The notes beneath the pieces were generated by a model. The model did not search any database. It saw only the letters and a program-made list of their open reading frames with translations, and had not been told where the DNA came from. The position numbers were made by a program, and so were the translations under genes. From the NCBI RefSeq assembly GCF_018616375.1, contig NZ_JAEQBB010000010.1, positions 1-64,000 on the forward strand: a stretch of 64,000 bases of DNA. Reading direction: 5' to 3'. The stretch's first letter is position 1; every line of letters begins with the position of its first letter. Below, piece after piece: positions 1-64,000 of the stretch. The stretch is from Exiguobacterium sp. J17977 (GTDB taxonomy: Bacteria > Bacillota > Bacilli > Exiguobacteriales > Exiguobacteriaceae).

Positions 1-139
1 GCGTCGATTGGATGCCGTTCGCGCACCAGGAGGCGAGCAGTTCTTTCAAATATTGTTGCCGGGAGCGGTTGTGTTCCTTCGCCCAGTCATCGATCTGCTT
101 CACGATGACTGGGTCGATGTCGCGGAGCAACAGGTTCAT
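1..139 (-). CDS. Partial ribbon-helix-helix DNA-binding protein, N-terminus only
   Basis: The gene starts at ATG 139 on the minus strand, behind an AAAGGTGGT ribosome site, and runs off the left edge after 46 codons. The visible N-terminus (MNLLLRDIDPVIVKQIDDWA, then a KEHNRSRQQYLKELL stretch) has the short strand plus two-helix pattern of a CopG/Arc-like ribbon-helix-helix protein. On Gram-positive conjugative plasmids such small proteins commonly act as relaxosome accessory factors or plasmid regulators. It lies last in the transfer gene order, just beyond the repeat cluster at 216-330, which would suit an oriT-binding accessory protein. That role is inference; the missing C-terminus prevents a firmer call. 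Confidence 0.6.
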   Translation of the reverse strand, partial: MNLLLRDIDPVIVKQIDDWAKEHNRSRQQYLKELLASWCANGIQST

Positions 140-215
140 CTGCCTGACCACCTTTCTAGAGGCTGTATATTGCTGAGGTCCTAAAAGTTCGTTCAAAGAG
201 CATAAGGGGAAACTG

Positions 216-330
216 CTATCACTTGTCGTGATAGCCCAGGCAGAGCCTGGGGTTTCCGTGATATCACCAAAAGTCCGAAAGTGGCACGAAATGTGCCAGT
301 AAAACCAGCGATTTGACACGAAATGTGCCA
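216..330. promoter_or_regulatory. Cluster of inverted and direct repeats; candidate oriT or operator region
   Basis: The space between the last transfer gene and the RHH gene is packed with short symmetric motifs. CTATCAC (216-222) pairs with GTGATAG (228-234). CCCAGGC (235-241) pairs with GCCTGGG (245-251). GTGATATCAC (258-267) is a perfect palindrome reusing the same GTGATA half-site. TGGCAC-gaaat-GTGCCA (282-298) is followed 32 bp later by a direct repeat of its CACGAAATGTGCCA portion (317-330). No T-tract follows any stem, so these are not typical terminators. Stacked inverted repeats next to an RHH gene and transfer genes resemble origins of transfer of Gram-positive plasmids, but no nic consensus was identified. 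Confidence 0.45.
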
Positions 331-331
331 C

Positions 332-1171
332 TTAAATCGATAGTTCCCGGAGCCGGACGCGCAATTTGTCGTGCTTTTCTTCGAGCGCTACGACCGACTG
401 TTCGAGCTTTTCAAGTTCTAGTGTGAGCTCGTCACGCTTCCGGCCGAGGTCGAAAATCTCGTTCTCCTGTTCGACCTGTTCGTCGAGCGAGAGGTAGGGA
501 ATTTCGTCTTCGAGTTCCTCTTTGTCACGGTCGAGTCGCTCGATCTGTTGCCGTTGTGCTTCGACTGACTGCTGTGCTGTTTCCAAATGCCGTTCGGTCT
601 CCGCGAGCTCGTCCTCGACGAATAGTCTCGTGAAAGTTGTCTCGTCAGATGAGGAGTGACTCGCCTGTTCGATGGTCCGGCGGTCGGTATAGAGTGACGT
701 CAAAAGACTGTTCTCCCGTTCCTCGGATGTGAGTGTGTCGATTGATTGTGACTCATCCAATCCGTAAATCCGGACCGCGAGCTGGTCGAAGTCGCTCGGT
801 ACATCTTTCAATTCGAGCACGTATTGATCGTTCCGGTCATACAGCACCATGACTTCCTTCTCGGAATCCGGACGTGCCTTATAGACATAGCGGAAGAGAT
901 GATCGTTCATGTTACCTGGTGCTTCATCGAGCGAGAGTCGGATGCGTATTGTCTTGGCCTCCGTATCGTAACTGGACGCGTGGAGCGTCAAGGTATCCCC
1001 GTTCGAGAGACGGATTGCCTCGTTGATCGGCGTCTCATTGACCGGTGTCTCCTCGGCGAAGAAGAACGACGAGGTACCGAAAAAGAGGAAGCCGACGACA
1101 AAGAATACGCCGAGTACGAGGTAGAACCGGGAGACGTTCTGGGTGAGACGCCGTCGTGTTTGTCGTCGCAT
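332..1171 (-). CDS. Membrane-anchored coiled-coil protein of the transfer locus
   Basis: This 279-residue protein is the last gene of the transfer operon. A basic N-terminus precedes one membrane segment (about residues 19-38). A probably beta-rich extracytoplasmic domain (about 45-150) follows, then a long charged C-terminal coiled coil (about 190-275) rich in E, Q, R and L heptads. It starts at ATG 1171 behind AGGAGG and directly abuts the stop of the upstream gene, so the two are probably co-translated. The bitopic layout suits a structural or regulatory subunit of the envelope-spanning channel. I do not recognise a named family; position and topology are the only support for a role in transfer. 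Confidence 0.65.
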   Translation of the reverse strand: MRRQTRRRLTQNVSRFYLVLGVFFVVGFLFFGTSSFFFAEETPVNETPINEAIRLSNGDTLTLHASSYDTEAKTIRIRLSLDEAPGNMNDHLFRYVYKARPDSEKEVMVLYDRNDQYVLELKDVPSDFDQLAVRIYGLDESQSIDTLTSEERENSLLTSLYTDRRTIEQASHSSSDETTFTRLFVEDELAETERHLETAQQSVEAQRQQIERLDRDKEELEDEIPYLSLDEQVEQENEIFDLGRKRDELTLELEKLEQSVVALEEKHDKLRVRLRELSI

Positions 1172-1750
1172 CTAGATTCCTCCTTCAGGTGTCAGGTCTT
1201 CCATTTCGGTGACAACTAAACGTCCTTCGATGGACTCGAACGTCAGGGCCACCAGTTCTTGCGTCGTCTCTTCATAACCCGTCTCGGTGATCAACAGGTG
1301 CTGTTCGAACCGTACGAGGCAATCTTCTCCGGAGAGAGAAGGGAACACCTCGATGTCGCGGACGGTCGTCTCGAACGTGCCGATGTCACTGCCGTCAGCG
1401 GCAAAGAGCGTGACCGCGAGTTCTTCCGACATGACATCTGTCGCCTGTCGTTTCTGAGTCGTGTAACTGTCCTTCGAGATGGTGAAGGCATACTCGACGA
1501 AGCGCGTCGCGCGTGTCGTCAGCTCCTCCATTCGTTCCGTCTCCGTCGAAGCGACGACTTGTTCGGTGTCCGCTGACGTATCCTCGGAGGTTGCCGATTC
1601 AAGGGAAGTGACGCTCTCATTTTTCGTCTCGCTAGGGTCTGAAGTACTCGTGACAGCCGTCACTTGTTGATAGAAAAAGGCGTTCGCCGCGAGTGAAATG
1701 AGAAGCAGTACCCCGAACAGATACGCGAGGTGACGTGCGGTGAAGTTCAT
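1172..1750 (-). CDS. VirB8-like bitopic transfer protein (NTF2-like fold suspected)
   Basis: The preferred start is ATG 1750, because AAAGGAGG lies 7 bases upstream; a longer reading from 1777 lacks such a site. The 192-residue product has one N-terminal membrane segment (about 6-27), a Ser/Thr/Glu-rich linker (about 30-75) and a compact C-terminal domain of about 110 residues beginning with helices and ending in strands. That layout is typical of VirB8/TcpC-type conjugation proteins, whose NTF2-like domains sit outside the membrane and help assemble the channel. The family assignment is by architecture and neighbourhood, not by a diagnostic motif. Confidence 0.55.
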   Translation of the reverse strand: MNFTARHLAYLFGVLLLISLAANAFFYQQVTAVTSTSDPSETKNESVTSLESATSEDTSADTEQVVASTETERMEELTTRATRFVEYAFTISKDSYTTQKRQATDVMSEELAVTLFAADGSDIGTFETTVRDIEVFPSLSGEDCLVRFEQHLLITETGYEETTQELVALTFESIEGRLVVTEMEDLTPEGGI

Positions 1751-1780
1751 TCTTCTTCCTCCTTTCCATACATCCATGAC

Positions 1781-2887
1781 TCAAAATCCGAAGACCGGGG
1801 CGGGGTCGATATGACCGGACCATTCGCTCGTCTTGATCTCGAAATGCAGATGGTTCCCGCTCGATCGGCCTGTCGTGCCGCAGTACCCGAGCGCCTGCCC
1901 AGCGTCGATCTGTTGCCCGGTCTGGACGCCGAGACGACTCAGGTGCGCGTACGCCGTGATGTAGTTGCCGTGTCGGATTTGGACGAGATTGCCGTACGGT
2001 CCGCGGTTCCCGCTATAGATGACGGTGCCGCTCTTGACCGCGTGGATCGTGTCGGACGGGGTGCAACTGAAATCGATCCCGGTGTGGTTGTCCCGTTGTC
2101 CGAAGACGACGCGCCACCCGAAACGCGATGTCACGTTGAGCGGGATGGCGAGCGGGGAACGTAACCCCGACATCAGTTCTTTCGTGATGACCCCGTCGGC
2201 GACGGCGACCGGCGCGAGGTATTTCAACACCGCGTCGACGTATTCGATGTCCCCATAACAGGCACCGTGCTGGACCGCGCTCGGACGATGACAGCGGTAG
2301 ATGCCGGTGTGTTTCACGCGTTGGTACATCATTTGGGAGAACGAGATAGCGAGCTCTTTCGAGTACCGTCCTCCGTTCTGTTGCACATAGTCAATAAAGC
2401 CGCCGCCGAAGTTGTAGCTCTGTAACGTAAGCTGCACGTCACGGTTCGCCCGTTCGAAGACGGACGCGAAATGTTTGACGCCATAGACGATACTTTCTTC
2501 GGGCGAGGTGATGCACCCAATCCGTCCACACTTCGATTCGCTCGCCTGCATCGGGTCGTTCCCGCGTCCGCCGCTCTCCTGCATCATGAGCGCGAGCACG
2601 AGGTTCGTCTGTTCGGCCAGCCCGTGCTTCGTCAGTTCCGATTCGACCAAGGCTCGATATTGGAGCACCTGGTCACTCACCTGGAGACCGCCTGTTGTGT
2701 CGAACGTGACGTCGGTCGGTTGTTCGTTCTGGACACCTGTGAGCGTGTCGAGGATTCCGACGATGAGGATGACCAGGAACAAGACGAGTGCCGCGATGCC
2801 GAGCAGGATGAGCCGCCACTTGAGCGTCGCGAGCTGCCATTTCGCCGTGATGGCAAAGTGAGCGGTCCGTTTCGCGGCCGCCCACAT
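1781..2887 (-). CDS. Bifunctional cell-wall hydrolase: lysozyme-like plus M23 peptidase
   Basis: This is the VirB1-type hydrolase that opens peptidoglycan for the conjugation channel. A membrane anchor lies at about residues 20-46. A lysozyme-like/transglycosylase domain follows (about 75-200) with the typical ALMMQESGG segment containing the catalytic glutamate and a later QSYNFG motif. The C-terminal domain (about 245-368) is a zinc peptidase M23/LytM domain with HTGIDF and HLHFE metal-ligand motifs. The ATG overlaps the TGA of the upstream VirB4 gene, indicating translational coupling. The same two-domain pairing is known from many Gram-positive conjugative plasmids and ICEs. Confidence 0.9.
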   Translation of the reverse strand: MWAAAKRTAHFAITAKWQLATLKWRLILLGIAALVLFLVILIVGILDTLTGVQNEQPTDVTFDTTGGLQVSDQVLQYRALVESELTKHGLAEQTNLVLALMMQESGGRGNDPMQASESKCGRIGCITSPEESIVYGVKHFASVFERANRDVQLTLQSYNFGGGFIDYVQQNGGRYSKELAISFSQMMYQRVKHTGIYRCHRPSAVQHGACYGDIEYVDAVLKYLAPVAVADGVITKELMSGLRSPLAIPLNVTSRFGWRVVFGQRDNHTGIDFSCTPSDTIHAVKSGTVIYSGNRGPYGNLVQIRHGNYITAYAHLSRLGVQTGQQIDAGQALGYCGTTGRSSGNHLHFEIKTSEWSGHIDPAPVFGF

Positions 2888-4848
2888 CAGGCACCTCCAC
2901 CGAACAAGGCGAGTTCTTCGGGCGCGACATCGACGTCAAAGATGAGGTTCTGCACGCCGGAGATGCTGAGGACGACACGTCCCGTCTCGAGCGAGGGGAT
3001 AATCCGCATCTCCGAATTCGAGAGTTGGCCATCAAACACCGTCTGGATGATCGGGATGCTCTCTGCGTCTTGTTCCCCGATGATCTTGTATTGCGTGAGC
3101 TGGAAGAGCGACTTGACGTTCTCGGCATTCTCGGACTTCGATCCGGCCGGCACGAAGTCGGTGATCAGATGCGACACGAAGAAGATGCCACCGAAGTACT
3201 TGCGCGCCTCGCGCATACATCGTTGCAGATACAGGATGGCCGGTTGCGCGATGTCGCGCGTGTTGATTAAGTGGTGTGCTTCGTCGATGACGATGAGGTA
3301 CTTGCATGCCTCTTCCGTCCGGAGCACGCCCTGGTTATAGGCCTTCAGTTGACTCGAGCCGTTGGCGATCATCCCGTCCCACAGCATGTTCATGAGCGAG
3401 AACACCTGCGCCTGGAACACCTCGTCCCGTAAGCTTGTCAAGTTCCGGAGTGGGAATGAGACGATGAGTGCCTCGTCGAACCGGTCGATCGAGGAGTGGC
3501 CGTCGAAGATGTTGCCGTAGTTATGGACGAGGTTCGTGACCGCGAGCTCGATGTTCTCGAGACGCCGTACCCGGTTCGGACTGATCGAATCTTTGATCGA
3601 CGTGCGTGTGTCATCCGTGTAGAGCTCACGACGCACGAGCTTCAAGAAGTCGGAGAACGTCGGGTACCGGTTCGCCGGATGCGTCGTGATCGGCAGTTCG
3701 CCTTGTTCGTCCCAGAGCCCGTGCCGGACGTACAGGTCCCGAAGCAAAATCTCGAACTCGTTCGTCTCTTCCTGCGTCGCTGCCGGGTTGATGTAGTGAT
3801 AGAACACGGCCATCTTCGAGAGGTGCTGCATGAACGAGAGTGCCTCGTTGGCGCTGCCGTCGTTATTGGTCACCGTCTTATAGACATGGAGCGGATTGAT
3901 GAGTCCGGCCGATCCGTCGAGCGCGATCTCTTTCCCGCCGAGCTGGCGCACGAGGTCCGAGAACTCGCCCGTGACGTCGAGGATGCGGATCTTGTTGCCC
4001 TTGATCGCCTGGTCGAGCACCGTCTTTTTGAGGAGCGTCGACTTGCCGGACCCCATCTTGCCGATCATGAGCGCGTTATAGAACTTGCGCTGTTTGTCCT
4101 TATGGAACAGGTCAAAGATGACGCTGCCGTTCGTGTCGGTCGTCCCGTAATACGTGCCGGTCGCGTCCTGGAGCGACGTGAAGTGGAACGGGTAGCCGCC
4201 GGCGATAGAGAGGGAAGGAATCTCTTTCCCGCGGCGCCGGTTCGGGAGCTTTTGTTGTTGATCATAGCTCGTGAACAGGCTCTGCCATTCCCATTCCTGT
4301 TCGTTCAGGAAAATTGTCGAACGGAAGTTTCGGGCCTCGAGCTCTTCCATCACTTCCTGCACCTTCACCTCGAGCGTGTCGAGCGTCTTCGCCTTTACAT
4401 AGAGGCGTAGGTGCAGATATTTCATCGTCTCGCCCTGGGTGATCTGTTCGTAGAGCTCGTTCAGCTCCTTATACGTCTCCCGGGCGTCGATGCGGTCGAT
4501 GTTGTCCTTCGCGTTCTCGAAGCGTGTATTTTGTTCGGCCATCGACTTGTTGATGGTCTGGATGATCTCACGCTTGTCGGCCGTCCCGATGTCGAGCGTC
4601 GTCAAAACGCCCGGCATGTTCAAAATCGGTTCGAGCCAGTAGTCATAGACAAGCGACTGATATTTATAGACATGGAGACACGACAGGTAGCCGTCACCGA
4701 GCCGGACGAAGTTGGCGTCGAACTTAATGCCGCCTTGCGGCTGGATCTTGGCGATGACATCGGGATTGTAGCCCTTCTCGATCTTGACGGTCTCTGGGTC
4801 CTGTTGTTTGGATAACTTGTCACGCAGGCGTTGCCACATATACGTCAC
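2887..4848 (-). CDS. virB4: VirB4/TrsE-type conjugation ATPase
   Basis: This 653-residue cytoplasmic ATPase powers pilus and channel assembly in type IV secretion. Walker A (GKMGSGKST, about 263-271) and Walker B (LIVIDEAHH, about residue 525) are intact, followed by the arginine-finger-containing C-terminal half. It is shorter at the N-terminus than single-chain VirB4 proteins, and the next gene upstream (4857-5477) resembles the missing N-terminal part, as in the TrsD/TrsE arrangement of staphylococcal pSK41-like plasmids. It starts at ATG 4848 behind AAAGGAGTGACG. Confidence 0.92.
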   Translation of the reverse strand: MTYMWQRLRDKLSKQQDPETVKIEKGYNPDVIAKIQPQGGIKFDANFVRLGDGYLSCLHVYKYQSLVYDYWLEPILNMPGVLTTLDIGTADKREIIQTINKSMAEQNTRFENAKDNIDRIDARETYKELNELYEQITQGETMKYLHLRLYVKAKTLDTLEVKVQEVMEELEARNFRSTIFLNEQEWEWQSLFTSYDQQQKLPNRRRGKEIPSLSIAGGYPFHFTSLQDATGTYYGTTDTNGSVIFDLFHKDKQRKFYNALMIGKMGSGKSTLLKKTVLDQAIKGNKIRILDVTGEFSDLVRQLGGKEIALDGSAGLINPLHVYKTVTNNDGSANEALSFMQHLSKMAVFYHYINPAATQEETNEFEILLRDLYVRHGLWDEQGELPITTHPANRYPTFSDFLKLVRRELYTDDTRTSIKDSISPNRVRRLENIELAVTNLVHNYGNIFDGHSSIDRFDEALIVSFPLRNLTSLRDEVFQAQVFSLMNMLWDGMIANGSSQLKAYNQGVLRTEEACKYLIVIDEAHHLINTRDIAQPAILYLQRCMREARKYFGGIFFVSHLITDFVPAGSKSENAENVKSLFQLTQYKIIGEQDAESIPIIQTVFDGQLSNSEMRIIPSLETGRVVLSISGVQNLIFDVDVAPEELALFGGGA

Positions 4849-4856
4849 TCCTTTCT

Positions 4857-5477
4857 TCAGGCGTCGAGTTGTGGTTTCGTGTTCGGGTTGTTCAGTTGAT
4901 AGAGCACATGCACCTTCTGGTCGAGCGTCAGCTCGCGCATCGGGTTCGAGCGGCGGAGCAGTTTATAGAGATGCGTCTTCCGCTCGCGTAGCGTCCGCTC
5001 GTCGTCGGCATAAAAAAAGAGGAGATAATCGCGATTGGTGCGATGCTCCTCGAGGTATTCGAGCTCCTGCTTCTTTTTGAGTAAAAAGGGCAGGTAGGCC
5101 GGTGTCTGATTTTGTCGAATCTGTCGTTCGATGCTGATCTTCTGCCGCTCGAGACTGAGCGGTGTGTTCAGTGGCACGACCTTGAGCGGGTGCGTGTACG
5201 CTTGCAGAAGATAGGCGAGCGAGAACACATCATGGTCCTTTTCCTCCTCGTTCAACGAATAGATGTCTTTCGAGGTGAGCTGGACCATGTCGAGATAGGT
5301 CCCATCGCGCATCTCGAACGACTCGAACCCGGTGATGTCGACGACCGGCATCAGTTCGGCGACCGTCGATTTGACGACGACCTTGTCTTTGACCTTCCGT
5401 TTCTCGACCACGTCCTGTTCGTCGAGCCAGGTGCCTGTGCGTCTCGGTTCTTGTAGCGTGTCTTCGATGAAAGCCAT
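4857..5477 (-). CDS. TrsD-like N-terminal partner of split VirB4
   Basis: The start is placed at ATG 5477 because GGAGGTGA lies just upstream; a longer reading would overlap the preceding gene. The 206-residue hydrophilic product has strands around VVDITGFESFEMRDG, which resemble the N-terminal VirB4/CagE domain, and a helical second half rich in K, E and R. It ends 9 bp before the VirB4 ATPase gene. Splitting VirB4 into a small N-terminal protein and an ATPase is known for Trs/Tra systems of Gram-positive plasmids. No ATPase motif is present, as expected for this half. It probably acts at the cytoplasmic face with its partner. Confidence 0.7.
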   Translation of the reverse strand: MAFIEDTLQEPRRTGTWLDEQDVVEKRKVKDKVVVKSTVAELMPVVDITGFESFEMRDGTYLDMVQLTSKDIYSLNEEEKDHDVFSLAYLLQAYTHPLKVVPLNTPLSLERQKISIERQIRQNQTPAYLPFLLKKKQELEYLEEHRTNRDYLLFFYADDERTLRERKTHLYKLLRRSNPMRELTLDQKVHVLYQLNNPNTKPQLDA

Positions 5478-5478
5478 C

Positions 5479-5778
5479 TCAATCACCTCCTTTCGTCTGC
5501 GCATCGAGCGCGAGATAGGTGTCTTTGCGTTTGATGAGCGCGTAGTAGAGTGCATGGACCATCCGCTTCTGCGGATTCGTCGCCGGCCGGAGTACCATGA
5601 ACAGCCCGAAGACGATGAGGAAGACCGTGAACGGGATGTGGAGCACGGACGGGATGAACGGGAGCGTCACGAGCCGGAGCACGATGAGCCCGACGAGGAA
5701 CAGGAAATCATGCAGATAGAGCATCTTGTTGATCTTCAGTTCGGTCGTGACCTCGTTCGGGATCCGATAGTTGCGCAT
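5479..5778 (-). CDS. PrgI/VirB3-like inner-membrane protein
   Basis: This 99-residue protein begins with MRNYRIPNEVTTELKI and has two closely spaced membrane segments (about 20-42 and 45-66), followed by a short cytoplasmic tail. The IPNE-type start and paired hydrophobic segments are characteristic of PrgI-family proteins, the Gram-positive counterparts of VirB3. These sit beside VirB4 in the membrane complex. The gene immediately precedes the split VirB4 genes, the conserved order VirB3-VirB4. Its stop touches the ribosome site of the next gene, so expression is likely coupled. Confidence 0.82.
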   Translation of the reverse strand: MRNYRIPNEVTTELKINKMLYLHDFLFLVGLIVLRLVTLPFIPSVLHIPFTVFLIVFGLFMVLRPATNPQKRMVHALYYALIKRKDTYLALDAQTKGGD

Positions 5779-5784
5779 GGGTCA

Positions 5785-7746
5785 TCACTCCTTTTTCTTC
5801 ATATTGTCAGGTTTAGGCGGCGAGGTCGGATAGATTCGTCGCGACTCTTCCTGGTGCTGGCTATGACGGTGCGTCTGATTTTCACGCACCTGTTCGATGA
5901 CTTCGGTCTCGACGTCGAGGACGGTGTCCTGATGAATGGTCCGTCGGGCGCGTCCTTGATGTTTCGCTGTTGCCGTATCACTCGAGTCCGTCGTAGAGGA
6001 CGAAGATGAGGATGAGCCGTTTGAGTGTGGTGCCTCATGAGGTGTCGGTGAAGTCGCGTCGTTTCTGGCTACCAATTCACTGTGACGATGGTCTGGTCCG
6101 GATGCTGCATCGATGGACCCGGTGACCGATTCGAGAGGCGATGAAGCTGAGCTTGGAGAATGGCCAGAGATCGAATGATTATGAATCGATTCCGGTCTTT
6201 GTGTCTCCGATGACGTAGTTTGATGGTCGGGTCCACGTCCGGGATTCGATTCCGGGTTCGTCGCATGGATTGATTCGGGAGACGTGCGGCCTGACGCTTC
6301 CTTCCCGTGTGGAGAGCCTTGCGCTTCCGGTTCTGATTCTTGACCACTGATTGGTTGCGCAACGTCCTTCGGAATTGTCGGTTTGTCTTGATTAGGTTGA
6401 GTACGACTTTCGGTTTGATTCGCTTGAGCGATACTGTCTGGATCGTGTTGTCTCTCCGTGTCCGCTCGCTGTGAATCTTGGGTCGCCACACTAAGCGGTG
6501 AATCACTTTGCGGCATGGCATTCGAATCCATCCGAGCCGTCGCGGCCTCATGGAGCGAGGGCATCTTTGGTGCGCCTTGTGTGGCACGCGCGACCTTCGA
6601 GACCGCATGGGCACCTGCCGAGGTCACGCCTTTCCCGGCGGCATAGGCGCCGAGCGCGACACCCCAGCCCCGTTTTAGCCCCGCATCGATTCCGAACAGC
6701 CGCTCGACCACGTTCGGTCCATCAATCAAGGCGACCGAGAAGGCGATGAGGGCGATCAGGTAGGCGAATTCGTCCAAAGTCTCTGCGAGATAGGCGGTCC
6801 CGATCGTGTACAACTTGATGGAGACGAAGATCAGGATGATCACGAGGAACGTGTTCAAAATGCTCTGAATGACCTTCTTTGTCTTTTGGCCACTGTGCAG
6901 ATCGGCCGGTGCGACGAGGATCGCCAAGACATAGTTGAAGGCAAGCTCGAACGAGAGACGCGCCAGTTTGTAGGCGATCGAGAACAGCGTGAAGCCCATG
7001 ATCCCGAGCGTCACGAAGATGGTCAACCAGTTCGGCTGATAGCGGTAGTAATACTGGTTGTTCCATTCGACGCCACTTTGATCGAGTTTACCGAGACTTG
7101 TCTCTTTTCCGTTCCATAGAATATAGGACCCGGCCAACTTGTTTCCGGTTGCCGATAAGTCATAGTTGTTCTTGTCGAAAATCTCGTTGATTCGGATGTT
7201 ATCAATCAACTCAGTCGGAATGGCATTTAATGATTCGCCTGTATTAGCATCAAAATTCTTCGAATCGTGCTCAATCAAATCATGTACATTCCGCTTTAAG
7301 ATACTCTCAGATAATGAGGCTTCTCCGTCGTAAAGCGAGTCTGTTCCGATTTCTGCGATTGCCTCATCAGAAAATTCCTGAATTCGGCTCATAGTTGGTG
7401 AAAGTAAACCTAAGATCAATAGTGTGATGAACAGGTTGATCAAAAAACTCTCACGTTCAAATTTCTTTTGGAAAATCAACAAGTACCCAGTGAACAAGAA
7501 ACTTCCTGCTAAAAGAACATACAAAAAAGGTTGAATCGTAAGAACGAACTCAACCACTTGTTCATTATTGAAGAATGTATTGGTTAATAGGATTTGATTC
7601 GTGATTGATTCAAGGCCGTCAATCAAGACTGATAGTCCTCTGACAAGAATCCATCCCATTGAGCGCAGTGCGTCATTGACCATACTACTGATTTGGAGTA
7701 CATCTTCGTATTCCTGTAATTTGGTGATTAAATCGGAATCAGCCAT
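5785..7746 (-). CDS. VirB6/TrsL-like polytopic channel protein with low-complexity tail
   Basis: The N-terminal 400 residues contain several hydrophobic helices (around 75-95, 105-130, 250-285, 290-320 and 325-350), consistent with the VirB6/TrbL class that forms the inner-membrane pore. The last 250 residues are hydrophilic and low in complexity, dominated by S, Q, P, H, E and T, and probably unstructured. Base composition follows the domain boundary: the N-terminal third is AT-richer than the central channel part. Members of the family often have variable, disordered C-termini, so the tail is unusual only in length. It lies between the lipoprotein and VirB3-like genes. Confidence 0.78.
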   Translation of the reverse strand: MADSDLITKLQEYEDVLQISSMVNDALRSMGWILVRGLSVLIDGLESITNQILLTNTFFNNEQVVEFVLTIQPFLYVLLAGSFLFTGYLLIFQKKFERESFLINLFITLLILGLLSPTMSRIQEFSDEAIAEIGTDSLYDGEASLSESILKRNVHDLIEHDSKNFDANTGESLNAIPTELIDNIRINEIFDKNNYDLSATGNKLAGSYILWNGKETSLGKLDQSGVEWNNQYYYRYQPNWLTIFVTLGIMGFTLFSIAYKLARLSFELAFNYVLAILVAPADLHSGQKTKKVIQSILNTFLVIILIFVSIKLYTIGTAYLAETLDEFAYLIALIAFSVALIDGPNVVERLFGIDAGLKRGWGVALGAYAAGKGVTSAGAHAVSKVARATQGAPKMPSLHEAATARMDSNAMPQSDSPLSVATQDSQRADTERQHDPDSIAQANQTESRTQPNQDKPTIPKDVAQPISGQESEPEAQGSPHGKEASGRTSPESIHATNPESNPGRGPDHQTTSSETQRPESIHNHSISGHSPSSASSPLESVTGSIDAASGPDHRHSELVARNDATSPTPHEAPHSNGSSSSSSSTTDSSDTATAKHQGRARRTIHQDTVLDVETEVIEQVRENQTHRHSQHQEESRRIYPTSPPKPDNMKKKE

Positions 7747-7761
7747 TGAAAGACCCCCAAT

Positions 7762-8178
7762 CTACTGAGTCCTAGTAAAGAAGTCCGCTAACTGTTGTTC
7801 GTAATTGTCCGCCGTCAACATTCCAACATTGACTTCATCTGTGACGTTTCCATCTTGAATCGAGTATAGAACGGCACCTTTTAGTTCGTCAGTGTATTCA
7901 AAGTTACCACGATCGACAAGTGTCTCGCCATCTGGCTGAAACGTATTATAAAGCGTGACTTGTTGGTTCTCTTCGTTCGCTACCTCTTTTACGAATTCAA
8001 CGAACTCTTCGAATTCACCATCTTCTTCTTTTACAATCAGCAAATAATCATCCTCTTTGGCTGTCATGACCTTCTCAACGTGTTCAATATCACGTTGAAC
8101 CAAAGACTCATTGGAATTTGAGCAAGCTCCAAGTAAAAACAAGCTGATTCCTAAAGTACCCGCAAGTAGTTTCCTCAT
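7762..8178 (-). CDS. Transfer-locus lipoprotein
   Basis: This 138-residue protein has a clear lipoprotein signal: basic start (MRKLL), hydrophobic core, then a LLGAC lipobox with the lipidated cysteine at about residue 19. The mature part is acidic and of mixed alpha/beta character, exposed outside the membrane. No conserved enzyme motif is visible. It sits between the 80-residue protein and the VirB6-like channel, close enough for one transcript. Similar small lipoproteins in conjugation loci have been linked to surface exclusion or channel stabilisation, but nothing in the sequence chooses between these. Confidence 0.7.
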   Translation of the reverse strand: MRKLLAGTLGISLFLLGACSNSNESLVQRDIEHVEKVMTAKEDDYLLIVKEEDGEFEEFVEFVKEVANEENQQVTLYNTFQPDGETLVDRGNFEYTDELKGAVLYSIQDGNVTDEVNVGMLTADNYEQQLADFFTRTQ

Positions 8179-8194
8179 AACGTTTACCCCTCCG

Positions 8195-8437
8195 TCAGAC
8201 GATTTTCCCCTTCAATAGATCCGCGACTTTTAAGTTGACGCGGAAGTCGAACTTATCTATTAGTGTAACAGTTTTCGGGATGTCTGAGGTGTCGTCCTGA
8301 TAGACGGTCAGAAAGCCATCGGTCGTCTGAATGTTGAGAACATCGCCCCGTTCGAGGCGGACACGTTGCGTCTCGATGATCCTCGCGACGACACGCAATT
8401 CGTTCTGGATTCGCTTCTCTCTCGCACTCTCGGCCAT
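8195..8437 (-). CDS. Small conserved-looking transfer-locus protein
   Basis: This 80-residue soluble protein has a basic N-terminal helix (MAESAREKRIQNELR) followed by a probably all-beta segment (about 28-80) with alternating hydrophobic residues. It starts at ATG 8437 behind GAGGAGG and lies 16 bp downstream of the coupling-protein gene. No family is recognised. The strand-rich part could be a small barrel that binds a partner of the coupling protein, but that is only a guess from position. Confidence 0.55.
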   Translation of the reverse strand: MAESAREKRIQNELRVVARIIETQRVRLERGDVLNIQTTDGFLTVYQDDTSDIPKTVTLIDKFDFRVNLKVADLLKGKIV

Positions 8438-8453
8438 GGGTTCGGCCTCCTCT

Positions 8454-10817
8454 CTACGGTGTGCCTTGCTTCAGTTTCTCGAGTCGTTTCGCGATCATCG
8501 TGCTCAAAAAGCTCTTCTGGCTGTCGGTGACGGCGTAAACTCCTAGGTTCAGGTTCGTCTCGAACTCAGGGAGGGACATCCCGCCGATGTCATGCCCTTC
8601 GAACATCGAGCGGAGGATGCTGTCCTGCAGCACGTCTCGTACCGTCAAGGACTTATCTTCCTGATTCGATGGAGCGTTGATTTCCGTTTCGTCCTTTTTC
8701 TTCGCAAAACGGATACGGATCTGTTCGAAGTCGAGACCGGCGTGACGGCATGGGATGTCGATGTCATGCAGGGAGCGGTCCGTGTCGAAGTCGTCCGCCA
8801 GGTATTCGTAACGATATTTCATCGCCGTCTTGCCGCTCAGGAAGATCGGATACGACTGGATACGTCGTTTCTTCGTGTCCTGACGCTTGATGACACGGAT
8901 GATGAGCATCTCGCCCTCTTTGAGTCCCATGACCTCGGTCGCTGTCATGAGCCGACGGCCGTCCACGTTCTCCGTCTTCGATTTCTTGAGCGAGAATGTC
9001 TGCCCGGACCGCGATTTCGTGACGATGGTCGCCTCACCGAGCTTCTTCGATATCAGTTCGGCGGTCGACTCATCCGCGGTCAACAGATAGTGCGTGTTCC
9101 CACAGTTGCCGTCAATCGTCTTCCAATCCTCTCCGTATAGGTTCTCGAGTTGGGAATAGGCCTGGATAACGAGATTGAAGCGCATGTTGCGCCCGAGACA
9201 GACGGTGATGATGTTGGCCATGCCTTCGATCGGCGGCATGTTGCCGAACTCGTCGAGTAAGAAGACGACTTGGCGCTCGCATTTGCCTTGTTTCGTCTGC
9301 GAGGCGACCCGGGCGAGCGCCGTGTATACCTGTTTGATGTAGAGCGACGCGATGACGTTGAATGTCGGGTCATAGTCCGGGACGATGAGAAACACCGCCA
9401 CGGGACGCATATGATACATCACTTCACGGACCTGTATCATCCCATCGATTGCGTAACGGAAACGTCCACTCTCCTCATCATGCGTTTCCAGCTGGATCGT
9501 CGCAGTGCTTGAGTCAGTCGAGATTTGAACGGCGTCTCCTGTTCTAAGTGACGACGCGTGGTACACGATGAAGCTGCCATCGTCGTCTGTCGTGAGCGCA
9601 TGGGTCGTCCCATCGGGAAACGTGAACGTGAGTCGTGTCAAAGGTTCAGTCCGTCCACTGATCCAGCGGTTGAATCCGATGCGTCGCATGTCGAGCGAGT
9701 TCATCGACGTCAGCTTCCCGGTCCCGTTCAACGTGAAGATCCCGAGTTTCGCATTCGTATTGGCCAGGATACTGGCCCGTGTCTGCCCACCCGAGAAATG
9801 GAGTGTCGCGAACTGGAGCCGGGCTGGGTGGTTCTCCGGGAACCGTTGAAAGAACTCGTCGAGTGCCGAAATCTCCTGCCCTTGCCGCGTCACGACCGTC
9901 CGCGACCCGAGGTCCGAGAGCATGAGGGCAACGTTGTACATGTTGATCTTCTCCGGCGTGTCCTTCGCCTCTTCACAGAGACCGAGGATGAGCGCCGTGC
10001 ACAGGTCGATCGACGAGTTGGCCCAGAACGGGTCCCGTGCCTTCGGGTCATGGTACAACATGAACGCGACCGAGCGCGCATACTGTTGGGCGAGCGAGTA
10101 GTTTTCCTCAAGGAACGCATCGATTGTCAGTTGCAACAGGTTGTACGACATCGATTGGAGCGGGTTCATCAGGTTCAACACCTCGACCTGATAGCCGCGT
10201 TGTTCGAGCGTCTCCTTCGAGGCGGCGAAGAGCTCGCCTTTCGGGTCGTTGACAATCAGGCTCGCCTGATAACGCGCCCGGCTGTACAGGTCGATTGTCG
10301 AGAAGACGAACGTCTCGCCCTTCCCGGATCGGGTTGTGCCGATGATCAGGTTGTTGACGGGGGAGTCATCGATGAACAGCTCGTTCTTGACCCGTCCGAC
10401 GGGGACACCGCCCAATCCGTCATAGCGCTTCTTCCGATCCGGAACACGACGGTACTGTTGCTTCAATTCATCGAATGAGGTGAAGCGGGCGCTCCCTTTC
10501 TGATTCTTTCGCAGATCCCGGAAGTTCAGCCATACCTTGCCGAACACGACAAGACCGATGAACAGACTGAACGCGATCAGTCCGAGCAAGACGATCGAAG
10601 AGGGAAGACTCACCTCCAAGAACAAGGAGGGTGAGAGCTTCGGAATCGTCGCTCCGGCCAAAAGCCCTTCTTTTAGAATCGGGGTCATGATTTGTCGAAT
10701 GATGTTGTAGACCCCGTTCAGCAGATAAAAAATTCCGGCCGGCAACACCAACAGGCAGAACAGGGCGGGGAAGATCAGACGTATCGGGAATCGTGGAGAT
10801 TGGGACGGAGTTCTCAA
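8454..10817 (-). CDS. virD4: VirD4/TraG-type coupling protein with an inserted beta domain
   Basis: This 787-residue ATPase delivers the relaxase-DNA complex to the channel. Two N-terminal membrane helices (about 14-36 and 72-95) precede the motor domain. Walker A is GTTRSGKGET (160-169) and Walker B is VFLLDEFGN (after about 520), followed by the usual arginine/sensor region. Residues about 382-468 form an extra strand-rich segment (FTFPDGTTHALTTDD) between SMNSLDM and the AVFLIVPDYDPT motif that normally follows closely. The likely start is TTG 10817 after TAGGTGA. Coupling proteins of pSK41-like systems (TrsK) are the closest match by gene order. Confidence 0.92.
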   Translation of the reverse strand: MRTPSQSPRFPIRLIFPALFCLLVLPAGIFYLLNGVYNIIRQIMTPILKEGLLAGATIPKLSPSLFLEVSLPSSIVLLGLIAFSLFIGLVVFGKVWLNFRDLRKNQKGSARFTSFDELKQQYRRVPDRKKRYDGLGGVPVGRVKNELFIDDSPVNNLIIGTTRSGKGETFVFSTIDLYSRARYQASLIVNDPKGELFAASKETLEQRGYQVEVLNLMNPLQSMSYNLLQLTIDAFLEENYSLAQQYARSVAFMLYHDPKARDPFWANSSIDLCTALILGLCEEAKDTPEKINMYNVALMLSDLGSRTVVTRQGQEISALDEFFQRFPENHPARLQFATLHFSGGQTRASILANTNAKLGIFTLNGTGKLTSMNSLDMRRIGFNRWISGRTEPLTRLTFTFPDGTTHALTTDDDGSFIVYHASSLRTGDAVQISTDSSTATIQLETHDEESGRFRYAIDGMIQVREVMYHMRPVAVFLIVPDYDPTFNVIASLYIKQVYTALARVASQTKQGKCERQVVFLLDEFGNMPPIEGMANIITVCLGRNMRFNLVIQAYSQLENLYGEDWKTIDGNCGNTHYLLTADESTAELISKKLGEATIVTKSRSGQTFSLKKSKTENVDGRRLMTATEVMGLKEGEMLIIRVIKRQDTKKRRIQSYPIFLSGKTAMKYRYEYLADDFDTDRSLHDIDIPCRHAGLDFEQIRIRFAKKKDETEINAPSNQEDKSLTVRDVLQDSILRSMFEGHDIGGMSLPEFETNLNLGVYAVTDSQKSFLSTMIAKRLEKLKQGTP

Positions 10818-10831
10818 TTATTTCACCTACC

Positions 10832-11932
10832 TTAATCTGAATAAAGAATTGTTTGCAGGTCAATTTCTTCTGCAGCGATAGCGACTTGAATCTTCTCACG
10901 GGCCGAAGTGTCCTTACTAGAAATTTTCTTTAGTTTCTCGTTCAGTCCGTCGATTGTGGCCTTGATGTTTTGGTACTTGTCGATTTTTTCTTGTACGGCA
11001 GGGTCGTTCGTCTTGGACGCCCATTCGTTTGCAAACTCGATGTCCTTGAGAAAGAGATACGCGGTCACTTTTGCCGAAACGCGAGGAGCGGTCCATTCCA
11101 CGTCATCCGACTTGACCACGGTCTCGTGGTCCCGTTCCAGTGCGGCGATATCGAAGGCGCCCTCATCGGTGGGATGTGACGCTTGAAAGTCTTGAAGACG
11201 TTCCAATCTCTCCTGATCCGATAGATTGAGGCCGGCCAGCTTCGTTTCGATCAGGATGGGGTCATCCGTGAGCTCGAGCGCCTTCTGGTCTTCTTCTTCT
11301 GCCAGATAAAGGTCGACCAATAAGGCATTCTCTTCCTCGGACCGGTCTTTCCGTTCCAGTAAATCGATTAGTGAGGATTCCTCACCTTTGAGCGCCTGGT
11401 CGTAGGCGTCTAACCATGTCTCTTCTCCACCGGTCACTTGTTCGGCGTGTGCCTCTTTATCGATGAACCATTGCGCGGCAGTGAAGAGTGAGGTGAAGAG
11501 AATCCCGGCCGTGGCCGCCCCGTAGATGAGGCGGCGTTGCAGGCGGTTGAGGCGTGACTGATAGGTCGACGACACAATCGGGTTCGATTTGACGGACGGA
11601 CGCTTATAGTCGTCCGGTGTCTCGGACTCGATTTCGTCGAGGAGCCACATCTTCTTCGCGTTATCCTCTTTCTTCGTCCTTATCCGTTGTACCCGGTCAT
11701 TCACTTGATGATACAGGTTCGGATAGGTCCCTCCGGTCCCGAACGTGAACGTCCCTCGATAGAGCAGTTCATCTTTTTGGTCGAAGAGCCGAAAGTCACC
11801 GGAACAGCTCGTCCCTTCCTCGCTACGTGCCTGGTGCAGGTCATGGGTCGCGATGACTGCCTCGACGAAAGTGAGCCGTTCATAGTTTTGGATCCGTGTG
11901 TCGGGCACGTCCGTAAATCGTACAAACAACAT
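10832..11932 (-). CDS. Bitopic transfer-locus protein, YukC/EssB-like layout
   Basis: This 366-residue protein has a cytoplasmic N-terminal domain of about 160 residues, one membrane helix (about 166-186, IYGAATAGILFTSLFTAA) and an all-helical C-terminal domain of about 175 residues with repeated short acidic/leucine helices. The layout and helix-repeat character recall YukC/EssB membrane proteins of type VII secretion. Sequence motifs are too weak to claim homology. It starts at ATG 11932 behind GAGGAACGAG, directly after a weak terminator that separates it from the pilin gene, so it is probably made at a lower level than pilin. Confidence 0.55.
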   Translation of the reverse strand: MLFVRFTDVPDTRIQNYERLTFVEAVIATHDLHQARSEEGTSCSGDFRLFDQKDELLYRGTFTFGTGGTYPNLYHQVNDRVQRIRTKKEDNAKKMWLLDEIESETPDDYKRPSVKSNPIVSSTYQSRLNRLQRRLIYGAATAGILFTSLFTAAQWFIDKEAHAEQVTGGEETWLDAYDQALKGEESSLIDLLERKDRSEEENALLVDLYLAEEEDQKALELTDDPILIETKLAGLNLSDQERLERLQDFQASHPTDEGAFDIAALERDHETVVKSDDVEWTAPRVSAKVTAYLFLKDIEFANEWASKTNDPAVQEKIDKYQNIKATIDGLNEKLKKISSKDTSAREKIQVAIAAEEIDLQTILYSD

Positions 11933-11966
11933 CTCGTTCCTCCTCTCGTTTCAAGCAACAAAAAAA

Positions 11967-11984
11967 GCCTTCCGATTGGAACGC
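11967..11984 (-). terminator. Intergenic attenuator after the pilin gene
   Basis: On the minus strand GCGTTCC and GGAAGGC form a short stem with one mismatch, followed at once by seven T residues (11966-11960). It lies between the pilin gene and the rest of the transfer operon. A partial terminator here would set pilin expression above that of channel subunits, as is common in pilus operons. Confidence 0.6.
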
Positions 11985-11998
11985 TGCGTGCGTGTGCA

Positions 11999-12223
11999 TT
12001 AGAATTTGATGTTCTGGTCGACCATTTCGGCGAGCGTGAACGCGCCCATGACGATGATCAGGCCGACGGCGCCCCCGACGAGCCAACCGACCGCCTTCGA
12101 TCGGCCGCGATCCCCGCCGAAGATGAAGTAGAAGCCCCCAATCGCGAAGGCGATGGCCGCGGCGATGACAGCGAGTCCCTGGAAGAACTGAAGCAAGCTG
12201 AGCCCTGTCTCATTGAGTCCCAT
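11999..12223 (-). CDS. VirB2/TrbC-like pilin precursor
   Basis: This 74-residue hydrophobic protein has two membrane helices (about 14-33 and 43-64) separated by a short basic loop (GGDRGRSK) and a polar C-terminus. This is the classic size and topology of VirB2/TrbC-type major subunits in Gram-positive conjugation systems. It starts at ATG 12223 behind AGGAGG. It is followed by an attenuator-like stem-loop, fitting a subunit needed in excess. No signal peptidase site is obvious; Gram-positive homologues often lack a cleavable leader. Confidence 0.78.
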   Translation of the reverse strand: MGLNETGLSLLQFFQGLAVIAAAIAFAIGGFYFIFGGDRGRSKAVGWLVGGAVGLIIVMGAFTLAEMVDQNIKF

Positions 12224-12235
12224 GTCGTTTCCTCC

Positions 12236-12418
12236 TTAGTCCTGGTGCGCCGGCGATTTGAAGCTGAGCTTCGCCTCGAGCGCCTCCATGATGAGTTCCT
12301 GGTTGTCCTGGATGACCTGTTGATGTTGCTCGTCGAGCCACTCCTCGTAGTCCTTCCCACGGATGCGTAAGAGTTTTTCGGCAAAACTACGGTTCTGTTT
12401 CTGTTCTTTTGATGCCAC
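12236..12418 (-). CDS. Small hydrophilic protein at the head of the transfer operon
   Basis: The likely start is GTG 12418, 11 bases after GGGAAGG; the apparent upstream extension lies in the structured element and is not protein-like. The 60-residue product is highly charged and helical (KLLRIRGKDYEEWLDEQHQQ) with no membrane segment. It is the first reading frame of the transfer operon and is tightly followed by the pilin gene. The function is unknown. Such short coiled proteins may be regulators or chaperones of the adjacent pilin, but nothing specific is visible. Confidence 0.6.
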   Translation of the reverse strand: MASKEQKQNRSFAEKLLRIRGKDYEEWLDEQHQQVIQDNQELIMEALEAKLSFKSPAHQD

Positions 12419-12446
12419 AGTACACACTTCCTTCCCTTGATCTCTA

Positions 12447-12702
12447 GATGTGCAGCAGCACATCATTAAGGACAGTCGGATTCGGTGCGGTGGGTTTCTA
12501 GCCGTTCCCCCACGAACTCTACTCCTCGCTGAGAGAGGAGCTGTACAGGGTTTTTCGATGACCCGGAACGATACGGTGACCTTGTGGCGAGTTTTAGGCG
12601 ACTCTCGCCGAACCATCTATGCGTAGATCCCGCCCACCCGGTCACTGGTGAGGGACACGCAGGTATGTGATTGGATTAGACCATCCTTAAGGATGTGCTG
12701 CT
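12447..12702 (-). ncRNA. Candidate structured RNA or riboregulatory leader before the transfer operon
   Basis: An outer stem joins 12454-12472 and 12684-12702 (18 of 19 positions complementary, around AGCAGCACATC). It encloses many independent helices: 12490-12494/12509-12513, 12522-12527/12535-12540, 12548-12551/12561-12564, 12576-12581/12640-12645, 12586-12591/12604-12609 and 12615-12619/12624-12628. At one end GATGTGC-agca-GCACATC (12447-12464) competes with the outer stem, so two mutually exclusive folds exist. It contains no plausible gene. It lies between the XRE regulator and the transfer genes. Strand is assumed from the operon. A single-stranded-DNA element is the alternative. Confidence 0.55.
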
Positions 12703-12715
12703 ACGTCGGTGTCGG

Positions 12716-13204
12716 TTACTGTCGGACTCGTTTCCGTTTCTTGACGTGGATGAGCTCGTCATTTGGGTTCTTCCGTTTGGCGAGGACGTGGGCGTCACAG
12801 ACGACCGTGCGGATCCGATAGTAGAGTTGCGTCAGCTGGACCGCCTCTCCGCTCGCCTTCTCGATGCCGATAAAGCCGTGCAGTTCATACGTCTTCCCGT
12901 CGAACGTGCGGACCGAGTCGGCTTGCGGCAGTTCCTTCAGGTCGAACCGGCGTCGCTCGAGCTTTGTGACGGACCGCTTCGCCCCGTATCCGAAGTCGAT
13001 GGCATCCCACGGGACCGTCGCGAGCGTGTGCCCGAATGCGCGGGCCAGGTGATCGATGTCCGCAATAGACGGTACCGAACGGTTTTGTTCATACTGGCTG
13101 ATGGCGGGTTGTGAAATCTCTCCAAATGTCCTCTCTGACAGTTCGACCTGTGACCAGCCCGAGAGCCGGCGGTTCTCCTTCAACCACTCCCCGAATCGAT
13201 ACAT
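12716..13204 (-). CDS. XRE-family transcriptional regulator of the transfer region
   Basis: Residues about 5-60 form a Cro/C1-type helix-turn-helix (SGWSQVELSERT, then QPAISQYEQNRSVPS), followed by a 90-residue C-terminal domain with strands and a very basic tail (HVKKRKRVRQ). It starts at ATG 13204 behind GAAAGGGGAAGG. It sits alone upstream of the structured element and the transfer operon, the usual place for a plasmid transfer repressor. The C-terminal domain could sense a signal or mediate oligomerisation; its family is not recognised. Confidence 0.85.
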   Translation of the reverse strand: MYRFGEWLKENRRLSGWSQVELSERTFGEISQPAISQYEQNRSVPSIADIDHLARAFGHTLATVPWDAIDFGYGAKRSVTKLERRRFDLKELPQADSVRTFDGKTYELHGFIGIEKASGEAVQLTQLYYRIRTVVCDAHVLAKRKNPNDELIHVKKRKRVRQ

Positions 13205-13541
13205 AAGCCTTCCCCTTTCTGTAAACCAGAGCGGCGACCAAACAGATGTTTCCTTTTGTTGGTTCCAATATAACAGGGTTAGGAAGAAAAATCATCAGTT
13301 TTCTGATATGTCAGAAATTTTACAATTGACGATTCTTGTCGAATCCGCTCTACACAAGGGATATCTAGCAACAGCAACTCAATATTTTTAGTTTTGTCGC
13401 ACAACTGTAAAAAAATAATGCTTTTAGTATAGAAAATAATGACAAGTATTTTGATTTCAAGAGATCGTGGTAGGGTAGAGGAATAGAAAGTTTCGTAAAG
13501 AATAAGTGATGAAGAAAGTACTTTGATCGTGGGGTGAGCAA
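13205..13541. other. Divergent intergenic region without a gene
   Basis: The sequence changes here from GC-rich transfer DNA to AT-rich cargo. It holds the divergent starts of two XRE genes and a perfect run of TTGACGATTCTT on the plus strand that could be part of a promoter. No gene or strong hairpin was seen. Confidence 0.5.
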
Positions 13542-13763
13542 ATGGAGTTGAACGAGGCAATCATCGAGCGGATGAAGGAGCTCGCAGCGGAACGAAACAT
13601 GACGATTCATCAAGTGATTCAAAAAGGTGGGTTAAATCAAGCGACGATTTCAGAACTGATGAGTGGACGTACAAAGCATCCAAAGGTGAGTACAATTCAA
13701 AAGTTTTGTAACGGATTAAATATTACCTTAAATGATTTTTTTAATGACAAAAAATTTTTATAG
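13542..13763 (+). CDS. Small XRE/Cro-type helix-turn-helix protein
   Basis: This 73-residue protein is almost entirely a single Cro/C1 helix-turn-helix domain: MTIHQVIQKGGLNQATISEL carries the two core helices, and the segment ending LNITLNDFF is the typical last helix. Single-domain proteins of this kind bind operators as dimers and act as repressors or phage-type switches. It starts at ATG 13542 with GGGGTGAGCAA in front. It faces away from the larger XRE regulator, across the composition boundary. Its target is unknown; it has no toxin partner of the usual size next to it. Confidence 0.82.
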   Translation: MELNEAIIERMKELAAERNMTIHQVIQKGGLNQATISELMSGRTKHPKVSTIQKFCNGLNITLNDFFNDKKFL

Positions 13764-13969
13764 ATTATGAATTTTTCTTTCATCTGTTTATCTATTGGGG
13801 AGCATATCAAGTCGGGCCAATCGCTTTTTCACTTTCTCATGCTCGTATAGAGCAAAGGTTTTTCAGAGTCCTCAATAATTATTGTTGTTTAACAGTAGAA
13901 AAGGACATTACGTTTAGCAATATCCATCTTACTGGATAAACGCAGTGCCCGTTTTCTTTAATGAAAAAT

Positions 13970-14998
13970 TCAAGACCGTTTGTATGTCTTTAAGCGTTCC
14001 TTAACCCAAACCAAAGTGTCTTCCGTCATCCTTAAACATAGAAGTGCATCGTAATTTGAAACTGTTTCACGATATAGGACGCCGTCAATTTTCGGTCCCT
14101 CTGTAATGTGAGGTCCCAAATTAGAAGTAATTGAATACAGTTGATAAAAAAGTTTAAACCGTGAATATTCAAACCTGTGATCTGTCTGAAATGATATACC
14201 CTTATCAGCGGTTCCTTGCATAATATTGTTAGGAACTTTAACTTTTTCAATATGTGTGTCCGTACTTAAGTTAAGTAATCCTTTGACCCACTTATTATCT
14301 CCATCATCCTTAAAATGGCTAAACAATCCAGTAATAATGCTTCTGCAGTTAGAGACACAAGAAACATTTTCACCGGCAATATAGTTCTCAATCGCTTCTT
14401 GATATAACTCTGCAATTTCAGGATATTTATATGTTAACCAACCATCAATTGAAGAAGGATTTCTAGGGACAATTGAAGTACTTTCAGTGAAAGGAACCAC
14501 TTTGAATTTACCATCAACATACTTAACGTCTAGATTAAAAACGTTCAGGTTTTTTGATAATATTTTGAAGTCCTCGTTACTCCCTTCAATAATAAAATCA
14601 CTAACTACATCAGGACCAAGGCTAATTGCTAATTCGAAATTTTCTATCAATGTTGGATCATCCCAAAAACCTTTTTTAAATACATTGACTATATTAATTT
14701 CAGACACTATTTCTGCCATAAGTGCAGTGAATCCTTCTATATTTTTCCCGTTTGAATATGATATATCTAAGATTCTTTTGATTACAGAATAAAATTCATC
14801 ATACATTGGATTTTCGTTTCTACGAGAAGCGAAATAGGAATATGGATTTAGCTTGTTCTCATAAGCGTGATAAAGTCCACTATAACCAGCATTGGATAAA
14901 ATTCGTTCCCACATTGAGTTGTTGTTTGCACGTAACACAAGTTGATTATTTAAGATAGTCGCGATTTTAGATAATGAAATCATTTCAAAGTTATCCAA
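13970..14998 (-). CDS. Putative abortive-infection (Abi_C/HEPN-like) protein
   Basis: The start is placed at TTG 14998, since AGGAGG lies 7 bases upstream; an ATG at 15025 is upstream of that site. The 342-residue soluble protein is mostly helical. Its second half has the order seen in Abi_C-type proteins: a helix with SNCRSIITGLF, a variable loop, then YSITSNLGPHITEG and a final helix with many conserved-type aliphatics (LVWVKERL). Such proteins arrest phage infection, often through HEPN RNase activity. The canonical Rx4-6H pair is not clear here, so the assignment is tentative. A lone cargo gene in AT-rich DNA next to other defence-like genes supports it. Confidence 0.42.
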   Translation of the reverse strand: MDNFEMISLSKIATILNNQLVLRANNNSMWERILSNAGYSGLYHAYENKLNPYSYFASRRNENPMYDEFYSVIKRILDISYSNGKNIEGFTALMAEIVSEINIVNVFKKGFWDDPTLIENFELAISLGPDVVSDFIIEGSNEDFKILSKNLNVFNLDVKYVDGKFKVVPFTESTSIVPRNPSSIDGWLTYKYPEIAELYQEAIENYIAGENVSCVSNCRSIITGLFSHFKDDGDNKWVKGLLNLSTDTHIEKVKVPNNIMQGTADKGISFQTDHRFEYSRFKLFYQLYSITSNLGPHITEGPKIDGVLYRETVSNYDALLCLRMTEDTLVWVKERLKTYKRS

Positions 14999-15241
14999 AA
15001 AGTTCCTCCTATGTAATGTATTCATTGTATGTCTTCAAATCATGATCTGAAAGGTACTTTCTAGCGTTTTTACGAATTAACGTTTAATATTCTTGTAGTC
15101 CTCATTCTTAATCTTCACGCCGGCGACGCTAAACTTGATTGATTTCAGTACAGGGGCTTCTTATAATTCGTCCTTTTCAAATATATTTACAATGATTGAA
15201 AAATTATCGAACATCTCTACTTTGTTGAATTAAAGTTTTAC

Positions 15242-16108
15242 TTAATCAATTTCACCACGGAACCGCGGTTCTTGTTGTTTCTCTTTCTTCTGTTCTTCTA
15301 TCCATTCCTCCTCATATTCTCTTTGTTTAAAGTCATACCATTCATTTTGCATTTTAATATAGCGTTCATCTTTTTTCCTCATTTTTTCAGTTTCTTCCCC
15401 TGAACCTATCGGACCATAAACTGATTCCCTGCTGTCTTCCTCACCCCACACATTCTTTAAATAAGGATAAGTGTAGTGATAAATAATCGTAGGATTATAA
15501 GATTTCCCTTTAAAATATGTATGCCCATTAGAACGAATCTTTGTTAGAACTAGTTCTACTTCTCTAACTTGTCCATATAAACTGACGATACTGTATAATC
15601 GTTCTTCATCAGCTCCCATATAATCAATCGTAATATCAATATTTTGTATTTCATGTAACTTTCTTTCCCCCGTTAAAAATTTCCGTCCTTCTTTACTTAT
15701 TAAAGAAGCAGTAATTATCGTCTTATAGATTTTTAACTTCATTTGAATTTTTACTTTTGTCGAAGGTAACTCGCCACGGTTTTTTACCCGAATGTATAAG
15801 TTCTCCTGGTTAAAACGAAGCGGACTTTTTCTAACAGGAAAACCATCTTCCCTGTACTCAAACGCAGTTTCGAAGTCCAAGTTAGCATCCTTGTATTTAA
15901 TTTCGTCATTATTTAAATCAACTTCTGGAGATAAAGAAAGCTTTGATTGACTCATCTTTTGTGTAAATCGGAAAACAATAAAAACTAGAATAAGATTGAA
16001 AAATGCTAAAGCAAACGTCGTAACCGGGTCGAATTTATCGAAGAAATCAATGAACGTATTTATTCCCGTCATCTTTTTTATCCCTACCACATTAAGAACT
16101 ATACTCAT
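15242..16108 (-). CDS. Unknown single-span membrane protein with large soluble domain
   Basis: The start is placed at ATG 16108, behind AAAGGGGATG. The 288-residue product has a short outside segment, one membrane helix (about 24-45, FALAFFNLILVFIVFRF) and a cytoplasmic domain. The middle part (about 85-210) looks beta-rich, an Ig-like sandwich by strand spacing. The end is an extremely charged helix (about 240-285) rich in E, K and R. I recognise no family. It sits between an Abi-like gene and a protease gene, all on one strand, so a membrane-linked defence role is possible but unproven. Confidence 0.5.
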   Translation of the reverse strand: MSIVLNVVGIKKMTGINTFIDFFDKFDPVTTFALAFFNLILVFIVFRFTQKMSQSKLSLSPEVDLNNDEIKYKDANLDFETAFEYREDGFPVRKSPLRFNQENLYIRVKNRGELPSTKVKIQMKLKIYKTIITASLISKEGRKFLTGERKLHEIQNIDITIDYMGADEERLYSIVSLYGQVREVELVLTKIRSNGHTYFKGKSYNPTIIYHYTYPYLKNVWGEEDSRESVYGPIGSGEETEKMRKKDERYIKMQNEWYDFKQREYEEEWIEEQKKEKQQEPRFRGEID

Positions 16109-16449
16109 TATTAACATCCCCTTTAAATTCATAATATTGTACAAACATAAGAGGATATACTATTTATTGGTAATCCACTTCATTATCATAATTCATGGCA
16201 CACAATAGCGGCTACCTTTAAGTGCAAAATTAGTTCTTACACGGGCCTTATCGCACACAATACTGGGTCTTGTTTTAAGATAAGTAATTTTTTACTGAAT
16301 AGACAATGAAGACATGTAATGAATTATTTAAGACAGCAGAAACCTTACAAGGCGCAACACAGCTGGCTTCTAAATTGCTGATAACAGTAATTAGCCCGTA
16401 ACGATAAAATTCGTTGCAATTCACAGGGCGAATATACGTATGACAGTTA
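16109..16449. other. AT-rich spacer with no intact gene
   Basis: No gene, strong hairpin or RNA was seen. It probably includes decayed sequence continuous with the IS21 remnant on its right. Confidence 0.4.
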
Positions 16450-17110
16450 ACAAAAATCCGGAAATACTTTTCAACAAAAACATTCAAGGGTGACTAAGGT
16501 AGAAGGGGTCGAAATAAGCGGGGTAGTCGAAAACATTAATAAGTAGCCGGTTAGAGCGTGTCGAACGAGTACGTTAGGGACGCTAAGATACTCCTTGATT
16601 CTTCCAGACAGAAATTCTGAATAGCTGTAGTGCCCGAAGTTTCTCGGTTTCTCTTCCACGTGCTGATGATGTTTTTCATAAAGTTGTAGGATCTTCATCA
16701 AGTTCCATCTTAAGACGACATTTACTTACTCATAACAGGCCTCTGAAAGACCAAAGCTTTTGCCTTATCATATCGGGTGTTATTTCACCGTATTTACACT
16801 TTTAAAAATTTTTCTTTGAATGCTGGGAAGTCTTCTTGCGGTAATTGAATGAGATGTTTTTGCTCCTTCTCGAAGAATTTATAGATCAGCATGTTCTTTT
16901 CGTATTACACTCTCCATGTTGCCCTGTAGGAAGGCCGCGAGCTCATGACTCATGGAATCTCGAGTAATGCATGACAGGCGCCAGGATAAGAAGATTGTAT
17001 CGTATATCCGACCTTGTTCTCGACACTCTCTTTTTCGTTCCCGCTGTAAGAATTATAACTTTGGACTTGGAAATCATAATGGGTCATAAATTGTAGAATT
17101 GTGATAGGAG
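16450..17110 (-). pseudogene. Decayed IS21-family transposase (istA) fragment
   Basis: In changing frames on the minus strand one can read SGNEKESVENKVGY, the EKNMLIYKFFEKEQKHLIQL segment, KYGEITPDMIRQKLWSF and EKHHQHVEEKPRNF in the right order for the C-terminal half of IS21 IstA. Stops and frameshifts interrupt it, and neither the N-terminus nor an intact istB follows. It is an old, inactive insertion sequence between the two cargo genes. Confidence 0.7.
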
Positions 17111-17127
17111 CTCGAGATTTAACATTT

Positions 17128-17940
17128 TTACAATGAGTAAATTTGTTTTTGAATATCCCATAAGCTTTTGGCTTTTATGACTATTCCTAGATTAATCTCG
17201 ATTTGAAATTTACTAATTCTATTACTTTGACTATCATCCAACTCCATTATTTCTTTAATCATCACTCCTTTTAAAATCCCCAAAAATAAAGGCTTTCGGT
17301 CTCTTTCTTTTGTATTTGTAAAATTTAAGAAAACCGGAGACCCGCTCGATCCTCCCGTTATGTACATATCAATCAGGCACTCAGGTAAACCTTCAAAATC
17401 TACTCTTGAATGTGTCGCGGTAATTCCACGTCTAAAAATTGGAAGGTTATTTTTTTCATCATACAAACCATTGGGATATCCCACCATTAAAACATCTTCT
17501 ACGTAATTTAATTCTTCTAACTGGCTCTCATCAGGAATATGTTTGATACTTAAAGGCTCAAAATATGCGTCAAAAGGCTCGAAATATGGGTTCGGTGATG
17601 AAATATAATTTAGTGCGTTTGTAATTTTAATTGCACACAAATCAATATCCGGATCACTATGCATAATCACATGATTTTTTAAAGGATAATTAAGTTTAAA
17701 TACTTCAGACTTTGTACCCCAGGATTGATTGTAATGTTCCTTCGAAAAAATAATCTTTATATTATTTCCGTTTTCTATTACGTGCTTGTTAGTGACAATT
17801 GTTATATATGGTGTTTCACTATCTGCAGATATTTTGTGTACTTTTTTATTGAGAAAGGAAAAGAAAAATCCAGTACCGACTAATCCATTGTCACATTCAA
17901 TACGAATCACTGAGTAAACGGCAAAGTTAAATATATCCAT
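17128..17940 (-). CDS. Trypsin-like serine protease, cytoplasmic
   Basis: This 270-residue protein has a complete chymotrypsin-fold triad. His53 is in TNKHVIENG, Asp100 in DPDIDLCAIK and Ser201 in GGSSGSPV, with the expected spacing. It has no signal peptide or membrane segment, so it probably acts inside the cell. It starts at ATG 17940 behind AAAAGGAGAATC. Stand-alone trypsin-like domains of this type occur in bacterial defence and regulated-proteolysis loci, where a partner triggers cleavage. The partner may be one of the two upstream-strand neighbours, but no fusion or overlap proves it. It is the best-defined enzyme of this cargo block. Confidence 0.8.
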   Translation of the reverse strand: MDIFNFAVYSVIRIECDNGLVGTGFFFSFLNKKVHKISADSETPYITIVTNKHVIENGNNIKIIFSKEHYNQSWGTKSEVFKLNYPLKNHVIMHSDPDIDLCAIKITNALNYISSPNPYFEPFDAYFEPLSIKHIPDESQLEELNYVEDVLMVGYPNGLYDEKNNLPIFRRGITATHSRVDFEGLPECLIDMYITGGSSGSPVFLNFTNTKERDRKPLFLGILKGVMIKEIMELDDSQSNRISKFQIEINLGIVIKAKSLWDIQKQIYSL

Positions 17941-18047
17941 TAAGATTCTCCTTTTGAAAAAAAATAGTTTTATATGTATTATAATTGAATTCAGTTCATA
18001 ATAAAAATATCGAATTAATTATCTTAGATTTAATCATATTAAAAAAT

Positions 18048-18197
18048 AATTAACTTGTGATAATATAAGATTATCACAAGTTAATTGATTTTAATTTATC
18101 TTAGACAATATAAGTAATACATAAACACTTAATTTATTAATTTAATTACATATGTATTTTATATAAAATACATATGTAATACTTGTTTTCATCAAGT
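18048..18197. repeat. Two exceptional palindromes upstream of the recombinase
   Basis: AATTAACTTGTGATAAT (18048-18064) and its exact complement (18070-18086) form a 17-bp inverted repeat with a 5-nt loop. The block 18145-18180 is a perfect 36-bp palindrome with no loop, centred on TTATATAA. A smaller pair ACTTG/CAAGT (18181-18185, 18193-18197) follows. They occupy the divergent promoter region of the protease and recombinase genes. They may be recombination core sites, operators, or both; no T-tract suggests termination. Confidence 0.75.
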
Positions 18198-18252
18198 GTT
18201 TTATCAAATACGCATTTTGAATTTTAAATATATAGTGAAAAGAGGGAGAAGT

Positions 18253-19278
18253 ATGGAGCTTGAGAAAAAACAACAAGCGTTCGACATAGCGTTGCGAGAA
18301 CTGACCGGTGCGAACCCAAAATTGGCTGAGGCATTAAGGAAGGACCATATCGATCTAAAAACGTTGACTGACATCGAAATTATCGAATTGTTCTGGGCGA
18401 CGGAACTGTTCCCAATCTATGCGGACAAGAGCCCGCACACGCGACGCGCATATAAACTGGACCTCGAGTTTATCCTTAATTTTGTGATGACGAAGACCGA
18501 CGGGTTAAAATACCTAACCGTGCTCGACATCCATCGCTACCTATTCGAGGTGAACGAACAGTATGCCCCACGCACGGCGCAGCGGAAGAACCATATGCTA
18601 AAGCGTCTCTTGACCTACCTTCACGTCAACCAGTACCATCTACATAATCTGGCCTTCCACGTGAAGAACCAGCAACGTTCGGAACCGCTCCGGCGTGAGG
18701 TCGACTTCGACGAGATCGAGCGGATCGCCGAGTCGTTCCGCCATACCGTCAAGCGGACACAAAAAAAAGAGCTCATGGAGCTCCGGAACGAGACAATCGG
18801 TTATTTGTTGTTGACCACAGGTATGCGGGCGGCGGAACTGTTATCAATCAAATTCACCGACGTGAAGCGAAATCAACACACAATCTATCTCGAGGTGAAG
18901 GGGAAACGCGACAAGTGGCGTCGCATCCCGCTCACCAAGAAAGCGAGCCATCTCGTGAACCGACTGCAGACATTGATGATGATTGAGGAAGTCTCGTCCC
19001 CTTTCATCGCCTTCAGCACGAAAAAAGTTAATAAAGCTATCACCTATGAGACCCTGCGGCTAATGACTCATCAGGCGGTTAGCCATGTCGCGAACGAAGA
19101 GAAGATCCCGCCCCACTGGTTCCGCCGGGCTTACATTACAAAGCTCCTGGCGAACGGAAATTCGTTGATAGGGGTGATGCAACTGGTCGGCCATAACTCA
19201 ATTAACACGACGAATAGTTACTTGCAATCATTAAATCAGCTTTTAGATATTTCAAATAATAAATTGCCATTTAAATAA
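18253..19278 (+). CDS. Tyrosine recombinase (phage integrase/XerC-D family)
   Basis: The start is placed at ATG 18253 behind AGGGAG. The 341-residue protein has an N-terminal SAM-like core-binding domain (about 50-135) and a catalytic domain (about 150-335). Active-site residues are all present: Arg192 (TTGMRAAEL), Lys near 216-218 (VKGKRDKW), His288-x-x-Arg291 (HWFRRAY), His314 (VGHNS) and nucleophile Tyr323 (NSYLQ). Such enzymes resolve plasmid multimers, integrate elements or invert DNA. Its GC-richer sequence contrasts with AT-rich flanks, implying separate acquisition. Palindromes just upstream may be its sites. Confidence 0.92.
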   Translation: MELEKKQQAFDIALRELTGANPKLAEALRKDHIDLKTLTDIEIIELFWATELFPIYADKSPHTRRAYKLDLEFILNFVMTKTDGLKYLTVLDIHRYLFEVNEQYAPRTAQRKNHMLKRLLTYLHVNQYHLHNLAFHVKNQQRSEPLRREVDFDEIERIAESFRHTVKRTQKKELMELRNETIGYLLLTTGMRAAELLSIKFTDVKRNQHTIYLEVKGKRDKWRRIPLTKKASHLVNRLQTLMMIEEVSSPFIAFSTKKVNKAITYETLRLMTHQAVSHVANEEKIPPHWFRRAYITKLLANGNSLIGVMQLVGHNSINTTNSYLQSLNQLLDISNNKLPFK

Positions 19279-19917
19279 TTTAATATTTTTCGTCGTTTAA
19301 AGTGGTTTATTTGGAAATTATCTTTATTACTGTTAACCTAAGGTTAACCTTGACTAGAAACTGCATATCTCTATACTCTTTTATTTTTTATAAAGAGAGT
19401 TGATATAGAAAAGTTTTTATTTTCGGTTTTTGACCTAAAAATCCATAAGTCTAGCAGAGTGTAGATTAAGTGCTATGTCTGAATTAGTTGATGAGAGACA
19501 GTCCATTGATTTCAATATTGATAGAATTCTCTCTCTTAGTATAATTATTGAATCTAGATTTTAATGTTAATTAGTCTGCTATCAGATATACTTTCTATAT
19601 TAATGCTATTGATAATTTTCATGAGATGAAAGTTGTGAACAAGCTATATCAACAAAAAATCTAAAATCTTTAATCTGTTATAGAAAGTCTTTCAATCTGT
19701 TATTCGACAGAATCACTTTATTTAGAAGAAGAGGCTAGATTGTCAAAATTCAAATAACACCGAGATAAGTATTTGATATCTTCAAAAAAATAAAAAAGTG
19801 TACTGGTAATAGAAAGTAGCTTTTTTATTCTTGCTTTAAACCGCCCATTTTTGAAAATACAATAATTTCCACATACTTAAAAGTAATTAAATCTAAGTAG
19901 AAAAGAGGAATAAATGG
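19279..19917. other. AT-rich spacer with one 17-bp palindrome
   Basis: No gene was seen. GTTAACCT-a-AGGTTAAC at 19332-19348 is a perfect palindrome 54 bp after the recombinase stop and could be a second recombination or binding site. Confidence 0.45.
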
Positions 19918-20499
19918 ATGATTGTAAAGTATCAAATGTCATATGAAGATTATATGGCGTTACAAAGAGATTCTTTAAAAAGAACAAAATTTCATAGAAT
20001 AAAATCTAGTATTCTCTTTATATTGCTAACAGCAATGGTGTTTTTATTTGGAATTGTGCTCTCTATTCTTGTTTTGCCTCAATCATCGTACTTAATGTCA
20101 TTTAAATTGTACCAACTTCTCCCGATATTTATAGGAATCCTGCTTGCCTTGGTAATGATGCGTTATGTTAAAAAGTTTTATGCTTTTGCTACAATTGCAA
20201 AACTAAAATTCATGCTTAGAAACGATAAACGTTGGCCTCATGACATCACCTTGAATATACATGAAATCGGTATCGATTTAACATATTCTCGGGAGAATTC
20301 AGATACAACGACTAAAGTAGTCTGGGACTCGGTTAAAATAATCGGTCAAGACAAAAATCATCTTTTTTTGTATTATGAAGAAACCGAAGCAATTATTATA
20401 CCTACAAGTCATAATGTATTAGAAAAAGAACAACACGAAATACTCCGAAAACTACTTAAGCAACATTTAAATTATGAGCTCCAAAATAATAGTGACTAA
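19918..20499 (+). CDS. YcxB-like membrane protein
   Basis: This 193-residue protein has two adjacent membrane helices (about 30-55 and 64-84) and a C-terminal soluble domain (about 95-190). The soluble part shows the YcxB-like pattern: a strand pair, then VVWDSVKIIGQDKNHLFLYY and an isoleucine-rich IIIPTSH segment. YcxB-like proteins are widespread in Bacillota, and their role is unclear. It starts at ATG 19918 behind AGAGGAAT and is followed by a good terminator. It stands alone, with no functional neighbour; it may be a passenger of the surrounding mobile DNA. Confidence 0.68.
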   Translation: MIVKYQMSYEDYMALQRDSLKRTKFHRIKSSILFILLTAMVFLFGIVLSILVLPQSSYLMSFKLYQLLPIFIGILLALVMMRYVKKFYAFATIAKLKFMLRNDKRWPHDITLNIHEIGIDLTYSRENSDTTTKVVWDSVKIIGQDKNHLFLYYEETEAIIIPTSHNVLEKEQHEILRKLLKQHLNYELQNNSD

Positions 20500-20619
20500 A
20501 TCTACCTTCGGGATAATTATCTTTACTATTCAATTTCATACAAAAATAAAAATTATAATTAATTATATATGTTTGTAACTTGATATTACCAAATATTATT
20601 TAAATAAACTCAAAAGATT

Positions 20620-20657
20620 AACACTCTATGAAAATTCAGCTTTCATGGGGTGTTTTT
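20620..20657 (+). terminator. Terminator after the YcxB-like gene
   Basis: AACACTCTATGAAA (20620-20633) pairs with TTTCATGGGGTGTT (20641-20654), 12 of 14 positions plus G-T pairs, followed by T residues. A diverged copy of this hairpin and the next 80 bp appears at about 28425-28515. Confidence 0.65.
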
Positions 20658-20670
20658 GATAATCAAATAT

Positions 20671-20905
20671 TTAAAGACGTCGAAAATTGGTCTCGGCGAG
20701 CACTATTTGAATGGAAGAGTTTAGAATACAGTCCACAAAAAATGAGACACTAAATAATTTAGTTAGGCGACCTTTAGAAACTGAGTCGTTTCTTGATGCG
20801 ACGATGATTGTAAACCTCGATGTAGCGCTCGAGCTCCTGTTTGAAATGAGCCATAGCCTTAAACTTCTTGAGCTCGGACTTGAGCACGGGGAAGAAGCTT
20901 GAAGG
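20671..20905 (-). pseudogene. IS3-family orfB C-terminal fragment
   Basis: The minus strand reads [19 protein letters not shown], then a [20 protein letters not shown] segment, the end of an IS3-type DDE transposase. It lacks its N-terminal two thirds. It abuts a second, oppositely oriented IS3 fragment. Confidence 0.65.
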
Positions 20906-20989
20906 TCATCTCCACAAGAATTTACATCCCGAGGCGACGATCCATTTGGACCAAAGGTTCCGCTATACTCATCCGGCTTATCAATCGCG

Positions 20990-21139
20990 GTTCGTGGGAA
21001 CTGTATCGACAACGCACCAATCGAGTCCTTCTTCGGGAATCTAAAAAATAATGTCGACTATTACAACTGCGAACGCAAGCAACGGAACCTTAAAAAAATA
21101 ACCCCGGAACAATACCAGGGCCATCTGATCGCCGCATAG
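20990..21139 (+). pseudogene. IS3/IS150-type orfB C-terminal fragment
   Basis: The plus strand reads GNCIDNAPIESFFGNLKN, then VDYYNCERKQRNLKKITPEQ and ends at TAG 21137. This is the conserved last part of an IS150-type transposase. The upstream DDE region is missing or scrambled. An IS-end-like motif (AATTAGGCTCAGTT on the plus strand, near 21175) lies shortly after the stop. Confidence 0.75.
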
Positions 21140-21257
21140 AAATCGATGCACTTTATATTAATCTGTCCATAAAATTAGGCTCAGTTCATCAATGTTACGA
21201 AGCTCTTTTTATTTCGCCTCATGCTCTGTCTCATCTATACTCTTTTCTAAATTTCAA

Positions 21258-22244
21258 TTAAATTAATTTCCCGTATTCTTCTTTAACATAACTCCTTCGG
21301 TTGTTAAAAATCACTTCCCACCAGCCTTCTACACTTCCGGAAATCTCAAATTTATCTCCCTTCATTGTCTTACCCATTTTTTTAGATTTATCTGTTGTTT
21401 TTTCATAAATGTAAGTAAAATTATCTAAATTGTGAATTTCAATAGTGCCTAGAGATTTTATAGAATTTGAGTCGTTGGAATCCATTGAATTCAAAGCTAC
21501 TCGATCAATATACAATAGTGCTCCAATTTGAAGATTGTGAGGTATAACTTCTGGATTATTCATCTCCAGTTGTTTTACGGGCACATTGTATTTTTGACTT
21601 ATAGACCAAAGGGTATCTCCTGAAACAATTTTGTAAGTTCGATTCTTTGTTTGAGTTGTTTGCAACTCAGTCTTAGTCTTAAGAACAAGGCTGTAATGTT
21701 TAGCCACTGCATCTGCCACAAGAGCTCCTGCAGTTCTCAGTTTTTCCTTCTTTCTAAGAACCTGAATATCAGTAGTAGAATCCATAAATCCGCCTTCAAT
21801 AAGAACAGCTGGCATGTGATGATGGTTAATAACTTGCCAGTTTGTGTGTTTAATCCCCCTATCTCTAAGGCCATAACCTTTAACAAGAGCTGGATGAACC
21901 GCATTAGCAAGAGCCAATGAAGCTGCATTTGGATTTACTTTTGTAAATGTCTCTGTTCCTCCATGTGAGCCCCACACGCCTAAATAAGCATTATGATGAA
22001 ATGAGATGTATGCTTTACCTCCGAGATTAACCGCCTTTTTAACTCGTTCTGCTAACGCAACATCGACAACGCCTGTTCTATCGTCTACTCGCTCGACTTT
22101 GGCGTCTTTATATTGAATCATTCGTGCTTCAAACCCACTAGCAATTTCATTGTTAAATGTCCATTCTCTCTCTCCATCCGGAGATCTTTTCCCCGGGGTA
22201 CTTATGGCATGACCCGCATCTATGATAAAAAGTATATCGGACAT
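21258..22244 (-). CDS. Endolysin: N-acetylmuramoyl-L-alanine amidase with LysM and SH3-like domains
   Basis: ATG 22244 is preferred because AAAGGAGG lies upstream. The N-terminal domain (about 1-180) is an Amidase_3 zinc amidase: metal ligands and catalysis are in DAGHA, the FHHNAY segment and IEGGFMDS. A LysM domain follows (about 205-250, YKIVSGDTLWSISQKYNV) and an SH3-like C-terminus (about 268-328). There is no signal peptide, as for phage lysins released through a holin. The holin-like gene ends 12 bp upstream, and three related SH3-like proteins precede that on the same strand. Confidence 0.9.
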   Translation of the reverse strand: MSDILFIIDAGHAISTPGKRSPDGEREWTFNNEIASGFEARMIQYKDAKVERVDDRTGVVDVALAERVKKAVNLGGKAYISFHHNAYLGVWGSHGGTETFTKVNPNAASLALANAVHPALVKGYGLRDRGIKHTNWQVINHHHMPAVLIEGGFMDSTTDIQVLRKKEKLRTAGALVADAVAKHYSLVLKTKTELQTTQTKNRTYKIVSGDTLWSISQKYNVPVKQLEMNNPEVIPHNLQIGALLYIDRVALNSMDSNDSNSIKSLGTIEIHNLDNFTYIYEKTTDKSKKMGKTMKGDKFEISGSVEGWWEVIFNNRRSYVKEEYGKLI

Positions 22245-22259
22245 CACTATATCCTCCTT

Positions 22260-22490
22260 TCATTTTTTATCTTTGAATTCATGAAGTTCTTGACGTATCT
22301 CTGTAACATCTTCCGTCAGACTTCCATAACTAGTCACTAATTTTGAAAATTCAAATTTCATATCATTTAAGAATCCATACAGTTTCTCTTCACGCCTTGA
22401 AGAAGTATTCAAAACATAAATTAAGAGCCAGATAAATAGCCCTACGAAGATACTGTCCTTCATTCCAAACTCTAAAAGCAATAGTTCCAA
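22260..22490 (-). CDS. BhlA/UviB-family holin-like protein
   Basis: This 76-residue protein has one N-terminal membrane helix (about 12-28, IFVGLFIWLLIYVL), then a charged helix (SSRREEKLYGFLNDM) and a coiled tail with EIRQEL. This is the standard pattern of BhlA/UviB proteins, known from Bacillus prophages and bacteriocin plasmids. The likely start is TTG 22490, with GAGGAGAGGG just upstream. It would permeabilise the membrane so that the adjacent amidase reaches the wall. UviB-type genes also accompany bacteriocins, which makes the next three upstream genes candidates for released cargo. Confidence 0.82.
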   Translation of the reverse strand: MELLLLEFGMKDSIFVGLFIWLLIYVLNTSSRREEKLYGFLNDMKFEFSKLVTSYGSLTEDVTEIRQELHEFKDKK

Positions 22491-22589
22491 ATTCCCTCTC
22501 CTCTCAAATGTGCCTTTCTTAATTCAAATCTTATTTTAAATTTAAATAGAAAAAGAAAAAGACGGGATTAAATCCCGTCTATCCTATAT

Positions 22590-23108
22590 TTAATTTTTAA
22601 TAGATGGCGTTGTATAATAGCCCGCTCGAATCCCCGTCTCTGCCCACGTGTTTGATGAGAAGTATTTCCACTGTGTAGCGCCTGCCCGACGATATCCCGT
22701 AATGTACAAGCGATCTGGATAAGTAGCTCCAGAAGTCGAGGTTCCATCTGTTCGGATTTCTGATCCTGTTGGAAGCGTCTCAATCAAAGTAGTTCCACTG
22801 TAAACCCGTACCTGTCTTCGAGTTTCAAAGATCAGTTGAGACGAAGAAATAACTCTTTTCGCAAACTTCGAGCCATACGCCAAAGATGTTCCAATTTTGT
22901 TAGAGCTATATGCCTCTTCATAACAAGGAATAAATCCTTCTGTAGTGTATGCATAAATCACTGAATACTTGATGTAATTCTGATCGGTATGAAGATAACT
23001 TGATCTGGCAAACGTTTCACCTACGCCAAAGTATCCGACTTTTTTGTTATTTAAATTGTAAAGATCAATTTGAGATGACAATGAAGTAATTTTATGAAGG
23101 GTCGGCAT
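22590..23108 (-). CDS. Tandem paralogue 3 of an SH3-like two-domain protein
   Basis: This 172-residue protein is the last of three tandem paralogues. Its N-terminal domain (about 1-85) is diverged and SH3-like (LYNLNNKKVGYFGVGETF). Its C-terminal domain (about 86-172) is nearly identical to those of its neighbours: ETRRQVRVYSGTTLIETLPT, then GSEIRTDGT, YPDRLYITGYRRAG and a WAETGI ending. It has no signal peptide and no membrane segment. It lies 100 bp before the holin gene, with a small space that contains the end of the repeat. The family is not recognised; wall binding through SH3-like folds is my inference. Confidence 0.62.
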   Translation of the reverse strand: MPTLHKITSLSSQIDLYNLNNKKVGYFGVGETFARSSYLHTDQNYIKYSVIYAYTTEGFIPCYEEAYSSNKIGTSLAYGSKFAKRVISSSQLIFETRRQVRVYSGTTLIETLPTGSEIRTDGTSTSGATYPDRLYITGYRRAGATQWKYFSSNTWAETGIRAGYYTTPSIKN

Positions 23109-23132
23109 TAAAATTCACTCTCCTATTTTTAA

Positions 23133-23654
23133 TTAGTTTTTAATTGATGGCCATGTGTAATAGCCCGCTCGAATTCCTGTCTCTGCCCACGTATTTGAAG
23201 AAAAATATTTCCACTGTGTAGCGCCTGCTCGACGATATCCTGTGATATATAAGCGGTCTGGGTAAGTAGAGCCAGCAGTCGAAGTGCCATCTGTTCGGAT
23301 TTCCGATCCTGTTGTAAGCGTCTCGATTAAAGTAGTCCCACTATATACTCGAACTTGTCTTCGTGTTTCAAAAATGAGTTGAGAAGGCGACTGAACACTT
23401 TTAGCATTCGACTGTCCATACGCTAGTTCATGAGTCCATTTTCCAGGGTTATGTCCTGGGTTAAAGCACACTGTGAAACCTTTAGTAGTATAGGCGTAAA
23501 GCATACGACTGTCATAATTCCAGTAATCTCTAGCAATACCAGCATAGGCAAGTGTTTCACCTTGACCGATATAGCCAATCGTATTTCCATTAAGATCTTG
23601 AAGCCTTGGATTATCTGCAACACTAGTAACTTTCCATAATACGGGGTTTGCCAT
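23133..23654 (-). CDS. Tandem paralogue 2 of an SH3-like two-domain protein
   Basis: This protein starts at ATG 23654 (MANPVLWKVT) behind AGGAGAGTG. It has 173 residues. The N-terminal half contains LNGNTIGYIGQGETLAYAGI and is only loosely similar to its neighbours. The C-terminal half repeats the ETRRQVRVYSG/EIRTDGT/YITGYRRAG pattern with very high identity. The contrast of a conserved C-terminus and variable N-terminus suggests a shared anchor with specialised heads. Spacing to both neighbours is under 30 bp, so all three are probably on one transcript with the holin and amidase. Confidence 0.62.
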   Translation of the reverse strand: MANPVLWKVTSVADNPRLQDLNGNTIGYIGQGETLAYAGIARDYWNYDSRMLYAYTTKGFTVCFNPGHNPGKWTHELAYGQSNAKSVQSPSQLIFETRRQVRVYSGTTLIETLTTGSEIRTDGTSTAGSTYPDRLYITGYRRAGATQWKYFSSNTWAETGIRAGYYTWPSIKN

Positions 23655-23671
23655 AATAAACACTCTCCTAA

Positions 23672-24208
23672 TTAGTTTTTAATTGATGGCCATGTATAAT
23701 AACCAGCTTTGATACCCGTTTCTGCCCACGTGTTTGATGAGAAGTATTTCCATTGCGTTGCCCCCGCTCTTTTGTACCCCGTGATATATAAACGATCCGG
23801 TTGAGAATAACCAGCTGTCGAAGTACCATCTGTTCGAATTTCTGAACCTGTTGGAAGGGTTTCAATTAAAGTTGTTCCGTTATAAACTCGCACTTGTCTC
23901 CGCGTTTCAAAAATAATTTGAGATGAAGAAATGACTCTCTTAGCGTTTGAAGCACCATAAGCAAGTTCTTTTTCTGCTTTAAAAAGATTTCTTACCGGAC
24001 AAGCATAGGTAGCTCGCCATCCTACTGTTGTATAAGATGCAACTTTAAAATAATCTGTGATGGGATAATGCTTATCGCTAAAGTACTCAATACCATACTC
24101 AGTATAGGTTTCACCAGGAGATAAATAACCTACTTTCACATAATCTGGCGTTGTATATAGATCGCAATTACTAGTCCCTTTCAACTTCATTAATACTGGA
24201 TTTGCCAT
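23672..24208 (-). CDS. Tandem paralogue 1 of an SH3-like two-domain protein
   Basis: This protein starts at ATG 24208 (MANPVLMKLKG) behind the same AGGAGAGTG leader as paralogue 2. It has 178 residues. The N-terminal part has LYTTPDYVKVGYLSPGETYT, which has the strand/turn pattern of a bacterial SH3 domain. The C-terminal domain is the shared one, with small changes (VYNGTTL, YKRAG). It is the first intact gene of the cassette; a decayed fourth copy lies upstream. Without a leader peptide, release would depend on the cassette's holin and amidase. Confidence 0.62.
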   Translation of the reverse strand: MANPVLMKLKGTSNCDLYTTPDYVKVGYLSPGETYTEYGIEYFSDKHYPITDYFKVASYTTVGWRATYACPVRNLFKAEKELAYGASNAKRVISSSQIIFETRRQVRVYNGTTLIETLPTGSEIRTDGTSTAGYSQPDRLYITGYKRAGATQWKYFSSNTWAETGIKAGYYTWPSIKN

Positions 24209-24225
24209 AATAAACACTCTCCTAA

Positions 24226-24425
24226 TTAGTTTTTAATTGATGGCCATTTGTAATAGCCTGTTCTAAATCCTGTCTCTGCCTACGTGTTTGAAGAAAATAT
24301 TCCCACATCGTTTCCTCTAGCTAAAACTTCATAACTTACAACCCCCTCAACTCCTTTATTTAAAAAATTGTGTAACTAGATAAACACTTCACCTCTTTTC
24401 GTGTTTTAAATAGTAAGGAGACATA
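24226..24425 (-). pseudogene. Decayed fourth copy of the tandem SH3-like gene
   Basis: The minus strand reads LLFKTRKEVKCLSSYT, then in another frame SSNT, a stop, AETGFRTGYYKWPSIKN. This matches the C-terminal domain of the three intact paralogues with frameshifts, a stop and an internal deletion. The array was once longer and is recombining or decaying from its upstream end. Confidence 0.75.
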
Positions 24426-24477
24426 AATTAATAATTCTAGATTTGTTATGTTACTCCAATACTATCTATGATTAAGT

Positions 24478-24550
24478 GTTCCTTGAGAGATTTGAACTCC
24501 CGACCGTTAGTTTAGAAGACTAATGCTCTATCCAACTGAGCTAAAGGAAC
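24478..24550 (-). tRNA. tRNA-Arg(UCU)
   Basis: The minus strand folds into a full cloverleaf of 73 nt. The acceptor GTTCCTT pairs with AAGGAAC, and the D arm is GCTC/GAGC. The anticodon stem TTAGT/ACTAA surrounds loop CTTCTAA with anticodon TCT, and the T arm is GGGAG-TTCAAAT-CTCTC. The 3' CCA is not encoded. It reads AGA, a codon favoured in the AT-rich cargo genes here. Confidence 0.95.
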
Positions 24551-25409
24551 AAAACCTAATTCTGGAGCTTTTGCAAGATGAGGTGGTAGACACTCTTCTG
24601 TTTTGGCTCTCTACTGTATATGTATATAGCTAAAAGTTTTGTATCAGTTTTTAAATACCGGATCCAGTTCTCCAATAAACTCAAAATCATATTGTATTGA
24701 TGCTTCCTATTCAGAAGCAGTGAATAACAAGCGTTGCCGCATTGCTCTCAATCAAACAATTACATATTATGTTTAGACTTTGATCCTATGAAACGCCTGT
24801 CCCTTAGCATGAGATTAATATGACTAGCTGATATTTTTTAAGAAAAGCTTTAAAAAATCAACAAATTAATATCTCGTTCTAAAATAGCCATTTACAGTAA
24901 GTCTTCTTTGGCTTTTACATAATAAAGCATCCAATTTCTTAAAATATAAAAAAGAATCAATACGCCTTTGCGAATTGATTCAACGCACTATAGACAAAAA
25001 AACTGTCTGTAGCCTTTTTTATTTATCCTAACGGTCACAGCTCGTTTTTATGGGAGGAGCAGAGCCGCATCGCAACTTTTCTGTTGCTAAATTTCGGACT
25101 TTGTCACCTCCTTAAAAACCCTTCATTAAATCCTTTCTAGTTTTCTCAACAAACTTCAGAAGTTTATTTTCTAATGAATTCACAATGGAGAAATTTTTAT
25201 ATACAGTCATTATCTGATTGATTCGACCTTTATTTTTATTTCGATTGAAAATACCTCGCAATTCACTCTACATTTTCCTCTATCCTTATGTCTCATCGAC
25301 TCTTAATAACTTTACAAATTTATTTAACTAGATATAAATACTCCAATTAATATTCCCACAAAATTTTTATCTGAATTATTTTGAATATTGAATAGATGGA
25401 GGATTTATC
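24551..25409. other. AT-rich region with a possible small minus-strand transcript
   Basis: No normal gene was found. On the minus strand an AAGGAGGTGAC ribosome-site-like motif (about 25106-25116) precedes only very short frames (for example MRLCSSHKNEL). About 120 bp on comes a strong terminator (24954-24981). This could be a small RNA, leader or decayed type I toxin gene. Confidence 0.35.
24954..24981 (-). terminator. Intrinsic terminator on the minus strand
   Basis: GAATCAAT and CGC pair with GCG and ATTGATTC around a 4-nt loop with one internal mismatch. On the minus strand it is followed by six T residues (24953-24948). No annotated gene ends here, which argues for a small transcript from about 25.1 kb. 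Confidence 0.7.
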
Positions 25410-26477
25410 ATGACACTACCGCATCAAAAAAAAATAATAAAGAGTTCCTCATCAGCAACTGTAAACGAATTAAAACAGAGTCTTGATTATCAAAAAGTAC
25501 ATCTTAAGGATCGAATAGACGTTGTTGAAAAAATGTTGAATCAAAGTGACTTTTACGAAGACTACTTTTCAACCCTTTTTAAATCAAATATTACTTCGCA
25601 AGACCCTTTGTCTGAGGAAGTAAATGTATGCCGCTCTTTGTCGCGAATGGCCGACTATATTCTTAGCTCTAAAGAAGTTAAGGATGAAAAGGACGCTAAA
25701 AAAAACAACTATGTATTCTACACAGACAATCAGTACTTTCGCCGGAAAATGGAAAGGGAAGTTAATTTTTCTGAACTAGGCGGATCAACATCATTCAATA
25801 ACGAAGAGGACTTGATTCATCTATTGAAATGCTCTGAGAAGAACTATAAAGCGGAAAAGGTTCAAAAGATTGTTTCGGAGGATTTAGAACGGACAGATTT
25901 TCTTGGGCAAATTTTAAAAGATTATAAACAATTAAATGATTATCTAAGTAATGAGTTGAAATCAAAGAGTAATAACTACAATCGATATCTCTTATCCAGA
26001 ATGAAAGGACAAACGGCACGCGATATGATTTACTGCAAAGATACGCTTTCTGGTGTATTTGCATACAATCCAAAGAACGTTTCTGAATCTACTAAACCCG
26101 ATTACGATGTTTTTGATTTTACAGATAAAGATCACTTATTGGGGAAGTCAATCGCTGCTGAAGAGTCTAGACCTGCGCTAAAAGTGAAAGGGCTTTTATA
26201 TTTTGAACCACAACCGTTGAGTAATGGAGATTTTGCTCTTGTTCTGCATGACTTGAATGAAACTATTAAAAAGGCTGGATTAACAAATCGAGAAAAATTT
26301 GTTCTTAGTAAAGTGCGAGATGGTGCTTCCAATACCTCTATTGCAGATTCTCTAGAAATTAACAAGATGGAAATAACTCGAGTTATCCAACGAATTGCAA
26401 AGAAAGTCATCAAAGTTGGCAATAAATACGACAAACGTAATGGGTCTGATAAAGAGAGCCATCTAGAATCTAATTAA
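25410..26477 (+). CDS. Putative transcription regulator with C-terminal sigma4/LuxR-type HTH
   Basis: This 355-residue protein is mainly helical and charged for its first 280 residues. It ends with LTNREKFVLSKVRDGASNTS followed by IADSLEINKMEITRVIQRIA, a clear LuxR/sigma-region-4 type helix-turn-helix (about 288-340). The N-terminal part has no receiver or ligand domain that I recognise. It starts at ATG 25410 behind TGGAGGA. Another sigma-like gene lies 3.2 kb downstream. The two may form a phage-derived regulatory pair controlling this AT-rich block; the block includes the lysis cassette and ThyX-like gene. That connection is inference. Confidence 0.6.
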   Translation: MTLPHQKKIIKSSSSATVNELKQSLDYQKVHLKDRIDVVEKMLNQSDFYEDYFSTLFKSNITSQDPLSEEVNVCRSLSRMADYILSSKEVKDEKDAKKNNYVFYTDNQYFRRKMEREVNFSELGGSTSFNNEEDLIHLLKCSEKNYKAEKVQKIVSEDLERTDFLGQILKDYKQLNDYLSNELKSKSNNYNRYLLSRMKGQTARDMIYCKDTLSGVFAYNPKNVSESTKPDYDVFDFTDKDHLLGKSIAAEESRPALKVKGLLYFEPQPLSNGDFALVLHDLNETIKKAGLTNREKFVLSKVRDGASNTSIADSLEINKMEITRVIQRIAKKVIKVGNKYDKRNGSDKESHLESN

Positions 26478-26561
26478 GAGTCAAACAAATCTAAACTAAT
26501 AAAATTCTCATTAGTACAAAGAGAAGGTAGTTACAGATTTAAAATGGTAAACACTATTTTT

Positions 26562-26589
26562 AAAGGTAGTTAAATCTAACTATCTTTTC
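26562..26589 (+). terminator. Probable terminator after the HTH gene
   Basis: AAGGTAGTTA (26563-26572) pairs with TAACTATCTT (26577-26586) with one G-T pair, followed by TTTC. The stem is AT-rich and only moderately strong. Confidence 0.4.
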
Positions 26590-26755
26590 AAAAGTCTATT
26601 CCTAAGACTCTAAAAAAATGAGAAATCGTATGTATAGAGTTAATGTAGTAAAAACAAAAAAATAAAGTTACCTTGGTTTAAAAGCTTTTTATATACGCAT
26701 TTTACGAAAAAAATAGGACCGCAAGTACAAAAAATAAAAACAAACGGAGATAGAA

Positions 26756-26965
26756 ATGGTTAAAAAATTTCATTTAAAGAGGCAACATCTATGGATTTCA
26801 CTTCTATTAATAATTACGTTCATTCGGCTATACGTTCGATTTAATCAGGCACTTAACAATACAATTTTCCCAGAAGATGAAAATGAAGATCTTGGTGAGG
26901 AAGAGACTTCTCGTCTCAATGATTTGCAACGCAAAATTACTCGCGACTCTGTTTTTAACTACTAA
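26756..26965 (+). CDS. Small single-span membrane protein
   Basis: This 69-residue protein has a basic start (MVKKFHLKRQH), one membrane helix (about 12-29, LWISLLLIITFIRLYV) and an acidic cytoplasmic or outside tail (EDENEDLGEEE). It starts at ATG 26756 behind ACGGAGA. No family is recognised. It stands between the HTH gene and the ThyX-like gene on the same strand. The size and topology would suit a small phage-type membrane protein, for instance a modulator of lysis or exclusion, but nothing specific supports that. Confidence 0.5.
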   Translation: MVKKFHLKRQHLWISLLLIITFIRLYVRFNQALNNTIFPEDENEDLGEEETSRLNDLQRKITRDSVFNY

Positions 26966-27167
26966 GGCTAAGTTTTAGAATTGAACTATACTACACAACG
27001 TTTAAATTCATCTAAACCATAATTGAAATTACTAATTACTTAAGAGTTTTCAAATTGGATATTTCATGTTTTTCCCCACGAATCTAAAGTAAGTTATTTA
27101 CGTTTATATTAGTAAAGATATAAATATCTAGTAACATAAATCATATTACTTGAAGGAGTTTTATATT

Positions 27168-28052
27168 ATGTCAAAAAATATTAATCTTATACCTGTCACC
27201 GACTCTTCGAAGATTTTATCTGATGAGAAAACCGAAATCGAAATTATGAATGATCTTGAAAATATTAAAGTTTCATTAATTGATCACACACCATGGCCTC
27301 ACATTGTTCAATATTTACCTAACTACGTAAATACCAAAGTATCTGCTGATTCAAACCTTGCCTATCCACCAAGCCAAAATGCAGATAATCTTGAAAAAGC
27401 GTTTAAATCCAAGACACTTCCATCAATTCTGGAAACGATCCGACTTACCTTTCGGGTTAAAGGCATTAGTGTGCAAGACGCGCTACGTTTAATTCGTCAC
27501 CATACTTTATCCTTCTCCGCACAATGTACAGATGATCATTTATCACCTGACTTTAAAACCGTTGTTCCTGAGTCGATTGAAAATTCACCAAAATTCTATA
27601 AACGTTATAAAGATTTGACTCAACTGTGTCATGAACTCTATGCTGACATGATTGAATCTAAAAAGATTTCAACCACGGACGCTCGTCTTATTTTAAACAA
27701 AAATCATGACAATTTTTATCACGTGAGCTGTAACTTCAAAGATTTGCTTGGATTTGTTGAACAACATATTGATCAACAAAATCAATCGAAATCAATTAAC
27801 ATTCTTGCTTATCAGATGTGGCTTGCGGTTTGTCAGCAATACCCAATTGCCCATTTAAATCTTGTAGACTTTGAACAACCTTCACATTGCAACAGTGAAA
27901 ATTTAAATGGCACAAATCCACCTAATGAAAAAACGAAGTTTGAATCAATGCTTACAGAATATAAAGGAGACCTGGTTTTCTTTTCTGAAACAGCAACCGA
28001 CCATATCGAAATGATTCGCAAGGGTGAAATCTTTACCACACAACCCGAATGA
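27168..28052 (+). CDS. Divergent ThyX-like (flavin-dependent thymidylate synthase) protein
   Basis: The start is set at ATG 27168, 10 bases after AAGGAG. The 294-residue protein shows the ThyX order: a central RHHTLSFSAQCTD (110-122) aligned to the signature RHRxxSxNxxSxR, then ISTTDARLILNKN, and the FVEQHIDQQNQ helix. ThyX makes dTMP from dUMP using FAD, NADPH and methylene-THF. Here several signature residues differ: the second Arg is His, the Ser near the flavin is Cys, and the last Arg is Asp. It may use another substrate or be inactive. Stand-alone thyX variants are common on phages. No dCTP/dUTP enzyme lies nearby. Confidence 0.62.
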   Translation: MSKNINLIPVTDSSKILSDEKTEIEIMNDLENIKVSLIDHTPWPHIVQYLPNYVNTKVSADSNLAYPPSQNADNLEKAFKSKTLPSILETIRLTFRVKGISVQDALRLIRHHTLSFSAQCTDDHLSPDFKTVVPESIENSPKFYKRYKDLTQLCHELYADMIESKKISTTDARLILNKNHDNFYHVSCNFKDLLGFVEQHIDQQNQSKSINILAYQMWLAVCQQYPIAHLNLVDFEQPSHCNSENLNGTNPPNEKTKFESMLTEYKGDLVFFSETATDHIEMIRKGEIFTTQPE

Positions 28053-28309
28053 TACTGACTTTCACATATTTAAAAAATCGAGAACACAACTATTAATAAG
28101 CTTGCTCATAATTAGAGGCTTATAAACATATAACAATACAGAAAGTCTCATTGCTTTATTTTTGTCTAAAAGTGCCAAGAAGAAAGTTTTATATCGGTAA
28201 TAGAGCCCGACCGTTCAGTTCGTGAACCTATATCTCATGATAAATTTACAATTCGTATTTTAGATCCTAATTTATCAACTTATTAAAAAGTGAAAAATGA
28301 CATCTTACT

Positions 28310-28335
28310 GAGGATAGCGAAACTATCCTCTTTTT
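28310..28335 (+). terminator. Intrinsic terminator downstream of the ThyX-like gene
   Basis: GAGGATAG (28310-28317), a cgaaa loop, CTATCCTC (28323-28330) and five T residues form a perfect 8-bp terminator. It is 258 bp past the ThyX-like stop, so it either ends a long 3' region or a small RNA. Confidence 0.8.
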
Positions 28336-28885
28336 ATAAATAAAAGAAACTTTAAAGTATACAAGGTACCTTTCTAACATCACATTAATATAATATATAC
28401 GCAATTATCCCATAAATTTTTGACATGAAAATCCAGCTTTTATGTTTTATATATGATCAAATATTTAACGGCATTCAAATACAAAATCGCCAACCTCTAT
28501 TTGATAGGAAGAGACAAGTACTAAGTTTTGCAGAGAAGTATTAGGATATATTCAACTCACCTACATTTAAACTAAAGATAGTAAACGATATGCCGACCAA
28601 TTGACTATCCCAGATGAGGAACTGAGGCAACGAATCTCCCCCCAGTAATCTCTAACTTAAGATCGGTTGAGAGTTTAGATAGTGAGGTGAGTATGAGTAA
28701 TCCTCCCCTCTGACCCAGGCTAGCAATACAATTACCGTGCAAGCAAAGCTTCACGATTACGGTATTACTCAAAATCATATCACGTAAATATAACTGTCTC
28801 GACAACACAACCTTGAAGGCTTTTTCACTGCTCTATAATCCATGCTATTCTATCTCAGGAGTTCGATGGCATGCTCACTTTAAGC

Positions 28886-28930
28886 TACATCCATTACTAT
28901 AACTGGAAACGACTTCAATCACCTGAGCCT
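28886..28930 (+). pseudogene. IS3-family orfB scrap
   Basis: The frame from 28886 reads YIHYYNWKRLQSPEP, the distinctive tail motif of IS3-type transposases. No surrounding frame continues it, so only a relic remains. Confidence 0.55.
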
Positions 28931-29683
28931 TGTAGAATAGCAGACCTAGGTGATTTACGTAGCCTGATGAATCATTCATTGTCTAACTTATTCGATTTGG
29001 TTTACACTTAAACTGTTATCATTCCTTCGACAGTTCGACAATTTTATAAAATATGATTCCCTTTTAATGTTAAAAAAAAAATAAAAATTCACATTTATAA
29101 AAATGTACAATAGTTTATATGAATTAATTAATCTCAAAAAATCACATTATATTCTTTCATAGAGATAATTTTGTCATAAAATGTCGATTAAAAAGGTGTC
29201 ATATACTCCTTCACACTAGAGGGGCTTAATGTTATTATTTAAAACGTATTCATTAGGTCTAAATGTATGCTTGCTTATTTCCTCATGACTTCAGCACTAA
29301 AATTTTACAACTTTGTAATTTGTAGTTCTTTGAAGATTAACTTACAACTTTAATTAAAAGTAAAAAAATAAGTCGGATTTTTTCAGTTCATTACTTATGT
29401 ACGAGTTAGTTAGAAAATTGTTCGTATAATCCAGCATGATCTACTGGTTTGTTCAACTTTCTAAATCTAAAACTTCTCTACATACCATGAAACAAATAGT
29501 CGAGTTTCTCATATGGTAGCGAAATTCAGCCGAAAATTAGCACCACTTTTTGTTTGCCTAAAAAAAGAACATACGTTCCCTTTTTTGATAAAAAATTAAA
29601 AAGATATGAGATTTTGATTTACGTTTCCCCAGATCAAGATATAAACGTATCGTATATTTAAAATAAATTGGGGGAATAGAATA

Positions 29684-30283
29684 ATGACAGAAACGAAGTT
29701 AATCCTATTTTCTGACGGTACTTCTAAAGAACTTACATTTGAGGAAGTACGAAAATTGCACCGACCTATGGCGATTAAAGAAATGCGCAAAGCCAATTCA
29801 AAGTCGCTTTATAATCCAATTGAAGAAGAAGACTTTATGCAGGAAATGGAATTAGAAATTTGGAGAGCGTTTGAACAGTACGACCCAGATCTAAATTATT
29901 GTTTCAGCACATATCTCCAATACAAACTGTTAAAAGGAGTTCGAAATGTAACTTATTCTCGATATGCAAAAAAAAACCAGCATAATGGGTTGTTCTCAAT
30001 GAATGCTACACAAAATGAAAATGATTTAAGATTAGAAGATATGTTTGTCTCTGAAGAATCAGCATCAAATAATTTTTTTTTCAAAGAATTATTTGAAATC
30101 ATACAAAAAAATGTTCCTTCTGATAGTGAGAAAGAGTTATTACTCATTCTACTAAATAAGAAAGAACATTCAGTCCAAGACTATGCAACAAGACATAGAA
30201 TTACTCGACAGGCTGCCAACCAACGAGTAGTAAAGCTTCGAAAAAAACTTCAAAAAATAATTAAAAACGAATACCTTACCTAA
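29684..30283 (+). CDS. Sigma-70-like RNA polymerase sigma factor, phage/plasmid type
   Basis: This 199-residue protein has region 2 features (about 55-110: EEDFMQEMELEIWRAFEQYD, then FSTYLQYKLLKGVR) and a region 4 helix-turn-helix (about 165-195: HSVQDYATRHRITRQAANQR). The layout matches small alternative sigma factors that redirect RNA polymerase to a subset of promoters. It starts at ATG 29684 behind TTGGGGGAA and is closed by a strong terminator. No anti-sigma gene is adjacent. The only other transcription protein nearby is the HTH gene at 25.4 kb. Its promoters are unknown; genes of this AT-rich block are the natural candidates. Confidence 0.78.
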   Translation: MTETKLILFSDGTSKELTFEEVRKLHRPMAIKEMRKANSKSLYNPIEEEDFMQEMELEIWRAFEQYDPDLNYCFSTYLQYKLLKGVRNVTYSRYAKKNQHNGLFSMNATQNENDLRLEDMFVSEESASNNFFFKELFEIIQKNVPSDSEKELLLILLNKKEHSVQDYATRHRITRQAANQRVVKLRKKLQKIIKNEYLT

Positions 30284-30327
30284 GTATCGACTCTTATCTG
30301 CCAATAAGACTATCAATACTTTTGCTT

Positions 30328-30357
30328 AGCAAGAGCCCTGCCAGGCTCTTGCTTTTT
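30328..30357 (+). terminator. Strong intrinsic terminator of the sigma-like gene
   Basis: AGCAAGAGCC (30328-30337), loop ctgcca, GGCTCTTGCT (30344-30353) and TTTT make a perfect 10-bp stem with T-tract, 45 bp after the stop codon. Confidence 0.92.
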
Positions 30358-31995
30358 ATATTATAGAGGGCCTTTAAATCATTGTCTACCTGATATCTGA
30401 TTATTTTATCATCAAAAAAATACCAATATAGAAACCTCTTCTTATTAGAACAGTAGCATAGTGTATATGTATTAAATAGTATATTAATTATTTTTTATTA
30501 CTTTCTAATACTTTATTTATTGTCTACTCCTTAAACTACGGTTTTAAATTAATCAGAAAAATACTAAGCAAAATTATGTATAATTCTTTATATATTGCTA
30601 CGTACATAACCACTGCTGTTAAAATTTTTTATCGTTTTTGTTGAAACTATCTTCGGGAATTAACTTACTAAACTAAAAGGTTTGAAGAAATTCATCATGT
30701 TGAATAAGTTTTTCTGGAACTGGGACTTGTCGACGTGAACGGTTGCGTCAAGCGTATCTATTCGTTTGGAATATAGACTATGGTGGTTTTTACGTAGAAT
30801 GAGTTCAATCGGGCTGGAATATATCTTAGACATAATTAGTGATAGGACAATACTCCGAAGGTTTATACGTTAAGAACACATTTGGATCTTGCAAACCCTT
30901 CGCGTAAGTTGTTATTAATGCCTTGCTTGGAGAAAAAAACAGGACAATTATCCGAGATTTCGAGACCAGACGTCCGACTTCCTTCCTTCCTTACTTCCTT
31001 CTCGAGATGTTAACAAGGTCTCTACCTGTACTCTCTCACCTCTTATCATTTAGGTTGTGGCATGGGACGGATCCTTCCAGTCCCGCTAGGCCATCCATTT
31101 TCCGATGAAACGAGACTGCGAGCTCGAGTTTCAGAACTTTAAAAAGAATAATGAGAGCATAATTAAACATTGTTTTCTATTTAACAAAATGAATCTTCTC
31201 GAATCGTTTGATCTGCAAACTATCAGACGCTGAGAGCAACAAATTGACACTTATTCCAGACTGCAAAAATATAAAAGACAAGACGTCCCGATTTAGAAAT
31301 TAGTCCACAATACAAGAATTATTTAAAGACGCACTACATACATCTAAAAGATGACTGAGCGACAACGATAAGAATAAATCGATTACATCCACAAGTTAAT
31401 TCGTCAATCTAGAACGATAAAATTGACGCATCGAACATTGCAAGGTTGAATAAAGAAATTCTTTTAAGGAGACGAGCCTTTCAACAAACCTTTCCTCCTA
31501 AAAAAAAGATATTAGACATCTTTCTCTTCTTAATGCAATAGAACGCACTGGTACGTTCATATAAGAAATTTTTTGACACATAGATAGCCATAATGAACGA
31601 AACGCCACTATCCTTTTTCGCAAATTATATATACGGTCGATAATGTTTCCCATGAAAAAGGGCCCAATTAGTTGGTGAATTAGTAATGAATCACGTCATC
31701 GCCACTGCGATACTGTACTCCATACTTTATCACATCGAAATCATCCATATGGATGACGACAGACATCAGATAAGAAAGCGGGAAACGTTGTCTGCGTCAG
31801 AAGTATCAAAATCAATTGGACGTTTAAAGCCTTTTATCAATAACTTACAACGAAGGAGTAAAGCATCAAAAAATTACATTGTTTTGAATTTAATTCACAT
31901 TTTAACTCCTTAAAGATAATATGAAGGGTTTTATCTGATTTGTTTACAGTAAATTATGTGAGTGCTAAAATTATATTCATCGTGGAGGTGAATTC
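30358..31995. other. Long AT-rich region without a supportable gene
   Basis: Short open frames exist (for example about 31,686-31,913), but they lack ribosome sites, family motifs or coding-like composition. Parts near 30.7-31.5 kb look like decayed mobile DNA, but I could not assign a family. Confidence 0.45.
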
Positions 31996-32364
31996 ATGAA
32001 AGTGAAAATCCGGGAAGATGCCCCAGATTATTATTCTATAATGTCTGCTGACTTCGGCTGGGATACGGGTTGGGAGAATATCTTCTCGTACTTAAAAGGG
32101 AGATGGGTAGAGGTAGATACAAATCATTTACACAAGTATGAATACTATCTAAAACCTATAAAAGGACTATTTGACGAGCCTTTGAGGGTAGATGAAGATT
32201 TTATAGAGGATATTATGTGCGATGTGAGATACGGAAAGGCAAGATGCGATTTTTGTAACTCTATATCTTTGAATAGAAAAATATGTACTAATTGTGGCCG
32301 GAAAGATTATTTAAATCCTTTTTTTGAAGATGATGAGGAAAAGGCGCATAAAAATTGTAAATAA
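31996..32364 (+). CDS. Unknown small protein with C-terminal zinc ribbon
   Basis: This 122-residue acidic protein starts at ATG 31996 behind GTGGAGGTG. Its last third has two CxxC pairs (CDFCNS and CTNCGRK, about 88-106), a short zinc ribbon. The first 80 residues contain many aromatic and acidic residues (WDTGWENIFSYLKGRW) and no recognised domain. It stands alone between gene-poor stretches and is followed by a very strong terminator 235 bp on. The zinc ribbon may bind nucleic acid or a partner protein; the function is unknown. Confidence 0.62.
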   Translation: MKVKIREDAPDYYSIMSADFGWDTGWENIFSYLKGRWVEVDTNHLHKYEYYLKPIKGLFDEPLRVDEDFIEDIMCDVRYGKARCDFCNSISLNRKICTNCGRKDYLNPFFEDDEEKAHKNCK

Positions 32365-32599
32365 CGGAACTGTTATTTATTTTTTTAACATACCTTAGCA
32401 TTACTGTATACTATTTTATTATATGAAACCTAAGTATAATGTCAACCTGCTAATATGTAATTTTTATTTCCTAACCTGTTAGTGATAAGTCATTTACTAA
32501 TCTTCAATACTTCACAATTAGCTTATAAATTTAATAAATTTAGAATCATTATTTATACTGACCTAGCCATACTAGACAATATTAATAATGTTTTGCTTA

Positions 32600-32648
32600 G
32601 GACATCATCATACCGGATTTTACTGGTATGATGATGTCCTATTTTTTT
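32600..32648 (+). terminator. Very strong intrinsic terminator
   Basis: GGACATCATCATACC (32600-32614) pairs perfectly with GGTATGATGATGTCC (32625-32639) around a 10-nt loop, then nine T residues follow. It blocks plus-strand transcription from the zinc-ribbon gene side before the decayed IS at 32.7 kb. Confidence 0.9.
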
Positions 32649-32699
32649 TTAGATAATGTCCTCATTAAATAGTAGGTTATGACTCACACTTTATGGATT

Positions 32700-33180
32700 G
32701 CTTTATGAGTTGAATGTGACGTACTAAAACCTCTAAAACTCCAAATTCGAATGGAATGATTAGATCGCCTCATCGTCTCAATAGTTGTCTTTTCGAGACA
32801 CGATGCTAGTCAGATAGTTCCTCATGACGAAACCTTGAAAGATATACGAGGTACATAAACACTAACTTAATTTGAATGAATAATAGTCCTCGAGGTTTGT
32901 ACCGAATCTCTAAATGCATATTTGACGTATCGATGACTAGTGGGATCTGTTGATGCTCGTATAACTTATGGGCTATGATTTCATTGTTAAATAGGTGGAT
33001 GATTGTAAAAAGGTATTTCGTAGTGTTTCCATATTGGATTTAGGTGGTGTCCATGACTCATTCCTTCCTCGGTCTTTTGACCATGAAGTCTCGTTTGAGG
33101 AAATCAAGCGCTCAGCCTAAGACTTCCATTTGATTCGGGCTTGATCAATGACAATTTTTCATGAGTTTCTATTTGCTATT
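32700..33180 (-). pseudogene. Decayed IS3-family transposase (orfB)
   Basis: Across shifting minus-strand frames one reads TIIHLFNNEI, AHKLYEHQQIPLVIDT, RGTIIHS and SRKDNYWDDEAI, in the order of the IS3/IS150 DDE domain. Many stops and shifts make it inactive. It is related to the plus-strand remnant at 43.5-44.0 kb, which shares the YLLNNE/LYEHQQ-type segment. Confidence 0.7.
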
Positions 33181-33985
33181 CCGGTTCGGCTGCAAACTAG
33201 TAGTTTTTCTTTAACAGGGTGCCCTTTACATTTCGATGTCCATTTTGATATTTTATATGCTTGCATCCTCGATGAATGTTTGCTTTAGCACTAGAGCGTG
33301 CTTCACGATAAGCTGGTCAAGTCGATAGATTTCATTGAACTGATACCATCTCATTCATGTGTGAATTTTACATTCGTTTTTGATGTCGAATTTTCTATGA
33401 TTTCTTTATTAGCCAACTCTCCGCTTAGTTTATTTTTTTAACTGTGTCCACTTTATTTTATTTCCCTTAACCATACGTTCTCCCCACTAAAAAAACACCT
33501 ACGATGCTAGCGCTTGTTTAAGTGTACCACCGCGAGGTGTTTTTATATTGTGGCGAAATTTAGGCCTGTCTCATATCGAAGTGAAAATTGATTACATTTA
33601 TATTTATCTAGAAATAATAAGATTCAATTTTTTTGAACTTTAACAACGTTTTTATTTTTTTAAGTTGAAAATCTTTCATGGGGAACCTATTTGAAACAAA
33701 CCATTTCGGAAATACATATCTTTCAAATTTTGTAGTTTCTGATTTGAAGAACCCCTATGGCTTATCTTCTGCTCTTTGACTTCAACTGTCATATAATAGA
33801 CAATCTCTAACGTAAATTTACTCTTAAATGTTTTGAAGAGATCCTTTCAAATAATAAGATTAACTTCTCGTCTTTTCTTTTCACCTAAATAAATATAGTA
33901 TAACTCATTTCGTTTTTTGCATCCGTGAATTAAAACCCATTTCTAAAAGATATCACGTTAATACATTAAAACTATTTCTTTAAAT
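33181..33985. other. AT-rich spacer with hairpin but no gene
   Basis: No gene was seen. AAAAACACCT (33491-33500) pairs with AGGTGTTTTT (33535-33544) across a 34-nt loop that contains further self-complementary bases, giving a terminator-like or IS-end-like fold. Confidence 0.45.
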
Positions 33986-34007
33986 AAGTATGCGCCGGCG
34001 CATACTT
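33986..34007. terminator. Perfect 22-bp GC-centred palindrome at the end of the proteasome-like gene
   Basis: The block reads AAGTATGCGCC and then its exact complement, with T residues on the plus side. It lies 1 bp beyond the stop of the minus-strand gene starting at 35820. It may be a two-way terminator, though an unspaced palindrome is also a good protein-binding site. Confidence 0.55.
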
Positions 34008-34008
34008 T

Positions 34009-35820
34009 TTAGTCATTTTTTTCTAATGTTCTATTAAGGTAACTTAACATGAACTCTTTTTCTTCTTCTATTTCATAATCGTCAGGACTCCAAAGTTTTA
34101 AAACTTCTTCACTTGCACCTGAAAATTTTGAAAATAATATGTCCGCGCTAAAATAAAATGGAGAATGTGAAACTTCAGTATCATGGTTTAAATTTCTTAC
34201 TATGAATATATCTGCCTCTTTTACATCATGGTTGTATCTGGGTAAAATAGAAAACAATTCATTGTAATACGCACTGTCGTCAACGATAACAATTTTATTA
34301 AGATGAAAATAATTTTCTTTAGTGTAATAATTGTGAACTAACTTATTTATAAATAACTCACATTCATGTTTTTCTTCAATATAACGGTCTTCGTACTCAA
34401 AGATCAAATTATCCAAAGTGGATTCTCTCGTCCAAAAAAACATAAATCGAAATTCAATATCAAATTGTTCATTCAAAAAATTATATAAACGGTTCAAAAC
34501 ATTATTGTAATCAAAATTTAAGTTCAATCCTTTATAAAAAAATATCAACTCATTAATTTTCTTTTCGAAATAATTCATATTAATTATGACTAGATTTTCA
34601 TAATCATCTAAAGTTGTATTATTAAAGTAGTTTTCAATTTCCTTAAAGTCCACTTTTACTGTCTCGAATGGAAAATCAAAATCATCATAACTATAATCAA
34701 CATCTTCAAAATTTCCAGTTGAGTCTATTAAATCTTGTCGCGATTTATAATCACTTTCTAAACCCAACACCCGATAGACATCAGGTAAAAAATCATTTTC
34801 ATTCTTTTTATGAGCTAACAAATAATATTCTATAAAATCTGGATCTAAAAACATTTCCCACTTCACCTCAATATTACTTCTGCGAGCAAGTAATTTAACA
34901 AAGTGAGTCTGAGTAACTCTTTGAGTATCATAAAAATGAATTACGTTATAAAAAAAACTATAGAAAATTATATACTTCGGTATATGCGAAGACATATTTT
35001 TAATATTGTATCTTTTCAATTTTCTTATTTCATGCTCACTGTATTTTTTATCAGAATCAGGTAGTCTAAACATTTTCGTTTGTTGAGAATAATCAGACCC
35101 TGTGATAAGTGTATTTTTTCTAGTAAGAACGTTTATTAATTTTTTATCTTTCAAATTTTCATCGTAAAAAAAGTAAAGAAAATCATCTGCCCACTCTATT
35201 GTTTCATGGATACAGACTCCCGTTATTGTCCCTCCTACTCCATAATCTAAAAAATTATTTTTTAATGATATTATTTGAAATAATGATGCTGTCATACTTA
35301 GCTTCATTCGAACAATATCTTCTAATGCATCATAATTATAAAGTGAAAGAGTTCCAACAAAATTATTTAATGAAGTATCTAATCCTTCTATTTTTTTCCC
35401 ACTTCCAATGGATATGAATGTATCAATTTCTTGATGCGTTTTGCTATTTATGTAAAATAATTTGTTGGTTGAATTATGAGAAACTAAAAGTACTTCTTGA
35501 TTAGAATTTTCAGAACTGCTCAAGTAATTCTTTATGTATTGAATTATCTCATTTAATTGCAAAGTATCGCTCATCAAGTCCATTTGTTTTTTTAATTGAT
35601 AAAATACTTCGAGATTACCTGCAAAAGCCATCGCATAATTATTTATCACATGAATTTTCACATCAGTTTCTTCTATAAAATAAGAGTTATAGAGTCCATA
35701 ATTTTCTCCCATACTAGAGCATTCTTTTTCGTCTACTTCATTACTTACAAGGGATGAGGAAACAGAATCTGCAATCATATACACATCATTTTTATCTTTC
35801 CAAGCAAAACAATAAGTCAT
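34009..35820 (-). CDS. Large protein with N-terminal proteasome/HslV-like Ntn-hydrolase domain
   Basis: After removal of Met, Thr1 is followed by a strand and then IADS, placing Asp at position 17, exactly as in proteasome beta and HslV subunits. A lysine follows in DVKIHVI (the Lys33 equivalent), then AMAFAGN and SIGSGKKIEG, matching the AG and GSG landmarks. The domain takes about the first 210 residues of 603. The remaining 390 residues are helical, acidic and unrecognised, and may recruit substrates or regulate. ATG 35820 sits behind AAAGGAGAAAC. No ATPase partner is adjacent. Its setting in AT-rich cargo suggests a defence or counter-defence protease, which is inference. Confidence 0.6.
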   Translation of the reverse strand: MTYCFAWKDKNDVYMIADSVSSSLVSNEVDEKECSSMGENYGLYNSYFIEETDVKIHVINNYAMAFAGNLEVFYQLKKQMDLMSDTLQLNEIIQYIKNYLSSSENSNQEVLLVSHNSTNKLFYINSKTHQEIDTFISIGSGKKIEGLDTSLNNFVGTLSLYNYDALEDIVRMKLSMTASLFQIISLKNNFLDYGVGGTITGVCIHETIEWADDFLYFFYDENLKDKKLINVLTRKNTLITGSDYSQQTKMFRLPDSDKKYSEHEIRKLKRYNIKNMSSHIPKYIIFYSFFYNVIHFYDTQRVTQTHFVKLLARRSNIEVKWEMFLDPDFIEYYLLAHKKNENDFLPDVYRVLGLESDYKSRQDLIDSTGNFEDVDYSYDDFDFPFETVKVDFKEIENYFNNTTLDDYENLVIINMNYFEKKINELIFFYKGLNLNFDYNNVLNRLYNFLNEQFDIEFRFMFFWTRESTLDNLIFEYEDRYIEEKHECELFINKLVHNYYTKENYFHLNKIVIVDDSAYYNELFSILPRYNHDVKEADIFIVRNLNHDTEVSHSPFYFSADILFSKFSGASEEVLKLWSPDDYEIEEEKEFMLSYLNRTLEKND

Positions 35821-36064
35821 TTTAGTTTCTCCTTTAGCTTTAAATCACATGTTGAGCGAATGGTATAGTAATCAATTATATGTAACTTATATATTACAAT
35901 AATAGTGAAATATATGCATGACTAATTCAAATATTTGGTTAAATTCTAAAATATACAATAAATCATATTTGTAACACAAATACGGTAATTGAAATAAATA
36001 GAATTGGTTAGAAAATTTGATTGTTTAATAATATGCTATATTTAGTGAAGAAGAGGTGATTAAC

Positions 36065-37501
36065 ATGGAGAACCATTCATCCTCCAACAGCCGCTCTCAA
36101 CAACTCATTATTACGCAAGCGGTGAATACAATTAAGCAACATGGCATGGAGAAAATCCTCCAAGGTGTCTCTATTTTTGATATCAACGAATTCGTCGCAT
36201 CGCTCTATCAAAAACACTATGCGCTTGAGAACATTGAGAGTGCTTATAAAAAGATCCGTTATTACTCCTTCATGAAGTTGAAACGGAGATGGGTGAAAAC
36301 GGCTGTCCGTAATTATCAGGAGACGCGTGGTTACAATAAGGAACTTCGCGCTAAACATGACATGATCTCAGCCTATGTGAAAGTCGCAGGTCTTGAAGGA
36401 CTCCATAAAGAGTTTCACGTGAAAACGATAGAGGACTATATGAATCTCTGCATCAGCGAAATCGAGGAGTGGGCCGAGGATCCAAACCAACTGATTCATA
36501 CGTATCCGTATTGGTCTCAAAAAACAGTAAATCAAAAGACCACTACGCTGAAAACGGATATTCTTATGATTTTAGGAGAAGTAGCGAAAGAGATTGATTC
36601 GATGCAACGGGTGGCACATCATTCACCGACACTTGCTGTCGACATCCCGTTTTTCGGGATGTCTGATCGCATCAAGAACAAAACCGATCAACTTGACGAG
36701 AAGCTTAACGATGCGACACAGCTCAACCTAGAGCTTCTGAACTATGACTCGGTCGTCCCGAAGTACAAAGAGGGGGTTCCACAAAATCTCTCCGTCTTGG
36801 TCAGTAAAGAGTTTATCCAAGAGTTGAACGGTAAAGTGCCTGATCTTGATTCGAAAGACTTTGAAGCTTTCACCGAGATTTTGTCTTACCGTGACATCTC
36901 CTTCCAGACGAGTCGCAAAATCATCTTTCCGTTAGTTCACTTGGTCGAAAAGCTCTATGCCAACAAGAGTGGTAAAAGCTATGACCTGACGACGAAGCGA
37001 CTGATGAAGCTTGGCTACTACCGTGTCGCAGGACACAACGATGAAGGGGACTTCTTTATCCGTGGACTCTTCTCTTCTGTCACCATCAAGAATGCGACGA
37101 CACTCGCAGACAGCCAAGTGATCGTCACGGTGACTGAGGAGGTCTATGATGATCTGCTCAAGCAACAGATCGTTAGTATATACGGCGAACAGATTGAACA
37201 GTTGAAAGGCAGCTTCGCTTATCACTTAGCGTTTGTCCTTCAAAAGGAACGAATGGCTGCCATCCAGACAGGGGAACAAAGTCCGGTCCGCCGACATTGG
37301 CGTCAATTTACTTATTCGATTCGCTTTAATAAATCTCGTAAATCGGAGAACTTACTAGAACTTGAGGCAAATCTTAACCGCATCAAAGAACATGAGTTCA
37401 TCTTGAAAGACTGGCACCGTTCCGGCGATTACTATTTCTTCACGTTCTATCCGCTCGAATCATGGGAGTTATTAAACCATACAGACACATTACTCCTTTA
37501 A
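36065..37501 (+). CDS. Plasmid replication-region protein, family not recognised
   Basis: ATG 36065 is chosen over GTG 36056 for its spacing to AGAGGTGA. The 478-residue soluble protein is basic and mostly helical at the N-terminus (YKKIRYYSFMKLKRRWVKTA), with a mixed second half. It has no membrane segment and no helicase or polymerase motif. It directly precedes the iteron array, and its GC-richer composition matches the par operon, so it most likely belongs to the replication or maintenance core. It could be a replication initiator or a copy-control protein; the gene after the iterons is the better initiator candidate. A terminator follows. Confidence 0.5.
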   Translation: MENHSSSNSRSQQLIITQAVNTIKQHGMEKILQGVSIFDINEFVASLYQKHYALENIESAYKKIRYYSFMKLKRRWVKTAVRNYQETRGYNKELRAKHDMISAYVKVAGLEGLHKEFHVKTIEDYMNLCISEIEEWAEDPNQLIHTYPYWSQKTVNQKTTTLKTDILMILGEVAKEIDSMQRVAHHSPTLAVDIPFFGMSDRIKNKTDQLDEKLNDATQLNLELLNYDSVVPKYKEGVPQNLSVLVSKEFIQELNGKVPDLDSKDFEAFTEILSYRDISFQTSRKIIFPLVHLVEKLYANKSGKSYDLTTKRLMKLGYYRVAGHNDEGDFFIRGLFSSVTIKNATTLADSQVIVTVTEEVYDDLLKQQIVSIYGEQIEQLKGSFAYHLAFVLQKERMAAIQTGEQSPVRRHWRQFTYSIRFNKSRKSENLLELEANLNRIKEHEFILKDWHRSGDYYFFTFYPLESWELLNHTDTLLL

Positions 37502-37516
37502 TAGAAGCAAATGCTC

Positions 37517-37554
37517 AAAAGAAGCCTTTTTATAAATGGGCTTCTTTTTTTTAT
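37517..37554 (+). terminator. Intrinsic terminator of the upstream replication-region gene
   Basis: AAAAGAAGCC (37517-37526) pairs with GGCTTCTTTT (37539-37548) and continues into a T-tract. It isolates the iteron array from transcription of the upstream gene. Confidence 0.88.
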
Positions 37555-37710
37555 ATACTGGTTATTCAGCTACTGTTTCACATGGAACATTGGCGTATTA
37601 TATTCTCTGTAATGACAGGAAAATTAGTGGATACTAGCAATGATTCAATCAAGTCACATCAGATTTTATGATCATATATTTCTCTCATTAACAGTCATTT
37701 TCGTTACATT

Positions 37711-38298
37711 TTGGTGCAAAGTCAATCGTACTGAAACGACATTGATTTATTGTTTGAGAGATAAAATCGACAATAAATCATTTCTGTACATTCAACTTGG
37801 TCGTAAAACATCGTACCGAAACAACATTATCACTGAATTTGGTCGCGAATCATCGTACTGAAACGACATCTCTATCAATTTGGTCGCAAATCATCGTACC
37901 GAAACGACATTTTCGTTAATTTGGTCGTAAACCATCGTACCAAAACGACATCTTTCACTTTTTTAATGAATTTTTAAAATAGTTTAAAGTTGTCATTTCT
38001 TAAAAATGGTCGCAAATCGTCGTACTGAAACGACATTTTTGACGGTTTGGTCGCAAATCGTCGTACTGAAACGACATTTTCATCAATTTGGTCGCAAACC
38101 GTCGTACTGAAATGACATTTCGCACTCTTTTTCGATGAAAATTCTACTCTGCATAAAGTTAAAATGGCTTGATAAAGCCGTTCTTATTAATTTGGTCGTA
38201 AACCGTCGTACTGAAACGACACCCTATTCCCCTGTAAAAATGGCTCAACATCAACGCTTTATAAAATTTGGTCGCAAAACATCGTACTGAAACCGCAC
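37711..38298 (+). repeat. Iteron array, probable origin of replication (oriV)
   Basis: Ten copies of a 31-bp repeat, TTGGTCGCAAA then four or five variable bases then TCGTACTGAAACGACAT, start at 37711, 37797, 37839, 37880, 37921, 38006, 38047, 38088, 38192 and 38268. Within clusters the period is 41 bp, about four helical turns, so bound proteins would line up on one face. AT-rich spacers lie between clusters. A half copy overlaps the first codons of the next gene (38383-38403), suggesting autoregulation by the initiator. Confidence 0.93.
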
Positions 38299-38367
38299 TT
38301 TGACACCAATTGAAAAGAACAAGATACTGAAACTAGCATATTTTAGGATAGGGGAGGTGTAGGAGAG

Positions 38368-39435
38368 ATGACGGAGACGAATCGACATATTTTGGTCGCA
38401 AACAAGTTATTAGTCGCAATGAGCGGATTAACGCGTTGGACGAAGCGCGCAGATCACTATCGCTACGAGCAGCATTACTATAATATTCCGGCCTGTTTCA
38501 CGGCCTTCAAATGGACCAAGTCTCGGATCCGTCATATTCTCTCTATTCTCGCCTATGCCGATGACCAAGGGAAGATTGAATTTGCAGAAGACAACACGCT
38601 TGCGGATTTTGCATGCACGTCGATCCGCTCCCTACATAACAACCTGAAGACATTCGAGCAGAATGGCCTCATGACGGTCGTCCGTCACTTCCCAGGAGTG
38701 TTTTCAATCCAATTGACGGATTACCTTGAAAACTATCGCGATTTGTTTGTAGACGGTGCTACGGTCGGTTCGAAGACTGGATATACGTCTGTTTGGCACG
38801 GTCTCTTGGCCGAACTGATCGCACTCGATAATGTAAACACGTTGCGACTCGCGCTACGGACAATCGTCCAGGTCGAAAAAGATGTTCATGTCCAGTCAAA
38901 TGAACAGGCCATCCTGACGTATGATGAGATCAAAGGCTTCCTTCCTAAATATTGTGGCCATAAGCTCGCCATCCAAAAGATGATGTCTGGTCTCAAATTC
39001 TTGCAGGTCTCGCTTGTCGAAGACAGTAAGCGTTTCTTAAATATGGTCAAACAGAACATCTCGCTCAAAAAACGAGTTCAAGACGTGACGCGACCGCTCT
39101 TACTTGAAGTCCAGCTATCGGCTGCGCAAGACAGTAAGCAGATCAAAGAAAAAGACCGCACTGATGTTCAACTCCTTTGGTTCGAGTTGCGCAAGCGAGT
39201 AGGGGAGTTCTTCGACTTTGACGTGCTCAAGGTCAACCGTGATTCACTCTTCTCGATGAGCGATACATTCGGGGCCGAGACATTCAAATGGGTCGTCGAA
39301 GAGTTAAAACAGGCATTCCTACACCATCGTGAGGAATTGGTCCACTCGAGCACCCATAAGCTGTTCTTTGAGGAGCCGATCTTCTATCTCCATCAACGAC
39401 TAAAAGAGACCCAGGCAAATTTGGCTATCACATGA
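38368..39435 (+). CDS. Probable iteron-binding replication initiator (winged-helix)
   Basis: This 355-residue protein starts at ATG 38368 behind GGGGAGGTG and lies immediately after the iterons. The N-terminal part (about 45-125) has winged-helix character: TLADFACTSIRSLHNNLKTF followed by EQNGLMTVVRH and a beta hairpin, as in many plasmid Rep proteins. The rest is helical with no helicase motif. A part-iteron within its 5' end could allow it to repress itself. I cannot tie it to a specific Rep family. The alternative is that the upstream 478-residue protein is the initiator and this one an accessory. Confidence 0.65.
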   Translation: MTETNRHILVANKLLVAMSGLTRWTKRADHYRYEQHYYNIPACFTAFKWTKSRIRHILSILAYADDQGKIEFAEDNTLADFACTSIRSLHNNLKTFEQNGLMTVVRHFPGVFSIQLTDYLENYRDLFVDGATVGSKTGYTSVWHGLLAELIALDNVNTLRLALRTIVQVEKDVHVQSNEQAILTYDEIKGFLPKYCGHKLAIQKMMSGLKFLQVSLVEDSKRFLNMVKQNISLKKRVQDVTRPLLLEVQLSAAQDSKQIKEKDRTDVQLLWFELRKRVGEFFDFDVLKVNRDSLFSMSDTFGAETFKWVVEELKQAFLHHREELVHSSTHKLFFEEPIFYLHQRLKETQANLAIT

Positions 39436-39932
39436 TGGTCTATTTGTCATGTCCATTTTTGAAAATATATATGAAAACAACCCATTATTGCAGGGATTTC
39501 CGCCTGTTTGTTTTGTTTTCCATTCATTCTAAGTCATCATTGCTTGTTGACTGTACCATTTTTACTTTTTAGGAAAAAAAACAAAGCAGGTAGTTAAATA
39601 ATCAAGAATTTGTTGAATTAAATCCTCTCATGTTTTTCAATTCTCAAATCAAGGTTGATAAAAAAAGAACCCTTTCGAACGAAACGATGGCCCTTTTGAA
39701 ATATCTCTTTTCACTTAAATCGTCAGAAGGATTGGTATGACTGGCTTGAGAGACCCTCTTCTTTTTCTAATTCTATTAATCTTTATTTAACTCTCTCTAA
39801 TCTATTTATATTTTTTTAATTCAGAAGAATATGGTTTTATCTCTTCTTCTATTATTTAAATCATGTCCAGATGTGCCACGTATTTCTTCTATAAAAAAGA
39901 TCTACAAATATGTTTGACGTTCGCACCGGAAC
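39436..39932. other. AT-rich spacer before the partition operon
   Basis: No gene was seen between the replication gene and the palindromic operators. Runs of T and A dominate, and no strong hairpin was found. Confidence 0.45.
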
Positions 39933-40045
39933 TTGTATAAATACCTATACAAAAAACACCTCTGTATACAATTCGACGTCGAAACGTATACAGAAAAAAT
40001 TTAGATTCAAAAATCGTATACATATAAAAAATTACTACTGTATAC
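39933..40045. promoter_or_regulatory. Palindromic operators and possible centromere of the par operon
   Basis: TTGTATA-aatacc-TATACAA (39933-39952) is followed by a 32-bp near-palindrome (39962-39993): CTGTATACAATTCG, acgt, CGAAACGTATACAG. Further GTATAC boxes lie at 40016-40021 and 40040-40045. All lie within 210 bp upstream of the first parA. The 32-bp site recurs at 48579-48610. Repeated GTATAC boxes suggest binding by an RHH protein for repression or partition. Confidence 0.8.
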
Positions 40046-40138
40046 ATTTTTATATTGGATTTATCAGTGTCTTTGCTGTTTTTATGTTGAATGCAAAGAG
40101 TGAATATGACATGATATGAAAGAGAAAGGGGAGAGAAG

Positions 40139-40921
40139 ATGAACATACTCACGTTTTACATATCGAAAGGTGGATCAGGCAAGACGACCTGTTCTTTGAA
40201 TATGGCTTACGCGTTGGGTGAGCTGGGACAACGAGTCCTCATCATTGATTTAGATCCCCAAGGCTCGCTCAGTAAGCTGATGTTAAAAGAGTCTGACACA
40301 ATCAAATATATGACGATGTTTGATGTACATACACGCAATCTCGATATCCGAGAAGTCCTGTTTGATGATGAAACGTATCACGTGAGTCTTCTCCCCTCGA
40401 ATGAACGAAATGCGAGGTTGATCAATTTAATCTCTGAGCAAGATAAGCTCTTCCTATTAAAGGACATGATCGCACCGCTCGAGGATGAGTTTGATTGGAT
40501 CATCTTAGATTCGGTTCCATCAATCAACGAACTCTCGAAAGTCGTGCTTTCGACGTCAAACATGACGGTCATCCCGTTCATGCCGAAAAAGCTCGTGTTC
40601 GACCAACTTGCGAGTACGGTACGGACCGTACAAAAAGTGAAAAAGTTCTATAACCCGGACCTTGTCATCACAGGTATACTTCCCGTCGCCATGGATGCTT
40701 CTTTAAAGGCAGATAAAGAGTATTATGAGGCGATGGAAGTCATCGCGAAGGAAGAGGAGTTAGACATTCTTCCGATGATCAAGCGCTCCACATTCATCGA
40801 GAAAGCTGCCGATAGTGGAAAGAGTGTCATCCAGTACCGCTCCAAGGAATCGAAGGTACTTGCTGAACCGTTTCGACTATTGGCTAAGCAAGTCGTTGAA
40901 CAGGCAGGTGAGACATCATGA
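40139..40921 (+). CDS. parA: ParA-family partition ATPase, first copy
   Basis: This 260-residue protein has the deviant Walker A KGGSGKTT (about 10-17), the switch motif DLDPQGSLS (about 38-46) and WIILDSVPS, typical of ParA/Soj P-loop ATPases. These enzymes segregate plasmids by forming dynamic patterns on the nucleoid with a ParB-type centromere-binding partner. There is no N-terminal HTH, so this is the small (type Ib-like) form. It starts at ATG 40139 behind AAAGGGGAGAG. The next gene overlaps by 4 bp, tying its synthesis to the first ParB-like protein. Confidence 0.92.
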   Translation: MNILTFYISKGGSGKTTCSLNMAYALGELGQRVLIIDLDPQGSLSKLMLKESDTIKYMTMFDVHTRNLDIREVLFDDETYHVSLLPSNERNARLINLISEQDKLFLLKDMIAPLEDEFDWIILDSVPSINELSKVVLSTSNMTVIPFMPKKLVFDQLASTVRTVQKVKKFYNPDLVITGILPVAMDASLKADKEYYEAMEVIAKEEELDILPMIKRSTFIEKAADSGKSVIQYRSKESKVLAEPFRLLAKQVVEQAGETS

Positions 40922-41607
40922 AGGCACGGAATCGTAACATTCATAAAATCAAGCCGAGTGAGCAGCACCCGTATCAAAGTGGTTTGACGAATATCAGCGG
41001 GCTCGTCCAAAAACTTCCGGTCTCTAAAGAAGTCGAGGACCTCGTTCATGAAATCAATGAGCTTTCAAAAGTTCAAACGATTTCTGTATTTGAGATCGGG
41101 AAGCGGCTCGTCATCGCTCGTTCTGAGATGCATGACAAAAAAGAGTGGATGGGGTTCCTCGAAGCCGTGACCATGTCGAGTTCTCTTGCCTCTCGGTACG
41201 TCAAAGCCTATGAGACGTTACATCCACTCGAATCATCACTTGCGAGCTTACCGGCTTCCAAACTGTTTGAACTGATGTATCTCGACAACGTCGAAGAGGT
41301 AGTCGAACAGGGACTCTATATTGATGGAGAGTCACGAAGCGTCGACGAGTTGACGGTCAAACAAATCCGTGAGGCCCGTAAGACCCGTGAGCCTGTGCAA
41401 CAGGTCAAAGTCAGCCCGTTTCAAAAAACAAAGAAACCATCTGCCGTTCTTTCAGCACGAATCCCGTCCGAGTTGTCCGATCAGTTCCAACAATATGCAC
41501 ATGCCCAAAATCGGAGTGTGAGTGAACTCCTGACGGAAATCATCGAGCGGACCGTGAACGACAATATCATCGACGTCACAGACGAGAAGCGAGGAGACGA
41601 ATCATGA
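40918..41607 (+). CDS. ParB-like partner 1 with C-terminal ribbon-helix-helix
   Basis: This 229-residue protein overlaps the first parA by ATGA. Its middle (about 40-110) resembles DUF3102/KorB-type helical regions (FEIGKRLVIARSEM, then SSSLASRYVKAYETL). Its end (about 180-220, SAVLSARIPSELSDQFQQYA, then SVSELLTEIIERT) is a clear CopG-like RHH. It would bind a repeated site through the RHH and contact ParA through its N-terminus. The second ParB-like gene has the same order of parts, so the pair arose by duplication or exchange. The GTATAC boxes upstream of the operon are plausible targets. Confidence 0.72.
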   Translation: MKARNRNIHKIKPSEQHPYQSGLTNISGLVQKLPVSKEVEDLVHEINELSKVQTISVFEIGKRLVIARSEMHDKKEWMGFLEAVTMSSSLASRYVKAYETLHPLESSLASLPASKLFELMYLDNVEEVVEQGLYIDGESRSVDELTVKQIREARKTREPVQQVKVSPFQKTKKPSAVLSARIPSELSDQFQQYAHAQNRSVSELLTEIIERTVNDNIIDVTDEKRGDES

Positions 41608-42380
41608 AGAAAATCGCATTGTACAATCGAAAGGGCGGCGTCGGGAAGTCGACGACCACCATCAATTTGGCTCATGCCTATGCGCGTGACGGATTACGTG
41701 TCCTCGTCATCGACGCGGACGACCAGGCGTCTTCGACAAACGGGCTCGGTCTGACAAACGATTACGAAGGGAAAGTCTTACTCGATTGTCTACTAGAAGA
41801 AAATGATCCGTTTTATACACCAATCGAACATGTCATTGTGACATGTGAGTATGAGACAGGTACCGTCTATCTTGTGCCAACCAGACGTTCGGCTTCACCA
41901 AGTGACTTGACGAGCCAAATTGGGTACGAGTATCGACTCAGTGAAGAACTCACCAAGATTGACGAGCTGTTTGATATCTGCTTAATCGATTGCCCAGGAT
42001 CGACTTCAGCGCTTAACCCGTATGCTCGCTGCGCACTCGTCGCCCAGGATCGAATCGTTATGCCTGTCCAGATGCAGAAGTTCTCGATGGACGCCGTCTA
42101 CTCGGCTCCAGAAGAGCTCGAAGAGATGAAGCGCTTCCGGGAAGACATCCATATCGCAGCATTCATCCCGACGATGGTGAGCGCCCGCTCAAAAGGGGAT
42201 GTCACGACAGTCGAGGAACTTGAAGAACTCGGAAAAGAAGTCGGTATTCCGGTTTTGACGACGATACCTTACGCGGTGAAGGTTCAGACACTACAACGGG
42301 AGTCTCGTCCGGTCATTGATCACAAGAGCCCAGCAACCGATGCATATCTAAAACTTGCTCAGGAGGTCCTTTCGTTATGA
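41604..42380 (+). CDS. parA: ParA-family partition ATPase, second copy
   Basis: This 258-residue protein has the Walker A motif KGGVGKST (about 10-17), then VIDADDQASSTNG and LIDCPGSTSAL, all intact. It overlaps ParB-like 1 by ATGA and is itself overlapped by ParB-like 2. It is clearly related to, but well diverged from, the first ParA. It is more similar to Soj-type proteins in its DADDQASS motif, where the first has DLDPQGS. Two ParA genes in one coupled operon are unusual. They may serve two sites, or one may have another cargo, for example conjugation or surface positioning. Confidence 0.92.
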   Translation: MKKIALYNRKGGVGKSTTTINLAHAYARDGLRVLVIDADDQASSTNGLGLTNDYEGKVLLDCLLEENDPFYTPIEHVIVTCEYETGTVYLVPTRRSASPSDLTSQIGYEYRLSEELTKIDELFDICLIDCPGSTSALNPYARCALVAQDRIVMPVQMQKFSMDAVYSAPEELEEMKRFREDIHIAAFIPTMVSARSKGDVTTVEELEELGKEVGIPVLTTIPYAVKVQTLQRESRPVIDHKSPATDAYLKLAQEVLSL

Positions 42381-43180
42381 CACGAAACCAAAAGAAACAT
42401 ACACCTAAAATCTCGACATTCAGTGCCAACCTTCCAGTGAATCAGGGTCAACAAGCGACGGATAGCCGTATGGAACAAGTGGAGGCCGTGAAAGAGTTCT
42501 CTGCGACGACGACCGTGTCGAACCCTTATCAGGCCCTCCCAGCGACGGGATTGTCACGTATCATTACGAAGAAGCTGCCCGAGGACATGGATGGAATCGT
42601 TCAGTATTACAACCACATCGATGCGATTCAAGCGACTAGTTTTGTCGAAAAGTGTCGTATCCTTGCTCATGCGAACAGTCTATTCCGGGATCCGGAAACA
42701 AAAAAAGAGTTCCAAAAAGAACAAGGAACGTGGAAGGACTTCTTAAATAAAATCGGGATGTCTCAGCCACAAGTCAGTCGATTCGTCTCATTTTGGAACA
42801 CGTTTGGTCCGAACATTTTAGAGAAGACACTTAAGCAGGACTTTAGTGCAACAAAGCTTGCTGAGTTGTTATCGTGGCCAGAAGATCCAAAGCTCGCGTT
42901 ACTTGAACATAAAAAATACTTCACACCTTCAGGAGATAAAACTGTTTATGATATGACTCGTGAAGAACTTCGTGAAGTCAAACGCATGTTGATTGAACGT
43001 GAGAAAGAACGAGTGCTTAAAGTCGATGCTCAATTGCTTAAGCCAAAGCGTGTACAGATTCGTTTTGTTGATTTGACAGATCCTATATATGTTGGATTAA
43101 TACAAGTTGCTCAAAAAGAGTGTGTGTCAGAAGACGAGATTATTCGGCGTGCATTAAGCAAGTATTTAAATGAGTTATAA
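42377..43180 (+). CDS. ParB-like partner 2
   Basis: This 267-residue protein overlaps the second parA by ATGA. It has a disordered N-terminus (about 1-55), a helical DNA-binding-like middle (about 75-150: EKCRILAHANSLF, then SQPQVSRFVSFWNTF) and a short C-terminal RHH-like end (IRFVDLTDPIYV, then DEIIRRALSKYL). It matches ParB-like 1 in order of parts, though identity is low. The QPQVSRFV segment is a credible recognition helix. It closes the four-gene operon. AT content rises sharply after its last 250 bp. Confidence 0.72.
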   Translation: MTRNQKKHTPKISTFSANLPVNQGQQATDSRMEQVEAVKEFSATTTVSNPYQALPATGLSRIITKKLPEDMDGIVQYYNHIDAIQATSFVEKCRILAHANSLFRDPETKKEFQKEQGTWKDFLNKIGMSQPQVSRFVSFWNTFGPNILEKTLKQDFSATKLAELLSWPEDPKLALLEHKKYFTPSGDKTVYDMTREELREVKRMLIEREKERVLKVDAQLLKPKRVQIRFVDLTDPIYVGLIQVAQKECVSEDEIIRRALSKYLNEL

Positions 43181-43469
43181 TTAAATTGTATATATTTTAC
43201 ACATAGTTTACACATTAAAATATTTCGATATAGATTAAACTCTTTATAACTTTGAGTTCAATCTATAAAAACCGTAAATATATATCATTCATCATACGGA
43301 TATATACGGTCAATATTATTCTAAATGTACTAGATGTGCCGCGAGCAACCTATAAGCATTGGTGTACGAGAGCAGTGATGAAAAACTCTTCAGTGTTAAA
43401 AGAGGCGCTTATCAAACTATGTAAACATATAATGTATCGAAACGACACCAAAAAATAAAATTGCTGTTT

Positions 43470-43990
43470 ACGCAAACCTAAGCGAATGTGAAAGAGCGTT
43501 TCATCGTTCCCCTCACCTTCCCCAGCGAGAACCGACTAAGATGTGGGTGACGGACATCACCTATATTCAATAGGGTAACACGACGAAATACTTCTCCACG
43601 ATTATCTACCTATTAAACAATGAGGTTTTCGCTTACAAGATACACGAGGACCAACAGACGCTTCTCGTCATCAATACGTTAAAGAAGGCGTTGAAGGTTT
43701 GAGAACATCCCAAGGGGGTTATCATACATTCTGACCAAGCAAGTGTCTATGATCCTATACCATTCAAGAGTACGTGTATAGGAACTATCTTATGAGTAAC
43801 ATGTACCGCGAAGGGAGGTAACTGTTGAGACAATACAGTATGCGAATCGTTATCCTTGAATTTGAAGTCTGAGGAATTCTAATACGTCAAATTCAACTCA
43901 TTGGGATACAACGAGGTCTATGAAAGGGAGACACAATATTTAAATTACTACAACGAAAAACGGATTCAATAAAAATTAGGCTACCTAATA
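43470..43990 (+). pseudogene. Decayed IS3/IS150-type transposase (orfB)
   Basis: The plus strand reads KMWVTDITYIQ, stop, GNTTKYFSTIIYLLNNEVFA, YKIHEDQQTLLVINTLKKAL, then VIIHSDQASVY and finally LNYYNEKRIQ. These are the three DDE-domain blocks and the tail of an IS150-type transposase, broken by at least two stops and by shifts. It sits directly behind the par operon. Confidence 0.85.
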
Positions 43991-44022
43991 CTGTTAAAAT
44001 ACGGTACTAGGCAGCCTAATTA
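43974..44022 (-). terminator. Hairpin downstream of the 737-residue hydrolase gene
   Basis: AATTAGGCTACCTA and TAGGCAGCCTAATT pair at 13 of 14 positions around an approximately 20-nt loop. It lies 54 bp past the minus-strand hydrolase stop and overlaps the end of the IS3 remnant. It could be a terminator or an IS terminal structure. Confidence 0.5.
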
Positions 44023-44075
44023 AGGTGTTTTTATATGTGTCTCAAATCCCTAGGTCATTCTGATTAAGAGAGTTT

Positions 44076-46289
44076 TTAACCCCCAATATCAGGTCCTTCA
44101 GGCAGTTCTCCATTTATCAAGAAGTATACTACCGCTGCAGCACTACCAATAGCCCCGATAGCTACTAACTTAGGTAAAGCAAACACTAACAATGCAGCAG
44201 TACCTATAACTACAAGCCCTGTCCCAGCTGTTACAAGAAGTTCATTCCAAATAGGAGATGGTGCAGGAGATGGTGTTCCTCCTGGTTGATCATTTCTAAG
44301 AATTAGTGTGACAGTAATCTCGAGTAACATTTTATCTTTTGTCATACTAACTTCCACTTCTTCACTAAACACTTTAAGATCAATGGTTAATTCATTTCCT
44401 ACAGCAGTTAAAGAAGCAGCTAAAAATCCATTATTTGCTGAAAGAGCGATGTTTTTCAAAAAATTGTCGTAATCCTCAATTTCTTGTACTGAAAGTTTAG
44501 AGGCAGTTCCTTCTAGAAGTGTCTTAGCGTCTACACTTGTTTGACCGTTCGTATTTGTTAATTGGACAAAAGAAAGTTCCGGAAGCCCTGGCATCACAAC
44601 TGCTGCGTCGGCTTTTACGAATACATCGAGGTTTGGAGTTCCTAGAACTTGATATTGCTGATTAAATTTAAACTCAATATCAAATAAATTAATTGGACCT
44701 TCATGTAAAAGCGGGATTTGAGAAGCAATTTCTTTAAACTTATTATATAGTGCTGTGTATGCCATTGAATCTTCATTAGGATCAATTTCACGTGGCCCTA
44801 CAGATGATTGACCGCTGTCTCTACCAGAATTAATATTATTATCGATTTCAATAAATCCATCCCCACTGCCTAGTGAGATAGTAGAAATCTGATCAAACGC
44901 CCAGTTCTTTGGAAGTGGATACCCTAAGTTTCCACTGAAGCCGTTTGACATTCCACTTACGAAACTTGTTACTGCGAATCCTCTATCAGAAACACCACTA
45001 CACACACTACGAGGACCGTAAACTCCTACGCGATATCTCCCACCGAGTTCTTGTAGTTTTTGATTGATTCCTTCAAAGTGTGGAATGATATTGTCAGTGA
45101 TTTGATAACCTAAAGCATCAAAATCGACTGCGAAATAGATGATAGTATCTTTTTTAAAACCATAACTGCTAGCTGCTTTATGGGCTTCTGTAGCTGCAGT
45201 CATCCCTTGAGATTTACTGAAGTCTTCAACCCGTGATCCCCGAGTTTGGAAAATTGGGAAGACAGTCATTCCAGCATCAAAAATTGTGTCCAGCTCTCCG
45301 GGTTGGATTTTTTTATTTAGTCCTCCAGGAACATTAGATAGATAACGACCGACTGTTTTATAGCCAGCATTGACTAATGTCTGAGCACGAGCTGGCGTTA
45401 CTTCGGTGATACAATCAGAGGCCGTTCCTCGTCGAGTAGGGTCTCCAGAACTCACAAGTAAAGAAAGCCAAGTTTGGCGACCAACTGAGCCATTTGGTAC
45501 CAATCCTACAAATTCTTGAAATTCAAATACTTTTGATTGTACTGATGAAGTAAATGAACTGCCAAACGAACCAGTATCAAAATTGTTTACATACATCGCG
45601 TATTGAAGGAATTTTACAAATACGCCAGAGTCTCCGAGCGAAAGATTTGGAAGACGATCTCTTGTTGTCGGACCGACTGAACCAGTTTGTTGATACGCAG
45701 GAATTCCTTGTTCCGTTTGAATGCCATAAATTAAAGCTCGATTAGTCCCACGCTGATAATGGCCATCTGCCGGTTGAATACCTGATGTAGTGTAATAATG
45801 GTAGTTTAAATCTCGTTGCATTTGCTGGATGCGAGGATCTCCTCCAAAAGTGAGACGATAAGCGTCCATTGTTAGGAGGGCTTTAAAAATATAATCATAC
45901 ACTTTTCCGTCCCGTACTGGTAATCCTGCCTCTGTTTGAAGATTCAGAATAGCTTGTTGTGTTTGCTCCGTAAATTGTCCGTTGAATGCACCAGGATTAT
46001 AGCCCTTGCACCAGCATGCACCTTGCAAAATTCGAACAATTCGCTGCCCTTTAGCATCCGTTGGAACTCGTCCAAGTTCCATTTCTCCCCATTGCTTATA
46101 TTGAGAAGCCGTCATAGGACCAAAACTATCACTAGGTGATGTAATACCAAGTTCAATCTGTAAAGCTCGAGTGAGGGAATACATTGTCGACCAACCCGTT
46201 TTTCCGGTTTCGGGTGCTACTGTATAGCCAGCCCGGCCTCCGTATGTGTTATTTAAATACTCTTGGACCTGTAATACCATTGGATCCAT
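44076..46289 (-). CDS. Peptidoglycan-binding glycoside-hydrolase-like protein with C-terminal membrane helices
   Basis: This 737-residue protein starts at ATG 46289 behind AAGGAGGAAT. The first 280 residues carry about three to four peptidoglycan-binding repeats (for example NGQFTEQTQQAILNLQTEAG and GSVGRQTWLSLL). Residues about 290-500 match the DUF1906/Rv2525c-like glycoside-hydrolase domain (TVGRYLSN, FAVDFDALGYQ, YGPRSVCSGV). The next part (about 510-665) is unknown and strand-rich. The end has two hydrophobic helices (about 680-725). It has no signal peptide, so export would need a holin or a dedicated system. A holin gene faces away upstream. Confidence 0.82.
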   Translation of the reverse strand: MDPMVLQVQEYLNNTYGGRAGYTVAPETGKTGWSTMYSLTRALQIELGITSPSDSFGPMTASQYKQWGEMELGRVPTDAKGQRIVRILQGACWCKGYNPGAFNGQFTEQTQQAILNLQTEAGLPVRDGKVYDYIFKALLTMDAYRLTFGGDPRIQQMQRDLNYHYYTTSGIQPADGHYQRGTNRALIYGIQTEQGIPAYQQTGSVGPTTRDRLPNLSLGDSGVFVKFLQYAMYVNNFDTGSFGSSFTSSVQSKVFEFQEFVGLVPNGSVGRQTWLSLLVSSGDPTRRGTASDCITEVTPARAQTLVNAGYKTVGRYLSNVPGGLNKKIQPGELDTIFDAGMTVFPIFQTRGSRVEDFSKSQGMTAATEAHKAASSYGFKKDTIIYFAVDFDALGYQITDNIIPHFEGINQKLQELGGRYRVGVYGPRSVCSGVSDRGFAVTSFVSGMSNGFSGNLGYPLPKNWAFDQISTISLGSGDGFIEIDNNINSGRDSGQSSVGPREIDPNEDSMAYTALYNKFKEIASQIPLLHEGPINLFDIEFKFNQQYQVLGTPNLDVFVKADAAVVMPGLPELSFVQLTNTNGQTSVDAKTLLEGTASKLSVQEIEDYDNFLKNIALSANNGFLAASLTAVGNELTIDLKVFSEEVEVSMTKDKMLLEITVTLILRNDQPGGTPSPAPSPIWNELLVTAGTGLVVIGTAALLVFALPKLVAIGAIGSAAAVVYFLINGELPEGPDIGG

Positions 46290-46739
46290 GCTAATTCCTC
46301 CTTGTAGTTGGCAACTTTTTATTTGCCTTAATGTCGTACGTCGTATTTATATCCTATAAATTTAAACTGTAAATTCTCTTGTAAGTCTTTTTAAGAAATT
46401 AAGACAGTTTTTTTCTGGAGTATTTTTAAAGCTAATTTTTTTGGTGTAAAAAAAGAGACTATATTAAAGGAAGCGTTACATATTGACGCAAAAATCTAAT
46501 TTCATCACTTTTATTAAGCAGTTCTTGAGCCTTTAAATTGAAATTTATGAGGTTGATTTTGGGACTATTCTTTACATCAAATAAAAAAGCGATATAAATG
46601 ATTACTACTGCGGAGATTTATCTAGTAGGAATGCAGTGGGAAATAAGAAGGAGGAAAGAGAAACCAGTGGTCTAACAAAAGATAAATCCTACTTGAAAGA
46701 ATTGGACAAAGGAATGAATGTAGATAAGGAGGAATTATT
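46290..46739. other. Divergent promoter region between hydrolase and holin genes
   Basis: This AT-rich region holds no gene. It must contain the promoters for both flanking genes, but no clear hairpin or operator stands out. Confidence 0.4.
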
Positions 46740-46964
46740 ATGATAGAAAAAATAGTAACGAGAATCCAAAATCCTAAAGTTGTTATTGGAGTGGTATCGG
46801 GAGTACTATTGATTTTAGTTAATTTCGAAATCATTAGTATGGATTTGTCTAACCAAATTACAGACTTAGTAAACGCTATTCTAAGCATTGGTATTTCAAT
46901 TGGTATATTCGCCAATCCAGATAGTCACATTGAAAAGAAACAATATCAACAAAGCTCAGAGTAA
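46740..46964 (+). CDS. Phage-type holin (phi-LC3-like)
   Basis: This 74-residue protein starts at ATG 46740 behind AAGGAGGAATT. It has a basic amphipathic start (IEKIVTRIQNPK) and two membrane helices (about 14-32 and 40-60), and ends in GIFANPDSH, the usual last motif of phi-LC3-type phage holins. It probably forms membrane pores that release wall hydrolases. The large hydrolase gene nearby is on the opposite strand, so they are not one operon. It is the second holin-like protein of this window, with a different family from the BhlA/UviB protein at 22.3 kb. Confidence 0.8.
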   Translation: MIEKIVTRIQNPKVVIGVVSGVLLILVNFEIISMDLSNQITDLVNAILSIGISIGIFANPDSHIEKKQYQQSSE

Positions 46965-47165
46965 TCAAATTAAGTAATAAAAATTGACTTGTGTATCGAG
47001 CAACATGAATTCAATAGGATACGAACTATCCAAATTGGTACCACTCGTTCAATGTATGTAAAGACTTTTTAACCCGTTGAATGTGAGAGTATTATTTAAT
47101 TATTTCAAAATGATGCTATTAATGAATAGTGAACTGAGCCAAAAAATAGATACTAAATCATTAAG

Positions 47166-47203
47166 AAAAACTGCGTCTGGTATTCTGCCAGACGCAGTTT
47201 TTT
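47166..47203 (+). terminator. Strong intrinsic terminator
   Basis: AAAAACTGCGTCTGG (47166-47180), a 7-nt loop and CCAGACGCAGTTTTTT (47188-47203) form a perfect stem. The flanking A- and T-tracts make it work in both directions. No gene ends directly before it. Confidence 0.88.
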
Positions 47204-47661
47204 AGCCTTTTCTTTGATATATTGCTGGTCATAGAGGCTGATGTAACAAATCATCTCATTTTTGAGATGTAATAAGTTGTCGAGTGTCGAGTAGTTATCA
47301 GAACGTTCGATTTAGTATATTGCCAAAGTTTAAAATTGAGTATGTTTAGGATCACATTAACAAAGGCTCTTTCGAGTCAATAGAAAAAGATTGAAAATCA
47401 CATAAGCTGAATGTAAAAAATACGGTAGAACAATATCAAGATAATTTAATTGATAGGTAAACCATATGTGCTTTTGATTAAATTGCCGATTTTATTGGGC
47501 ACAGTTTAGGGTGCACTACAGTCTTTTTTTTCATATATTGAAATACGTCTAGTTGCGCACCAAGATTGGGTCTGTCTCTTAGGAGTTAACTATGCTATTC
47601 GTACTATCAGTCCCGTTCAAAGGTCTCTATCTTTTGATGAGTGGTAAATTTAGTCATAAAA

Positions 47662-47707
47662 AACTGCACCCTAGTGATTAGATACATCTAACCACTAGGG
47701 TGCAGTT
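47662..47707 (-). terminator. Long terminator hairpin of the KfrA-like gene
   Basis: AACTGCACCCTAGTG (47662-47676) pairs with CACTAGGGTGCAGTT (47693-47707), and TTAGAT/ATCTAA extends the stem past a single mismatch. On the minus strand it ends in a T-tract, 7 bp after the gene's stop codon. Confidence 0.92.
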
Positions 47708-47713
47708 AACGTC

Positions 47714-48460
47714 TTATTTACCATCTGATGATTTATTACGCTCTCGAAGAACGGCGAGCTCGACCTGTTCCTGTAAGCGGTTCTCGAACGTCTCTTTTTC
47801 ACGGCGAAGAATCTGAACTTCCAAGTGAAGCTTCTGATTTACTTCCTCGAGCTGTTCACTGCGGCGCGATCGTGCCTTCAATTCGTCAACTAGGTCTATC
47901 AGGCTTTGATTCTGACGATTAATTTGGCTCCGCTCTTGCTCGAGCGTCTTCAGTTCACCCTCTAGATGAAAAACTGTTCTCTTCTGATTTTTTAACTCTT
48001 CTTTATATGAGTTTATCTCTGTATCCAACGTTTCTTCAGCGATTTTTTTCTCAGTGATCAGTTGGCTGATTTGATCTTGTAATTGAGTGAGTTCATTTTC
48101 ATGTGACGTTGCTTTTTGTTCATACTCTTCTTTGAGTCGTTCAGCTTCTATAATCACGCTTTGTTCAAGCGCTTGAACTGTATTTTTATAGCGAGCGTTG
48201 ACCCGATCATGTTCTTTTTGTTGAGATTCAAGTCTTGTGGCTCGTTCATAAAATAGTGCAAGGACTTGGTTCAATGCTGCTTCAAGCGCAGCGTTCTCTT
48301 CCACGATTAAGGAATCAGGTGCTTGTTGGTCGGCCAATGTAATCAATTGTTCGAACAGTTGATTTGTCGACAGCTGTCGTTGTTCCGCTAGGCGTTGGAT
48401 GTGTTCTTTGACCTCTTGAGAGACACGGAACGATGTCACTTTGATTTCGTTTGATTGCAT
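47714..48460 (-). CDS. KfrA-like protein: RHH-type N-terminus plus long coiled coil
   Basis: ATG 48460 is preferred (MQSNEIKVTSFRV). Residues about 1-45 resemble a ribbon-helix-helix (VTSFRVSQEVKEHIQRLAEQ, then STNQLFEQLI). From about 55 to 240 the protein is an almost unbroken coiled coil of E, Q, L, K and R. KfrA and similar plasmid proteins join a DNA-binding head to such a rod and support stable inheritance. The promoter region carries a perfect 32-bp palindrome also present upstream of the par operon. I infer that this protein, or a ParB-like protein, binds both. It is 248 residues and has its own terminator. Confidence 0.72.
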   Translation of the reverse strand: MQSNEIKVTSFRVSQEVKEHIQRLAEQRQLSTNQLFEQLITLADQQAPDSLIVEENAALEAALNQVLALFYERATRLESQQKEHDRVNARYKNTVQALEQSVIIEAERLKEEYEQKATSHENELTQLQDQISQLITEKKIAEETLDTEINSYKEELKNQKRTVFHLEGELKTLEQERSQINRQNQSLIDLVDELKARSRRSEQLEEVNQKLHLEVQILRREKETFENRLQEQVELAVLRERNKSSDGK

Positions 48461-48485
48461 CAATATCACCACTTTACGTTTTTAT

Positions 48486-48610
48486 GTATACAAGAATTAG
48501 AGATGTCGGATTGATCTTCTTTTATCTTCCTGTACTTTTAAATTAAACACAAGATATGAAGAACAAAGTGATTTAGGAGTGTATACATTTCGGCGTCGAA
48601 ATGTATACAC
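48486..48610. promoter_or_regulatory. Palindromic operator of the KfrA-like gene, shared with the par operon
   Basis: GTGTATACATTTCG (48579-48592), a gcgt spacer and CGAAATGTATACAC (48597-48610) form a perfect 14-bp-arm palindrome. A single GTATAC box (48486-48491) lies nearer the start codon. The 32-bp site matches 39962-39993 upstream of parA in length, spacer position and outer GTATAC boxes. Confidence 0.85.
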
Positions 48611-48982
48611 GTGTTTAAAAATTTATCTTTGTCAAAGATATCATCATTTTTCACAGCATATAATTATAAATTGAGTGTCTTAAATAAGCAGATCTCTTTA
48701 TCGAGCTTAATGGTTGAATGGAACTCGATTAAAGTTATAAAGATTCAGTTCAGTTTATCAAGTTGAGCATTTTCTAGTTCAAATTTGTCTTGTTTTCTGC
48801 TTTTAAGATATTTTTAATTCAGGAAAAAGTATTAGATTAAAGTTTTGGTGAAACGAAATTAACTTTATAGACTCAATACAGATTTATGCCGCTAAATAAG
48901 TTGTCAGATAGGATAATAAACTTTTCTTTTCTAAGGATATCTTACAGCGGATAGATCTAAAAGATTTTTATGTGTATATAAA
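48611..48982. other. AT-rich spacer without a gene
   Basis: Nothing recognisable was seen between the operator and the metallopeptidase gene end. Confidence 0.4.
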
Positions 48983-49537
48983 TTATAACTCAGCGAAATA
49001 CTTATTAAAGTCATAGGAAATCACTTCATTTTTATGAATTATTGGAACTATTAATTCGTTAAGTCGGTTTTTATTAACTAAATAATTGAAAGCGTATTGA
49101 TTAGCTTCGTATTCAAATTGATTTTGTTTGTATGAGGTCTGATTGTATATTTCATAAGTTAATCCATCATTCTTAATTTGCTTTACATGGACTAATTCGT
49201 GGACAAGTACATACTTAATAAAAACTTCTAAAAATTGTGAAGCGATACTTGAGTATATAACTTTTGAAAATAAATAATTTGCTTTCTCACTAATGGCTGT
49301 TTTGTAAAATATTAGTTCTGACTTATCATCGAACATGTTACAAGAAGCTAAAGTATTAAATTCAATATAGCCATTTTCTGTGTACTTATAATCCATAATG
49401 TTCACTTCAAAATCTAAAATGAATATTCCGAGATGACATTTAGCATCAATGTACCAACTAGTGTCAAGTAGTTGATTTAGGATCTGCTCTACTGAATCGG
49501 AAGTTGAGTTAAAGTATTGAATGGGTATATGAATCAC
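48983..49537 (-). CDS. ImmA/IrrE-like zinc metallopeptidase
   Basis: This 184-residue protein carries HELVH (His113, Glu114, His117) and, 25 residues later, FEYEANQYAF, the third-ligand region typical of ImmA/IrrE peptidases (E..AN.FA). There is no signal peptide. Enzymes of this family cleave HTH repressors or other regulators after damage or stress signals. No HTH gene lies next to it, which is unusual because ImmA-type peptidases often pair with an XRE repressor; the nearest are far away. A weak ribosome site precedes the ATG at 49537. It could be a regulator of the defence island to its right. Confidence 0.7.
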   Translation of the reverse strand: MIHIPIQYFNSTSDSVEQILNQLLDTSWYIDAKCHLGIFILDFEVNIMDYKYTENGYIEFNTLASCNMFDDKSELIFYKTAISEKANYLFSKVIYSSIASQFLEVFIKYVLVHELVHVKQIKNDGLTYEIYNQTSYKQNQFEYEANQYAFNYLVNKNRLNELIVPIIHKNEVISYDFNKYFAEL

Positions 49538-49871
49538 CTAAATTCTATAAAGTATCATTTCTTAAATTAAAAATTTGATTTGATATTAATATACTATAAA
49601 AAATATTATACTATGAACTAGATTAGTATTCATATTCAGAACAAATTAAGGAGATGAAGAATACCTACAGATAAAATAGTGCGGTGGGGTATACCTGGTT
49701 GAATCTTAATGACCTGGATATTCATATTGAATTTTGAAGTGGTTATTAGTTTTTTAACAAATGAAGCATTGAAGTCATTGAGCTTAACAGCAGTTTTTTG
49801 CAGGTATTGGTGTTCCGATAGATTACATAATCCATGAATTATACTTTTCCTTTTCTTGATCAATTCGAAAA
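49538..49871. other. AT-rich spacer without a supportable gene
   Basis: A minus-strand open frame of about 75 codons exists here, but it lacks a ribosome site and a recognisable motif. I left it out as a gene. Confidence 0.4.
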
Positions 49872-50282
49872 TTGAAGTTGACTGACATTACTGAGAAAAT
49901 TGAGAATTTTCCTAAACCGCTTAACTGGGAAGCTTTAGATAATAAAGAAAAATACTATTATATAGAATTTCTTTGGAACAAGTGTTTAAACGAGTTAGAG
50001 AATGAAGGATATCGTGACTTTTTAAAGGTACGTTATAGGGATCGTTTAACGTTGATTCATAGTTTGGGGACATTATTTACTAGTATAATTCTAGCTACTA
50101 TATTCACAATAGTTATATGTCTTTCATCCCACATATCCTTTATTTACATTCTAATAGTTACCTTACTTCAAAGTTTGTTTGCTTTCACTATTATTCAAAA
50201 CTATAGATATCATTCAAAACAGTTAAAGAGTTACCAAGGTTATTATTTAAATGATTTACTCAATAAAGAGGCTAAGATATAA
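49872..50282 (+). CDS. Small two-span membrane protein of unknown function
   Basis: This 136-residue protein has a soluble N-terminus with many aromatic and charged residues (NKEKYYYIEFLWNKCL). Two membrane helices follow (about 68-90 and 94-112), then a short basic C-terminus. The start at TTG 49872 is uncertain, because no good ribosome site is visible. No family is recognised. A GC-rich hairpin follows within 25 bp. It is separated from the membrane protein at 51.2 kb, so no operon is evident. Two-helix proteins next to defence genes sometimes act as effectors, but this is not supported here. Confidence 0.45.
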   Translation: MKLTDITEKIENFPKPLNWEALDNKEKYYYIEFLWNKCLNELENEGYRDFLKVRYRDRLTLIHSLGTLFTSIILATIFTIVICLSSHISFIYILIVTLLQSLFAFTIIQNYRYHSKQLKSYQGYYLNDLLNKEAKI

Positions 50283-50304
50283 TTATAAATTTTTCAGTTT
50301 TCAA

Positions 50305-50345
50305 AAGGGGGTCCTTTCACCGAGATTCGGTAAAAGGACCCCCTT
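50305..50345. terminator. Long GC-rich hairpin
   Basis: AAGGGGGTCCTTT (50305-50317) pairs perfectly with AAAGGACCCCCTT (50333-50345), and ACCG/CGGT extends it inside. The position right after a stop fits a terminator, although the T-tract is weak. Confidence 0.65.
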
Positions 50346-51187
50346 CGTAATTCAATCAACGCCTATGGAATGGAAATCCCCAAGTTCATAGATTCGAGGG
50401 TGAAGTAGACTCGCGTTTTTTCACGTTTGGTTCTGCTGATCCAAAAATGGGTGAAAACTAAGCTGGTCTTCTGATATCTAATAAAAGGTTATACGTCCGT
50501 CTGGCGGTGTTTTTATCTATATTCTTTTAATCTTCTCAAGACTCTTTCTTTGTTCATAGGTCGCGATGTTGAGGGGTTAACACGTTTCCGACAATGACGA
50601 CATAATTGTTACTCGTCAGTCATGATCTGACTCTTCAGAAAGCTTATAACATCCTGGGATGAACTCATAATCCATTTGTAACTATTCTAGATCGATCTAT
50701 TGGAGGAGACTCGGGTCGTAAAGGTCAAGACTATTCTGTAGGTGTTTTGTTTAACTTCAAATCATTTATAGGTAATTAACACTTTTGATTGTTAGGACGC
50801 TAATTTTTAAAAGAGTACACCAAAAGTATTTCAGTTTACTTTTCCAATAAGGTACAAATCAATCTACCATACTATTGAAGATATTTAAAAGAAATTCGAT
50901 TATAATTTTAGACGTGATATGCTTGTTCAATTCCGTTTTATAGTAGTCCGATTTTTTCACGTAAGAAAAACAGCTTAGATGAGTAGGCGTAACAAAATAT
51001 GAAGTGCGTAAAAGGGAGGGAAACAGGAATATTTACAGACCCATGGCCAACTGTTCGTCAATACGTAGACAAGTATAAAAAGCGGAATATAAGGGTTTCA
51101 ATGCGTTTGAAGAGGCGAAAAACTTCAGGAGAACAAAGATTGAATGAAAGAACAATCCTTTAGTAAAATTTAAAAAGGGGAACGGAT
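50346..51187. other. Gene-poor AT-rich region
   Basis: No intact gene or RNA was recognised. Short stretches may be decayed mobile DNA, but I could not assign them. Confidence 0.4.
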
Positions 51188-51865
51188 ATGTTAAATTTCC
51201 TAAAGTTTTTTTTTATGAGTGTAAGACATATTGAATTATTTCTTTCAGAAAAAATATATAAAGAGATGACAGGATTAAATTTATTGATGACAGTAGCTGT
51301 TATCGTAGCTATCTCCATTTATTCATTGACTGAAGCAATCCCTGATATATTTGTAAGCATCTTCATTATTATTATGGCAATAATTGTCTTTTTAGGAACG
51401 ATACAAACTAAAATTTTAAATCAATACAGTTTGAGAGATCTCTTTAAGCATTTTTCATTTAAGTCTTACATATTGTGTTTGATTTTTATGAGTTTTGTTA
51501 TATATATAGCCACAATGGGCCTCGCGTTTGCCATTTTTGTGGTCACTGGAGAGATAATTGCTCCTCAATCTATTGATGGAATAACTGTTACATTTCTTAT
51601 CATTGTTTGTATTGAATCCGTCTTATGGTTCTCCTTTCACATTATCTCCGATAAAGTACCTCTACAAGATATAAAAGTTAAAATAGCACAATACTCTGCT
51701 GTTTTTGCCACGCTCCTTTTAGGTGGAGAACTGATCTATGGTGAAGGGTTCCTTAAATTACCAATAGGTTTCATTGTTTTAAGCTATCTTTGGATTACAT
51801 ACATAGTGGAGTTAAAAGTACGTGAACAAGAAAACATGAAGTTAAACAGACATCATTCAGCATAA
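51188..51865 (+). CDS. Polytopic membrane protein of unknown function
   Basis: This 225-residue protein starts at ATG 51188 behind AAAAGGGGAACG. It has about six membrane helices (around 32-50, 52-70, 90-115, 130-150, 165-182 and 185-205) with short loops. The tail is basic and rich in histidine (LNRHHSA). No transport or enzyme motif is visible. It is the first gene of the plus-strand stretch leading into the defence genes, but about 230 bp separates it from the next, so co-transcription is uncertain. Confidence 0.55.
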   Translation: MLNFLKFFFMSVRHIELFLSEKIYKEMTGLNLLMTVAVIVAISIYSLTEAIPDIFVSIFIIIMAIIVFLGTIQTKILNQYSLRDLFKHFSFKSYILCLIFMSFVIYIATMGLAFAIFVVTGEIIAPQSIDGITVTFLIIVCIESVLWFSFHIISDKVPLQDIKVKIAQYSAVFATLLLGGELIYGEGFLKLPIGFIVLSYLWITYIVELKVREQENMKLNRHHSA

Positions 51866-52093
51866 ATAAAATAGATTGTAGCTTGGGAAACTAAAAGTTT
51901 GATTAGATTAATGATGCTATTATAAAGGTTAATCATAATACTGATTTGTTTTATGCAAAGTATTAGTATAGAAAAGTTCATGCTAATGAATGTTACAAAT
52001 TGCTCAATAAAGATTTCAGTATATAAAAGTGAGAATTATGAACTGAAAAAGTTCTTTCATTTTTAGTTATCAATTTATGAAATGAGGACCTTC

Positions 52094-52921
52094 ATGACTA
52101 TCGAAGAAATTCAACGAATAGCTAAAGCCCTGAAAACAAAGTTTAAGGAAATGCAACCATACATTGAACCTGGTAAAAAAATCACTAAACAAATCAATAT
52201 GTCGATTGTTAAGGGTACTAGTGATATTGATTTTTCACGTTTAGATGAAGTTATAAATGAAGCTCATGAAAAGGTGAAAGACAGAACAGAGCAGATGATC
52301 GAAAATAATATTTTTCCTAACATAGATATTTTAGATTCTATCTCCTTTGCGGAAATGGATGAAAATTTTTCATCTTCATGGGTTTTAAAATGGATGGAAG
52401 AACATTTAGAATCGAAGATCGATATATTGGTTAAAGACAAAAGTTGTTTCGGGAGCACCACCATTCTTCTTCATCAATCGTTCAATGCCTATAAAAGAGG
52501 GGATTTTATTCTTGGATTCATGGCTTTGTATCCAGTAATCGATACATTTGTTAGTCATTGGCACGAAAGTAAGGATGGGAGAGTCCAAATACAGGGAGAT
52601 AAAATTAAATCCCTTCAGTATGTGGACAAAAAGAAGATGATTGAGAGGCAGAAAACATTTAGAGACAGTCTAGATCCGCTTGAGGGGTTTGCCTTTCATT
52701 TGCTTTTCGTTTCTCATGCCCTTAGTGCCTTCCCAGATATGTACAGTGAGAGGGGGCATCGGGGATTTAAGAGACATCACACCATGCATGGCAGTTTGAA
52801 CTATTCACTTGTTAAAAAAGAAGACTATGTAAAATTATTCTTTTATTTATACTCCCTATACCAAGTAACAATTTTTTCGTTAGATGATAATTCTTTAATA
52901 CGTGCAATCGAGCATAAATAA
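52094..52921 (+). CDS. Putative HEPN-type defence protein
   Basis: ATG 52094 follows TGAGGACC at a short spacing; ATG 52082 is possible. The 275-residue soluble protein is helical. Near its end it has KRHHTMHGSLNY, where Arg and His are separated by four residues (about Arg227 to His232), the Rx4-6H motif of HEPN RNases in its usual position near the last helices. HEPN proteins cut RNA and trigger growth arrest upon infection. No MNT-type antitoxin is adjacent. It lies 250 bp before the Gabija operon, in a defence-rich neighbourhood. The catalytic role is inferred from this short motif only. Confidence 0.55.
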   Translation: MTIEEIQRIAKALKTKFKEMQPYIEPGKKITKQINMSIVKGTSDIDFSRLDEVINEAHEKVKDRTEQMIENNIFPNIDILDSISFAEMDENFSSSWVLKWMEEHLESKIDILVKDKSCFGSTTILLHQSFNAYKRGDFILGFMALYPVIDTFVSHWHESKDGRVQIQGDKIKSLQYVDKKKMIERQKTFRDSLDPLEGFAFHLLFVSHALSAFPDMYSERGHRGFKRHHTMHGSLNYSLVKKEDYVKLFFYLYSLYQVTIFSLDDNSLIRAIEHK

Positions 52922-53167
52922 CGAAATTACGACTAACTCGTCATGAAATGATAACAAGACAATTAATAAATAAAAAAGTAGAGATTATATGTATCATGTA
53001 GGTGAAAAGATTTTGCTGACTTTCCGAGTCTGAAAAACAGATGAAGGTCCTTTCGCTAGTCTCATTATCGAAGAGGTAAAGTTTTGGCATGAAGGCATGG
53101 GCACATTACTTATCGAAGACGATACATGATACATAAAAATATATTGATTAGAATTGGGAGTGATTAG

Positions 53168-55045
53168 ATGTCTCTGATGCTTTCTGCTGTTCGTGTTCGT
53201 AATTTTAGATCTTTAGCGTTTGCTGATTTTTCTTGTAACTCTTCTTCCGGTACTGTATTAATTGGGGCCAACAACGTTGGTAAAACAGCTTTTTTGTCTG
53301 CTCTAAGGTTAGTTTTCGATCCTAGATTTCCTGTTTCTTCTGAAGATGTTTATCGTGCTCCAGGTGACCTTGATGCAGAGATGGAATCTAGAGAGGCCAT
53401 CGTTGATGTTTTAATTACCCCTACTAACTTGTCGGAGGATGGAGCATTAGAGTTTACACCAGAGTGGCAATTACATTTTGGAAGGTTTATTTCTTTAGAT
53501 GAAAATTCAAATCAATCTGTTTCGATTCGAGCGAAAATTGTTTTCAATCGTTCTAAGGGTGAGTATGAAGTAGAGAGAAGAATTCTTTTAGATTGGCCGG
53601 ATTCAAAAAATCTTAATGATTATGTAGATTATAATAAAATTTTACCTAGAGAATCTTTTTTCGAACCATTACCGGTTTTTTATCTGGATGCAAGAAGAGA
53701 TATAGTTGCTGACATGAGAGATAAGTTTTCTTATTTCGCAAGGTTAGTTAAAGATATAAAAATTGATCAGTCTTTAGTGTTAGATTTTGAAAAAGAACTG
53801 GAAAGTATTAATTCTAAAATAGTTGATGAAAGTGATATTCTTAAACATTTAACAGATAAGTTGGGAATGATTTCTAAAACTTTGGATAGTGAAGATTCAA
53901 AAATTTTGATTCATCCGGTTACTCAAAAATTGAGTGAGTTAGGAAAAAATCTTACTATTAACTTTCAGGATGAGCACTCAGATGCTTTTTCAATGAGTAA
54001 CCATGGTATGGGTACAAGAAGTTGGATTACCTTTTTAACACTTTTTTCATATGTTGATTGGCAAATCGGTCTTAGACAACAAGCAGATAAATGTTATTAT
54101 CCGATTGTGTTATTAGAAGAACCAGAAGCCCATTTGCATCCCAATTCACAAAGAAATATTTATAAACAAATGAAGTCATTAAGCGGACAAATTTTTGTTA
54201 GTACACACTCGCCTAGTATAGTTTCTCAGACTGATTTAATTGAGATTCTTTTTTTAACTAAAAAATATGGTAAGACTACAGTGAAGAGTGTAAATGATAA
54301 TTTAATGGGAGACGAATTAAGAAAAATCAAACAAGAAATTCTTAAGTCCAGAGGAGAACTGTTATTTTCTGAAGCACTTATTTTATGTGAAGGAGAAACA
54401 GAAGAACAATCTATCCCTACATTCTTTAAAGAAAAATTTAAAAAAGAGATTTATGAATGTGGTTTTAATGTTATATCAGTAAATGGATATGGAAAATATA
54501 AGCCTTTTTTGAAATTTGCAAAAGTATTTGATATACCTGTTTATATTTTTAGTGACGGAGAAAAAATAGTAAAGGAATCTATAGAGAACGTTATTGAAGA
54601 AGTGTTTGGAGAGTCGTCTGATGATCAAAAAGATAAAACAGTTTTTCTTCCTATGGGAGACAATTTTGAAAGGTATTTAGTTTCGGAGAACTATGACAAA
54701 GAATTAGTTCAAGCTCTTGAAGCGGAATTAGGTGAAGGAGTAATTGAAAATTATATTAAAACTAAAAACGGTACTTTTATTAAAAGGAAGCCAACCAAAG
54801 ATACTTGTTCATGTTGCGGACAAAAAATTTTTTCGGATAGAGTAAGAGATTATCCAGAGAACGATGCTGGTTATAAAAAAGCTTTATTGGATTGTTTAAA
54901 AGATAACAAAACAGCGTATTCATTTACTATCGCGGATAATATTATTTTAAAAAACAAAGATACAGGACGTGCTATTCCTAATAAACTACTAGAGCTGTTT
55001 GTGATAATAAACAATCATCATGAAATTCTTAAGGAGAAAATATGA
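53168..55045 (+). CDS. gajA: Gabija GajA: OLD-family ATPase and TOPRIM nuclease
   Basis: The N-terminal ABC-type ATPase of this 625-residue protein has Walker A GANNVGKT (about 33-40), Walker B IVLLEEPEAHLHP (about 315-327) and the STHSPSIVS H-loop. The TOPRIM domain begins with LILCEGETEE (about 405) and contains FSDGE. This is the OLD class 2 layout. Together with the UvrD-like helicase that overlaps its stop by 4 bp, it forms Gabija, an antiphage complex that degrades or nicks phage DNA when nucleotide pools fall. A CxxC pair (about residue 544) is a small extra feature. It starts at ATG 53168 behind GGGAGTG. Confidence 0.93.
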   Translation: MSLMLSAVRVRNFRSLAFADFSCNSSSGTVLIGANNVGKTAFLSALRLVFDPRFPVSSEDVYRAPGDLDAEMESREAIVDVLITPTNLSEDGALEFTPEWQLHFGRFISLDENSNQSVSIRAKIVFNRSKGEYEVERRILLDWPDSKNLNDYVDYNKILPRESFFEPLPVFYLDARRDIVADMRDKFSYFARLVKDIKIDQSLVLDFEKELESINSKIVDESDILKHLTDKLGMISKTLDSEDSKILIHPVTQKLSELGKNLTINFQDEHSDAFSMSNHGMGTRSWITFLTLFSYVDWQIGLRQQADKCYYPIVLLEEPEAHLHPNSQRNIYKQMKSLSGQIFVSTHSPSIVSQTDLIEILFLTKKYGKTTVKSVNDNLMGDELRKIKQEILKSRGELLFSEALILCEGETEEQSIPTFFKEKFKKEIYECGFNVISVNGYGKYKPFLKFAKVFDIPVYIFSDGEKIVKESIENVIEEVFGESSDDQKDKTVFLPMGDNFERYLVSENYDKELVQALEAELGEGVIENYIKTKNGTFIKRKPTKDTCSCCGQKIFSDRVRDYPENDAGYKKALLDCLKDNKTAYSFTIADNIILKNKDTGRAIPNKLLELFVIINNHHEILKEKI

Positions 55046-56892
55046 AACTTACTAAAAATCAAGTAGATATAGTGAACTTTGAAAAAGGCTCCTTACTGGT
55101 TACTGCTGGTCCTGGAAGCGGTAAAACTAGAGTGCTAATTGAAAGGACCGCTCGATTAGTAAGTGAAACACAATCGAGTGTATTGGCATTGACTTTTAGT
55201 AACAAAGCAGCCGAAGAAATTCTAGAAAGGTTAGAACTTAGATTGGATGAAGAAGAAATGGAGAATGTAAGCATTGGTACCATTCATTCATTTTGTTTAG
55301 ATGTAGTGCTTACAAGAGGAAAAATGATAGGCTTACCTACAAATCTAACTGTTATTGAGAATGATAAAGACAAGATTGAAATAATGAAAAAAGTGTTATC
55401 TGATGCAGAAATTTCTAAAATGAAAAAATATAATGTTCAAGAACTTCTGTCTGAAATATCTCGTTTTAAACAACACTTATTTAAACAAGGATTAGGGGAA
55501 GAGGATATCAGTTTAGAAGAAGATTTTATGACCATCTTTGAGGCTTATAACAATCTTTTAATTGAACATCACTTAATAGATTACGATGATATTTTGTTCT
55601 ATGCGTATAAATTGTTAACGGAAAAACCTCAAATCGTTAAACTATACTCTCAATTGTATAAGCATGTTTTTGTTGATGAGGCTCAAGACTTAAATTTAAG
55701 TCAGTACCTAATAATAAAAGCTTTGTGTTCAAACCATAAAAATTTAATGATGATTGGCGACGAAAATCAATCAATTTATGGTTTTAACGGTTCAGATAGT
55801 AAATATATGTCTCATTTTTTTGTAATAGATTTTTCTCCAGAAATCAAAAAATTAAGTGAAAACTTTCGCTCTACAAAAAAAATCATTAATGCAGCTAAAA
55901 GTCTTATAAACACCGTGGATGGAGATGTGGTTTACCCTATAGAAGGCGATTTGCAGATACAGAAGTTTGATAATGGTTTTTTTGAAGCGGAATGGATTGC
56001 TGATCAAATCATTAATGAAGTATCTGACGGTAATAAATGGATTGAAGAAAAAGTAAGGTTTGATAATATAGCAGTTATTGCAAGAAATCGTTATATTCTA
56101 AAACCATTAGAGGAAGCATTGAAGATAAGAAAGATCCCGTACAATTTTAGAATGCCCAATAAACCTATAGAAAGTTTAACGCTTGAAGGTAAAGCATTTG
56201 AGAACGGTATCAAACTTCTAGTGAACCCTAAAGATCAAATGACTCAAAGCAAACTAACTCCTTTGTTCATAGAAGGTTTTGATGATAATGAACAAAGGAG
56301 TGAAATTACTAAACTGCCTTTTCGTGATTTACCCACCTATAAACTAGAAGTTCTTCAAGAAATTCAATTAGCATGGGAACGAATTATGATGGACATTTCC
56401 TCCTTCCCAAATGCTATAAAAAAAATCACTTCCGTTGTTCGGACTATGGAACCAGAAATCAATGATATCGACTTTAACATTTGGAAAGAACAACTAATGA
56501 ATGACATGGATGTTTGGACAAATCATTGGGATAAATATTGTCGAATGACTTCCGTTGACCAAAGAAATTTAGCACATTTTAAGCATCAAATTTCTTTGGG
56601 AAGGACATCAAATTTCAATTCAGAAGGTGTGACACTCTCAACAGTTCACATGACTAAAGGATTAGAATACGATATGGTTTTTATAATGGGTTTATGTGAG
56701 GGTGTTTTTCCAGACTATAGAGCAAAAACCCCTCAAGATATGAGTGAAGAATTAAACAATATGTTCGTTGCTATTACTAGAGCAAAAAGAGTTTGCTATC
56801 TAACATATCCAGAATCGCGAATGATGCCATGGGGTGATGTGAAAAAACAATCTCGTTCAAGGTTTTTAACGCGAATTCAAAATGCAATATAA
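55042..56892 (+). CDS. gajB: Gabija GajB: UvrD/Rep-like superfamily 1 helicase
   Basis: This 616-residue protein overlaps gajA by ATGA. SF1 helicase motifs occur in order: Q-motif/Walker A (TAGPGSGKT, about 19-27), LTFSNKAA, GTIHSF, VFVDEAQDLN, GDENQSIYGF, ENFRST, TVHMTKGLEYD and AITRAKR near the end. In Gabija, GajB senses DNA ends or ssDNA, hydrolyses nucleotides and activates GajA. All motifs look intact, so the system is probably functional. It is followed at once by a terminator hairpin, which closes a two-gene operon. Confidence 0.93.
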   Translation: MKLTKNQVDIVNFEKGSLLVTAGPGSGKTRVLIERTARLVSETQSSVLALTFSNKAAEEILERLELRLDEEEMENVSIGTIHSFCLDVVLTRGKMIGLPTNLTVIENDKDKIEIMKKVLSDAEISKMKKYNVQELLSEISRFKQHLFKQGLGEEDISLEEDFMTIFEAYNNLLIEHHLIDYDDILFYAYKLLTEKPQIVKLYSQLYKHVFVDEAQDLNLSQYLIIKALCSNHKNLMMIGDENQSIYGFNGSDSKYMSHFFVIDFSPEIKKLSENFRSTKKIINAAKSLINTVDGDVVYPIEGDLQIQKFDNGFFEAEWIADQIINEVSDGNKWIEEKVRFDNIAVIARNRYILKPLEEALKIRKIPYNFRMPNKPIESLTLEGKAFENGIKLLVNPKDQMTQSKLTPLFIEGFDDNEQRSEITKLPFRDLPTYKLEVLQEIQLAWERIMMDISSFPNAIKKITSVVRTMEPEINDIDFNIWKEQLMNDMDVWTNHWDKYCRMTSVDQRNLAHFKHQISLGRTSNFNSEGVTLSTVHMTKGLEYDMVFIMGLCEGVFPDYRAKTPQDMSEELNNMFVAITRAKRVCYLTYPESRMMPWGDVKKQSRSRFLTRIQNAI

Positions 56893-56898
56893 TAGTTT

Positions 56899-56934
56899 AA
56901 CCACTAGATGATATTTTATAATCATCTAGTGGTT
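56899..56934 (+). terminator. Terminator of the Gabija operon
   Basis: AACCACTAGATGAT (56899-56912) pairs perfectly with ATCATCTAGTGGTT (56921-56934) around an 8-nt loop and runs into T residues, 7 bp after the gajB stop. Confidence 0.92.
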
Positions 56935-57462
56935 TTTAAGTATTTATAAAAAGTAGATCTTGAAATATCTAGAGTTTTTGTAATGTCATCTACCGTCATC
57001 TTGGCCTCATACATCATCATGGCTCTGGTCATGACTTGTTCATCGATTGGTTTTCTTCCACCCATTCTCCCCCGGGTCCGGGCAGCTTGAAGTCCAGCGT
57101 TCGCGAATCAATTCACGTTCCATCTCTGCCAACCCAGCCATCATGGTGAAGAATAGTCGGCCAGCAGCAGTAGAAGTGTCTACACCGAGTGTGATGATTT
57201 GAAGATTGATTCCGCAATCTTTCAAGTCATCAATCAATTCTAGAAGCTTCTTCGTTGTTCTCCCTAACCGATCTAGCTTCTAGACGACTAGCGTATCACC
57301 TTCTCGTAAATAATCTAAGCACTTCTCAAATTCTGGTCTCTTGTTAACACTGGATGTCTTCTCTTGAAAGATTTTAGTACAACCGGATTTTTTTAGTTCA
57401 TCTAGTTGGTAGTCCAAGTTCTGATCAAGGGTTGATACTCGTGCATATCCAATTCTCGTCAT
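56922..57462 (-). pseudogene. Broken serine resolvase/invertase gene
   Basis: The gene reads MTRIGYARVSTLDQNLDYQL from ATG 57462, including the catalytic serine in RVSTLDQ. TAG at 57280-57282 replaces the expected Trp before KLDRLGRTTK. The frame resumes through DDLKDCGINLQIITLGVDTS and MMAGLAEMERELIRER. A second lesion shifts the frame before the HTH tail (GRMGGRKPIDEQV and SRSTFYKYL), which is readable in the next frame. With a nonsense codon and a frameshift, the enzyme should be inactive. It probably marks the mobile element that brought the defence genes. Confidence 0.88.
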
Positions 57463-57550
57463 GAAGTACCTCCATTTGTTTGTTTACTCATTAAGTATAA
57501 CGGAAAACGAACATTGATAAAAAGATGGGTTAATGGACAAATTAGATAAA

Positions 57551-57580
57551 ATGAAAAGGGCTATGTAAAGCCCTTTTCAT
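57551..57580 (-). terminator. Bidirectional terminator
   Basis: ATGAAAAGGGCT (57551-57562) pairs perfectly with AGCCCTTTTCAT (57569-57580) around a 6-nt loop. On the minus strand it follows the AbiJ-like gene by 57 bp and ends in T-rich sequence. Confidence 0.82.
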
Positions 57581-57636
57581 TTCCATGTGAATCAATAAAC
57601 GAAAGTGTCTTTTTAACGTTCGTTTAAAATACATGA

Positions 57637-58545
57637 TTAATCAGTGTTTTCTTCAAAGACTTTAATTAAAAACGTAATATTCGATCCGGCAAGATTTAGA
57701 GCATATTGTGTTAAATAGTCAGGTATATGAATCAAATCCATTCCTTGACCATGAGCAGTGTTTTTATTTCGTATTGTAGCTAGACCTTCAAGTGTTGTCT
57801 TTAAAGAATTTAATTGGGTCATATAGTACGAGGGCAAGAGGCCATTATCAAACAATGTCTTAATTAGAGGTGCAGCAGTCTGCTTTTCCATTTTCCATCC
57901 TTTAAGTATACAAATTGTTTTCATTGTACTTTCAAAAGATTTAGCAACGGAAGTAATAGCTTCATCATTATTTCCGTTTTTATAATGTTCGTGTGCTTCT
58001 AAATACTCGTCTAATGCTCCCTCGAAACGTGGATCATGAAGCAATAACAGCGCAGGTTTAACTGCTTCATGATGCAAAATCATAGAATCAACTTTAATAA
58101 TTTGATTGTTAATAAACTCTAGACCTATTCCATTTTCTCTAAATCTTCTATTCAATGTTTCTACATAGCAATTTTTAGATGCATCGTTAATTCTAGGATA
58201 GTTGTAATAATATGAATTCATCATATCGATGAAAATCAATTCAATCATATCCACTACCCAATCGTCCTCTGTACACTCTACTATGAAATGGAGACATAGA
58301 GCGACAGGATCCGCGGGACGAGAGGTACATCCAGGTGCAGAAGTTAATGAATAAATGCCATGTTCTTCGCAGATGGTCGAAACAAATTTTCTGAAATAAT
58401 CACGAGATTGAGGTGTAGAGCCATTGCTCACTGAATACATTTTTTTAATCAAGTGAAAAACTTGGAGCCTGAATTTTTTAGGAAGACTTTCATATGGATA
58501 GATATTTTGGACTTCAGTTTTTTGTTTTTGAGAAAATAACATCAT
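57637..58545 (-). CDS. AbiJ/STM4504-family putative abortive-infection protein
   Basis: ATG 58545 is preferred after AGAGGTGACG. The start MMLFSQKQK and PYESLPKKFRLQVFHLIKKM match the N-terminal domain of STM4504/CBY_0614-type proteins. The C-terminal half has the HEPN signature RNKNTAHGQG (Arg and His five residues apart) typical of Abi_C. About 302 residues, soluble. Such proteins act as phage-triggered RNases or sensors. It lies 21 bp downstream of the methyltransferase gene, so it may be expressed with the restriction-modification system as backup defence. Confidence 0.75.
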   Translation of the reverse strand: MMLFSQKQKTEVQNIYPYESLPKKFRLQVFHLIKKMYSVSNGSTPQSRDYFRKFVSTICEEHGIYSLTSAPGCTSRPADPVALCLHFIVECTEDDWVVDMIELIFIDMMNSYYYNYPRINDASKNCYVETLNRRFRENGIGLEFINNQIIKVDSMILHHEAVKPALLLLHDPRFEGALDEYLEAHEHYKNGNNDEAITSVAKSFESTMKTICILKGWKMEKQTAAPLIKTLFDNGLLPSYYMTQLNSLKTTLEGLATIRNKNTAHGQGMDLIHIPDYLTQYALNLAGSNITFLIKVFEENTD

Positions 58546-58566
58546 CGTCACCTCTAACTCGTAAAA

Positions 58567-59700
58567 TTAAGGATTTACAATACTTAAGACTTTTTTTCCT
58601 TTAAGATTTCTTAATTGCAATTTAGGTGTTGCCTCAACTGAATCGTATTCTATGCCAGCAAAGGTCTTCAAAATTGCCTCGAAAACAATTTGAGCTCCTG
58701 CAGGAGGAACTGCCATGCCAATTTGTTTTCGAACCTGTTCTTTACTACCTACAAAATAAAAATCATCCGGGAAAGTCTGAAGACGGGCTCGTTCTCGATT
58801 CGTTAGTGCACGGGGTTCTTTCCAGTGATACATATGCGTACCGCCTCCACCGCTACCCGTAACCGTATAAGCTGGACGATTAGGATCTAATCTTTTGTAT
58901 ATAGAACTCAATCGAGCTCCCTTTACATTTAAACGAAGGTGTTCTGGGATGCTTAACGACCAAGCATTTTCGCCAGGTAGAATATGTTCGAGCATTTCTA
59001 CGACTTTAGGGTTATGTCGAGTTAATTCATTGTTCATTGCATCTTCTGGAATCGGAGGATTCAAGATCGCCTCACTTGCCGTCTTCACATTGTCGAGTGT
59101 GTTAAGTGGCGCCGGAACTTTAAATTCGATTCCTTGCTCTGCCAAATCTTTGCGAATCCCAACGATAATGATCCGATGACGAGCTTGTGGAACGCCATAA
59201 AGTTCAAATTTATAGAGGTGAGGGGTCAATACATAACCGCATTCTTCAAGCTCAGTCAAAATTTGAATGAACGCTTTACCTTCATTGGCACTTTGAAGAC
59301 CACCTACGTTCTCAGCGACGAAAAACTTCGGTTGATACTCGTTCAGTACTTTGACCCCATAAGAGTAGAGAGGACCGAATGTCCCGTTCAAGCCTTGTTT
59401 CTCGCCAACCTGGCTATAATCGTTACATGGGAACCCGAAAGCGAAGCAATCGATGTCACCCAGGACCGACTTGTCTCCGATTGGAAGTTGTTCGACGGGT
59501 CCGTGATGGACGGAATTATCATCAATATCATCACAGATGTTGAAACGGAATGTTTTACAAGCTTGCTCATCGTAGTCGTTCGACCACTCATGTACGATCC
59601 GATAATCCTCGTTTGTCTCTGGATGAATCACGCGTGCATTTTTCGCACCAAGAGAAAGGCCACCTGGACCATTAAATAGTTCACCTTTTTTAAATATCAT
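58567..59700 (-). CDS. C5-cytosine DNA methyltransferase of the restriction-modification system
   Basis: ATG 59700 follows GAGGAG and is preferred to an upstream start. The 377-residue enzyme has motif I LFNGPGGLSLGA, motif IV GFPCNDYSQVG with the catalytic Cys, motif VI ENV, motif VIII QARHRIIIVG and motif X GMAVPPAG, all in Dcm order. The variable target-recognition region lies around 190-310. It protects host DNA from the divergent AlwI-like nuclease. A single monofunctional C5 enzyme is unusual for an AlwI-type (normally asymmetric) site, which would need both strands protected. The divergent spacer carries a long palindrome. Confidence 0.93.
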   Translation of the reverse strand: MIFKKGELFNGPGGLSLGAKNARVIHPETNEDYRIVHEWSNDYDEQACKTFRFNICDDIDDNSVHHGPVEQLPIGDKSVLGDIDCFAFGFPCNDYSQVGEKQGLNGTFGPLYSYGVKVLNEYQPKFFVAENVGGLQSANEGKAFIQILTELEECGYVLTPHLYKFELYGVPQARHRIIIVGIRKDLAEQGIEFKVPAPLNTLDNVKTASEAILNPPIPEDAMNNELTRHNPKVVEMLEHILPGENAWSLSIPEHLRLNVKGARLSSIYKRLDPNRPAYTVTGSGGGGTHMYHWKEPRALTNRERARLQTFPDDFYFVGSKEQVRKQIGMAVPPAGAQIVFEAILKTFAGIEYDSVEATPKLQLRNLKGKKVLSIVNP

Positions 59701-59834
59701 AATAAAACTCCTCACTTTCAATGCTTTCAAAAAACGAAAGTATGTTCTTGCTTACTCATAAGCCTATTCTACATCTCTTTTTAACAAATAGCAGCCCTAA
59801 AGCTCAAATTGAAAAAAACTAAAATACAGACAAT

Positions 59835-59878
59835 CGTCAAAGTAAAATCATTCAATGTCGAATGATTTTACTTTGACG
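59835..59878. promoter_or_regulatory. Perfect 19-bp inverted repeat in the divergent R-M promoter region
   Basis: CGTCAAAGTAAAATCATTC (59835-59853), a 6-nt loop and its exact complement (59860-59878) lie between the methyltransferase (minus) and nuclease operon (plus) starts. As both genes point away, it is better explained as an operator or leader hairpin balancing modification and restriction than as a terminator. Confidence 0.72.
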
Positions 59879-59929
59879 GCTTGTTGTAATCTAAATTTAG
59901 CAACGGATACCTAAGAGGAGGAGGAGCAG

Positions 59930-60493
59930 TTGAAAGATAAGCGCCTTAGAAACTTAAGAGAGTTATGTGAAATGTACCTCTGTTCGAGTTTCATCACAGA
60001 AGAAATCATAAGTGCATTCAAAGAACATCTGGCACAAAAAGATATCAGAAGGATCTTATCGGAGAAGACAGGACGAGAACTCAATTCAATCTATCGAGAC
60101 GAGCGTGCCGGGAATGTCTTCAATGCGATCATGTTGATTCGATACTGGAAGGCCGCGCTAGAAATGAAAAAAGAGTTGATCAATGGAACGATGTCTTCTT
60201 TTACAAAAAACAGTGATCCATCAAGCATCTCGATTCTAGAAATCGAAGAAATCATTAGGAAGTATGGGGAGACCATCGAATCGATATCTGAGCTCGATGG
60301 TGAGATTGAATTTGATGAGGCAGTCGAAAACCATTTTGATGTCATCTATCGAGTCGTCGAATATTATGACAAAAATCCATTGCCGGGGAACCGAATAGTC
60401 AAAAAGCAGTTATTGATTGAATTGAATGATCGACCAGACATACGAGAACGAAGAAATAAAATGAGAATCGAAAGGATGAAACAATATGGCTGA
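59930..60493 (+). CDS. Unknown helical protein, first gene of the restriction operon
   Basis: This 187-residue protein starts at TTG 59930 behind AGGAGGAGGAG and overlaps the nuclease gene by 8 bp. It is charged and all-helical (LCEMYLCSSFITEEIISAFK; ISELDGEIEFDEAVENHFDV) with no nuclease or HTH motif that I recognise. Its position shows it is part of the R-M unit. It may be a small subunit of the nuclease or a controller of it. The known heterodimeric BspD6I has a small catalytic subunit of similar length, but no PD-(D/E)xK-type motif is visible here, so that analogy is weak. Confidence 0.62.
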   Translation: MKDKRLRNLRELCEMYLCSSFITEEIISAFKEHLAQKDIRRILSEKTGRELNSIYRDERAGNVFNAIMLIRYWKAALEMKKELINGTMSSFTKNSDPSSISILEIEEIIRKYGETIESISELDGEIEFDEAVENHFDVIYRVVEYYDKNPLPGNRIVKKQLLIELNDRPDIRERRNKMRIERMKQYG

Positions 60494-62084
60494 ACGTAAA
60501 GTATGGTTTATCACACGACCGGAGAGAGATCCGCGTTTCCACGCGGAGGCCGTCACTGCATTGAAAGAGGCGACAGAAAATTTCACGAAGAAATGGGAAG
60601 GGAACCGAGAACTGCACAAACATTATGAATCAGTCCTTGCAGCACATGGGTTAAAGCGTAACAACGTGAGCAATGACGGATCAGGTGGACGTACGTGGTG
60701 CGCGATGTTAAAGACATTCTCGTACTGTTACATCGATAAAGAGGGCTTTGTGAAACCGACGAAGGTCGGGAAGGCACTCGTAGATGGGATTAAAGAATAT
60801 GAGAATGTGAAGAAGCAAATTCTCACGCTTCAAATTCCAAATGCCTACTTCATGGAAAAAGGATTCCGACCAAAATTCGAAGAAGGATTCCGTATTCGTC
60901 CAGCGCGCTTTTTGATTAAACTCGTACAACGTTCAGAGCTTGAGTACCGTCTATCTAAAGAAGAAATTACGTATTTTGTTTTGACTGCACAACAAGATTC
61001 ACAGGAACAAGAGGTTGTCTCAAAAATCCTATCATTCCGAAATGCGTCCCCAGAACAAAAAGAATCAATGAAGCAAGAGGTAGCGGTTCACTACGATCAT
61101 CGGGCCCGGAATGACAAGGCCGCTCGCGATTACTATCAGGCCCATTCTGACGTTGCGCATACATTCATGTTGCTATGTGAATATACGGGATTGGTTGAAT
61201 ATCAGAGAGGAATGTCGATTCTGACAACAGAACCGACTTTAGTCGACACGGCGATGGAGAGTATCGCTTATTACGATTCGCGTTACCCGTTCAATACGCG
61301 TTACCTGATCTCGGTTGAACGGATGGCCCAGAACAGCGGTCTGGACGTCGACAGCTATAAATCAAATGAGTTCGGAGACATCAAACCGGCCAACAATTCG
61401 GTTAAAATGACAAAAAAAATTGAAACTGTCTTGAATAAAATCCCTAACCCTTTGGAATTGACACATGAAGAGCTTCTGTCTCATTTCGAGCCGGTCTTTG
61501 GGAAACGCGATGCATTGAAAGCCGTGAATGCCGTACAGGCTGGAAAAGAATCAATGAATCATCTTTCTGAAGATTTTGTAGAGAGATATCTAGGGGACAT
61601 GACGCATAATGAATTTGAACGAACGACCACTGAAATCTTGAAGGCGATTGGGTTCGAGACAATCTACCAACCTAAGATCCAGGGTAAGCAGACAGAAATC
61701 GAAATCTTGATTCGGTCAGGTTCCATCCATGGCATCATCGACACCAAACACTATCCGAATGGGTTTGGACTAACCCAGCAACTCGCGAACTACATGGCAT
61801 CGGAGTACATTCAAAACTATATGACTTATGACGAAAGTAAGCTTGGGTTCTATGGGTATGTCACCTCTGGAGGTTTCACGGGTGAGAAAAAATTAGAGTC
61901 GATCACGTCGCTCGCGGAAAAATTAACAGGTGAAACGATTGAGGGGTTAATGATCACGCGTGAAGTTTTGATTGGTTTCCTAGACTATTGTTTGGAGAAT
62001 CAAATCCCTCGAGAAGAACGGATCCGTCTATTTATTGAGAATGCTAAAAACAAAGGATTCAATGATTTGAAGCAATTCGTATAA
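60486..62084 (+). CDS. AlwI-family type II restriction endonuclease
   Basis: This 532-residue protein begins KVWFITRPERDPRFHAEAV, then KWEGNRELHKHYE and DGSGGRTW, the distinctive N-terminal DNA-recognition sequence of AlwI-family enzymes. The C-terminal nuclease core has TEIEILI and GIIDTKHYP (about 415-430), an E...D-x-K arrangement of the PD-(D/E)xK type. The enzyme would cut DNA not modified by the divergent methyltransferase. Translation is coupled to the 187-residue gene. AlwI relatives recognise asymmetric sites and cut outside them. The specificity here cannot be read from sequence. Confidence 0.88.
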   Translation: MAERKVWFITRPERDPRFHAEAVTALKEATENFTKKWEGNRELHKHYESVLAAHGLKRNNVSNDGSGGRTWCAMLKTFSYCYIDKEGFVKPTKVGKALVDGIKEYENVKKQILTLQIPNAYFMEKGFRPKFEEGFRIRPARFLIKLVQRSELEYRLSKEEITYFVLTAQQDSQEQEVVSKILSFRNASPEQKESMKQEVAVHYDHRARNDKAARDYYQAHSDVAHTFMLLCEYTGLVEYQRGMSILTTEPTLVDTAMESIAYYDSRYPFNTRYLISVERMAQNSGLDVDSYKSNEFGDIKPANNSVKMTKKIETVLNKIPNPLELTHEELLSHFEPVFGKRDALKAVNAVQAGKESMNHLSEDFVERYLGDMTHNEFERTTTEILKAIGFETIYQPKIQGKQTEIEILIRSGSIHGIIDTKHYPNGFGLTQQLANYMASEYIQNYMTYDESKLGFYGYVTSGGFTGEKKLESITSLAEKLTGETIEGLMITREVLIGFLDYCLENQIPREERIRLFIENAKNKGFNDLKQFV

Positions 62085-62125
62085 ATCAAGACACGAATCC
62101 GGTTATATAAGTAAATCGAGTCATG

Positions 62126-62153
62126 AAGGAAAGAGCATAGTCGCTCTTTCCTT
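62126..62153 (+). terminator. Terminator of the restriction operon
   Basis: AAGGAAAGAGC (62126-62136), loop atagtc and GCTCTTTCCTT (62143-62153) form a perfect stem followed by TTATTTTT. Confidence 0.9.
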
Positions 62154-62220
62154 TTATTTTTGAAAAGTCGAGGAGCGACACTTCGTTTCGTGACGCAGAC
62201 TTCGAACAACCGCCAGGGCG

Positions 62221-62562
62221 TTAGTCCATCGATTGTTCCACGTGAATAATTGCTTCGAACGGAACATGGATGATCCCGTCCCGCTGATTGGCCAGTTCGA
62301 CGGTCCGCTCCATGTAATTCGTCCGGTGCACGAACCCCTTGAACCGTTTCATCTCCCGCTTCTCCACATATTTCACCTCCACCATATCCCCACTGAAGAT
62401 TGCGTCATTCAGCACGTTCTCATAGACCGATAGGACCTGTTCATCGACATCTGGCATCTCGATCTTTTGAATTTCCTTATAGTACTTCGTCAGCAGCACC
62501 TTGTGCTCGGGCATGAGGAATGGGATCCATTTCAGCTCACCCCGGTCGCGATACATCGTCAT
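62221..62562 (-). CDS. YolD-like protein
   Basis: ATG 62562 ([12 protein letters not shown]) follows GGAGAGGAG. The 113-residue protein has the YolD-like signature [18 protein letters not shown] near the start and a strand-rich C-terminal half ([20 protein letters not shown]). YolD-like proteins often accompany Y-family DNA polymerases (UvrX) on plasmids and prophages and are linked to the SOS response. No polymerase gene is in reach here. It is GC-richer than the defence island and resembles the transfer region in composition, so it likely belongs to the plasmid backbone. Confidence 0.82.
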
Positions 62563-62932
62563 TACAATTTCTCCTCTCCATAAAACGAACATTTGTTCTT
62601 ATTTTATACCCGTTTTCTCTTTTTTGAACAGCCTTTTTTGTGATCGGTGATCCGTGCGTCCTGTTTCCGTACTCTAGCTCGCTGGTCGTCGGTGCAAGGG
62701 ACGTCAAAAAAATGACGCACCCTCCGGCCCGTCTTCCTTCGCTTTAGGCTCAAAGCGAGGCTTTTCGCTCGTTGGCTACGGAAGCCTGGCCTCCGTTTGC
62801 TCTACGCATTTTTTTGAGGCTCTCCCTGCGGTCGCCCTTGCACCGTCTCCCGACGCTCGCTTCGTTCCCGTCAACAGGACGCACAACGGTGTTCGTTCTG
62901 AGGACAGCTTATCCGAAAGGGGACAAATCATC
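62563..62932. other. GC-rich gene-free region dominated by a foldback element
   Basis: No gene was seen. It consists of the promoter of the YolD-like gene and the inverted-repeat element at 62654-62884, then the ribosome site of the RadC gene. Confidence 0.55.
62654..62884. repeat. Long imperfect foldback (hairpin) element upstream of the RadC gene
   Basis: GTGCGTCCTGTT (62654-62665) pairs perfectly with AACAGGACGCAC (62873-62884), and GGTGCAAGGG (62691-62700) with CCCTTGCACC (62835-62844). A TCAAAAAAATG block near 62705 pairs with its complement near 62810. Inner hairpins include CGTCA/TGACG (62702-62717) and TCGCTTT/AAAGCGA (62739-62758). The whole 231 bp can fold back on itself. It may be a single-stranded-DNA promoter for leading-region genes, a priming site or a structured RNA. 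Confidence 0.68.
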
Positions 62933-63388
62933 ATGGAACTATCCGCCATCATCGAGGTCATTCGTATCAAGCAAGAGGTTCGCGAGGAAATGGTCGCCCT
63001 CGAGCACGCCATCATCCACTCACCGGACAGCGCCCGACAAATCGGGTCATCGTTCATCGGGGACGACGACCGTGAAGTGTTCCTCGTCATCATGCTGAAT
63101 ACCAAAAACCGGGTCATCGGCGTCCACCGGGCGCATGTCGGGAGCGTCAACTCGAGCGTCGTCCACCCACGGGAGGTCTTCAAATGCGCCATCTTGAACA
63201 ACGCCTCGTGCCTCATCGTCTGTCATCAACACCCGAGCGGAGACCCGACCCCGAGCCGGGAGGACATCCTCGTCTCCGAACGGTTACACGAAGCAGGCGA
63301 CCTCATCGGCATCCCGGTGCTCGACCATCTCATCCTCGGGTCGGACGAGTCGTACGTCAGCATGAAACAGCGAGGGTACATGGGTTGA
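62933..63388 (+). CDS. radC: RadC-family JAB/MPN-domain protein
   Basis: This 151-residue protein starts at ATG 62933 behind GAAAGGGG. It is essentially the RadC JAB/MPN domain: MLNTKNRVIGVHRAHVGSVN, then the metal-binding HQHPSGDPTPSREDI motif and a C-terminal DHLILG. It lacks the N-terminal helix-hairpin-helix of chromosomal RadC and so is the short form often found on plasmids and ICEs. The biochemical role is unsettled; a metallo-isopeptidase-like fold is certain from the motif. Conjugative elements often carry it near the leading region. Confidence 0.92.
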   Translation: MELSAIIEVIRIKQEVREEMVALEHAIIHSPDSARQIGSSFIGDDDREVFLVIMLNTKNRVIGVHRAHVGSVNSSVVHPREVFKCAILNNASCLIVCHQHPSGDPTPSREDILVSERLHEAGDLIGIPVLDHLILGSDESYVSMKQRGYMG

Positions 63389-63767
63389 ATGGAATGGAGT
63401 GGGGCCGGGGGACCGGTCCCGGTCCGTCCGGTAAGGGCAAGGACGAAAAACGTGCGTTTTTCTTTGACGGGACGGGCGATTCGCGTTGCTCTCGCCTGGA
63501 TCCATAGAGCGGGATCCGGAAAAGGTCCGTTTTCGCGTGACGAAAACGAGATGGTTCGTGTGTGAAGATTAGACGTGTCCCGTTAGAAGATTGTTTGATG
63601 AAATGTCATGAGTGAAAACACAGTTTGTTTATTGAAAATGACCATGTTTTCTAAACAAGCCCTAGGGCTTGTTTGAAACAACACCAGGGCTTACGTGAAA
63701 TTAGGTGAGATGTTTCTTACGTGGATGCGAGATATCATTAGGCTATCAAATGGAGAGGATGATTCAG
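63389..63767. promoter_or_regulatory. Palindrome-rich non-coding region
   Basis: It contains GGGACCGGTCCC (near 63,410), a perfect 8-bp hairpin CGTTTTCG-cgtga-CGAAAACG (63528-63548) and a perfect 22-bp palindrome at 63653-63674 (AAACAAGCCC and its complement around TA), followed by another AGGGCTT half-site. No gene was seen. The palindrome could be an operator for the next gene. Confidence 0.6.
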
Positions 63768-63974
63768 ATGGATAAATTCCAACTAGACCAACAGACGATG
63801 GACGAGATGACGGAGGTATTGCTACGCCGCCTACCGGATCGGTTAAACGTTAAGAACGGGGAATTTAAACTTGTGAGTATGGATATCCTATGTGATGTGA
63901 AAGAAGGGGAGTTGTTGACAAGAAGCACAGTTTTCTTCACCACCAACACGCTTCGATCATATGGTCGACCGTAA
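63768..63974 (+). CDS. Small hypothetical protein at the right edge
   Basis: ATG 63768 is chosen for its 9-base spacing from GGAGAGG. The 68-residue product (MDKFQLDQQTMDEMTEVLLR, then RLPDRLNVKNGEFKLVSMDI) is soluble with a helical first half and probable strands after. No family is recognised. GC content and position suggest plasmid backbone. An ATGTATACAT palindrome (63986-63995) follows its stop and resembles the GTATAC operators elsewhere in the window. Confidence 0.55.
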   Translation: MDKFQLDQQTMDEMTEVLLRRLPDRLNVKNGEFKLVSMDILCDVKEGELLTRSTVFFTTNTLRSYGRP

Positions 63975-64000
63975 GAACTTTCTAGATGTATACATGTAGA

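Follow-up and report, generated by a model that had tools for sequence, protein, structure and literature searches.

The window, by which we mean the whole 64,000-nucleotide stretch of Exiguobacterium sp. J17977 DNA that was analyzed, contains a cassette of minus-strand genes encoding three paralogous proteins, a holin and an endolysin. Beyond the cassette lie divergent plus-strand genes that, like the lysis genes, match Geobacillus phage GR1 (OK896991). The features are as follows, with percentages giving identity to the GR1 counterpart.

21258 to 22247, minus strand: endolysin of 329 residues, with Amidase_3 (2.6e-28), LysM and a weak SH3_3 match in Pfam; 50% to the GR1 amidase
22260 to 22490, minus strand: BhlA/UviB-type holin of 76 residues (Pfam PF10960 Holin_BhlA, E 3.4e-7, above cut-off)
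22560 to 22580, minus strand: intrinsic terminator between paralogue C and the holin gene (9-bp stem with 5 G-C, T-run; z -2.98)
22590 to 23108, minus strand: paralogue C (MPTLHK...), 172 codons, from open reading frame and alignment
23133 to 23663, minus strand: paralogue B, 176 codons, likely start ATG at 23654, from open reading frame and alignment
23672 to 24217, minus strand: paralogue A, a leaderless, predicted tandem-SH3b-like protein, 181 codons, from open reading frame, alignment and profile relatives
24226 to 24303, minus strand: remnant of a fourth paralogue, its last 25 codons with one internal in-frame TAG (24229 to 24303), then a stop
24476 to 24550, minus strand: tRNA-Arg (TCT), which separates the cassette from the divergent phage genes
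25410 to 26477, plus strand: phage sigma factor (phrog_5767) with a LuxR-type HTH; 49%
27150 to 28052, plus strand: flavin-dependent thymidylate synthase ThyX (Pfam Thy1); 52%
29684 to 30283, plus strand: sigma-70 family factor of phage type; 55%
31996 to 32364, plus strand: hypothetical phage protein (phrog_28968); 39% to a GR1 hypothetical protein

A preliminary description made from the sequence alone had called a UviB/BhlA holin and an amidase, and the Pfam matches to Holin_BhlA and Amidase_3 confirm both calls. Among 50,697 phage records, the sole match of the holin was that of GR1, at about 66-67% identity. Because the terminator precedes the holin gene, the paralogues and the lysis genes may be separate units.

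Sequence and predicted fold of the paralogues

The paralogue genes are separated by short gaps, and an identical ribosome-binding context is repeated in each; the likely start of paralogue A is the ATG at 24208 (MANPVLMK...). Overall identity among paralogues A, B and C in alignment is 65-67%, with 89-94% over the last 85 residues compared to 37-42% in the N-terminal half, in agreement with the earlier claim of three same-strand paralogues that combine a variable N terminus with a conserved C terminus. Over the last 85 residues, 5-9 amino acid differences stand against 32-39 synonymous codon differences (dN/dS 0.04-0.05), while in the N-terminal halves dN is 0.65-0.75 and dS is saturated. Strong purifying selection acts on the C-terminal half, divergence marks the N-terminal one, and the contrast between the two is far beyond chance similarity, with the C-terminal domain constant and the N-terminal domain free to change. 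Comparison of the N- and C-domains of one paralogue revealed no convincing internal repeat. The paralogues had also been described as leaderless, and neither a signal peptide nor a transmembrane stretch was detected in them (maximum 19-residue hydropathy 0.49-0.71). The purifying-selection signature of the C-domain is historical and cannot date a loss.

An AlphaFold2 model built from five sequences, which supersedes an earlier one of pLDDT 55, has a mean pLDDT of 69, is best in the C-domain and consists of two all-beta domains. Foldseek neighbors of the model in the PDB include Trichomonas NlpC2, dipeptidyl-peptidase VI, LytB, PlySb, the wall-binding domain of phage 2638A and lysostaphin (best E 2.3e-2), and those in the viral set include endolysins (E above 0.001). 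The top BFVD neighbor, A0A3G3BWX4 (187 residues), has no corresponding gene assigned in the record of phage BcoS-136. The model indicates that the fold is likely to comprise two tandem SH3b domains, with fold E-values above 0.001. SH3b wall-binding domains, such as those of lysostaphin, PlySb, the phage 2638A endolysin and NlpC/P60 proteins, are fold neighbors of the predicted model, but in contrast with these wall-binding proteins, the window paralogues have no attached enzyme domain and no match to the Pfam SH3 profile above cut-off. A relative of the paralogues from another genome (G138, below) scored 13.9 bits against the SH3 profile, also below cut-off. The SH3-like reading given at the outset thus finds some support in the fold comparison and none in Pfam.

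Plasmid setting and phage ancestry of the segment

Exiguobacterium is a bacterium of soil and water. The window, contig 27 of a 2.94-Mb genome, has plasmid matches only to Exiguobacterium, and the contig is an Exiguobacterium plasmid. Other plasmids of the genus have conserved counterparts of the blocks at 1-13.7 kb, ~18.2-19.2 kb and 36.0-43.2 kb, which include VirB4/VirD4-type conjugation genes as well as ParA genes. The cassette sits in a variable segment between the last two of these blocks, and the E. mexicanum plasmid NZ_CP040675 has different genes between its counterparts of the same two.

Six window genes match GR1 at 39% to about 67% identity with order and orientation kept, and such collinearity was reached by chance in 0.3% of trials (random cyclic order and strand, five blocks). 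In both genomes, a BhlA holin and then an amidase lie on the late strand, and a divergent LuxR-type sigma factor, ThyX, a sigma-70 factor and a hypothetical protein occur in the same order. The two nevertheless differ in several respects. The head and tail genes, complete in GR1, are absent from the window, where no head, tail or packaging gene was found between 13 and 37.6 kb, and only 6 of the 106 annotated GR1 features have a detectable counterpart in the window. Moreover, GR1 carries a glycoside hydrolase gene, the last of its tail region, before the BhlA holin where the window has the paralogues, as well as an additional holin following the amidase; its genome contains no copy of the paralogue family.

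Because head, tail and packaging genes are absent, the window segment is a remnant rather than a phage. Very probably, a GR1-like phage decayed inside the Exiguobacterium plasmid, and the cassette is its tail/lysis junction. The loss of structural genes took place between the fourth-paralogue remnant and the sigma factor gene at 25410, the holin and amidase are the ordinary lysis pair of the GR1-like phage, and the genes from 25410 onward are part of the same remnant as the cassette. The setting is one of ordinary phage decay, and it is the protein family that is new to the libraries searched. The earlier statement that no described system has this composition holds in that the paralogues belong to no named family, but the composition itself is explained by phage ancestry, given the collinearity with GR1 and two relatives located in the lysis regions of tail-bearing prophages.

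Distant relatives of the paralogues

The paralogues had no family match in Pfam, PHROGs, NCBIfam or PADLOC, and tblastn against plasmid and phage records gave no match at the E limits used, paralogue A reaching at best only E 4 against phages. No relative was found among PHROGs or named phages, nor in the 37 other Exiguobacterium-family genomes searched, and pattern scans of IMG/VR with single proteins and the A1-A3 profiles, and likewise with the relative at locus L048 as query, returned nothing. Profile searches of 1,775 genomes, repeats included, identified relatives in six genomes besides this one; for one of the six, close copies also occur in IMG/VR phages.

The settings of these relatives vary. 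In genome G157 (L032), the relative stands alone on the chromosome, with no phage or lysis neighbors, and aligns with paralogue A at 37% identity. In G138 (L062), it ends a prophage lysis module, following tail genes, holin-like genes, an Amidase_3 gene and a lipoprotein gene, and a gene for a leaderless PG_binding-EndoU nuclease lies downstream; the tail genes of this prophage (L062, L065) are 31-49% identical to those of GR1, with order kept. The order in G1017 (L048) is a minor tail protein gene (phrog_3432, 1.5e-70), the relative, an opposite-strand lipoprotein gene, a holin gene and an NlpC/P60 enzyme gene. In G536 (L041), a sigma factor gene is followed by a Phage_holin_4_1 holin gene, the relative and a convergent lipoprotein gene, and no phage structural genes were recognized within 20 kb. 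The relative in G932 (L047) is at a contig end with a lipoprotein gene upstream. Finally, relatives occur in clostridial prophages, namely in G924 (L049) and in six IMG/VR contigs, two of which (L051 and L054) were examined; the gene lies between terminase and portal in L049 and L051, and upstream of the terminase in L054.

The weakest profile links, from searches of ~400 genomes, were those to G536 (E 3e-4) and G924 (E 1.5e-3). Profile-profile comparison with hhalign linked A1 to A6 (2e-10), A2 to A6 (2.4e-13) and A5 to A6 (2.5e-9), and a direct comparison of A1 with A5 was not significant. The A1-A5 link is therefore transitive, and the weak links to G536 and G924 are secured by the profile-profile comparison. 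A 26-residue match in a Bacteroidetes MAG from the genome-contig scan was rejected, since the locus had no match to the A2 profile, and matches in G003 and G976 (E 0.005-0.007) were set aside, the frame containing stops or lying inside a longer frame. In the family alignment of ten sequences (A7), only E36, G88, G136, G172 and the start are invariant, and no conserved catalytic residues are found across the family; these few invariant residues argue against an enzyme.

Whether the array is conserved beside holin and amidase genes had been proposed as a check, and independent relatives do adjoin holins in L041, L048 and L062, indicating that the holin link is real and does not come down to chance at a single locus. 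The family also extends beyond phages, given the lone gene at L032 and the absence of structural genes at L041. It behaves as phage accessory (moron) genes do, occupying differing positions (L048, L049/L051, L054 and L062) and being absent from GR1 and from the Exiguobacterium-family genomes searched. Moron (lysogenic-conversion) genes are found near the lysis modules of Gram-positive prophages, and in the best-known cases a Sec signal peptide is usually present; the accessory genes beside the lysis genes in G138 and G1017 resemble them in position, but the proteins of the window family lack Sec signal peptides. Most likely, then, the paralogues represent an undescribed phage accessory family and not a free-standing new system. 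The family was missing from the profile libraries used, is traceable from Bacilli to Clostridia, and is found beside holins in four separate loci.

Possible roles of the paralogues

The explanation we favor overall, with a probability of roughly 0.58, is that the cassette belongs to a GR1-like phage remnant and that the paralogues are late-made accessory SH3b-like proteins that would be freed at lysis and bind walls. The odds for release at lysis together with wall binding, taken alone, are about even. We infer late expression, release and wall binding, and with them a role for the paralogues, along the following lines. The paralogues would be produced together with the late genes or close to them and, having no signal peptide, would remain in the cytoplasm until the holin and amidase opened the cell and let them exit. 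The constant C-terminal domain would then bind a common element of the wall or virion, and the diversified N-terminal domain would set specificity; the constancy of the former points to a single common partner (wall or virion), and the variation of the latter to varied targets. The benefit may lie in masking receptors on debris and neighbors, or in aiding contact of the virion with the wall. Counted against this explanation are the lack of a family copy in GR1, the lone gene at L032 and the setting of L041 without structural genes, the terminator between the paralogues and the holin, the weak fold-search E-values (best 2.3e-2, PDB), and the lack of a relative in PHROGs or named phages. If the paralogues are virion or masking proteins, they would account for a group of late phage genes that lack annotation. 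If they bind walls or kill, they would add a small new case of leaderless proteins released by way of a holin, a subject debated at present mainly from large clostridial toxins and Bcn5.

A conceivable, although unlikely, alternative is a system like that proposed for UviA-UviB-Bcn5 of Clostridium perfringens, in which the BhlA holin and amidase would export the leaderless proteins as antibacterial or wall-targeting effectors, a sigma factor would exert control, and this part of the phage would have been retained for such use. What survives with the paralogues is a BhlA holin, an amidase and sigma factors; genes of these three kinds are present in all Bcn5 loci, and Bcn5 itself is a leaderless protein that has SH3b domains (PMC9527704). 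The window shares with the pIP404-type system of Clostridium the presence of sigma factor genes, a BhlA-family holin, an N-acetylmuramoyl-L-alanine amidase, a leaderless protein of predicted SH3b-like fold and a plasmid location. However, Bcn5 is a 96-kDa protein with an M14 peptidase and usually a hydrophobic C terminus, whereas the window proteins are of ~20 kDa, have neither (the peptidase by Pfam) and no toxin or catalytic motif, and occur in three diverged copies inside a GR1-like phage remnant. The two sigma genes near the cassette are both of GR1 phage type and are accounted for by the collinearity with GR1.

Among the relatives, that of G536, a leaderless protein, lies in a row with a sigma factor and a Phage_holin_4_1 holin with no phage structural genes nearby, an arrangement which, for this relative and not for the window, recalls the TcdE/TcdR-type holin-linked secretion of Clostridioides; in contrast with the TcdE/TcdR system, it has no toxin homology. 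The leaderless PG_binding-EndoU nuclease gene downstream of the relative in the G138 prophage is likewise consistent with effectors, and lipoprotein genes, possible immunity genes, adjoin relatives in L041, L047, L048 and L062. No clear relationship connects these lipoproteins with each other, though, and they are only a lead to immunity; the search for an immunity gene suggested by the preliminary description came up empty, as nothing near the window paralogues fitted a lipoprotein pattern. In addition, two locations adjoin terminase or portal rather than a holin. The bacteriocin idea is better supported than phage context alone would suggest. In its fullest form, which we consider similarly improbable, the family would comprise new leaderless wall-binding effectors that sigma factors switch on, that are released via holin-endolysin pairs and that phages spread, with occasional domestication in the absence of a phage (G536), with N-terminal diversification setting the target range and the adjacent lipoproteins as candidate immunity proteins.

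An equally doubtful alternative is that the paralogues are virion components, accessory tail-tip or decoration proteins whose constant C-domain docks to the particle and whose variable N-domain recognizes the host. Such a division into dock and recognition module fits the domain evolution of the paralogues, which in the window occupy the place of the glycoside hydrolase gene of GR1, and the relative in L048 follows a minor tail protein. The gene positions in G1017 and the window thus suit a virion role and the remaining ones do not, as the relatives are found before the terminase, between terminase and portal, after the amidase, and outside phages. Moreover, tail genes are present in both GR1 and the G138 prophage, GR1 lacks the paralogue family, and the paralogues match no PHROG tail family (best E only 0.23). 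The preliminary description had held that matches to known tail proteins, in phage context, would speak against its effector idea; the phage context was found and such matches were not.

Lastly, the few detectable counterparts of GR1 features and the one paralogue copy already broken would suit a cassette that is a neutral leftover, no longer expressed, but we regard this as very improbable, given that the three paralogues, the holin and the amidase are all intact.

A 737-aa protein on the cassette's plasmid

The plasmid carrying the cassette of SH3b-like paralogues, holin and endolysin also encodes another leaderless protein:

44076-46289, minus strand: 737-aa protein with PG_binding_1 repeats, an Rv2525c-like glycoside hydrolase-like domain and Ybfg_C

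This protein has a hydrophobic C-terminus and is 36% identical to the product of L041:12627-14927, a gene located 2.4 kb from the G536 relative of the paralogues, and it is possibly another released wall-binding protein.

Genes adjoining relatives of the paralogues

Lipoprotein genes directly adjoin four relatives in other genomes, and their products have little in common outside the signal region:

L041:10318-10779, beside the G536 relative
L047:894-1733, beside the G932 relative
L048:2317-2862, beside the G1017 relative
L062:9435-10205, beside the G138 relative

At the G138 prophage end, two genes downstream of the relative could possibly constitute a toxin-immunity pair:

L062:6560-7720: leaderless protein with two PG_binding domains and an EndoU nuclease
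L062:6087-6554: the next gene, encoding 155 aa

Other genes of the plasmid

19918-20499, plus strand: YcxB-like membrane protein (match falling slightly short of the Pfam threshold), lying upstream of what looks like the remnant of a transposase (about 20.6-21.1 kb)
24476-24550, minus strand: tRNA-Arg (TCT), within the phage remnant
34009-35820, minus strand: 603-aa protein with a weak N-terminal match to the HslV peptidase family (phrog_1040, 1.8e-4) and no matching Pfam family
17128-17940, minus strand: trypsin-like protease with a match to the candidate defence family PDC-S45 (4e-73)
53168-56892, plus strand: Gabija-like pair, GajA then a UvrD-like helicase

The tRNA may be phage-borne or may represent an old attachment site. 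In the Gabija-like pair, the helicase was assigned by reading only, and GajA has a PADLOC match (2e-191).
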